A stretch of DNA of 29,324 nt, taken from a virus. Shown here piece after piece: positions 1 to 29,324 of this stretch; the first letter of the stretch is position 1, and each line of letters opens with the position of its first letter. A program made the translations under genes and the position numbers. The notes below the pieces were generated by a model. It saw nothing but the letters and a program-made list of their open reading frames with translations, searched no databases and had not been told where the DNA came from. The stretch is taken from the IMG/VR virus record IMGVR_UViG_3300025073_000139, positions 1 through 29,324 of that record, one strand, 5' to 3'.

Positions 1-2
1 AT

Positions 3-1352
3 ATTCTTGATGCAAGGTTCCACGAGCACGGGGCTACAGGAATAGTTAATGCCTACAAAAATATGTCATACATCGACGTGATGGGTTCGCCTATATCTGC
101 GCTGACTCAGATTGGAGATTTGGCTTGGGCGATGTATGTAGGTAAGGTATGGACACCACGTGGCCTTGCTGATACGGTTAAGAATGTTGGTAAAGCCATA
201 ACTAAGAAGTCTGAAATAACTAAGGAAGACTTAGGAATTGAAAGGATTGCTCAGGAATTTGCAGACGGAACTACGTTGGGGAATGCAGTTAGTTGGGTAT
301 TCAAAAAAGTGCAGCTTGAAAGAATAGATTCGATCGGCAAGGAGACATTAATTAACAATGCATTTAGCAACTACAAAGCTATGGCTAGCACAGAAGCTGG
401 AAGACAAGCATTGTTGAAGCAAATCAAGCCAATCTTTGGAACACAGTCTGATAGTGTAATAAATGATTTGCTTGCCGGAACACCAACAGACAACGTAAAG
501 ATGTTACTGTACCATAGATTGTTAGACTTCCAGCCTGTAGCGCTTTCTGAAATGTCAGAGCAATATCTCAAGAGTGGAAATGGGCGAGTGTTTTATATGC
601 TCAAGACATACACACTTAAACAGTTTGATGTTTTCAGAAATGAAGCATGGCACAAAATTAAGACTGGCGAACGGGATCAGGTTATTGAAGGAATTGGTAA
701 CATGATTAAGCTGGTGAGTTTACTTACACTTGCTAATGCTGGAGCGGATGAGTTGAAAGATTTGCTGTTGGGTAAAGAAACAAAGTTTGAAGATCACGTG
801 ATTGAGAATTTTCTTACGATGGGAGGTGCATCAAAGTATGTGAGGATGCAGACTACTCGGGAAGGTTTGGGATCTGGATTGATCGGGCAGATTTTGCCTC
901 CGTTCAGGTTTGTAAACTCCATCAGTAAGGATCTTAATCAATTGTATGGATCTTACATTACGGGGGATACAATTGATTATGATCACGCCAGAATTGTAGA
1001 GTCCATTCCGATTGGTGGAAAGATTTATTATTGGCACTACGGCAGAGGTGAAGATTACAAAAAGAGTAGCAATGAACAAGAGTTTGGTAAGGTCAGTAAG
1101 GAAGTAGACATCTTCAAGAGGCAGCTTGAAAATTCTGAAGACAAACGAACTTTCTTGAATTCAAACCTGGATGGCTTTAAGCAAATGAAGTTACATGAAA
1201 ATTTTCAGAGTGCCCTCAATCGGAACCAGGCAGTAATTAATAAGCTGAAAAAGATTGACCAGACAACAAATGTACGGGAAAGGCTTGGACAGTTGCAACA
1301 GCAACGAGAGATGATATTGAAAAGATATTTTGAAGTATCAGAAACCTTGTAA
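3..1352 (+). CDS. C-terminal part of a large phage protein (polyvalent-protein-like), truncated by window edge
   Basis: The reading frame is open back to base 3 (codons for ILDARFHEHG precede the first ATG at 63), so this is the 3' part of a longer gene that starts outside the window; 449 codons are visible. The fragment is mostly helical, has no signal peptide, and ends in a charged coiled-coil-like stretch (about the last 110 residues). A central part with FYMLKTYTLKQFDVFRNEAW and a following hydrophobic helix resembles domains at the C-termini of giant polyvalent phage proteins that are injected with the genome. That resemblance is from memory and tentative. It is the only rightward gene, which fits a late structural or ejection protein facing an early leftward block. 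It could also be another large internal virion protein. Confidence 0.6.
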   Translation: MLDARFHEHGATGIVNAYKNMSYIDVMGSPISALTQIGDLAWAMYVGKVWTPRGLADTVKNVGKAITKKSEITKEDLGIERIAQEFADGTTLGNAVSWVFKKVQLERIDSIGKETLINNAFSNYKAMASTEAGRQALLKQIKPIFGTQSDSVINDLLAGTPTDNVKMLLYHRLLDFQPVALSEMSEQYLKSGNGRVFYMLKTYTLKQFDVFRNEAWHKIKTGERDQVIEGIGNMIKLVSLLTLANAGADELKDLLLGKETKFEDHVIENFLTMGGASKYVRMQTTREGLGSGLIGQILPPFRFVNSISKDLNQLYGSYITGDTIDYDHARIVESIPIGGKIYYWHYGRGEDYKKSSNEQEFGKVSKEVDIFKRQLENSEDKRTFLNSNLDGFKQMKLHENFQSALNRNQAVINKLKKIDQTTNVRERLGQLQQQREMILKRYFEVSETL

Positions 1353-1365
1353 AGTATTTAAAACT

Positions 1366-1400
1366 AATAGGGCATGGAGAAATTCATGCCCTATTTTTTT
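1366..1400. terminator. Intrinsic terminator between convergent genes
   Basis: A perfect 11-bp stem (1366-1376 with 1385-1395, arms AATAGGGCATG and CATGCCCTATT) encloses an 8-base loop and is followed on the + strand by a T run (1394-1400). It lies 13 bases after the stop of the rightward gene. On the - strand the other side reads AGTTTTAAATAC, moderately T-rich, so it may also end the leftward operon, whose last gene stops at 1407. Confidence 0.85.
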
Positions 1401-1406
1401 ATTTGT

Positions 1407-1643
1407 TTATCCAACTAGATGCTTTTCAAATCTGGCTATCTGTTTCTTAGTCAGCCCATATACATATAACGCTCCATTTCCATACTCTCCTGGAGTACCG
1501 AGCAGTCCGTATCCAGGTGCTCTTAGAACATACTTTGCACCTCCATTAAATCTAGATACACTGAAGTCTATGCCAGCAGGTATCCCCTTATAAAACTGAT
1601 GATCCTGCCCAAATCTTATGATGTTACCTGCTTTGAATTTCAT
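1407..1643 (-). CDS. Hypothetical protein, 78 aa, last gene of the leftward operon
   Basis: Not recognised. A longer frame opens at 1733, but the ATG at 1643 overlaps the ThyX stop codon as ATGA and has a strong GGGAGG six bases upstream, so this start (MKFKAGNII) is preferred. The protein is basic and rich in Gly and Tyr (APGYGLLG, GEYGNGALYVYG) and probably a small beta-rich fold followed by a basic C-terminal helix (TKKQIARFEKHL). No Cys, membrane segment or signal peptide. Its place after thyX suggests only co-expression. Confidence 0.7.
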   Translation of the reverse strand: MKFKAGNIIRFGQDHQFYKGIPAGIDFSVSRFNGGAKYVLRAPGYGLLGTPGEYGNGALYVYGLTKKQIARFEKHLVG

Positions 1644-2506
1644 AAGAATTCCTCCCAAGGCATCATATTCATTACTCGCTGCATATCTGGATGGGCTGAC
1701 TTTGCTGTCCGTAGCTTCCTGATATGTGCCCACTCAGCTGCATCTGCTGTGACTACGATCTCGGTCTTCAGGGCATTAGGCAGGACGGTTCTAGCTTGTT
1801 GGGGTTTGAGTTCTCCTAAATTAAGCATCCGATTATATGCAAGTTCGGCATGTTCACAACTAGATACAAAGTCACTTCTGGCATAATTGGTCCAGTCATC
1901 AAAATCAGCTGGCTCAATAAACCCCATAGCCTTGCCACCATAGTTCACATACCTGGTGCTTTCCTGAGCAAAAGAGCAAGGTCTATGTCGCACCAGTTCG
2001 TGACTGACTCCGCGATCACAGATGAATTTTGCTGAGTAGCGGTGAAGTTCTTTGGGGATTTCGTCGTGAGGACAGATTTCCCAAGATGAATGTATCTCTA
2101 CCATACTTTGATCAAACAGCTTTCCATATATTTTTACAAATGGAACAAGCACTGCAGCATATCTAATTTCCATAGTTATTTGCGCCCATGCTGTTAAGCT
2201 ACCACCCACATAGATAAAGTCTTTCCATACCTTGACATTAATATATTTTCCTAACTGTTCTGTCATCAATGCAATATATGTAGGAGGAAAACTGTTGATG
2301 GCTCGCACTACAAAATTCGAGTGCTCAACCATAGCCAGATGCCCAGCCTTGATCAGCTTCTTAACAAATCCTTCTGCACTATCTTCAGTGATCTTGTCTT
2401 CTGACTTATAGCAAGTTCTGCCTGCCATCTCGATGAACTTAAGTGCTGCATTATATTCAGTCGGTACTGCTCCGAAAAACTCAACGCTTGGTTTGATTAT
2501 TTTCAT
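1640..2506 (-). CDS. thyX: Flavin-dependent thymidylate synthase ThyX
   Basis: Makes dTMP from dUMP using methylene-tetrahydrofolate, FAD and NADPH, supplying thymidylate for phage DNA synthesis. The diagnostic ThyX motif RHRxxSxxxxSxR is complete (RHRPCSFAQESTR, about residue 175), and HLAMVEHSNFVV near residue 60 and a C-terminal R-T-A-K-S-A-H-P-D segment are also typical. At about 288 aa the length is slightly above a typical bacterial ThyX. In-frame ATGs exist at 2527, 2521 and 2506; 2506 (MKIIKPS) is chosen because GGAG lies 9 bases upstream and this is where homologues normally start. The gene overlaps the next one by ATGA. The polymerase here carries a uracil-glycosylase-like domain, so ThyX fits a phage that keeps uracil out of its DNA. 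Confidence 0.95.
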   Translation of the reverse strand: MKIIKPSVEFFGAVPTEYNAALKFIEMAGRTCYKSEDKITEDSAEGFVKKLIKAGHLAMVEHSNFVVRAINSFPPTYIALMTEQLGKYINVKVWKDFIYVGGSLTAWAQITMEIRYAAVLVPFVKIYGKLFDQSMVEIHSSWEICPHDEIPKELHRYSAKFICDRGVSHELVRHRPCSFAQESTRYVNYGGKAMGFIEPADFDDWTNYARSDFVSSCEHAELAYNRMLNLGELKPQQARTVLPNALKTEIVVTADAAEWAHIRKLRTAKSAHPDMQRVMNMMPWEEFL

Positions 2507-2510
2507 AGCT

Positions 2511-2765
2511 TCATTCTCCATCCTCATGATTTAAAGCTGCTATCAAATCATTATGCAAATCTTCTTTATAATCAATTATATCGTCTTTTTGGCTCTTCAT
2601 TAAGTGCACTTTTATATCAGCCAGAACTCGTATCTGAGCATAAAGTTGCTTAATCTTTTCATCAATAGCAATTATACTAGCTTCTGTTAGATCCTTAGTA
2701 AGGAACTCTCGAAGCAATGGAGCATTAATATTTGCTTGATCAAGTGTCTTCAGATGTGCTTTCAT
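2511..2765 (-). CDS. Hypothetical coiled-coil protein, 84 aa
   Basis: Not recognised. The sequence is almost entirely helical with heptad-like spacing (IIAIDEKIKQLYAQIRVLAD) and an acidic C-terminus (NHEDGE). AAAGGAA precedes the ATG by a normal distance. It overlaps the upstream gene by 26 bases and its TGA lies 5 bases before the ThyX start, which suggests translational coupling. A small coiled-coil regulator or adaptor is possible but unsupported. Confidence 0.75.
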   Translation of the reverse strand: MKAHLKTLDQANINAPLLREFLTKDLTEASIIAIDEKIKQLYAQIRVLADIKVHLMKSQKDDIIDYKEDLHNDLIAALNHEDGE

Positions 2766-2940
2766 TATTAGTTCCTTTAACTATTTTAATGCAATCTTTA
2801 ATTGCCTGTATGGTAGCCGCTGCTGTAACTCCATTAGGAATTATTATGTTGGCTGCATCCATGATTGGTTCTGCCTCCCGAGAAAGTAAATAAGTTTGGA
2901 GTTTTTGCAACACGATATATTTGAATGTAATTATTGGCAT
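2740..2940 (-). CDS. Hypothetical protein, 66 aa
   Basis: Not recognised. GGAGGGTG sits just upstream of the ATG. The protein has an N-terminal stretch rich in aromatic and aliphatic residues (MPIITFKYIVLQKLQ), a mixed central part and a polar C-terminus (NNESTSEDT). No motif identifies a function. The 3' end overlaps the next gene by 26 bases. Confidence 0.7.
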   Translation of the reverse strand: MPIITFKYIVLQKLQTYLLSREAEPIMDAANIIIPNGVTAAATIQAIKDCIKIVKGTNNESTSEDT

Positions 2941-2970
2941 TGTTACACCCTCCAGGTGTAGTTAATCACT

Positions 2971-3195
2971 TCAGGTTTTGCATGGAACTTCTGGTTCAAC
3001 AGAATTGCCAGTTTTAATCACAGTTTGTTTTGCCCTCACAGAAAAGCCTTTGACAAGTTTCTTCTCTACTACATGTCCTAGTGATTCATTCAATCTCTTA
3101 ATCATGCCAGCCAGCCAGTCTCCATGTGATTTAAACTGTAATAATTCGCATTCATCTAAAGCGTTTTGTAAGTCTAGTTCAGTTAGTTTTTTCAT
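2971..3195 (-). CDS. Hypothetical protein, 74 aa
   Basis: Not recognised. A GTG at 3207 overlaps the upstream stop as GTGA; an ATG at 3195 (MKKLTEL) has a weak AAGTGA upstream. I annotate the ATG but cannot exclude the GTG, which adds MNKF. An acidic helical N-terminal half (LDLQNALDECELLQF) is followed by a basic C-terminal half (VEKKLVKGFSVRAKQ). Confidence 0.65.
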   Translation of the reverse strand: MKKLTELDLQNALDECELLQFKSHGDWLAGMIKRLNESLGHVVEKKLVKGFSVRAKQTVIKTGNSVEPEVPCKT

Positions 3196-3203
3196 AAATT
3201 TAT

Positions 3204-3401
3204 TCACTTAGACTCTGTTACTAATTGCCATGATCTAACAGTTGCTTTAGCTCCACGTTTAGTTTTAATCTTTAACTTATCACATCTTCCAGTATGGAAA
3301 GCAACTAATTCTGCCGCATGTTTTTCAGTTGCACAAGTAGATGCAACATAATGCATACCTTTTCCCCACTGGATAGTGATTATAAATTTTTGTATTTCCA
3401 T
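3204..3401 (-). CDS. Hypothetical basic protein, 65 aa
   Basis: Not recognised. AAGGA precedes the ATG. The protein starts with an amphipathic strand (MEIQKFIITIQWGKG) and is rich in Lys and Arg towards the end (KLKIKTKRGAKATVRSW), which fits nucleic-acid binding but does not prove it. Two Cys residues are too far apart for an obvious zinc site. Confidence 0.7.
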   Translation of the reverse strand: MEIQKFIITIQWGKGMHYVASTCATEKHAAELVAFHTGRCDKLKIKTKRGAKATVRSWQLVTESK

Positions 3402-3409
3402 AAATATCC

Positions 3410-3742
3410 TTATTCATGCATGATTATTTTATCAATCTCTTGGGTTTCTTCAGCAAGTTTTGTATAAAGCATCCCTGCATAGTGTGCAATCTTTAACAGG
3501 TCAAGCATCTGTTGGCCTTCACGAGAGTTTTTTCCATAACGATTTAGATACTTTTTCATTTGGGTGATAAAGTCAGCTTCGCTAAACTCTGAACATTGAT
3601 CGTTACCCTTATCTCCGTATTGTGGCACTGTGTAGGATTCAATATGATTGAAGACTCTAGTAGCAAAGCTTTGCCATTCAATTGCACGTAAAGAATGGCT
3701 TGGCTCATAATCATCTTCTGATGGACAAGGATCAATTTGCAT
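3410..3742 (-). CDS. Hypothetical protein, 110 aa
   Basis: Not recognised. GGAG lies 8-9 bases before the ATG. The N-terminus is acidic and Pro/Cys-containing (QIDPCPSEDDYEPS). The C-terminal half is helical with the pattern REGQQMLDLLKIAHYAGML, reminiscent of small phage helical-bundle proteins. No catalytic motif is visible. Confidence 0.75.
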   Translation of the reverse strand: MQIDPCPSEDDYEPSHSLRAIEWQSFATRVFNHIESYTVPQYGDKGNDQCSEFSEADFITQMKKYLNRYGKNSREGQQMLDLLKIAHYAGMLYTKLAEETQEIDKIIMHE

Positions 3743-3744
3743 AG

Positions 3745-3915
3745 TTAAACTCCATTATTATGTTTTTCTATTTTTGATACAAGATCTTTTAAGCCTTTTT
3801 CAATCTTATAAAGTCTTTCAAGTTCAGTAGCAGCCTGTAATCTTGCTGTACGTAATTCAAGTTCATCAATACCATAATGATTTCTAAGGTAAGATATCAT
3901 AATATTTCTATCCAT
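3745..3915 (-). CDS. Small hypothetical protein, 56 aa
   Basis: Short gene starting MDRNIMISYLRNHYGIDE and ending EKHNNGV. It fills the gap between two longer genes, has AGAGGG 6 bases upstream of the ATG, and begins one base after the exonuclease stop codon. Predicted mostly helical and charged, with a coiled-coil-like second half (ATELERLYKIEKGLKDLV). Function unknown. Confidence 0.7.
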   Translation of the reverse strand: MDRNIMISYLRNHYGIDELELRTARLQAATELERLYKIEKGLKDLVSKIEKHNNGV

Positions 3916-3916
3916 A

Positions 3917-4540
3917 TTAACCCTCTAAGTTAGGAGTAACAATTCCTCTATTCACCAACTCAAAAAAGCATCGCTTAGTTGCACTGATATCTGCATATGC
4001 ATCATGAGCACCATCAAAGCATTCACCAAATAAGTGTTCATGCAACTCGGTTAGTTTGGGCCATTTTGCACGGCCAGCCTTGTTTTTTAATCCACACATT
4101 TTTACTACATTCTTATCTTTCATGGTACAATGGTTTGGCAGGTCAAGATAGAATGCACTTCTCGCCAGGTCTGATAGCTCTTCCAAGTTGCGTTCCATCA
4201 TCTGGTAAACGTAGTTCCAATCAAAAGCAAAGTTATGGCAGACAACCAGATCAGCTTCTCTGAGCATTAAACCAAATTGTTCGGCAGCAATTAGTTCGTC
4301 TATTCCTTCTTGGTCGGCTCTCTCAATGGTGATGCCATGCACTTCTTGGGCATAATAGTTCATTGAACGGCCGTTACTTTTGATGATGACATTCATTTGA
4401 TCAAATTCTTCTTCTTGACTGGCAAGAATTGCTCCTATCTGTACTGTCCAGGCCTGCTCGGGATCATTGGCAGAGAGAGCTTTTTTAATAAAATCTGAAG
4501 TTTCAGTGTCAAAGAATAGTACTTTTGTAGCTGGTGTCAT
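3917..4540 (-). CDS. DnaQ-like 3'-5' exonuclease (DEDDh family)
   Basis: Predicted to remove nucleotides from 3' ends using two metal ions; it could proofread, trim recombination ends or degrade nucleic acid. All three exonuclease motifs are visible: ExoI FFDTET (Asp11, Glu13), ExoII CHNFAFDW (Asp107), and ExoIII GAHDAYAD (His179, Asp184), which defines the DEDDh type. The 207-aa length is that of a stand-alone domain. The polymerase at 6946-9468 appears to keep its own exonuclease domain, so this protein is not its obvious sole proofreader. The ATG follows a weak AAGGAGC. Confidence 0.9.
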   Translation of the reverse strand: MTPATKVLFFDTETSDFIKKALSANDPEQAWTVQIGAILASQEEEFDQMNVIIKSNGRSMNYYAQEVHGITIERADQEGIDELIAAEQFGLMLREADLVVCHNFAFDWNYVYQMMERNLEELSDLARSAFYLDLPNHCTMKDKNVVKMCGLKNKAGRAKWPKLTELHEHLFGECFDGAHDAYADISATKRCFFELVNRGIVTPNLEG

Positions 4541-4560
4541 GTAAGCTCCTTAAATTAGTT

Positions 4561-5070
4561 TTATTTATTTATCCAATCAAGCCAAAAATCTTGTTGCTTT
4601 TTATTAAATAAATTATAGATAGGTACTTTGTAATGTTCGGCAATTGAAATTGCAGTGCCAGTACCTCCAGTTTTACGAGAACGAGTTTCATGATATTCAC
4701 AACCGTCAGGTGTCCAACAAATCAATAATCTGCTAGGCATATTGAGATTAACACCAAGAACTTGAAATGCATTACGTCCATGAAGTTTTCGAGCATATTC
4801 TGAACAAGCATTCCAAGCATGATGAAATTGTTTAGCAATAGCCATAGCTTTAATAGTACATTGATTAGCAAGATATATTTCTTTAGGGCCTTTCATATCA
4901 TTACAACCAGCTTCAAAAGCTGAATCAGCACCGTCAGCTCCTCCAGACCTAAGTATAATATTATTCATTGCCATCTTCTTAGCAATTTTAATCATAAGTT
5001 TCATTATATTTCCAGGAGTTTTTCTTGATCCTACACCAGTATAATGTTCTATATGAGGCATCTTTTCCAT
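4561..5070 (-). CDS. SLOG-fold protein, DprA-like
   Basis: The glycine-rich motifs of the SLOG/DprA Rossmann-like superfamily are visible: GVGSRKTP (residues 12-19), RSGGADGAD (41-49) and GGTGTA (135-140). Members bind nucleotides or single-stranded DNA. Phage versions are often annotated as DNA-processing proteins; whether this one loads RecA like DprA or binds a nucleotide is unknown. At 169 aa it is only the core domain, without the extra domains of bacterial DprA. GGAG is 13 bases before the ATG, a rather long spacing; an internal Met at residue 4 has no usable site. Confidence 0.8.
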   Translation of the reverse strand: MEKMPHIEHYTGVGSRKTPGNIMKLMIKIAKKMAMNNIILRSGGADGADSAFEAGCNDMKGPKEIYLANQCTIKAMAIAKQFHHAWNACSEYARKLHGRNAFQVLGVNLNMPSRLLICWTPDGCEYHETRSRKTGGTGTAISIAEHYKVPIYNLFNKKQQDFWLDWINK

Positions 5071-5074
5071 TTAT

Positions 5075-6346
5075 TTAGTTCTTCTCCATTTGATTTTTAA
5101 TAACATTCCGATCCATCAACCTAAAGATTGTTCTATCAAGATATGTTGGATCACGAATCTTTTGTTGCTTACGAATGGTGGTATACATGCAAGTTGTCGC
5201 AGAATTCTCGGCTTTGAGTATTCCAGATTGCTCAGCCATTTCAACATAGCCACGTAGCTGAGGTATGTTGTCTACATCTAGGTGGAAATTCCTAACCAGT
5301 TCTGTCCATTCAAAAGATTCATGACTATCAATAAATGAAAGTATCTTTGCATAGATGTTAGCCTGACTAGATAAGCCAAGTCCATAGAATGCGTTTGGCA
5401 TCTCAAGTTCTGTTGCTTGCATTATTGCCAAGGCTTGCTCGAAATGTTCAGCCGTGATTATCATGTCGTCAGATTCAGCGGCACATACAAGCATACAAAC
5501 CTTATTCAAATGAAGGGGCCTCCTATGATTATAACCTAAAAACCTCTCACTTGGTACTCCAGATTCGTCATAGTCTTGCTCATACCAACGCACATAAGTT
5601 TTGAGAAAATCCTTACTAAGGGTGAATTGTCCAGATAAGTTTGCAATTTCCTGCAAGTCGTTTTCTAACTTTTTTTGTGTATCTTCCTCCTCTTCAGTCA
5701 AAAACTGCAAGGCTCTTCTTTGCTTGGGACCCTGGCCAACTACGAAAATAATCCGAGAGATTAAGCCACCACCAACTGCGTCTTGACTCAGTTTAGATTG
5801 CAAAAGACTAGGAGTAATACATCCAAATAATGTTAGCCAACAATTGGATATGTCTTCAGTCTTTCTTGCTAAGGTTTTATACTTCCAAGTATCTGCACAA
5901 TCAAACAGATCGGTTAGGGATGCTAGAAGCATCTGATCTCTGTCGTTCAAGAAGACTTGAAATTCTTCTGACCAGATTGATACGCTCTTATGCTTACGAG
6001 TAAGTCCAGCATGATCAACATAAGTATCTTCGCTGTCCATGAGTTCTCTGTACAACGCCTGGGTGGATCCTAATGAATCTGCACCGATATTAACATCTAG
6101 TTTTTGTACAAAGCTCTTTGCAATTTTCATGGCTGTGCCTTTCCGTCCTCCAGGTGGACCGACAAGAGATACAAATAAGTTTGGATAAACATAACCACGA
6201 AGTGCTCCCCAGTTACAATAGCACTTTCTTCGTAATGCGGAAGCTATTGCAGTCAGTCCAGACCACAAATGGTATAGTTCTGGTGGCTCTGTTCGCTGTG
6301 TGTACTTCATATAATGAGCTAACCAATTATCTAATTGCCTCGACAT
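5075..6346 (-). CDS. DUF3987-like helicase/ATPase (phage replication protein)
   Basis: A P-loop ATPase of the type found beside phage primases and polymerases, probably the replicative helicase or helicase-primase component. The Walker A loop is GPPGGRKGT (residues 63-71), a DUF3987-style variant; SIWSEEF (123-129) fits Walker B, and SRIIFV further on fits a sensor/arginine region. The C-terminal 120 residues look like a winged-helix-type tail. No separate primase domain or zinc ribbon is present, and no other primase is seen in the window. AAGGAA precedes the start. It follows the polymerase and HNH genes in the same operon. Confidence 0.8.
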   Translation of the reverse strand: MSRQLDNWLAHYMKYTQRTEPPELYHLWSGLTAIASALRRKCYCNWGALRGYVYPNLFVSLVGPPGGRKGTAMKIAKSFVQKLDVNIGADSLGSTQALYRELMDSEDTYVDHAGLTRKHKSVSIWSEEFQVFLNDRDQMLLASLTDLFDCADTWKYKTLARKTEDISNCWLTLFGCITPSLLQSKLSQDAVGGGLISRIIFVVGQGPKQRRALQFLTEEEEDTQKKLENDLQEIANLSGQFTLSKDFLKTYVRWYEQDYDESGVPSERFLGYNHRRPLHLNKVCMLVCAAESDDMIITAEHFEQALAIMQATELEMPNAFYGLGLSSQANIYAKILSFIDSHESFEWTELVRNFHLDVDNIPQLRGYVEMAEQSGILKAENSATTCMYTTIRKQQKIRDPTYLDRTIFRLMDRNVIKNQMEKN

Positions 6347-6411
6347 GAAAAGGTTCCTTGAATAGCGACATACGATTGTTGAATGGGCTTTCCCATTTTA
6401 TTATCTCTTAA

Positions 6412-6468
6412 TTAAAAACCTATCTTCTCAATTGCTTTATCACATTCTTCCTGAGTGAACTTACCAAT
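6412..6468 (-). pseudogene. Remnant copy of the DNA polymerase 3' end
   Basis: Read leftward this segment encodes IGKFTQEECDKAIEKIGF followed by TAA. The true end of the polymerase gene (6946 onward) encodes ISNFNQESIDKAINKIGF and TAA. The DNA is also clearly alignable (shared CCTAT, AATTGCTTTATC). It has no start and lies after the HNH gene, so it looks like the old polymerase tail displaced when the HNH cassette entered. Its third codon positions are less AT-rich than those in the tail now attached to the polymerase. Confidence 0.75.
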
Positions 6469-6481
6469 ATTAATAAGAATA

Positions 6482-6943
6482 TTATACTTTTATATGACCC
6501 CATTTTTTATTTGCTTTAATCATACTAATTGTTACTTCTGACACATTATATAATTTTGCTAATTTTCTAGATAATCCATGCTTGTATTTAAATTTTAACA
6601 TCCATTTAATAACTTTAATAGCTTCTTCATTTAATTTTCCTTTGTAATAATTTACATTATTACTATTATAATAATCTTTCATATTATCACAATAATTACC
6701 TTCATATAAGTGTTTTGGATTTACACATTTACGGTTATTACACTTATGCAAGATAAGATTATTTTTATCTTTCATTTCATTACAACTCATAAAAGATATT
6801 CTATGTGCTAATTCTGTATATCCATTTAAATGAAATTGTCCATAACCTTTTAATAAATATGCTTGCCATTCCCAACATTCATCTTTTGTTTTAATATTAA
6901 CTTTATCCCAAAATCTTTTTATATCTTTTTTGTGTATTAACAT
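6482..6943 (-). CDS. HNH endonuclease, free-standing homing type
   Basis: Predicted site-specific DNA endonuclease that spreads its own gene. The HNH core is visible: CWEW (23-26), LAHRIS (45-50), LHKCNNRKC (65-73) and NPKHL (75-79); the C-terminal third (about 105-150) has a helix-turn-helix pattern (SRKLAKLYNVSEVTISMIK) typical of DNA recognition by such enzymes. The gene is much more AT-rich than its neighbours, a sign of transfer. It starts 3 bases after the polymerase stop, and a displaced polymerase tail follows it. It probably targets the uninterrupted polymerase 3' end of related phages. Confidence 0.9.
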   Translation of the reverse strand: MLIHKKDIKRFWDKVNIKTKDECWEWQAYLLKGYGQFHLNGYTELAHRISFMSCNEMKDKNNLILHKCNNRKCVNPKHLYEGNYCDNMKDYYNSNNVNYYKGKLNEEAIKVIKWMLKFKYKHGLSRKLAKLYNVSEVTISMIKANKKWGHIKV

Positions 6944-6945
6944 AA

Positions 6946-9468
6946 TTAAAATCCTATTTTATTAATTGCTTTATCTATTGACTCTTGATTAAAATTAGAA
7001 ATTTCAGCAGTATTTCCGGCCCATTGAGTACCTACCTTGGCATCAAGTCCGATTGTGAAGCTCTTTCCTTTGTAAGTAAATGTGTGTGTCAGATGATCTT
7101 TAATGATAAGAAGAATCTGAGGCAAGTTTGGAATCTGGCTTTTGTGAAACCGAAATACAAATGAGTCATGAACAGTTGTCATACACCGAATGTCAAAACC
7201 ATCCTTGCCAAGCCTAGGATCATTCACTACTTTAATCATTCCACGATTGAGCAACTCTGCTACTGTTGATTGAGGTTTGTAGCTATAAGCATTTCTGAAT
7301 AGTGCTGCATTCATTTCACCTAAGAACCTGCGAGGCCGCCCAAACAAATTGTAGAGAACGCGATTCTTCTGAACCTCTTCTTCGATTGATCTATGCCATC
7401 GTTTTAGGCCAGGAAAGCGATCAGAATAATTATCAAGTAAACGCTTACAATCTGATTGAGATTTGAAAATTTCTTCTTTAGCAAGATTGTCAGAGAATGT
7501 TTGAGCCCCCATTGAATAATTGGATGCATGGACAACCTTTTTGCCCATATATCTCATGGTAGATTTTTGGTCTGCCTTTTTTGTCTTAGCCTCATGAATT
7601 ATTTCTTCGATTGGAACACCAAAAATCTTGCTTGCATTAAAGCTATGTACATCTATTCCTGATTCGAACGACTGAATCATGTTAGAATCTTGGGTAAGGT
7701 ATGCAACTACATGAGCTTCAGCCTTGGCAAGATCACACTCACACATAATCCAATCAGGATCGGCCAATAAGTAGTACTTAAAAATATATACCTGGTTCTG
7801 TAAGTTTGTGCCCGTTCCAAAGTATGTCTTTTCTGTAGCAATCCTGCCAGAGACTGTTCCAGAGATTTTATGGTTACAACGAAGCTTATTATCCTCATCT
7901 ACTGCAACATTAAAATAAGTTGAAATGAGTTTCTGTAACTCACGCATACGAATGATAACTCTAGCTTCTGCAGAACCTTTAATTCCTTTCTTAGCAATTC
8001 TGTGCATAGCTACAGCATCGCACGATACAGCTCCAGTTTTGCGATTCACATATGGTTTGATCATGCAAATGCCATAGAAATATGCGATCATTTGCTTTGA
8101 TGAAGACATATTTAATTCTTTTCCAGCCAACTCATTCAACTGTTTTTGCAGATCAATCAGTTCAAGCTCAAGTTCTTTCTTTTTATTTTCAATGCCTGCT
8201 GGATCAGTTAATATGCCGTTGAATTCCATTTCCATGAGTGGCTTATGAAGATTCATTGTATAATCCATGGCATCCATAGAATCAAATTCACCTAACTCTT
8301 CAAGGAGCTTCTCAGTGATAGGCAATAAGTATGCTGAGTCTTTGGCATTATAAGTCCAGTATTGTGGCCAGTTCTTAATAGCCTTAAGGTGAGATTGCTT
8401 TCCTTCGTCTTTGTAATAAGGATAGTATGTGTATGTAGAAGTTAGATAATCAAGTCCCTTTGGAAGTTCAGTATAACATATATGCTGTGCAAGCATGGTG
8501 TCAAAATAAAAGTTATCTGTTTTAATCATCATGGTACGGAAAGTAAACATGATGTCGAACATTCCATTTTGACAAATTTTACCTATGGCTTCATCATTAA
8601 GTATTTCTGCTAGGCCAGTCCAGATTTTTATCTCTTCTGCTGTTGCCCAATAGTTGCCCTGGTTGTTCATTAGAGGAACAGACATGGAGAGAATTTTATT
8701 ATCGTGGTAGACAGCCAATGAATAGCAGGTAATAAATTCTGGCGTAGCCTCAATGTCAAATGCTACATATTGCTTTGTCTTAATCAATGCATAGAATTGC
8801 ATAATTTCTTCAAAGCAAGGCTTGATTTTTATTTCTACATTGTCAACGAGCAATTCTGGATCTTCAATAATACGCAGAGCTTTCGTTAAGTCTGCAATCA
8901 TTGTATAGAAGTGGATAGGCTGTCCGTATGGGAGGGTGAAAGATGGATGGTAAGACAAACCTATTATTTTACCAGCCAGTTTATCTTTCAAATGTGGGAA
9001 GTCTTCAGCATGGTAGAAAGAACCACGATACTTTGTGATTGAATCAAACTTAGGCTCATCGAGCAATAGCCTCATCGGAGTAGCACCAAGCAACATTATG
9101 ACTTTGCCTGGAAATTGTGCAAGCTCATCAATTAGGGCTGCTTGCAACTTGGCCCAGTCTGGATGACGATAACCTTTATCAGTCCATAAGACAGCGGTAT
9201 TGTTTTTTGGGAACTTAGTTTTGCAGGCATTAGTTAGATAAATTTTGTATCGTGCGAGTCTGACTGCTGCACAGATGCGATTAAGCTGAGAGCCTGTCGG
9301 ACCAACGAATGGTTCGTTCTTCAGGACTTCTATTTCGCCTGGAGCTTCGCCAACCATAGCGATTTCAGCAGTAAGTATGTTGTCAGTTGGAGCGCACTCT
9401 ACAGCCAAGCAATTGAAAGAACCTTCTTTCTGCGGAGTTGCTGTAGTTGATATGCTAGGAATTATCAT
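6946..9468 (-). CDS. Uracil-DNA glycosylase-like / family A DNA polymerase fusion
   Basis: The replicative polymerase. Residues about 36-200 resemble family 4/5 uracil-DNA glycosylases: GEAPGEIE (40-47), PFVGPTG (53-59), a TNACKTKFP segment and HPS (174-176). The 3'-5' exonuclease follows, with D238/E240 (FDIEA), CQNGMFD (D305) and YNAKD (D377). The polymerase part has GTVSGRIATE (537-546), motif A CDLAKAEA (Asp579), the O-helix R639-K643-H647-Y651 and motif C VHDS (Asp768). The position equal to E. coli Pol I Phe762 is His647. At 840 aa it is complete. Its last ~18 codons are unusually AT-rich and seem to have been replaced by the adjacent HNH element. The start is poorly marked by a ribosome site (AAGGAACC). 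Confidence 0.93.
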   Translation of the reverse strand: MIIPSISTTATPQKEGSFNCLAVECAPTDNILTAEIAMVGEAPGEIEVLKNEPFVGPTGSQLNRICAAVRLARYKIYLTNACKTKFPKNNTAVLWTDKGYRHPDWAKLQAALIDELAQFPGKVIMLLGATPMRLLLDEPKFDSITKYRGSFYHAEDFPHLKDKLAGKIIGLSYHPSFTLPYGQPIHFYTMIADLTKALRIIEDPELLVDNVEIKIKPCFEEIMQFYALIKTKQYVAFDIEATPEFITCYSLAVYHDNKILSMSVPLMNNQGNYWATAEEIKIWTGLAEILNDEAIGKICQNGMFDIMFTFRTMMIKTDNFYFDTMLAQHICYTELPKGLDYLTSTYTYYPYYKDEGKQSHLKAIKNWPQYWTYNAKDSAYLLPITEKLLEELGEFDSMDAMDYTMNLHKPLMEMEFNGILTDPAGIENKKKELELELIDLQKQLNELAGKELNMSSSKQMIAYFYGICMIKPYVNRKTGAVSCDAVAMHRIAKKGIKGSAEARVIIRMRELQKLISTYFNVAVDEDNKLRCNHKISGTVSGRIATEKTYFGTGTNLQNQVYIFKYYLLADPDWIMCECDLAKAEAHVVAYLTQDSNMIQSFESGIDVHSFNASKIFGVPIEEIIHEAKTKKADQKSTMRYMGKKVVHASNYSMGAQTFSDNLAKEEIFKSQSDCKRLLDNYSDRFPGLKRWHRSIEEEVQKNRVLYNLFGRPRRFLGEMNAALFRNAYSYKPQSTVAELLNRGMIKVVNDPRLGKDGFDIRCMTTVHDSFVFRFHKSQIPNLPQILLIIKDHLTHTFTYKGKSFTIGLDAKVGTQWAGNTAEISNFNQESIDKAINKIGF

Positions 9469-9478
9469 TACTGGTTCC

Positions 9479-9664
9479 TTATAATTTTTTACCTACTTGA
9501 ATTCCATTAGCAAGAGTTACAGTAAATACGTTATCACGAGTATCAAATGTAATTTTATCAACAACTATGTTTTCTCTTAATACTACATTATTTAACCAAT
9601 ATTGAACGCCTTGAGTAATACTATTAATAGTAAACTCCATTTGAACTGGTTTTTGATTTTCCAT
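9479..9664 (-). CDS. Small hypothetical protein, 61 aa
   Basis: Not recognised. AAAGGTGA precedes the ATG. Mostly beta-strand forming (NIVVDKITFDTRDNVFTVTL), acidic-neutral, no Cys, no membrane segment. It stops 10 bases before the polymerase start, so the two are probably translated together. Confidence 0.7.
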   Translation of the reverse strand: MENQKPVQMEFTINSITQGVQYWLNNVVLRENIVVDKITFDTRDNVFTVTLANGIQVGKKL

Positions 9665-9686
9665 TTTATCACCTTTAATAGGTAAG

Positions 9687-9881
9687 TTACTCTATATTCT
9701 TTGCATCTCTAGATTCTAATTCATCATCTAAAGTGTTGATAAATGTATCTAAAGTCATATTAGTTCTCTTTCTAGGATCTCGTTTTATTTCAAATAAGAT
9801 TTTTGAAATATCATTATTTATTTGCTCTAAGAATTGGTAGCCAAATCTATTAAGAACAGCTTTAAGCTCTGACTTTTTCAT
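9687..9881 (-). CDS. Small hypothetical helical protein, 64 aa
   Basis: Not recognised. The ATG overlaps the upstream stop as ATGA and is preceded by AAAGGATAGG. The protein is charged and helical (ELKAVLNRFGYQFLEQINN; acidic C-terminus) with a basic patch KRDPRKR. Confidence 0.7.
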   Translation of the reverse strand: MKKSELKAVLNRFGYQFLEQINNDISKILFEIKRDPRKRTNMTLDTFINTLDDELESRDAKNIE

Positions 9882-10150
9882 ATCCTATCCTTTGTTAATG
9901 CTCCTGGATTCGGAGCTTTAATTTCCTGTTTGCAATCCAAGCAAAGGTAAGAACGAACCCGGATAACATTTGCACTTATGATGTTGATAGCAAAGTTATA
10001 ATTTGGCTCATTCTTATAGCCGTTCGGCCAGCTCTTAGAGGCAAAACCTATTTCGAGTGGCACGATGTTTTTGTGTAGGCAACAGTTGGAACCAGGCGTG
10101 ATGGGGATTTTCTGTTCAGATAGTTGGCCTACTTTATATTTTGTCATCAT
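9878..10150 (-). CDS. Hypothetical zinc-binding-like protein, 90 aa
   Basis: Not recognised by family. Cys pairs CCLH near residue 23 and CLDC near residue 69 could make one zinc site. AAAGGTAAT lies upstream of two consecutive ATG codons (10150 and 10147), so the start may be one residue later. It overlaps the following gene by four bases. Confidence 0.65.
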   Translation of the reverse strand: MMTKYKVGQLSEQKIPITPGSNCCLHKNIVPLEIGFASKSWPNGYKNEPNYNFAINIISANVIRVRSYLCLDCKQEIKAPNPGALTKDRI

Positions 10151-10161
10151 GATTACCTTTA

Positions 10162-10344
10162 TTAATAACTATCTGTAGCACCGCAAATAGAACATTTGTA
10201 ATGATCTTTATGTGAATCACGTCCATCATCTTGCCAATCATGCTCACATATATCTTGTAAATCTTTTATAGCTTTATCAAGTTTCATAATTATTTCATAT
10301 AAAATACTACGTTCTTTAAAGAGTTTATTAATTTGTTCTTTCAT
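10162..10344 (-). CDS. Small coiled-coil plus zinc-ribbon-like protein, 60 aa
   Basis: A strong GGAGGGAT precedes the ATG, which directly follows the methyltransferase stop. Residues 1-33 form a Lys-rich coiled coil (LFKERSILYEIIMKLDKAIK). The rest carries CEHDW and, after a His-rich stretch, CSICGA, a Cys/His spacing that fits one zinc ribbon. Function unknown; many phages encode this type of small protein. Confidence 0.7.
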   Translation of the reverse strand: MKEQINKLFKERSILYEIIMKLDKAIKDLQDICEHDWQDDGRDSHKDHYKCSICGATDSY

Positions 10345-11775
10345 TTATAATCCCTCCACTTCAGCAGTTATTCCCAAATAATTTTCAAGTCTTTGATAAA
10401 ATTCTGGAATATATTTCTGGCTCTTATCACATCCAACTGGTATCATTTTTTCTTTAGCTGCACTAATCAAGCAGTTTCCAGAACCAGCAAAGAGACTCAT
10501 AAATAATGTACCAGGTTTACCTAAAGCTTTTAAGAAATGATCATAAAGTTCAATCGGTTTTTCCCACTGATGGATTCGTTGACTAGAACTGACTGTGCTT
10601 ATGTTAATTGAAGACGACAAGCTAGGAGTATTGAACTGTGCATTTCCCTTACGGAGCAAGAGAAACATTTCCCAGTTGCTCACCATGTTTGTTTTAGGCT
10701 TATTGGTGCTGCCACCAACTTTGTTCCATGAACCAGGAGACTGAACTCCAAATCCTATGTCTCTAGCAATGTTGTTGATCTGAATGAAATGTTCCTTACC
10801 TGTCCAGACTAAAACCCAACTACAGTCAAGCATCTTCTCATATACTAACGGAAGATAATTGAAGTAGAAGTCATAAAGTTCTTTTTCATCCCAGTCTTGA
10901 GCTTTACATTCGATCTTGTTTGTTTTACCATAATTATCGTTGAAATCAATTGCATATGGTGGATCAAGTTCTACCATACCCACAGAATTGCTTGGAATCT
11001 TATCGAGGAATGTCTTGTAGTTTTCGGCCACATAAATTACTTGAATGTTAGATCTGATTGGTTCTTGTTCGTCTTCGAGTTCTTGTTCATCTTCGTCAAA
11101 CTCGGTAAGTCTTTCTTTGGCTTGCTTGGTTTTCTCAAATACAGTTTGGTTTACCGTATTTTTTATAGGTGCAGTCATGGTTCCGTTTTGTAGAGCAACT
11201 AAACGCCCTTTTTCAGCATCGGTGAAACTTCCCATTCGCTGAAGTGCCTTAGCTTGTTCACCAAGAGCTTTGTATGCTTCTTTAGCTCGACTCTTAGTAG
11301 ACTGTTCTTTAAGGATCGGAAAGACTTTGAGAGCTTCTGCGAAAGCAAGATCAGTAGATAAGCCTCCTAGACTGCACTTGAGCCTCTTGGCTGTTTCTCT
11401 GTAGCCCCAAGATTTGCCTTCCTTGCTTGCTGCTTCTACCCAATAGTTGTGCAGCTTATACTTGAGGTCAATTTCCTCGTGCCACAGAAATTCCTTGCGG
11501 TCCATGTTACTAAGAAGCTCGATCAAGAAATGATCATCTTCAGTAATGCCGTCAAAGACTCGGACTTCGATTGTTTCTTTACCAAGTTTTTTAAATGCTT
11601 CGATGCGATGAAGGCCATCGATTAAGACGTTATTTGAATCTATAAGAATTGCATGAAGTTGGCCAACCATCGAGATTGAATCAGCCAAGCTGGAGATGTC
11701 GCCAACTGCTGAACGTGCGCGATTTTTGATGATAATGTCTGATATGTTACGTTCTTCTATTTGAAAGAGTTGCAT
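10345..11775 (-). CDS. ParB-like domain fused to a DNA methyltransferase
   Basis: Predicted AdoMet-dependent N4-cytosine or N6-adenine methyltransferase. Residues 1-110 are ParB/sulfiredoxin-like, with DGLHRIEA (53-60); a helical part with a possible helix-turn-helix (GYRETAKRLKCSLGGLS, 124-140) follows, then an acidic linker (225-240). The methyltransferase part has DPPY (271-274) before FAGSGN (429-434), the beta-class order. Such ParB-methylase proteins are common in phages and plasmids; methylation may hide phage DNA from host restriction. No restriction partner gene is visible nearby, so an orphan methylase is most likely. Confidence 0.88.
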   Translation of the reverse strand: MQLFQIEERNISDIIIKNRARSAVGDISSLADSISMVGQLHAILIDSNNVLIDGLHRIEAFKKLGKETIEVRVFDGITEDDHFLIELLSNMDRKEFLWHEEIDLKYKLHNYWVEAASKEGKSWGYRETAKRLKCSLGGLSTDLAFAEALKVFPILKEQSTKSRAKEAYKALGEQAKALQRMGSFTDAEKGRLVALQNGTMTAPIKNTVNQTVFEKTKQAKERLTEFDEDEQELEDEQEPIRSNIQVIYVAENYKTFLDKIPSNSVGMVELDPPYAIDFNDNYGKTNKIECKAQDWDEKELYDFYFNYLPLVYEKMLDCSWVLVWTGKEHFIQINNIARDIGFGVQSPGSWNKVGGSTNKPKTNMVSNWEMFLLLRKGNAQFNTPSLSSSINISTVSSSQRIHQWEKPIELYDHFLKALGKPGTLFMSLFAGSGNCLISAAKEKMIPVGCDKSQKYIPEFYQRLENYLGITAEVEGL

Positions 11776-11784
11776 AGCTTTAAC

Positions 11785-12075
11785 CTAGTTTAAATTTTGA
11801 AACTGCCTCTTGATTAACTCTATTTGAGCTGCTGAAAGTTTTCCAAGCAAGTCTGTTGCATTCTTAGTAGGATCAGCCAGCATTTTCTTGCCGCGCTTTG
11901 TTCCAGAGTTCTTGGAAATATTTTTCATGGCAGACTTTGTGATCTTTTGAGATTTAACAAGTGCTGCATTCAGTGCAGATGTTCGCATAGTCCGAACGCG
12001 TTCAATCAGTCTGGCTTGCTCTGGATATGACATTTCTAAGAATGATCGGCAGTAAATACGATCCATTAGAGACAT
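11785..12075 (-). CDS. Hypothetical basic protein, 96 aa
   Basis: Not recognised. A near-consensus AAGGAGGATC precedes the ATG. Helical, with a highly basic middle (KSQKITKSAMKNISKNSGTK) consistent with nucleic-acid binding. It lies immediately upstream of the methyltransferase gene in the same operon. Confidence 0.75.
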   Translation of the reverse strand: MSLMDRIYCRSFLEMSYPEQARLIERVRTMRTSALNAALVKSQKITKSAMKNISKNSGTKRGKKMLADPTKNATDLLGKLSAAQIELIKRQFQNLN

Positions 12076-12087
12076 AAATGATCCTCC

Positions 12088-12414
12088 TTATCTATGATCT
12101 CCAGAACCACCTAGCTTGTTGCGTTCTTTACGATCAGAAAGTTTGTTAATATTCATTATTGCTATATCTTCAAGTGATATTTCGAGGTCGTATGCTGTAC
12201 AAGCTACATACCACAAAACATCTCCAAGCTCTTTAGATATTTCAAGTACATCAGTTGGTGAAATAAGTCCATCTTTGTCACGATAAATCTTTTTGAGCTT
12301 GCCTGCTACTTCGCCAGCTTCATTAGTAAGTCCAAGAATATGGCAATCAAGAGCTTTATCGGGTGGATAAATGTCAGTTGAATTTGCCAAGGCTTGATAT
12401 TCATTAAAGGTCAT
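12088..12414 (-). CDS. MazG-like nucleotide pyrophosphohydrolase
   Basis: All-alpha NTP pyrophosphohydrolase. The metal-binding pattern ExxE...ExxD is complete: NEAGE (Glu32, Glu35) and KELGD (Glu62, Asp65), followed by a typical NINKLSDRKERN segment. The 108-aa length matches single-domain phage MazG proteins. They hydrolyse nucleoside triphosphates to monophosphates and are thought either to clean the nucleotide pool or to alter host alarmone signalling; the substrate cannot be read from sequence. It stops just before the basic 96-aa gene. Confidence 0.9.
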   Translation of the reverse strand: MTFNEYQALANSTDIYPPDKALDCHILGLTNEAGEVAGKLKKIYRDKDGLISPTDVLEISKELGDVLWYVACTAYDLEISLEDIAIMNINKLSDRKERNKLGGSGDHR

Positions 12415-12416
12415 GG

Positions 12417-12626
12417 CTATTCCTCAATTCCTGGCAAAGTTAATGCCTTACCCTTGTACATATAATCAAGAACTTCATTCAGTTTTCCACCATTAATGAT
12501 GCTTTTCAGCGAAAGGAATATTTGCCGAAACAGTTTTGTTTGTTGTCCATGATGGAAGTGTTCCTGGACTTGCTCGTACAAGTCTTTGTCTATTCGTGCA
12601 GTTACTTTACATTCTTCTTTGAGCAT
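12417..12626 (-). CDS. Ribbon-helix-helix-like small protein, 69 aa
   Basis: The pattern strand (CKVTARIDKDLYE), helix, turn, helix (TKLFRQIFLSLKSIING) fits an Arc/CopG-type DNA-binding fold, so a small transcription regulator is likely. A GTG at 12635 overlaps the ligase stop codon, but the ATG at 12626 has GGTGA six bases upstream and is preferred. Confidence 0.6.
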   Translation of the reverse strand: MLKEECKVTARIDKDLYEQVQEHFHHGQQTKLFRQIFLSLKSIINGGKLNEVLDYMYKGKALTLPGIEE

Positions 12627-12631
12627 TTTGT

Positions 12632-14386
12632 TCACCGTAATAAGTTAAAAAGTTGTTCCTCAGTTATCTGAGGGATGTTGTAACGAGTTGCCTTTTCTAT
12701 CTTAGTTCTGCCTGGATCATCTCCGACGACCAAGTAGTTTGTTTCCCTCGTTACTCCAGATGAAAATTCATATCCGTAAGTGTTCAAAATTTCGATCATA
12801 GTTTCTCGTGACTGACTTAATGATCCTGTGATGCAATAAATTGCTTTCGCTTCACTGGGTAGTGCGGCGAAGGAGAAGTTTTTCATCTCTTTAATGGCTT
12901 CAGTATAAATAGTAGCTGCTTCAACAAAGCTGCGTTTAGCATTATCAGTTATGTGAATGTTAATCTGACCAGTCTTTAAATATTGGCAAAGCCGCAAAGA
13001 TGATTTATATGCTAATCCTGGTAAGCCAAGGCCAGCTACGAAATGTGCCATTGTGCATTGATTGTTCATTGAAAATACTTGCTCAGCGATATTACTATAA
13101 ATGGCTATGCCAATTGTATTTATAATGTCTGGCACAAGGTCATAGCTAAGTGGATCGAGAAGTGCCCAGGGCTTTGTTGAAAGAACTGAATAACATTTTT
13201 CATTCTGAAGGAGTTTTTCTATAATGCCTTCACCTACTCCGTCGATTTTGATTCCTTTCTGAGAATAGAAATAAGCAATGGATACAATGAGTTTAGCTAT
13301 GCAGTTATTTCCATTACAGACAAGATGTACTCCATCCCAAGATAATACATCATTACATTTTGGGCAAAAAGCTGGAAGTTGTTCATGTGCATCATGTTCA
13401 GAGGGTTCTTTAACATTAATTATTTTAGGAATTATCTCTCCAGCTTTTCCTACAGTTATAATTGAATTAGATGTGATTCCTTTATTTATTATCCAGGCTG
13501 CATTATTGCCTGTTACGCGGTTATTGGTAGTGCCACAAAGTTCAATTGGTTCATAAATGACTGTTGGAATTGCTCGACCGAGCCTACTTATATTCCATTC
13601 AATATTAACAACTTTTGTTTCTTTAACTTGGATTGGAGGCTTCCAGGCTATACTCCAGTTATTGGTCTGGCCATTATTACCTGCAACCAGTCGCACTTTT
13701 TCATCCGCCACTTTGATCATAAGTCCATCCATCGGATAGATCTTCGACCATTTGTTATATGTCTCAAGCAGAAAATCTCCCATAGCTTCTAAGCTACCGG
13801 AGTAGGTGTATTCTTCAAAGAGGTTGCCATGATTATGGGGGATTGCTGTCATCATGGCAGAAGGCTTGTCATATTTGCGATCTAGCCAGCCAGCGACTAC
13901 ATTTCTTGGATTTGCTCCATAATCTGGATTCCACTCATTCAATGGGATGAGAATTTCAACTGGTTGAAAGTGCCTAAGCTGGAATGGAAACGTAATGTAT
14001 GTCATTAAGTGAGTTATGTCTCGTCCACATCTACCGTCACCTTCAAGAGTAATGTTTACTCCAGAGTCTGTGAGTGTTATAACTGCTGCACAGCCATCGT
14101 ATTTTGGTTCGATCCGAAGTTTGTATGAGCCAAACCTTGTAAGGAATGGCTTAAGGTCGAGCATATTAAATGCTTTGTTCGTTCCATAGATTGGGTGCTT
14201 GTGCCAGGTTTTGCCCGTAAGAGCAGTCCGTCCTTGTGCAGTATGGTAGAGGATATTATTATGTGGATCGATTGCATAAAGTTGTTGCCATAACAGATCG
14301 TATTCGCTATCTGTCATGAATGGTATGCCAGAAGCATAGGCCATGTTTGCTTGGGAGATTTCTTTTAAGAGCTGCTCTTTATTCAT
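12632..14386 (-). CDS. ligA: NAD-dependent DNA ligase
   Basis: Seals nicks in duplex DNA using NAD+. Visible parts in order (584-aa numbering): domain Ia with DSEYDLLW (about 26-33) for NAD binding; adenylation motif KYDG (95-98, Lys95 is adenylated); GDGRCGRDIT; NPRNVVAG; DGLMIKV; and WSIAWKPP. An OB fold with TVGKAGEIIPKI follows, then a four-Cys zinc finger (CPKC ... C-x4-C), helix-hairpin-helix repeats and a C-terminal BRCT domain starting near AIYCITG. It is shorter than the bacterial enzyme (about 670 aa) but keeps all domains. The start is placed at the second of two adjacent ATGs, with GGTGAT upstream; the frame overlaps the next gene by 8 bases. Confidence 0.95.
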   Translation of the reverse strand: MNKEQLLKEISQANMAYASGIPFMTDSEYDLLWQQLYAIDPHNNILYHTAQGRTALTGKTWHKHPIYGTNKAFNMLDLKPFLTRFGSYKLRIEPKYDGCAAVITLTDSGVNITLEGDGRCGRDITHLMTYITFPFQLRHFQPVEILIPLNEWNPDYGANPRNVVAGWLDRKYDKPSAMMTAIPHNHGNLFEEYTYSGSLEAMGDFLLETYNKWSKIYPMDGLMIKVADEKVRLVAGNNGQTNNWSIAWKPPIQVKETKVVNIEWNISRLGRAIPTVIYEPIELCGTTNNRVTGNNAAWIINKGITSNSIITVGKAGEIIPKIINVKEPSEHDAHEQLPAFCPKCNDVLSWDGVHLVCNGNNCIAKLIVSIAYFYSQKGIKIDGVGEGIIEKLLQNEKCYSVLSTKPWALLDPLSYDLVPDIINTIGIAIYSNIAEQVFSMNNQCTMAHFVAGLGLPGLAYKSSLRLCQYLKTGQINIHITDNAKRSFVEAATIYTEAIKEMKNFSFAALPSEAKAIYCITGSLSQSRETMIEILNTYGYEFSSGVTRETNYLVVGDDPGRTKIEKATRYNIPQITEEQLFNLLR

Positions 14387-14630
14387 CATAATCACCAAAA
14401 GTTATTACATTTAAATACATTGGAATAAACTTTCCGATGTTATTAGAAACCTCTAAGAGAGCATTGCAAGCAAAACAAGTAACTTTTTCACCATATAGAT
14501 CAACAGCTATTCTTGATGGAACTTCAGAACGGTCATATTCTTTCATTCTACATTCATCAGCTTTTGATTGCACATGAATTGATGATCCACAAGCTGGACA
14601 ATAAAAATTAACTGTATCAAAAGATCCCAT
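14379..14630 (-). CDS. Small zinc-ribbon protein, 83 aa
   Basis: Two CxxC knuckles, CPAC (about 11-14) and CFAC (about 52-55), indicate one structural zinc ribbon. AAAGGAG precedes the ATG. It is the first gene after the leftward terminator at 14705-14773 and overlaps the ligase gene, so it heads the ligase part of the operon. No specific family recognised. Confidence 0.75.
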   Translation of the reverse strand: MGSFDTVNFYCPACGSSIHVQSKADECRMKEYDRSEVPSRIAVDLYGEKVTCFACNALLEVSNNIGKFIPMYLNVITFGDYDE

Positions 14631-14704
14631 TGGTAAGCTCCTTTAGAAGGATATTTATCTTTGCTAAACATTAATATTTTAGCCGATTAATTCTTAGTAA
14701 AGAT

Positions 14705-14773
14705 AAATAAAAATAAAAAGATGCCGTTCACTTACTTGCGAATCATTCAACAGTTCGTTCATAAGTGAACAGC
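14705..14773 (-). terminator. Leftward intrinsic terminator with a long loop
   Basis: On the - strand GCTGTTCACTTA (14773-14762) pairs with TAAGTGAACGGC (14734-14723), a 12-bp stem with one G-U pair, followed by a U-rich tract (14722-14705, ATCTTTTTATTTTTATTT). The loop is 27 bases, longer than usual. It would end transcripts coming from the SSB-like gene and the folded RNA region before the ligase operon. Confidence 0.6.
14756..14773. repeat. Copy 1 of an 18-nt palindromic element
   Basis: CGTTCATAAGTGAACAGC. One base differs from the copy at 25931-25948. The core GTTCA/TGAAC is an inverted repeat, so a protein-binding site or RNA hairpin is possible. This copy overlaps the stem of the terminator at 14705-14773. 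Confidence 0.55.
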
Positions 14774-14794
14774 ATGTTTTGCTTATTTCGACAT

Positions 14795-15030
14795 TTTTGT
14801 AGGCGTCACATCAACGCCTCGTTCAGAATGACATTGTTCCGGCAATGCCAAACCTAGTTAACTGAAAGTGGTAACTAGACTCTAATATCGAATTAAACTT
14901 GATCATAATTATCCTTGTTTAAAATGAGTGGATAGTCTGTAGTTTCGTATCACTTAATCTCAGCCTCGGCGGGACATCACGGCCAGGTTCTACTGGTAGC
15001 AGACTGTTTACCTATTCCACTCATAGTTTT
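14795..15030 (-). ncRNA. Gene-free, strongly folded region, candidate structured RNA
   Basis: No coding frame is credible in 14640-15036. Several perfect helices are present: 14801-14806 with 14814-14819 (AGGCGT/ACGCCT), 14832-14836 with 14843-14847 (CATTG/CAATG), 14854-14860 with 14872-14878 (CTAGTTA/TAACTAG), and a larger domain closed by 14924-14932 with 15016-15024 (9 bp), continued by 14934-14939 with 15000-15005 (6 bp) and an inner hairpin 14983-14986/14993-14996. The last domain is about 100 nt and does not fit a tRNA cloverleaf. It lies downstream of the SSB-like gene and before a terminator, so it would be transcribed leftward. Class unknown; an origin is an alternative. Confidence 0.45.
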
Positions 15031-15036
15031 TATTAA

Positions 15037-15459
15037 TTAAACGACTCTTGCAATTTCATTCCGGGGCTGGCCGACCTTGATCGGATTGCCATCATCGTCT
15101 GTCGACATGCCATCATTAAAACTGAGTTCAGCCGTAAAATTGAGGCCAACCAGATCAGATTCGTCAGTTTCCTGATCGGGATCAAGTCCCAGTGCGCGAA
15201 GGAAATCTTTAACCATCCTCCACATGAGGTTATTCTTTTCCTCATCATCGCCCTGATAATCTTTGTAATTTCCATACCAGAGAGTGTGAAAGATAGTTGA
15301 AGCGTTATCTTCTCCGTCGACGTTAATGATGAGTTGACAACCATATCTTCCGGTACGCTGAGACTTGGTCTCTTTAACCTTAGAGATGGTCAAGTCATAT
15401 TCGCCAGCTTCAACAGGTGCTTTGTCAGGAATTTCGGACAGATTAGGAATCATAGACAT
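15037..15459 (-). CDS. DUF669-type SSB-like protein
   Basis: Resembles the DUF669 family, phage proteins encoded next to Sak4-type ATPases and considered single-strand DNA binding or annealing helpers. Visible support: the opening PVEAGEYDLTISKVKETKSQ with a following Gly-Arg turn, a beta-rich core (CQLIINVDGEDNASTIFHTL), and helical WRMVKDFLRALGLDP. The end is acidic then basic (EIARVV). AAAGGAG lies 8 bases before the ATG. Higher GC than its neighbours suggests strong or conserved expression. Order with Cas4-like nuclease and Sak4 supports a recombination role; the DUF assignment is from memory. Confidence 0.75.
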   Translation of the reverse strand: MSMIPNLSEIPDKAPVEAGEYDLTISKVKETKSQRTGRYGCQLIINVDGEDNASTIFHTLWYGNYKDYQGDDEEKNNLMWRMVKDFLRALGLDPDQETDESDLVGLNFTAELSFNDGMSTDDDGNPIKVGQPRNEIARVV

Positions 15460-15573
15460 AATTAATACTCCTTTAAATAGGTTTTGTTACGTGACCAAAG
15501 AACGATTCTTCGATCAAAGATTGGTTTGATTGATAGTTTTCGTTTTAGTTTAGGTGTTTTATTTTCTCCTTTT

Positions 15574-16017
15574 TTATTCGTTAGTCTTAACTACCATTGC
15601 AGATTCGAAATGCTTTGTAAAGTTGTCCAAGAAATAATTTTTCTTCCGAATCAAATCTTCTACTTCCTTCTCCTTTGTGGCAATCTCACGATCCATCTTG
15701 GTAATAACATCACTCTTATTAAAGATCAGGTCTGATTCTCTACATGGAGCAATATCAACTTCTTTTGAGTCACTATTAAAATATACAAACTTAATAGTTG
15801 CTTCGTTGTAGCCGATTTTAAGGTATGCAACAGTGATGGTTGGCAAATCTTTGAAGTTATCAAAGCCTACGATGATGCCAGGACATACAATTTTCTCAGA
15901 ATATTCTTTAATTAAAACATTTACTTTATCCCCGATTTTATATTCGGAAATAATCTTCGCACTGTTCATATCAACTTCAAACTTTACACCATTAATTTCC
16001 ACGATTTGCTTTTCCAT
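15574..16017 (-). CDS. Hypothetical SH3/KOW-like protein with coiled-coil tail, 147 aa
   Basis: Not recognised. Residues about 25-85 have the look of a small beta barrel (YKIGDKVNVLIKEY, PGIIVGFDNFKDLPTITVAY). The C-terminal 40 residues form a charged coiled coil (MDREIATKEKEVEDLIRKK). AAAGGAGTTTTAATT leads to the ATG, the same leader type used by the SSB-like and Sak4 genes. Probably part of the same operon. Confidence 0.75.
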   Translation of the reverse strand: MEKQIVEINGVKFEVDMNSAKIISEYKIGDKVNVLIKEYSEKIVCPGIIVGFDNFKDLPTITVAYLKIGYNEATIKFVYFNSDSKEVDIAPCRESDLIFNKSDVITKMDREIATKEKEVEDLIRKKNYFLDNFTKHFESAMVVKTNE

Positions 16018-16060
16018 AATTAAAACTCCTTTAATTAAGCTGAGATGGATTGTGGAATAA

Positions 16061-16303
16061 CTATTTATTTAATAGTCCTTCTTTAGCAATAATTATCTGT
16101 CCATATTCATCTTTAGTTACCCAACCACTTGATGATTCAACAAAACAGCCACCAAAAAGTTTATACTTTGTGTTTCTATTTGTTATTTCTTGATAATTAT
16201 CACATGCCGTTTTCTCACAAATAAAAATAGTTGGAAGCATAATTATTGCTACAATTAATACAGCAGCAATAATAATTCCTAAAAATTCAAAAAGATCTTT
16301 CAT
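16061..16303 (-). CDS. Small membrane-anchored protein, 80 aa
   Basis: One transmembrane helix at residues 8-28 (LGIIIAAVLIVAIIMLPTIF) followed by an exported or cytoplasmic polar domain with CDNYQEITNRNTKYK and CFVESSSGWVTKDEY. Two Cys flank this domain. Similar small anchored proteins occur in many phages without known function. The ATG overlaps the Sak4 stop as ATGA, and GGAGG precedes it. Confidence 0.75.
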   Translation of the reverse strand: MKDLFEFLGIIIAAVLIVAIIMLPTIFICEKTACDNYQEITNRNTKYKLFGGCFVESSSGWVTKDEYGQIIIAKEGLLNK

Positions 16304-17106
16304 TGTATATTTCCTCCTGGAATAACTGTTTTGCCTGCCAGATAGGCTGCTGCCAACTGATCCATTGATATTCCTTCAACCTTTGGCATATCAAACACAC
16401 GAGACTTTGCTTCGAATGCGAGTTTTTCAGTAAAGAAGATTTGCCGTTTCGTTCCTTGTGTCGTCAATAAGTAGGCCTCATCAAAATCAGCAGCCAATAA
16501 CTGCCTGAACTGTCCATTTACTGCAGGATACCTTGCAACTACTTCCTGGTCAGAATTCATAAGTGTATGCAGATGGACAGTTACTGCAACTGCACAAGGT
16601 AATTCCTGGAGTGAACTTACCAAAGTACTCATCCAATTCAATAATTGGCCCCAATGCGCAGGCGCCATGCCCATCTTCATGTCGATCTTCTTACCTATGC
16701 CACTTGGAGTAATTCCAGACTTCTTTTCGATTTCGTGGATTGCTTTCTTGTTTGCGTTAGTTAAAGAGTCCAGGACTAACATGCCTGACTGTTCCTTCAG
16801 CCATTGAAACAAACCATTCTTTTCATCTTCCTGGAATGTTCGCCAAAAATCGGAAAAGAGTAAAGAGTCGGCGGAAAAGTTATCAATTGTAATGTCGTTC
16901 CGTTTGGATGATATTTTCTCTATTGTTTTTTCGCCTCCCTTATCAAACATATAATAATGAAGTGGCCCTTTAGTGTAGGTTGCTGTGAAGTGGGTTTTTC
17001 CACTACCTGAATTACCGGTCAAGAGAAATTTGAGGTTAAAATATCGTTTCTTCTCAACTAGCTTTGTTTTGTTGAAATTTGGAACTGTAGATGCTTGTGG
17101 GTTCAT
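16300..17106 (-). CDS. Sak4-like RecA-fold recombination ATPase
   Basis: P-loop ATPase of the AAA_24/Sak4 group, single-domain RecA relatives that promote single-strand annealing in phages. Walker A GNSGSGKT is at residues 31-38, Walker B GMLVLDS ends at Asp113, and AVTVHLHT later fits the segment that follows motif Walker B in RecA-like proteins. At 268 aa it is a core domain. It lies between the Cas4-like nuclease and the SSB-like gene, the usual recombination neighbourhood. AAAGGAG with 7-base spacing supports the start. Confidence 0.85.
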   Translation of the reverse strand: MNPQASTVPNFNKTKLVEKKRYFNLKFLLTGNSGSGKTHFTATYTKGPLHYYMFDKGGEKTIEKISSKRNDITIDNFSADSLLFSDFWRTFQEDEKNGLFQWLKEQSGMLVLDSLTNANKKAIHEIEKKSGITPSGIGKKIDMKMGMAPAHWGQLLNWMSTLVSSLQELPCAVAVTVHLHTLMNSDQEVVARYPAVNGQFRQLLAADFDEAYLLTTQGTKRQIFFTEKLAFEAKSRVFDMPKVEGISMDQLAAAYLAGKTVIPGGNIQ

Positions 17107-17133
17107 TTAAAACTCCTTTAAATGATAATAATC

Positions 17134-18105
17134 TTAAACTTCACTCAATCTCTGTTTAGTCTTTGCATCATGCAATTCTGGATCCCATTCGGAATGAATA
17201 AATCCTTGAGGTGCTTTTTCCATCCAATGCAATGGATTATTTCGGAGTCTACAAAGATCATAATAAGGACAAACTGAGCTAAACGTAGTGCAGGCGTATC
17301 CTGGATTGCGATGGAAGGATTGCAGCACATCCGAGCGTTCCCGGCAGTTAATCTTATCTTCTTCAAGCAGGTTTAAGTTTTGCTGAATCTCATCTGCATA
17401 ATGACAAAGATCAGACAAGAAGTGTTCAATCGCAGCAGAGCGTTTGTTGATTGTAATTGGAACAAAGTCAATCTTGCTTTTCTGACAAAGAGCAACACGA
17501 TAAGTAATTGTAGGAATTTTATCATAAAAAATTCTGCCAGCGGTTAAGTAACCGTCTGACTGGAATGACATTTCAAAAGTTTGTGGTGTCGTAGAGTAGA
17601 TAGCTTTCGCTGTTTTATGGTCTAGAATATCGATTCCGTTTTCACCGCTGGAAAAGATAAGATCAATGCGGCCAATATAATTTGGCAGCTTCAAGCCCTT
17701 TACAGAAAGGTCGATGGAAAATGGTGCTTCAACAGCCAAGATTGAACGATTTTTTACATCACTTACAAGGAAGCGATCCCAATAGCCTTTGTACATATTG
17801 GCTGCATGTCCAGGGGACTTAGGAAAGATTGCATCTTCATTCTTCCAAAATGGTTCGCCATCAAGCTTCCAGAGCTTGTGGAATGCTTTGATAGCTATTT
17901 CAGTTGCATCAAGTACAGATGGGGAAGAATCCTTAATTAAGATGTTGTACGTGGCTTCTAGGCCGTAATGCCAGCATGATCCGAACACAAGATGAATGGA
18001 TTGTCCGGCAGGTTTGAGATTCATTACATATTGGAACAAGAACCTGCGTGGACACGTGAGATAGGTTGAAAGTGCACTGTAGTCTATTTTTTCGTAAAAA
18101 TTCAT
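17134..18105 (-). CDS. Cas4/RecB-like nuclease with iron-sulfur cysteines
   Basis: PD-(D/E)XK nuclease: His46, Asp148 (GRIDLIF), Asp162-x-Lys164 (LDHKTAK) and Gln182 (FQSDGYL) match the RecB/Cas4 active site. Four Cys in the Cas4/AddB arrangement are visible, Cys18 (LTCPRR) and C-terminal Cys272, Cys279, Cys285 (CPYYDLC), which would hold a 4Fe-4S cluster. Expected to be a DNA exonuclease preparing single-stranded ends for Sak4. There is no CRISPR array or other cas gene in the window, so the link is to recombination. The leader before the ATG contains AGAGGA and belongs to an 18-bp repeat. Confidence 0.9.
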   Translation of the reverse strand: MNFYEKIDYSALSTYLTCPRRFLFQYVMNLKPAGQSIHLVFGSCWHYGLEATYNILIKDSSPSVLDATEIAIKAFHKLWKLDGEPFWKNEDAIFPKSPGHAANMYKGYWDRFLVSDVKNRSILAVEAPFSIDLSVKGLKLPNYIGRIDLIFSSGENGIDILDHKTAKAIYSTTPQTFEMSFQSDGYLTAGRIFYDKIPTITYRVALCQKSKIDFVPITINKRSAAIEHFLSDLCHYADEIQQNLNLLEEDKINCRERSDVLQSFHRNPGYACTTFSSVCPYYDLCRLRNNPLHWMEKAPQGFIHSEWDPELHDAKTKQRLSEV

Positions 18106-18113
18106 TTGAGAAA

Positions 18114-18131
18114 TCCTCTCGTTGAACTTTA
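18114..18131 (-). repeat. 18-bp leader repeat, copy A (before the Cas4-like gene)
   Basis: On the - strand TAAAGTTCAACGAGAGGA, containing the ribosome site of the nuclease gene. It is identical to 18436-18453, which precedes the 93-aa gene. The repeat brackets that gene. Confidence 0.8.
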
Positions 18132-18146
18132 ATTTATATTATTGCA

Positions 18147-18428
18147 TTACAATCTATTTGGTTGATAAACTTTACGTTCAGGACCGCCTGTTTTTCTGTT
18201 AATATCTGAGATAGCTTTTTCTTCTACTAAATCAATTTGAGGCTCATCAAAAAAATATGCCTCTTGCGGAGCACCATCTTTTAATGTTTGAGGTTTTACA
18301 GAATATGTATTGCAATTGTTAATCCATTGATGACGCCCAATAACAATTCCTTCAAAGCTGGTAATTTTATATCTAATCTTATCACCAAGATTAAATTTAA
18401 ATTCAGGCTCTTTTGTCCATCCAAACAT
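18147..18428 (-). CDS. Small SH3-like phage protein, 93 aa
   Basis: The core FNLGDKIRYKITSFEGIVIG followed by RHQWINNCNTYSVKPQ and an acidic FFDEPQIDLVEE segment matches a widespread family of small phage proteins that look like an SH3 or KOW barrel; function unknown. AGAGGAGC precedes the ATG. The gene is bracketed by two identical 18-bp leader sequences, which suggests it entered or was duplicated as a cassette. Confidence 0.8.
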   Translation of the reverse strand: MFGWTKEPEFKFNLGDKIRYKITSFEGIVIGRHQWINNCNTYSVKPQTLKDGAPQEAYFFDEPQIDLVEEKAISDINRKTGGPERKVYQPNRL

Positions 18429-18435
18429 TTTTAGC

Positions 18436-18453
18436 TCCTCTCGTTGAACTTTA
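18436..18453 (-). repeat. 18-bp leader repeat, copy B (before the 93-aa gene)
   Basis: Identical to 18114-18131; includes the AGAGGA part of the ribosome binding site of the 93-aa gene. Confidence 0.8.
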
Positions 18454-18460
18454 CTAAGAA

Positions 18461-18546
18461 GCCGATTCCAACATCGTCATGCTGGCGATACCTGTCAATT
18501 CAGGTCGAATGGTGCGCATGGACTTGCTATCCAATGCGTTTCCGGC
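18461..18546 (-). ncRNA. Cloverleaf-like three-hairpin RNA element
   Basis: A short closing helix (GCCG 18546-18543 with CGGC 18464-18461) brackets three hairpins: 18515-18522 with 18530-18538 (one bulge), 18490-18494 with 18501-18505 (ACCTG/CAGGT), and 18468-18474 with 18479-18485 (one mismatch, GACG-type loop). It lacks tRNA hallmarks such as a TTCRA T-loop. Part of a 380-base gene-free stretch (18429-18808). Confidence 0.4.
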
Positions 18547-18561
18547 AGTAAGAGTTAAAAA

Positions 18562-18707
18562 GTAGTGGGCAGGATTTGAACCTGCAATTGAATAGCCTTT
18601 ACCCTCGATTACACTATTCGCTCTGTGTCCGGCCATAGAAACATGGGCTAGGTTTACTTATGGACACAATCGGCTGCGTCTACCATTTTTTATTTCGCCA
18701 CCACTAC
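18562..18707 (-). ncRNA. tRNA-Leu-like element with an enlarged anticodon domain
   Basis: Acceptor stem GTAGTGG (18707-18701) pairs perfectly with CCACTAC (18568-18562). The T arm is canonical: GCAGG-TTCAAAT-CCTGC (18585-18569). The D arm, TGGCGAAAT...GGTAGACGC, has tRNA-Leu wording but a 17-nt loop with an A-rich insertion. No 5-bp/7-nt anticodon arm exists; instead TTGTGTCC and GGACACAG close a 31-nt loop, and GAATAG/CTATTC forms a long variable-type arm. A T run follows the acceptor stem and no CCA is encoded. It could be a degenerate tRNA, an interrupted tRNA or a tRNA mimic. Confidence 0.55.
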
Positions 18708-18720
18708 TAATATAAGCAAA

Positions 18721-18803
18721 TAAGAAATGTCGGGCTTCCACCGACTCCCACTTCGCTTTAACGTATGCGTGTCCTATACGACTTGTCTTTCCAAGTTGTC
18801 AGG
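18721..18803 (-). ncRNA. Three-hairpin RNA region downstream of the 120-aa gene
   Basis: Three 5-bp hairpins: 18781-18785/18792-18796 (ACTTG/CAAGT), 18762-18766/18776-18780 (CGTAT/ATACG) and 18729-18733/18741-18745 (GTCGG/CCGAC, 7-nt loop). They follow the stop codon of the 120-aa gene directly. Not a tRNA: no acceptor pairing and no TTCRA loop. Confidence 0.35.
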
Positions 18804-18808
18804 CAAGC

Positions 18809-19171
18809 TTACCGATTGTTGAACTGCGCCAGAACTGCATCACGAACTTCCGGAGGCAGATTACCAAGAGCTTCCAGAGCTTTCTCCTCGGGAGTCTTAG
18901 TAATGCGAAGAGTCGGCTTCCAGTCGCTGAAGTCTTCAGCTGTGATGGCTTCGTCAGTATTGCTGAACTCGTTATTGTCATCTTTTTCTTCCAGTTTGCG
19001 CCGAATAACTGCGCGGAAAGAAACCTTCAGCTGGTTCTTGATCATGTTCACGGTAAGATCCTCACCGAGCGCCTGTACCATTTCTTCGATAGTTCCGAGG
19101 TTCAATACTGCCGGCTCAGTTACGGTGATTTCACGAGATGCCTGGTTGCTAACTACTTTGATCATGCTCAT
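18809..19171 (-). CDS. Hypothetical protein, 120 aa, first gene behind a strong promoter
   Basis: Not recognised. AGGAG precedes the ATG (MSMIKVVSN). It has a basic helical centre (MIKNQLKVSFRAVIRRKLEE) and an acidic linker (DDNNEFSNTDE). The tail, PPEVRDAVLAQFNNR, is amphipathic. It is GC-richer than the surrounding genes and sits alone behind a consensus-like promoter and a 100-nt leader, so it is probably highly expressed. An open frame on the opposite strand over the same bases is judged a shadow. Confidence 0.8.
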   Translation of the reverse strand: MSMIKVVSNQASREITVTEPAVLNLGTIEEMVQALGEDLTVNMIKNQLKVSFRAVIRRKLEEKDDNNEFSNTDEAITAEDFSDWKPTLRITKTPEEKALEALGNLPPEVRDAVLAQFNNR

Positions 19172-19281
19172 TTTTGATTCTCCTAATTAGGGGGTTTGTA
19201 GAATGGGCGACATGCCCAAGATTGAAGGAGCCATTTTCCGGCCCTTTACGCTTTCCGGTAAAATCCGGTATTGTTACGGTC

Positions 19282-19310
19282 AAAATAACACAATGACTTC
19301 GCTTTGTCAA
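19282..19310 (-). promoter_or_regulatory. Strong sigma70-type promoter, leftward
   Basis: On the - strand TTGACA (19310-19305), a 17-base spacer and TATTTT (19287-19282). The expected start is near 19275, giving a leader of about 100 nt that contains a TGGGC-GACAT-GCCCA hairpin and repeated CCGG segments before the 120-aa gene. It would drive the folded RNAs and the recombination genes. Confidence 0.8.
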
Positions 19311-19389
19311 GCAATTTTTTCTCTTTTTTGACCTTTTTACTATTTCATAAAATCCTTAAATACTTATTCAATTTATATCTAAAATCAAG

Positions 19390-19548
19390 TTATTTATCCA
19401 AACTGGTAAGAACATCTCTACTGGAGTAAGGTTGCAAAGCTGCTTGATCAATCGGAGGCGTAGGATATAATTGATCAATAAGAAGTACAAATAAGCTTAC
19501 AATTATAAAAGATGCTAGAAAAATTAAAGCATTTTTTATATTATTCAT
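19390..19548 (-). CDS. Small membrane protein, 52 aa
   Basis: Begins MNNIKNALIFLASFIIV with one N-terminal transmembrane helix (about residues 6-24), then a Pro-rich polar tail (LYPTPPIDQAALQPYSS). GGAGGG precedes the ATG by 5 bases. Short, so easily missed; the strong ribosome site supports it. Function unknown. Confidence 0.65.
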   Translation of the reverse strand: MNNIKNALIFLASFIIVSLFVLLIDQLYPTPPIDQAALQPYSSRDVLTSLDK

Positions 19549-19582
19549 TTTACCCTCCGAATATGTAATCTAGCTATTCGCA

Positions 19583-19693
19583 TTATTTTCCTATTCTGAT
19601 CGTAAGTGCTTTTACTTTTTCGCGTAAAAGAATAAGGAGTGTTACACAAGCGAGTAAGAAAAGCATGAAGTATTCGAGTAATCTTTCGCACAT
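19583..19693 (-). CDS. Membrane microprotein, 36 aa
   Basis: MCERLLEYFMLFLLACVTLL with a following LREKVKALTIRIGK: a single hydrophobic helix (about 9-22) and a basic C-terminus, with GGAG 5 bases upstream of the ATG. The layout resembles many phage microproteins; no family recognised. Confidence 0.6.
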   Translation of the reverse strand: MCERLLEYFMLFLLACVTLLILLREKVKALTIRIGK

Positions 19694-19730
19694 TATTTCT
19701 CCGTTAGTAAGGATTATATTTATTGAACTA

Positions 19731-19928
19731 TCAAGTACGAGTATTCCATTTCTTAAGCATTATAGCACGAAGCTGCTCAATTGTATCACCATCTTCTGAG
19801 CATTCAAAGTGCATATTGCAATTACGACAATGGATATGGTCACAAGAATGTGGGGCCATTCCTAACCAGCCATCACCGCACCATTGGACTTCTGCTCCAC
19901 AGAAAGGACATGGCTTTAATTCATTCAT
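19731..19928 (-). CDS. Lar-like restriction alleviation / zinc finger protein, 65 aa
   Basis: Opens with LKPCPFCGAEV and ends with KKWNTRT, the two ends typical of the Lar family, with CRNC and further Cys/His in between for zinc binding. Lar of prophage Rac modulates type I restriction; many phages carry Lar-like proteins whose role is untested. GGAG precedes the ATG. Together with the methyltransferase it may help the phage survive restriction. Confidence 0.75.
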   Translation of the reverse strand: MNELKPCPFCGAEVQWCGDGWLGMAPHSCDHIHCRNCNMHFECSEDGDTIEQLRAIMLKKWNTRT

Positions 19929-19931
19929 AAT

Positions 19932-20198
19932 TTATTTCTCCTTATTAACTTTTTGTACAACTTTCTCAAGTGCTTTCGTTTCATTAGTGACATCAATCAA
20001 CATGTAGGTTTTGCCTCCTTGGGTTACTTTACAAATTCCTAAGGCGTCAACAGTTACGACGGGCACGAGGTTTACTTTCTTTTCAAGTTCAGATATTGTC
20101 TTATCGCTAGATGTTAAATCACTTTTAACAGCAAAGAATATTGATCCTACTCCAAGAGTCAGACCAATAATAAAGGCTGTTGGCTTATTAATATTCAT
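19932..20198 (-). CDS. Membrane-anchored hypothetical protein, 88 aa
   Basis: A hydrophobic helix at residues 8-24 (AFIIGLTLGVGSIFFAV) is followed by a coiled-coil segment (DKTISELEKKVN) and a small beta region (KVTQGGKTYMLIDV). The ATG overlaps the upstream stop as ATGA; the ribosome site is weak (CGGATG), so coupling is likely. Orientation in the membrane is not certain; spanin-like accessory proteins are one option, but no evidence favours it. Confidence 0.7.
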   Translation of the reverse strand: MNINKPTAFIIGLTLGVGSIFFAVKSDLTSSDKTISELEKKVNLVPVVTVDALGICKVTQGGKTYMLIDVTNETKALEKVVQKVNKEK

Positions 20199-20380
20199 AT
20201 TGACATCCGTGTTATGTTAATAATTAATATTCTTTTCCCAACATCTGTAACAAAATAAATCAATTCCTTTGGCCGCTTGTTGATGGCATGTTTATGGTTC
20301 CAGGCATAAAAAGTTTCGCCACGAGAAGTCTGGTAAAGGTTCATTCCAAGGAGTTCTGGCAAGAATTTGCGTTTTATCAC
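20195..20380 (-). CDS. Hypothetical protein, 61 aa, GTG start
   Basis: Not recognised. The start is GTG at 20380 with GGAG 7 bases upstream; the first ATG is 12 codons later and has no such site. The protein is basic (KRKFLPELLG, HKHAINKRPKE) with a beta-rich end (GKRILIINITRM). Confidence 0.65.
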   Translation of the reverse strand: MIKRKFLPELLGMNLYQTSRGETFYAWNHKHAINKRPKELIYFVTDVGKRILIINITRMSI

Positions 20381-20392
20381 AATTTGGCTCCG

Positions 20393-20581
20393 TTATAAAA
20401 CTTTAACTTCTTTAAGTTCCCTATTAAGAGGAAGTATTAATTCATAAAAAGAATGAATAGCAGTTCCCATTTCTAATGGAGTTTTCCCTTTCATTAAATC
20501 AACAATAACAGCTATGCAGATTTCACAAGATAATCCTTCTCGGTATAGAGTGATTATTTTCTTAAGTTGTCGTTTGTTCAT
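20393..20581 (-). CDS. Hypothetical protein, 62 aa
   Basis: Not recognised. AAGGAG precedes the ATG, which overlaps the upstream stop as ATGA. Helical, basic N-terminus (MNKRQLKKIITLYREG) then two Cys (CEIC) and an acidic/basic end. Confidence 0.7.
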   Translation of the reverse strand: MNKRQLKKIITLYREGLSCEICIAVIVDLMKGKTPLEMGTAIHSFYELILPLNRELKEVKVL

Positions 20582-20949
20582 AGGTTAGGCTCCTTATAAT
20601 TAATTCCAAATGCTATAAACCTTTCACCAGTTATAATATCTTTATGGCTTTTTACAAGTTTTACTTTCCATTCAGTATTTTGAATTCCACAGGATGAAAT
20701 GCCCATAGTAAAAAGTTCAGGATTTGAATTTATTAATTCTATAGTGCCATCTGAATAACTTTGATATTGATTCCCCACTATGGCAGTTAAACCATCTGAA
20801 GGCATCCATTCTTCAATATCAGTACCGATATAAGAACCATGCCAAAGTTGTACAATATCGCCAGAAAATAATTCAGTTCCATTCATATCTACTTGATTTG
20901 TAGGTATTCCAACATCGCATAAACAACAACGGCCACTAAATATTTTCAT
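20578..20949 (-). CDS. YopX-like hypothetical protein, 123 aa
   Basis: The phrase DMNGTELFSGDIVQLWHGSY resembles the opening of YopX-type phage proteins, a small beta fold of unknown role; the match is partial. Two N-terminal Cys pairs (CCLC) and the central GDIV segment are visible. AAGGAG precedes the ATG. It is the first gene after the UvrD-like helicase. Confidence 0.65.
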   Translation of the reverse strand: MKIFSGRCCLCDVGIPTNQVDMNGTELFSGDIVQLWHGSYIGTDIEEWMPSDGLTAIVGNQYQSYSDGTIELINSNPELFTMGISSCGIQNTEWKVKLVKSHKDIITGERFIAFGINYKEPNL

Positions 20950-20960
20950 AATTATGCTCC

Positions 20961-22514
20961 TTAAAATTTAACATCATTTTCAAGTTCATTAATATGCTTA
21001 CTAACAACTTCTTTAAACATAGTATTAATGTCTCTTTCACTCATTTGATCTACTTGCCATTGCTCGTAGGCAACCTTGCGAGCTTTGTCAAAAGTATGTG
21101 GCCAGCAAGCTTCGCATTTGCTCACGTCGAGTTGATGCAGTGCCCTGGATGCTGCTACATACAAGATGTTAGTTTCTTCAGTTGTAGGGTTCCCGTTATC
21201 ACTGGGAACCTTAAAATCATTGGCCAGCCTCACTCTAGGCCACTCTAAACCTTTTGCTTTATGGGCAGTAGTTATAGTTACATCGGCTTCGGCTGGATCT
21301 TCCACAGTTGATTCAAGAATAGATAGCAAGCGTTCCCTGCCATAGAGTTCAATTAACTTTAGGATAGGCTTAATGTCTCCGCCCATAGGAGAATTGGAAT
21401 ACTCAACAAGATCGACAAAGTTCTTGAAAAGGAAGAGGTCTGGATGATTTGAATATCCCTGGAGCTTGAGTTGAATTATAGAGTTGATAAGGTAAGTAAG
21501 TTGTTGCGTCCCACCTAAGATGTGGACTGATATATTTTTGCCAAGTGCTTCTATGGTTTCTGCAATAATTCCTTTGTTTGTCCGACATAAGATGGCGTCT
21601 ACATCTGGTAAGGGTTCATAATGAATAGAAGAAACAACATCATCATTGCCATGAAATGGAACATACTCAAACTGATATGGATAATAACCAGTAATTATGG
21701 TATTTGCCATATTGGCTATGTTTTTACCGAAACGAAAACTTCTAGTGATGTATAGCTTTGCTAGATTGTCATCTTGCAAGGCATTAACGGCCCCGCGCCA
21801 ACTGTAGATTTGCTGGAAACAGTCGCCAACGAAGATCTTTTGACAAGATTGATTCTTGATCACTTGCGCTATGACTGGGTTGCTATCTTGGTATTCGTCA
21901 AAAAAGATAAAGTCTTTGTTAATGATTGGGTTTGTGAGTGCCCAGATTTTGAGATATACATCATGGGTGATTGGCATAGGCTTACTTGCATCGGCCATTT
22001 CGTTAAACACAAGATTAGCGTGTTGAACTAAATCTTCTCGCATGATATCCAGGTCTGCATCCTGCAAGATTGTGAGTCTTGGCAAATGTTTGTACTGAAT
22101 AACTTCGTCACTGGAATAACAGTACTTGCGAATCGTATTGAGGATGAGGTATCCTTTGATGGCTGGACTATTGTATAATTGCCATTCTCCAATGTCGAAA
22201 GTATCCGCTAGTTGTTTGCCTGTCAATTTGCTGAGCTTCTTCTTGTATTTGTAGCCAACTGCTCCGTAAGCTAAGGCATGGCCGGTCTTGCACATTATGT
22301 TACTGGAAAACTTGGTTGCTGCTTCCTGGGCTAGGAGTTTGTTGAATGAGATTGACAAGCCATATCCTGACATTTTGCGAGCCATTGCAAGCAAAAAGAA
22401 GGTTTTACCAGAACCTGGTGGAGCTTGGATTGCATAATTGTTGCCATCAAGAATGGTGTTGACGTGAGCTTCTTGTTCGGTGGTAAGAGTCTTGCCTTTA
22501 TATTTCATTACCAT
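20961..22514 (-). CDS. UvrD/Rep-family superfamily 1 DNA helicase
   Basis: ATP-driven DNA helicase, expected to move 3'-5' and act in replication restart, repair or recombination. Visible motifs: Walker A APPGSGKT (31-38), motif II FFDEYQDSN, motif III GDCFQQIYSWRGA, motif V-like TTAHKAKGLEW and motif VI YVAASRA. At 517 aa it lacks most of the 2B insertion of full-length UvrD (about 720 aa), as in many phage versions. The ATG at 22514 has GGAG 9 bases upstream; a second ATG follows two codons later. Confidence 0.92.
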   Translation of the reverse strand: MVMKYKGKTLTTEQEAHVNTILDGNNYAIQAPPGSGKTFFLLAMARKMSGYGLSISFNKLLAQEAATKFSSNIMCKTGHALAYGAVGYKYKKKLSKLTGKQLADTFDIGEWQLYNSPAIKGYLILNTIRKYCYSSDEVIQYKHLPRLTILQDADLDIMREDLVQHANLVFNEMADASKPMPITHDVYLKIWALTNPIINKDFIFFDEYQDSNPVIAQVIKNQSCQKIFVGDCFQQIYSWRGAVNALQDDNLAKLYITRSFRFGKNIANMANTIITGYYPYQFEYVPFHGNDDVVSSIHYEPLPDVDAILCRTNKGIIAETIEALGKNISVHILGGTQQLTYLINSIIQLKLQGYSNHPDLFLFKNFVDLVEYSNSPMGGDIKPILKLIELYGRERLLSILESTVEDPAEADVTITTAHKAKGLEWPRVRLANDFKVPSDNGNPTTEETNILYVAASRALHQLDVSKCEACWPHTFDKARKVAYEQWQVDQMSERDINTMFKEVVSKHINELENDVKF

Positions 22515-22517
22515 GAC

Positions 22518-23093
22518 TTAAGACTCCTTTAAAGACTCGAAATAATCTTTAAAATCAGTATAAGATTTTTCATTTGGATAAACAAAACCATTTGATGATC
22601 CGCTGATACCTTGATTATAACAAACTACTGGAACTTGTAAATCGTTAGCAAATTTTTTAGCTATACTATCCCCTCTATGATAATCGCTTAAAACCCAGTT
22701 CTTATCTTCATATAAGATATCAACTAAAAAATCTTTATTATCTTTATATTTTCTATTAAGAGCTATAATAACGATAGTATAATGATTATTTCTAAGATCA
22801 ATACTACAACAATCAAAAAGTGCCTGAGAATTAGAATGCCATGGGCCTCTAGTTTCTATTTCAGTATTATCTGTTAAGGTAAAAGTAATTTTTGCTCCAC
22901 CAAATCCTTGAGATTTAGTATCTTTAGGATCCCATACATAGATATGATCAGCACTATTTGGCTGATCTGCCCAGAACCAGATACAATTCTTAGAGTCTTT
23001 CTTAGAATGATACTTTCTAATTACTGCTTCATGTTGACCACAAAGTTGAGCATATTTTTGAATTTCTATTTCTTTCTTTATTATTGGATACAT
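22518..23093 (-). CDS. Hypothetical protein, 191 aa
   Basis: Not recognised. AAGGAG precedes the ATG. The middle contains IWFWADQPNSADHIYVWDP and a beta-rich ITFTLTDNTEIETRG, and the C-terminal third alternates strands and helices (YTIVIIALNRKYKDN, VPVVCYNQGISG), possibly an alpha/beta fold. No catalytic pattern is clear. It is the AT-rich gene immediately before the helicase and ends 3 bases upstream of it. Confidence 0.75.
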   Translation of the reverse strand: MYPIIKKEIEIQKYAQLCGQHEAVIRKYHSKKDSKNCIWFWADQPNSADHIYVWDPKDTKSQGFGGAKITFTLTDNTEIETRGPWHSNSQALFDCCSIDLRNNHYTIVIIALNRKYKDNKDFLVDILYEDKNWVLSDYHRGDSIAKKFANDLQVPVVCYNQGISGSSNGFVYPNEKSYTDFKDYFESLKES

Positions 23094-23110
23094 TATTAAT
23101 CTCCTTAAAA

Positions 23111-23341
23111 TTAATAATCATAATAATCTGGTTCATCCCTCTCAGCATCTGGTACATCTGCCTCGCAGCAATCTGTCACAGGCGTGCCATAGTCAGATGG
23201 ATAGTGAATACCTGATTGCCCGGCTGTGCAATGAGTGCCAGAATAGCTAAATGAATCGTCTAAGGCAATTATGAGGCATGGCTGATGGCAGGCTGGACAA
23301 AGAAAGTTAGTTGGGGTTTTATAGAGTGGGAGGTTTTTCAT
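23111..23341 (-). CDS. Cysteine-rich zinc-binding phage protein, 76 aa
   Basis: CPACHQPC near the N-terminus, then THCTAGQSGIHYPSDYG and VTDCCEADVPDAERD. This pattern recurs in short phage proteins and fits one or two zinc sites; no function is known. The C-terminus is very acidic (DEPDYYDY). The ribosome site is weak, and translation may be coupled to the 27-aa gene ending 6 bases upstream. Confidence 0.75.
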   Translation of the reverse strand: MKNLPLYKTPTNFLCPACHQPCLIIALDDSFSYSGTHCTAGQSGIHYPSDYGTPVTDCCEADVPDAERDEPDYYDY

Positions 23342-23346
23342 GGCAA

Positions 23347-23430
23347 TTATTTATTATTTAACCAGGCGTTAAACTTCTTTTCACTTCCCCAACATTGGCT
23401 TGGTGCTTCATTCTTAGTGAAGTCCCACAT
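23347..23430 (-). CDS. Microprotein, 27 aa, Trp-rich
   Basis: MWDFTKNEAPSQCWGSEKKF and a short end LNNK, with three Trp and one Cys. A strong AAGGAG lies 8 bases before the ATG and the frame fits exactly in the gap between two genes. Existence is supported only by these signals. Confidence 0.5.
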   Translation of the reverse strand: MWDFTKNEAPSQCWGSEKKFNAWLNNK

Positions 23431-23444
23431 AATAGTGCTCCTTT

Positions 23445-23633
23445 TTACATTAGCTCTGTTAAAAAATCTGGTTCCAGGCCAAAATATTCTTCACAAACAT
23501 TTTCAGCGGCTTCAAGATCGTTAGAAGCTATATATTCTTGCAAGGCTTCCCTGGCTTGATTGATTATATCTTGTGCTTCAAGTGCAGATATTCCGTCACG
23601 TCGCATTAGGACTTCTTTGATAGATTCGCACAT
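23445..23633 (-). CDS. Small helical acidic protein, 62 aa
   Basis: Opens MCESIKEVLMRRDGISALEA and ends FGLEPDFLTELM. The arrangement, an N-terminal RRDG turn, a coiled-coil middle and a GLEPDF end, is one I recognise from many short uncharacterised phage and plasmid proteins. AAAGGAG precedes the ATG. Function unknown. Confidence 0.75.
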   Translation of the reverse strand: MCESIKEVLMRRDGISALEAQDIINQAREALQEYIASNDLEAAENVCEEYFGLEPDFLTELM

Positions 23634-23644
23634 AACAAGCTCCT

Positions 23645-23761
23645 TTAATATTGAACTACTGGTTCTTGTTGTGAGATGGTGTGTTGATAATCCATTTCTC
23701 CAGCAATACCGAAGAAGATTAAGATAATAAGGGCTGTAAGAAGTTTGAATATTAATTTCAT
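23645..23761 (-). CDS. Membrane microprotein, 38 aa
   Basis: MKLIFKLLTALIILIFFGIA followed by a short polar tail (GEMDYQHTISQQEPVVQY): one transmembrane helix or signal-anchor. GGAG is 8 bases before the ATG and overlaps the upstream gene end. Function unknown. Confidence 0.6.
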   Translation of the reverse strand: MKLIFKLLTALIILIFFGIAGEMDYQHTISQQEPVVQY

Positions 23762-23765
23762 TATT

Positions 23766-24026
23766 TTACTCCAGATCAGTTAAGTTAAGTCCTCTGGTTA
23801 CTTTTGTCTGGCTGAATTTCTGGCTTACAAAGTCTGTGGATTCTTGACTGGGTGGAGATTTTGGATCTTGGCAGAGATAAATAATTCCGTAGTAGAAGGT
23901 AAGTTTGATGATCTGACTAGTTGTTGTTAAGTCAGCTGGTTCGATGCCTTTAGCAAGTAGGCCATCTCTAGCTTTGGCAAGGTCATCAATGGTCATGCGG
24001 GTTGAAACTACACGGGCTTTACTCAT
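23766..24026 (-). CDS. Strand-helix-helix protein, 86 aa, paralogue of the next gene
   Basis: The N-terminal half (VVSTRMTIDDLAKARDGLLA, then TTSQIIKLTFYYGI) has the strand-helix-helix order of ribbon-helix-helix DNA-binding proteins and aligns with 24039-24329 and with the N-terminus of 28456-28998. A DNA-binding regulator is likely. AAAGGAAC precedes the ATG. Confidence 0.65.
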   Translation of the reverse strand: MSKARVVSTRMTIDDLAKARDGLLAKGIEPADLTTTSQIIKLTFYYGIIYLCQDPKSPPSQESTDFVSQKFSQTKVTRGLNLTDLE

Positions 24027-24038
24027 GGTTGAGTTCCT

Positions 24039-24329
24039 TTAATTGATTGACTTAACTGATGGAGTGAAATTCTCTTTATCTGCTAAGGATGCCAAGTTGA
24101 TTTCTTTCTTTCTGGGATTGAGAATAAAGATTTGAATTTCCTGCATAATGGCTGCGTCAACTTCATCTGACTGGCCGAGGGTCATTTTTGCCAGGTAATC
24201 TGTGTAGATGATCTTAACTAGTTGGCTAAGACTAGTTAGTTGGAAGTTCGGTTCCAGGCTGCGAACAATCTGTAGGCCGCGAGCAAGCTGATAGGTAGTG
24301 AGACGGAATGTTATGACTGGACTTGACAT
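24039..24329 (-). CDS. Strand-helix-helix protein, 96 aa, paralogue
   Basis: VITFRLTTYQLARGLQIVRS-LEP is nearly the same as VSFRISDYHLARGLRAVRH-LEP of the gene at 28456-28998, so the two are paralogues. The fold suggests dimeric DNA binding; target unknown. The start lies 3 bases after the 22-bp repeat 24332-24353, and its only ribosome-like signal (TTGGTAAC) is inside that repeat. Confidence 0.7.
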   Translation of the reverse strand: MSSPVITFRLTTYQLARGLQIVRSLEPNFQLTSLSQLVKIIYTDYLAKMTLGQSDEVDAAIMQEIQIFILNPRKKEINLASLADKENFTPSVKSIN

Positions 24330-24331
24330 AA

Positions 24332-24353
24332 TTAGTTACCAATAGTTTGAGTT
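24332..24353 (-). repeat. 22-bp direct repeat, copy B
   Basis: TTAGTTACCAATAGTTTGAGTT on the + strand, identical to 24709-24730. The other copy encodes the C-terminal residues of the 148-aa zinc protein; this copy lies outside any gene, right after the recoded or broken gene. Confidence 0.85.
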
Positions 24354-24356
24354 ATT

Positions 24357-24707
24357 TTATAATGGTTTCCAAATTTCATCTAATCTTTCTTTATGTTTCT
24401 GTAAATAACTAATAAATCTGGCTACTTCATCTTCAGTAATGGTTTTAACAAAGTGGGGACAAAATAATCCTTTACGCTGATGCATTATGAATATCTCAGC
24501 ATAGTATTCACCAGTTACATTATCTGTTTCTTCAGCCCTCTTTTCTTTTATATCCCATCTAAAAACTAAATTCATATCAATATCTGCATCTTCCATTTCA
24601 TCTAAGAAGGCAGTCATTGTATCTCAATTTTGACTAGCTTCTCTTGAGCAATAATTATTATCTGAGCAATAGTATGGATGATCAACAACTAAGTCTTTGA
24701 TTGTCAT
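24357..24707 (-). pseudogene. Phage protein split by an in-frame TGA (116 codons)
   Basis: ATG at 24707 opens MTIKDLVVDHPYYCSDNNYC, reaches TGA at 24626-24624, and the same frame continues DTMTAFLDEMEDADIDMNL and VFRWDIKE to the stop at 24357. I recall that phage homologues read WDTM at this place, so the TGA sits where Trp is expected. The downstream ATG at 24617 alone would give an 86-aa protein with a poor ribosome site. Options are a TGG-to-TGA nonsense mutation, programmed readthrough, or reinitiation. Most other genes here end in TGA normally, so the code is not reassigned overall. No ribosome site precedes the first ATG beyond GGTAA. Confidence 0.6.
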
Positions 24708-24708
24708 T

Positions 24709-24730
24709 TTAGTTACCAATAGTTTGAGTT
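24709..24730 (-). repeat. 22-bp direct repeat, copy A
   Basis: Same 22 bases as 24332-24353; this copy is the last six codons and stop of the 148-aa zinc protein gene (TQTIGN, TAA) plus one base. Confidence 0.85.
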
Positions 24731-25155
24731 GCTTTAAAGGTTTGAATGATAGCCTGTTGTTGTTCTTTACTTAGAGTGGAAAGAATCTGCTGACAAAGAA
24801 GCTCAATGTTGACTGGCTCACTAGTTTTTGGTACTCTTATCTTGGTTGATTCTTTCATTTTGATTGCATGTTTATTCATGTTGAGATTGTAATCTATTGC
24901 CTGGTACAAAGTTGCGATGTCTTTCCAGGCTTCATAGGCTTTATGGTAGGCTGTCTGCGTAATTTCTTTTTCTTTGTTTAGTGGAATAAGTTCAGCTTTG
25001 GTAGATTCTAACAATTTTGCAAGCTCTTTCTGGTAACAAGTCTTACAAAGATGTTCTGACAAACCAATCTTACTAATGTTATGAATTTCTTTTTCTGTTA
25101 AATCAAAGCCGATTGCGTTATTGATAGTATTGCAAACTGGACAGAGTTTTTTCAT
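24709..25155 (-). CDS. Zinc-knuckle and coiled-coil protein, 148 aa
   Basis: CPVC at residues 5-8 and CKTC about 30 residues later give one zinc site. A long coiled coil follows (KELAKLLESTKAELIPLNKE) and a helical C-terminus rich in Gln (QQILSTLSKEQQQAIIQ). AAGGAG precedes the ATG. Function unknown; a bridging or regulatory factor is possible. Its last codons are repeated downstream. Confidence 0.75.
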   Translation of the reverse strand: MKKLCPVCNTINNAIGFDLTEKEIHNISKIGLSEHLCKTCYQKELAKLLESTKAELIPLNKEKEITQTAYHKAYEAWKDIATLYQAIDYNLNMNKHAIKMKESTKIRVPKTSEPVNIELLCQQILSTLSKEQQQAIIQTFKATQTIGN

Positions 25156-25166
25156 GGCTATGCTCC

Positions 25167-25490
25167 TTAGAATGGACAGCCTGCGAAAAATCCAGGACTT
25201 GTTTGTTGAGGTAAATATTTTCCTGTATTTTTTATTTCTGTAAGGATTTTAATAATACCAGCTAAGGTATCTTCTTTACCTAAGCAACAAGCGCCTTCAG
25301 TTTCTTCTTCATCATTTAGTGGAGTAAACTTATGTCCGGTATCTGTAACTAAGGAAAAGCTCCAGTAAGTTAATAATTCTTCAGCTAGGTCTATTTTCTT
25401 AATATATGCTGGCATTGTATCATCATCTTCAAACACATAGGTAAACTCGTGACCTTGGAAAGACATAATCTCTTCTGTTGTCATTGTCAT
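25167..25490 (-). CDS. Hypothetical acidic protein, 107 aa
   Basis: Not recognised. GGAGGTCATA precedes the ATG, which shares a base with the upstream TAA (TAATG). Acidic (FEDDDTMPAY, NDEEETEGACC) with a C-terminal FFAGCPF. No membrane segment. Confidence 0.75.
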   Translation of the reverse strand: MTMTTEEIMSFQGHEFTYVFEDDDTMPAYIKKIDLAEELLTYWSFSLVTDTGHKFTPLNDEEETEGACCLGKEDTLAGIIKILTEIKNTGKYLPQQTSPGFFAGCPF

Positions 25491-25678
25491 TATGACCTCC
25501 GCAAGATTTTGAAGATTTCATTACTGTTAGATTGCTTAGTCAGGATTTGTTTCTGAAATCTTAATGTGTTGCCAGCTTTGAGCCAGTTAATCAGTTCAAA
25601 GTATGTCACATTGGCAAGGTACTTCCATCCCATATGGGTTCCAAATCTGTTGTAGAAACGAATTGTTTTGCCTTTCAT
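25490..25678 (-). CDS. Hypothetical basic protein, 62 aa
   Basis: Not recognised. GGAG precedes the ATG. Basic and aromatic (KTIRFYNRFGTHMGWKYLAN) with a helical end (NEIFKILRRS). The stop overlaps the next start (TAATG). Confidence 0.7.
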   Translation of the reverse strand: MKGKTIRFYNRFGTHMGWKYLANVTYFELINWLKAGNTLRFQKQILTKQSNSNEIFKILRRS

Positions 25679-25681
25679 AAT

Positions 25682-25888
25682 TTATTTCTCCAAGTAAGGA
25701 TTACATGCTTTAATTGTTAGCAAGGTTAAAATATGCCTTTCCCAATCGCCATAAGGAGTAAAGTAAATACCCTCATGTATCATATTTAAATTTGTTTTAT
25801 TTATAAATCTTTTAGCTAGAGATCGAAAAATATCTTCTTGCACAAAACTAAAATTTATTTGATCTTGTATAAAATTGTTTGTTATCAT
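25682..25888 (-). CDS. Hypothetical protein, 68 aa
   Basis: Not recognised. AAGGAAA precedes the ATG. The protein starts with a polar aromatic segment (NNFIQDQINFSFVQEDIFRS) and ends in a hydrophobic helix (ILTLLTIKACNPYLEK). The bases upstream (25889-25979) hold the second copy of the 18-nt palindrome and no gene. Confidence 0.65.
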   Translation of the reverse strand: MITNNFIQDQINFSFVQEDIFRSLAKRFINKTNLNMIHEGIYFTPYGDWERHILTLLTIKACNPYLEK

Positions 25889-25930
25889 AAAATAAATTTC
25901 CTTAAGGTAATATGTTGTTTTTGTAATGGG

Positions 25931-25948
25931 CGTTCACAAGTGAACAGC
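25931..25948. repeat. Copy 2 of the 18-nt palindromic element
   Basis: CGTTCACAAGTGAACAGC; differs by one base from 14756-14773. Here the arms GTTCAC and GTGAAC are perfect with a 2-base centre. It lies in the gap between two genes, close to where a promoter or operator for 25888 would be. Confidence 0.55.
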
Positions 25949-25979
25949 TAAACTAAACATTTAGCAATATTAAGCCTGT

Positions 25980-26132
25980 TTACTGCAGGTTAATCTTAAT
26001 CTCTACTTCATCTGCAACTACGATGCCCATATTAATTGCAGCATAAACCTCAGCTTCGCCAAACAAAATAATTGCTGTGAGTAGGAAATCATGCTTGAAA
26101 GGATCAGATATAAGCCAATCAATAATGTTCAT
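25980..26132 (-). CDS. Small hydrophobic protein, 50 aa
   Basis: MNIIDWLISDPFKHDFLLTA and then a long apolar part (IILFGEAEVYAAINMGIVVA) with an acidic end. AAGGAG precedes the ATG. Could be membrane-associated, but the hydrophobic part contains two Glu. Function unknown. Confidence 0.65.
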   Translation of the reverse strand: MNIIDWLISDPFKHDFLLTAIILFGEAEVYAAINMGIVVADEVEIKINLQ

Positions 26133-26152
26133 GTTTGCTCCTTGGTTGAAGA

Positions 26153-26353
26153 TTACATTTTGAGTGGATTAACTTGTAAGGCGTCAATAATTGGTTTAAA
26201 TGTTTCCTTCACTTCATTGATTCCAAAGAAGACGAGCAAGGCAACTATGGCTATTGCACCAAGTGTCCAAAGAAGTCCAAGGCAAATAGACTCTGTATGC
26301 ATAGCGTCAAAAGGAGTAAAATGATCTTTGTTGTTGCGTGAATTAGCTTTCAT
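26153..26353 (-). CDS. Single-pass membrane protein, 66 aa
   Basis: The start at 26353 (MKANSRNN) has GGAG 6 bases upstream, better than the ATG four codons earlier. One transmembrane helix near residues 26-44 (GLLWTLGAIAIVALLVFFG) follows a basic, polar N-terminus, and a helical tail follows. Topology undecided. It is the first gene after a candidate promoter at 26376-26405. Confidence 0.7.
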   Translation of the reverse strand: MKANSRNNKDHFTPFDAMHTESICLGLLWTLGAIAIVALLVFFGINEVKETFKPIIDALQVNPLKM

Positions 26354-26375
26354 GGCTGGCTCCATTGTTGAGGTT

Positions 26376-26405
26376 ATTAAATTGACTCACTCATAACCAG
26401 GTCAA
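26376..26405 (-). promoter_or_regulatory. Candidate promoter for the 26353 gene
   Basis: On the - strand TTGACC (26405-26400), an 18-base spacer and TTTAAT (26381-26376). Each box differs from consensus at one position. The -35 box lies in one arm of the inverted repeat 26396-26437. Confidence 0.45.
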
Positions 26406-26437
26406 AACCATTAAACTTGCAAGGACTTTGACCTGGT
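26396..26437. promoter_or_regulatory. 11-bp inverted repeat overlapping a -35 box
   Basis: ACCAGGTCAAA (26396-26406) and TTTGACCTGGT (26427-26437), perfect arms with a 20-base gap. No T run follows on either side, so a terminator is unlikely; an operator is more likely. Confidence 0.5.
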
Positions 26438-26453
26438 GATTAGGCAATCAATC

Positions 26454-26627
26454 TTATTTAATACTAATCAGCTGGCCATCTTTCATCTGCCCCTGGCCGT
26501 ACCATTTGTGAGGCTCTGGATAATGTGGACCCTCTAAATAGATTGTACCATTCTCAATGGTGCTTGGCCCAAAAGGTCCGGGCTGGAAACAAGTTATCTT
26601 TGTTCCGGCTGCAATGGCAAGTTTAAT
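26454..26627 (-). CDS. Small protein without an ordinary start codon (AUU or readthrough), 57 aa
   Basis: The frame reads KLAIAAGTKITCFQPGPFG, then PSTIENGTIYLEGPHYPEPH and KWYGQGQMKDGQLISIK to TAA at 26454. It looks genuinely coding and resembles short phage proteins with a PGPFGP...EGPHYPEPHKWYG core. There is no ATG, GTG or TTG before it; the only plausible start is ATT at 26627, or continuation through the TGA (26636-26634) of the upstream gene, which is in the same frame three codons earlier. No ribosome site is visible. A lost start codon is the simplest reading. Confidence 0.5.
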   Translation of the reverse strand: MKLAIAAGTKITCFQPGPFGPSTIENGTIYLEGPHYPEPHKWYGQGQMKDGQLISIK

Positions 26628-26633
26628 GGATGA

Positions 26634-26942
26634 TCAGGCGTAGTTTGCTGGTAAGTACTTACTCATAGCAAGTATAATTTGTGGCATAAGTTCTTCCCAG
26701 GTAAAGGCTTCAGCTTTTTCTATGCTAAGCTCATATGGCTTTACTGAAAGGTTTTTAATCCCAGGGATTTCTAATATTGCCTTACTTGTCGTCATGGTAA
26801 GTGGTAAAACATCATCCTCACCGATTGAATATTCTGAAGAATACCATTTGTTTTTCTTTACCAGTTCATGGCGAAGATGAAAGGTTCTATAATTCTTATT
26901 TCCATGAATCTCTACAAAGCCGCCTGAAATAAATTTTTCCAT
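26634..26942 (-). CDS. Hypothetical protein, 102 aa
   Basis: Not recognised. AAGGAG lies before the ATG. Beta-rich first half (FISGGFVEIHGNKNYRTFHL) then helices (SIEKAEAFTWEELMPQIILA). It ends in TGA at 26634 and the same frame continues into the AUU-start gene. Confidence 0.75.
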   Translation of the reverse strand: MEKFISGGFVEIHGNKNYRTFHLRHELVKKNKWYSSEYSIGEDDVLPLTMTTSKAILEIPGIKNLSVKPYELSIEKAEAFTWEELMPQIILAMSKYLPANYA

Positions 26943-27012
26943 TTGTTCTCCTTATGGCTGGTGTGCTTAATGGCTGGTGATTAAAAGCGGGCAACTTCGT
27001 TGCTTGGTTTGG

Positions 27013-27300
27013 TTAGACAATTCTAAAAAAGTTTGCAATCTTGCCATCGTTACTAAATATGTAACCTGTCGCTGTTTGGTTCTTGACTTCAATCCAGATG
27101 ACTTCACTTGGTGTAATGGTTCCAATCTGGATCATTTCTGCAATTTGGAACAAGTAGCTAAGGTCGCAGGTTGCAATGATCTGGCTAGGATTCCAGATTG
27201 CTTGGTCAAGTGGCTGGGTTTCAGGCAACCAAATTGTGCACTGCTCTTGTAGGTGGAACAGCTCACTTGGGATAAGGGCATAATAGAAGGTTGTGTTCAT
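27013..27300 (-). CDS. Hypothetical protein, 95 aa
   Basis: Not recognised. GAGAGTAACTT precedes the ATG, 3 bases after the previous stop. Mixed alpha/beta with many aromatic residues (MNTTFYYALIPSELFHLQ; VIWIEVKNQTATGYIF). An open frame on the opposite strand is a shadow. A GCAAC/GTTGC hairpin lies just downstream (about 26989). Confidence 0.7.
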   Translation of the reverse strand: MNTTFYYALIPSELFHLQEQCTIWLPETQPLDQAIWNPSQIIATCDLSYLFQIAEMIQIGTITPSEVIWIEVKNQTATGYIFSNDGKIANFFRIV

Positions 27301-27303
27301 AAG

Positions 27304-27570
27304 TTACTCTCGATCATCTACTCTAACAGGTGCAGTAGGAATTACAGCATAAATCGTGTTGTAAAAATCGGTGTTCCATACTTCTACATAATATTGTGTG
27401 CCTTTAGGTTGTGTTTGATGCCAGGTTTTCCCTATGTACGTGTTTAATGGTATAATTAAGAGAGTGTCAGTATTGGAAAGGTAAAAACCTGGGCCTTTAA
27501 AGTCAATCCCAAATTCCCGTTCAATTCTTTCCTTATTTCCTGTCATGTTCCATGCACATTTAGTTTCCAT
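27304..27570 (-). CDS. Hypothetical protein, 88 aa
   Basis: Not recognised. An ATG at 27582 exists, but 27570 (METKCAWNM) has GGAG 6 bases upstream and is preferred. Basic N-terminus (KERIEREFGIDFKGPGFY), then beta-rich aromatic part (TQYYVEVWNTDFYNTIYAVI). Confidence 0.7.
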   Translation of the reverse strand: METKCAWNMTGNKERIEREFGIDFKGPGFYLSNTDTLLIIPLNTYIGKTWHQTQPKGTQYYVEVWNTDFYNTIYAVIPTAPVRVDDRE

Positions 27571-27586
27571 AATATTCTCCATGATA

Positions 27587-27885
27587 TTAATAATCTTCTC
27601 TGGCTATTACCCAGACGTTATGATTAGGCAGTCGCTTTAGATAGTCAATTTTGTCCTGAGGTTTTCCTTGTATTGAGTTATAAGTTTGATTGGTTAGACT
27701 AAAAAAATAGATTTTCGTTTGCTTTGAATATTTTTTGCTTTGATTTTAATCTGATAAATAAGATATAATTTATCTGATGCACATGGCTTGCAACAGCTTA
27801 TAAGTGATTTATTATCATTAATTGGTCTGCGAGTATCGCGATAGATATAATTAGTTTGTTGTTGGCAAAAAGTGCAGAGTGTCAT
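27587..27885 (-). CDS. Zinc-knuckle protein with a -1 frame continuation at U UUU UUA
   Basis: Frame 0 runs from the ATG at 27885 (MTLCTFCQQ) to TAA at 27694, 63 aa with CTFC and CCKPC for one zinc site. Just before that stop is T TTT TTA (27706-27700) in the right phase for a -1 shift. The -1 frame is open to TAA at 27587 and encodes SLTNQTYNSIQGKPQDKIDY and LKRLPNHNVWVIAREDY, which looks coding but has no start codon of its own. A fused product would be about 100 aa. Alternatives are a single-base deletion in the run of seven T, real or a sequencing artefact. GGAG is 11 bases before the ATG. Confidence 0.5.
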
Positions 27886-27903
27886 AATTAACTAACTCCA
27901 GGA

Positions 27904-28103
27904 TTAATTTGTAAAGATATTTTTCAAAACTGTATCGTTGTTGATAATCTGCTGAGCTTGTTCTGCTGTGAAGCCTATCGAAAATAAAAATAACACTACT
28001 GTTTCGCGTGCTTGGTCTGTTGGAAGAGTGCTTGCAATTGCTTTGATTTCCTCTATGGCTTTTTTAACACTGTTAAAATTTCATTCTCGGTTAGTTGGTT
28101 CAT
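27904..28103 (-). CDS. Small protein requiring a -1 shift at A AAA AAG, 66 aa
   Basis: The ATG at 28103 has a good AGGAG and opens MNQLTENEILTVLKK, then stops at TAG two codons later. A AAA AAG (28065-28059), the classic bacterial -1 slippery heptamer, lies in phase at LKK; the -1 frame then gives AIEEIKAIASTLPTDQARET, VVLFLFSIGFTAEQAQQIIN and NDTVLKNIFTN to TAA at 27904. The combined protein is helical and continuous in character. No start codon exists for the second part. Programmed frameshifting, a mutation in the run of six A, or an assembly error are possible. It is the first gene behind the promoter at 28169-28197. Confidence 0.6.
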
Positions 28104-28168
28104 TTTGTTTAACTCCTATAAAGTTAAATTTAACTGCATGGTGAAAAGGTATAGGTATATCTTGTGTT

Positions 28169-28197
28169 ATTGTACCGTATACAAGTGGGTTTGTCAA
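28169..28197 (-). promoter_or_regulatory. Strong sigma70-type promoter, leftward
   Basis: On the - strand TTGACA (28197-28192), a 17-base spacer and TACAAT (28174-28169): one mismatch in total. Transcription should begin near 28162, about 60 bases before the ATG at 28103. It would drive the accessory genes to its left. Confidence 0.85.
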
Positions 28198-28199
28198 CG

Positions 28200-28441
28200 G
28201 AAAAACACGTAGGCGGTTTACGGTGTTGGTGTGTGCTACGTTGTGGTAGTTAGTCGGTGGTGTGTATATAGTATGGTGGACGGCCGGAATAGGCGCTAGA
28301 AGGGCGTAGGATGGCCGTGACAGGCCGTAGCGTCCGGGTTGGTACGGTTGCATGGTCGGCGGGAAACGTAGCGTGGTGGCCGTTGTGGTGGCTAAGCGGG
28401 CATAACGGAAAAAACCGTGTAATTCCACCACGTTATGCCCG
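28200..28441. other. G-rich non-coding segment with a perfect inverted repeat
   Basis: GC-rich compared with the rest of the window and strongly G over C on the + strand, with several GGCCG and GTAGCGT repeats. An 11-bp perfect inverted repeat CGGGCATAACG (28397-28407) / CGTTATGCCCG (28431-28441) encloses a smaller ACGG/CCGT hairpin. It lies 15 bases after the stop of the 180-aa gene, so it could end that transcript, though no T run follows it leftward. No coding frame is convincing. Confidence 0.55.
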
Positions 28442-28455
28442 TTCATTAGATGTGT

Positions 28456-28998
28456 TTATTCCTCGCTATCTATCCAATCTTTCGGCGGGCTGAAATCAGT
28501 TAATGTTGATATTTCTGATTCAGTGATGTTTGGATCATGAAATTCTGACGGTTTGGGGAGTGGTTTAGATGTTTGGAAGGCTAAACTAATTTGATCCTCT
28601 AGTTCTTTATTTGATATCTCTCTATGTTGTGCTGTTTGTCTTGATTGAGATTCTTGCTTTAGAATGTTGAATAGCTTTTCATCTTCAAGTTCTCTTTGAA
28701 TTTGCCAGGCTGGTTTGTTGGCTTGTCCAAGTTGAGGTAGTGGAGCAAGGTTTTTATTTTGCGCTGGTTGTTTGATCATTCCCATTCTTGCCATGGCAAT
28801 CTCTTGGAGTAGCTCAGGAGTGACGCTATGTGGATTATTGTTGCTGAATTCTGATTTTGCGATAAACTCATAAAAGATTGTTCTTATAAGTTCGGCTGGA
28901 GTGGTAAGTTTCCAATCAGGCTCAAGATGACGAACGGCTCTTAGTCCTCTGGCAAGATGATAATCGGAGATGCGAAAACTTACGGTAGGGTTTGACAT
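28456..28998 (-). CDS. Strand-helix-helix protein with a long disordered tail, 180 aa
   Basis: Residues 1-50 (VSFRISDYHLARGLRAVRH, then LTTPAELIRTIFYEFIAK) are paralogous to the 96-aa gene at 24039-24329 and fit a ribbon-helix-helix-type DNA-binding domain. The remaining 130 residues are polar, rich in Gln, Pro and acidic residues, and probably flexible. AAGGAG precedes the ATG. It is the first gene to the left of the right-end repeat array and is likely its regulator or a replication factor binding it; that is inference. Confidence 0.7.
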   Translation of the reverse strand: MSNPTVSFRISDYHLARGLRAVRHLEPDWKLTTPAELIRTIFYEFIAKSEFSNNNPHSVTPELLQEIAMARMGMIKQPAQNKNLAPLPQLGQANKPAWQIQRELEDEKLFNILKQESQSRQTAQHREISNKELEDQISLAFQTSKPLPKPSEFHDPNITESEISTLTDFSPPKDWIDSEE

Positions 28999-29057
28999 GG
29001 TGGTTGCTCCTTGTGAGGTTGTTCGGCGTAGCCGAGGTTGTCAAGTGCTACGGTGTA

Positions 29058-29310
29058 GGGTTTGCCGGTTTGCCTGTTTGCATGGTTTACCGGGTGTTAG
29101 CAGGTAGTATACATGGTTTGCTAAGGGTTTGCAAGTGTTTTCTTTGTGTTTACAGGGTTGGCAAACGTCCGGCGAAGCCGAGTAAGTGGTTGATATTGTT
29201 GGGGGAATTAGGGTTTGCAGGTGGGCAGGGTTTGCAAAAGGTAAACAAGGGGTAGACAGTGTAAATGGTTGATATTGTTGAAGATTATCGTGTTTACAGG
29301 AGTGTACAAG
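29058..29310. repeat. Array of GTTTGC/GTTTAC heptamers and longer direct repeats
   Basis: About ten copies of GTTTGC, GTTTAC or close variants in the same orientation (for example 29059-29064, 29068-29073, 29115-29121, 29125-29132, 29211-29217, 29228-29234, 29291-29297). Also two identical TGGTTGATATTGTTG copies (29187-29201 and 29266-29280), and CGGCGAAGCCGAG (29170-29182) matched by CGGCGTAGCCGAG a little upstream (about 29023-29035). No gene is present in 28999-29324. The pattern resembles an iteron origin or an operator array. Confidence 0.5.
29106..29134 (-). promoter_or_regulatory. Candidate sigma70-type promoter for the 180-aa gene
   Basis: On the - strand TTGCAA (29134-29129), a 17-base spacer and TATACT (29111-29106). 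The -35 box is part of one heptamer of the repeat array, so proteins that bind the array could regulate it. Leader about 100 bases to the ATG at 28998. Confidence 0.6.
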
Positions 29311-29324
29311 TAAACCTCCCCCCC

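Follow-up and report, generated by a model that had tools for sequence, protein, structure and literature searches.

A small early phage gene split at an A AAA AAG heptamer, probably through loss of one A in a high-turnover first-gene slot

The split gene and its genomic setting

A small early gene of an uncultured phage lies broken across two reading frames at an A AAA AAG heptamer, and the break is probably a product of decay, rather than programmed slippage, in which an A-run became one A shorter and an ordinary non-essential gene was disrupted. That one gene is split over the two frames is strongly supported. The DNA is IMG/VR virus record IMGVR_UViG_3300025073_000139, positions 1 to 29,324, and this whole stretch of 29,324 bases is referred to here as the window. 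The features of the split gene and its surroundings are as follows.

28197-28192 and 28174-28169 (28169..28197), minus strand: sigma-70-like promoter TTGACA-17-TACAAT, conserved in related phages
28117-28113, minus strand: Shine-Dalgarno AGGAG, read directly
28103-28101, minus strand: ATG start
28053..28103, minus strand: zero frame, 16 codons MNQLTENEILTVLKKP, then TAG at 28055-28053
28065-28059, minus strand: A AAA AAG, a heptamer with six A's and X XXY YYZ phase; the frame breaks here
27904..28059, minus strand: -1 frame body AIEEIKAIASTLPTDQARETVVLFLFSIGFTAEQAQQIINNDTVLKNIFTN, coding, without a usual start codon, stop TAA at 27906-27904
27587..27745, minus strand: start-less remnant of a DKIDYLKRL small gene, matching part DKIDYLKRLPNHNVWVIAREDY within 27682-27590
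28456-28998: 180-aa gene
6946-9468, minus strand: family A DNA polymerase, 840 aa, with an N-terminal uracil-DNA-glycosylase-superfamily domain and an exonuclease domain
10345-11775, minus strand: DNA methyltransferase with a ParB-like domain fused at its N-terminus

Most genes of the window are carried on the minus strand. Annotation, including Pfam and PHROGs, also recognized ThyX, a NAD-dependent ligase, a Sak4-like ATPase, a UvrD-like helicase and a DUF3987/primase-like protein. The genome is tailed-phage-like, and its named relatives are only distant; the polymerase, for example, is ~31% identical to the best-ranked named record. Directly downstream of the 180-aa gene lies a terminator-like inverted repeat, GGGCATAACG...CGTTATGCCC (~28396-28440, minus strand), that is conserved in all related loci L008-L029, and 3' of it ~200 nt of partly conserved non-coding DNA reaches the promoter. 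The leader and N-terminal part of the split gene contain two perfect palindromes, TTTTAACAGTGTTAAAA and AGTTAAATTTAACT, at window positions 28062-28078 and 28122-28135 (minus strand), which are possible operator sites or AT-rich chance.

The Shine-Dalgarno and start pair is the first one after the promoter match, 63 nt downstream, and the first gene of related phages starts 53-88 nt after the promoter in intact cases. Joined across the break, the product would be MNQLTENEILTVLKK followed by AIEEIKAIASTLPTDQARETVVLFLFSIGFTAEQAQQIINNDTVLKNIFTN, 66 aa in all. The initial annotation had described a start and ribosome site leading into a 16-codon frame, a stop just after the heptamer in correct phase, and a start-less -1 frame continuing to 27904 as a plausible helical protein, and each of these observations was borne out, the last by the four helices of an AlphaFold model.

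Coding character of the -1 frame body

The body of the -1 frame, which includes the peptides AIEEIK and ETVVLFLFSIGFTAEQAQQIINNDTVLK, was compared with its 89% identical counterpart in contig L004. Over these 156 nt, 12 substitutions set L004-L007 apart from the window. Read in the -1 frame, 11 of them are synonymous and one is nonsynonymous; in the other two frames the same 12 differences give two and zero synonymous changes, with 9 and 11 nonsynonymous codons. None of 20,000 simulated random placements was as conservative as that observed. Judging from this substitution pattern, the -1 frame is a genuine coding sequence that has been under purifying selection in the past, at least until recently. 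Coding selection is thus seen for the -1 frame, and the zero-frame part is without a divergent homologue.

An AlphaFold single-sequence model of the -1 frame gave a mean pLDDT of 91.8, and its predicted first helix (residues 3-16) crosses the junction between the zero frame and the -1 frame. Such a confident predicted fold, with its first helix running across the junction, supports the view that the two frames would once have formed one protein. The body is without an internal stop or further damage, so either the break is recent or the product is still useful. No ATG, GTG or TTG precedes the conserved part of the -1 frame, and a GTG inside the body was ruled out as a start since this codon is GTA in L004.

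Database comparisons gave a DUF5347 match in Pfam that was sub-threshold (19.8 bits, cut-off 25), no match in PHROGs and nothing significant in Foldseek. The best viral Foldseek match, A0A6J7X281 (E 0.16, TM 0.61), is a 67-aa uncharacterised phage protein of similar length, which is not evidence of kinship.

Relatives of the split gene

The body is encoded by six IMG/VR contigs (L002-L007). Protein and alignment searches of viral contigs, GTDB contigs, and phage and plasmid records returned just these six, a degenerate DNA pattern search added none, and an HMM applied to the ORFs of the fetched loci, in all six frames, recovered no distant homologue among the other first genes. A search of 16 other related contigs, fragments among them, did not find the gene. 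Two contigs, L002 and L003, are 100% identical to the window over 10.9 and 4.6 kb, respectively, and represent the same strain. Six A's stand in both, as in the window, and this speaks against an accident of assembly; as the three contigs are identical, they amount to one datum.

The only divergent relatives are L004-L007, four contigs of two strains that are ~96-97% identical over the fetched regions. Both strains have a deletion that begins shortly behind the promoter and takes out the ribosome-binding site, the ATG and the heptamer itself. The deletion junction is AGCCATA, a 7-mer found at the start of the body and in the leaders of other relatives (for example, within the leader GATACAGCCATACC of L012, L019, L023 and L024), so a deletion mediated by this short repeat would be a simple explanation. 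Because these copies lack the usual start codon and ribosome site, the gene is probably silent in L004-L007, where it is apparently dispensable.

In the comparison of homologues proposed in the initial annotation, the heptamer is kept just in the identical L002 and L003, and it cannot be called conserved since the sole divergent relatives have lost the whole stretch. At the same time, no intact single-frame relative with seven A's, the finding that had been named as refuting a programmed shift, was found in IMG/VR, GTDB genome contigs, or phage or plasmid records, where the divergent homologues lack the 5' part. As no such relative was found, we infer the ancestral intact frame with one more A. 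We also infer that the protein is no longer produced to any useful effect.

The high-turnover first-gene slot

Besides the window, each of the 23 related loci examined has the promoter, in some cases slightly altered, and in most groups the gene behind it differs from that of other groups. Across the window and loci L008-L029 and L044, most of the related phages have a small orphan gene of their own behind the conserved promoter. This exchangeable first-gene slot may hold anti-host or anti-defence genes.

Debris is found in the slot across several contigs. In L044, the promoter leader is joined to the end of a different gene (final codons IAREDY), in L026-L029 it is joined to a fragment, PEPHKWYGQG, and in L012 the slot holds the start-less DKLDYLKRLPNHNVWVIAKEDY. 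In the same slot, g27013 is fused or truncated in L011, with its N-terminal part replaced, and in L013 and L014 its homologue (from 5777 and 6344), otherwise ~86% identical to the window copy, carries an in-frame TGA where relatives have TGC. In the window itself, the DKIDYLKRL remnant lies ~160 nt from the split gene and was matched by tblastn to intact 58-aa homologues in L017, L020, L023 and L024. Together with the 5' deletion in L004-L007 and the failure to find the gene in the other contigs, these decayed neighbours document dispensability or decay among the relatives, and the loss of one base in a first-gene A-run is therefore to be expected for the region.

A gene of ~66 codons in the early region probably lost one A from the A-run at codons 13-15, so that the ribosome now stops after 16 residues. 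Some full-length protein probably still arises when ribosomes slip spontaneously into the -1 frame at A AAA AAG, but in a small rather than a programmed amount (far less than 1%, should the E. coli values hold). The gene comes first after a strong, conserved promoter, in a place where small non-essential genes are gained, truncated and lost. More generally, a survey of conserved frame transitions across 1106 prokaryotic genomes counted 4010 clusters of pseudogenes and 146 of recoding (PMC3711429).

Programmed frameshifting and other explanations

Programmed -1 frameshifting at A AAA AAG would make the 66-aa protein and might in this way hold back the translation of an early protein; it is considered unlikely here in spite of several points that speak for it. 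The motif is a strong one and stands in the zero-frame X XXY YYZ phase, the Shine-Dalgarno and ATG are well placed, the body shows purifying selection, a predicted first helix across the junction would make a fused protein sensible, and all three contigs of the window strain have the heptamer. Against it, these contigs are the single datum described above, and the divergent relatives are without the site. Pseudoknot-free folding of the RNA 3' of the heptamer was no better than that of shuffles (z +0.82, +1.03, +0.50 and +0.14), leaving no stimulatory hairpin above that background, and an internal Shine-Dalgarno is absent 6-17 nt upstream of the heptamer, where the sequence is GAAATTTTAACA. AAAAAAG occurs 11 times in the window (18.6 expected), and two other A AAA AAG copies have the slippery phase within genes that are not broken (primase-like and DNA polymerase), so the motif alone is uninformative. 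Nor is the slippery phase independent evidence, since the loss of any A from TTA AAA AAA GCC yields the same phase automatically. At window positions 5669-5676 (minus strand), within the unbroken primase-like gene, seven A's are followed by G, with the heptamer in slippery phase.

The heptamer had been described as the strongest known bacterial slippery sequence, a superlative that slightly overstates what is certainly a strong motif: it is among the three most efficient slippery heptamers in E. coli, given a stimulator (PMC4066793). In E. coli, shifty heptamers that lack stimulators exceed a background of 0.055% by factors of just 2.1-10 (PMC4066793), and if these bare-heptamer values also hold for the phage host, slippage alone would be expected to give just trace amounts of full-length protein. 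At least one proven case, cluster A_AAA_AAC_1, has no established stimulator (PMC4066793), and a minimal programmed -1 frameshift is conceivable, in which a bare heptamer directly after a 15-codon leader, with no stimulator, would keep the output of a small, helical early protein low and constant; we regard this as quite improbable. The undamaged body and the failure to find an intact homologue keep programmed frameshifting alive. The initial annotation had judged a programmed shift and a lost A equally possible, and the equality did not hold: with no stimulator, internal Shine-Dalgarno or conservation of the site detected, and with a slot of recurrent decay, the indel is clearly favoured.

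It is very doubtful that the body is translated independently, either from ATT at 28038-28036 behind GAGG at 28053-28050 or by reinitiation at an ATA overlapping the TAG. Such a start would also let the start-less copies of L004-L007 be expressed, the GAGG and ATT are kept in both lineages, and the body is open in both and free of substitutions over its first 30 nt. That stretch, with ~2.3 changes expected, is not significantly conserved, however, the 11-nt spacing is long, and ATT would cut the first predicted helix. Starts at ATT and ATA are also very rare. A phase-variable switch, off with six A's and on with seven, would suit an accessory gene that has a homopolymer close to its start, but six to seven A's are short for a hypermutable tract, the same strand of the window has 27 runs of at least six A's, and every contig has six, making a switch highly improbable. 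Transcriptional slippage was set aside, as six A's are few for slippage by RNA polymerase. A sequencing or assembly error hiding a true run of seven is scarcely credible: homopolymers are error-prone, but six A's also occur in two contigs of IMG records 3300025009 and 3300025154, whose samples may be related.

Significance and comparison with known systems

As an instance of gene decay, the split gene matters little. It does illustrate that finding a slippery heptamer where a frame breaks counts only weakly for recoding when the homopolymer is of a common kind and the gene slot has a high turnover. A better lead is the promoter, which is conserved while the first gene behind it varies: it marks the place of this phage group's exchangeable early genes.

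Among known systems, the pseudogene clusters of GeneTack (PMC3711429) are alike in having a one-base transition at a homopolymer, truncation of most of the product, a narrow lineage and no conserved stimulators; the present case differs in that the gene is a phage gene of very small size, that its break lies at a slippery heptamer and that no intact homologue was found. The -1 programmed frameshifting of IS3-family transposons and dnaX uses the same A AAA AAG in the same phase, whereas here the zero frame has 16 codons and no downstream hairpin, internal Shine-Dalgarno or site conservation was detected. Finally, the early-promoter slots of viruses, for example those reported from a regulatory-sequence-guided search in archaeal viruses (PMC11065993), similarly place variable small orphan genes behind a conserved promoter, with the difference that the slot genes of the present phages are known from sequence alone.
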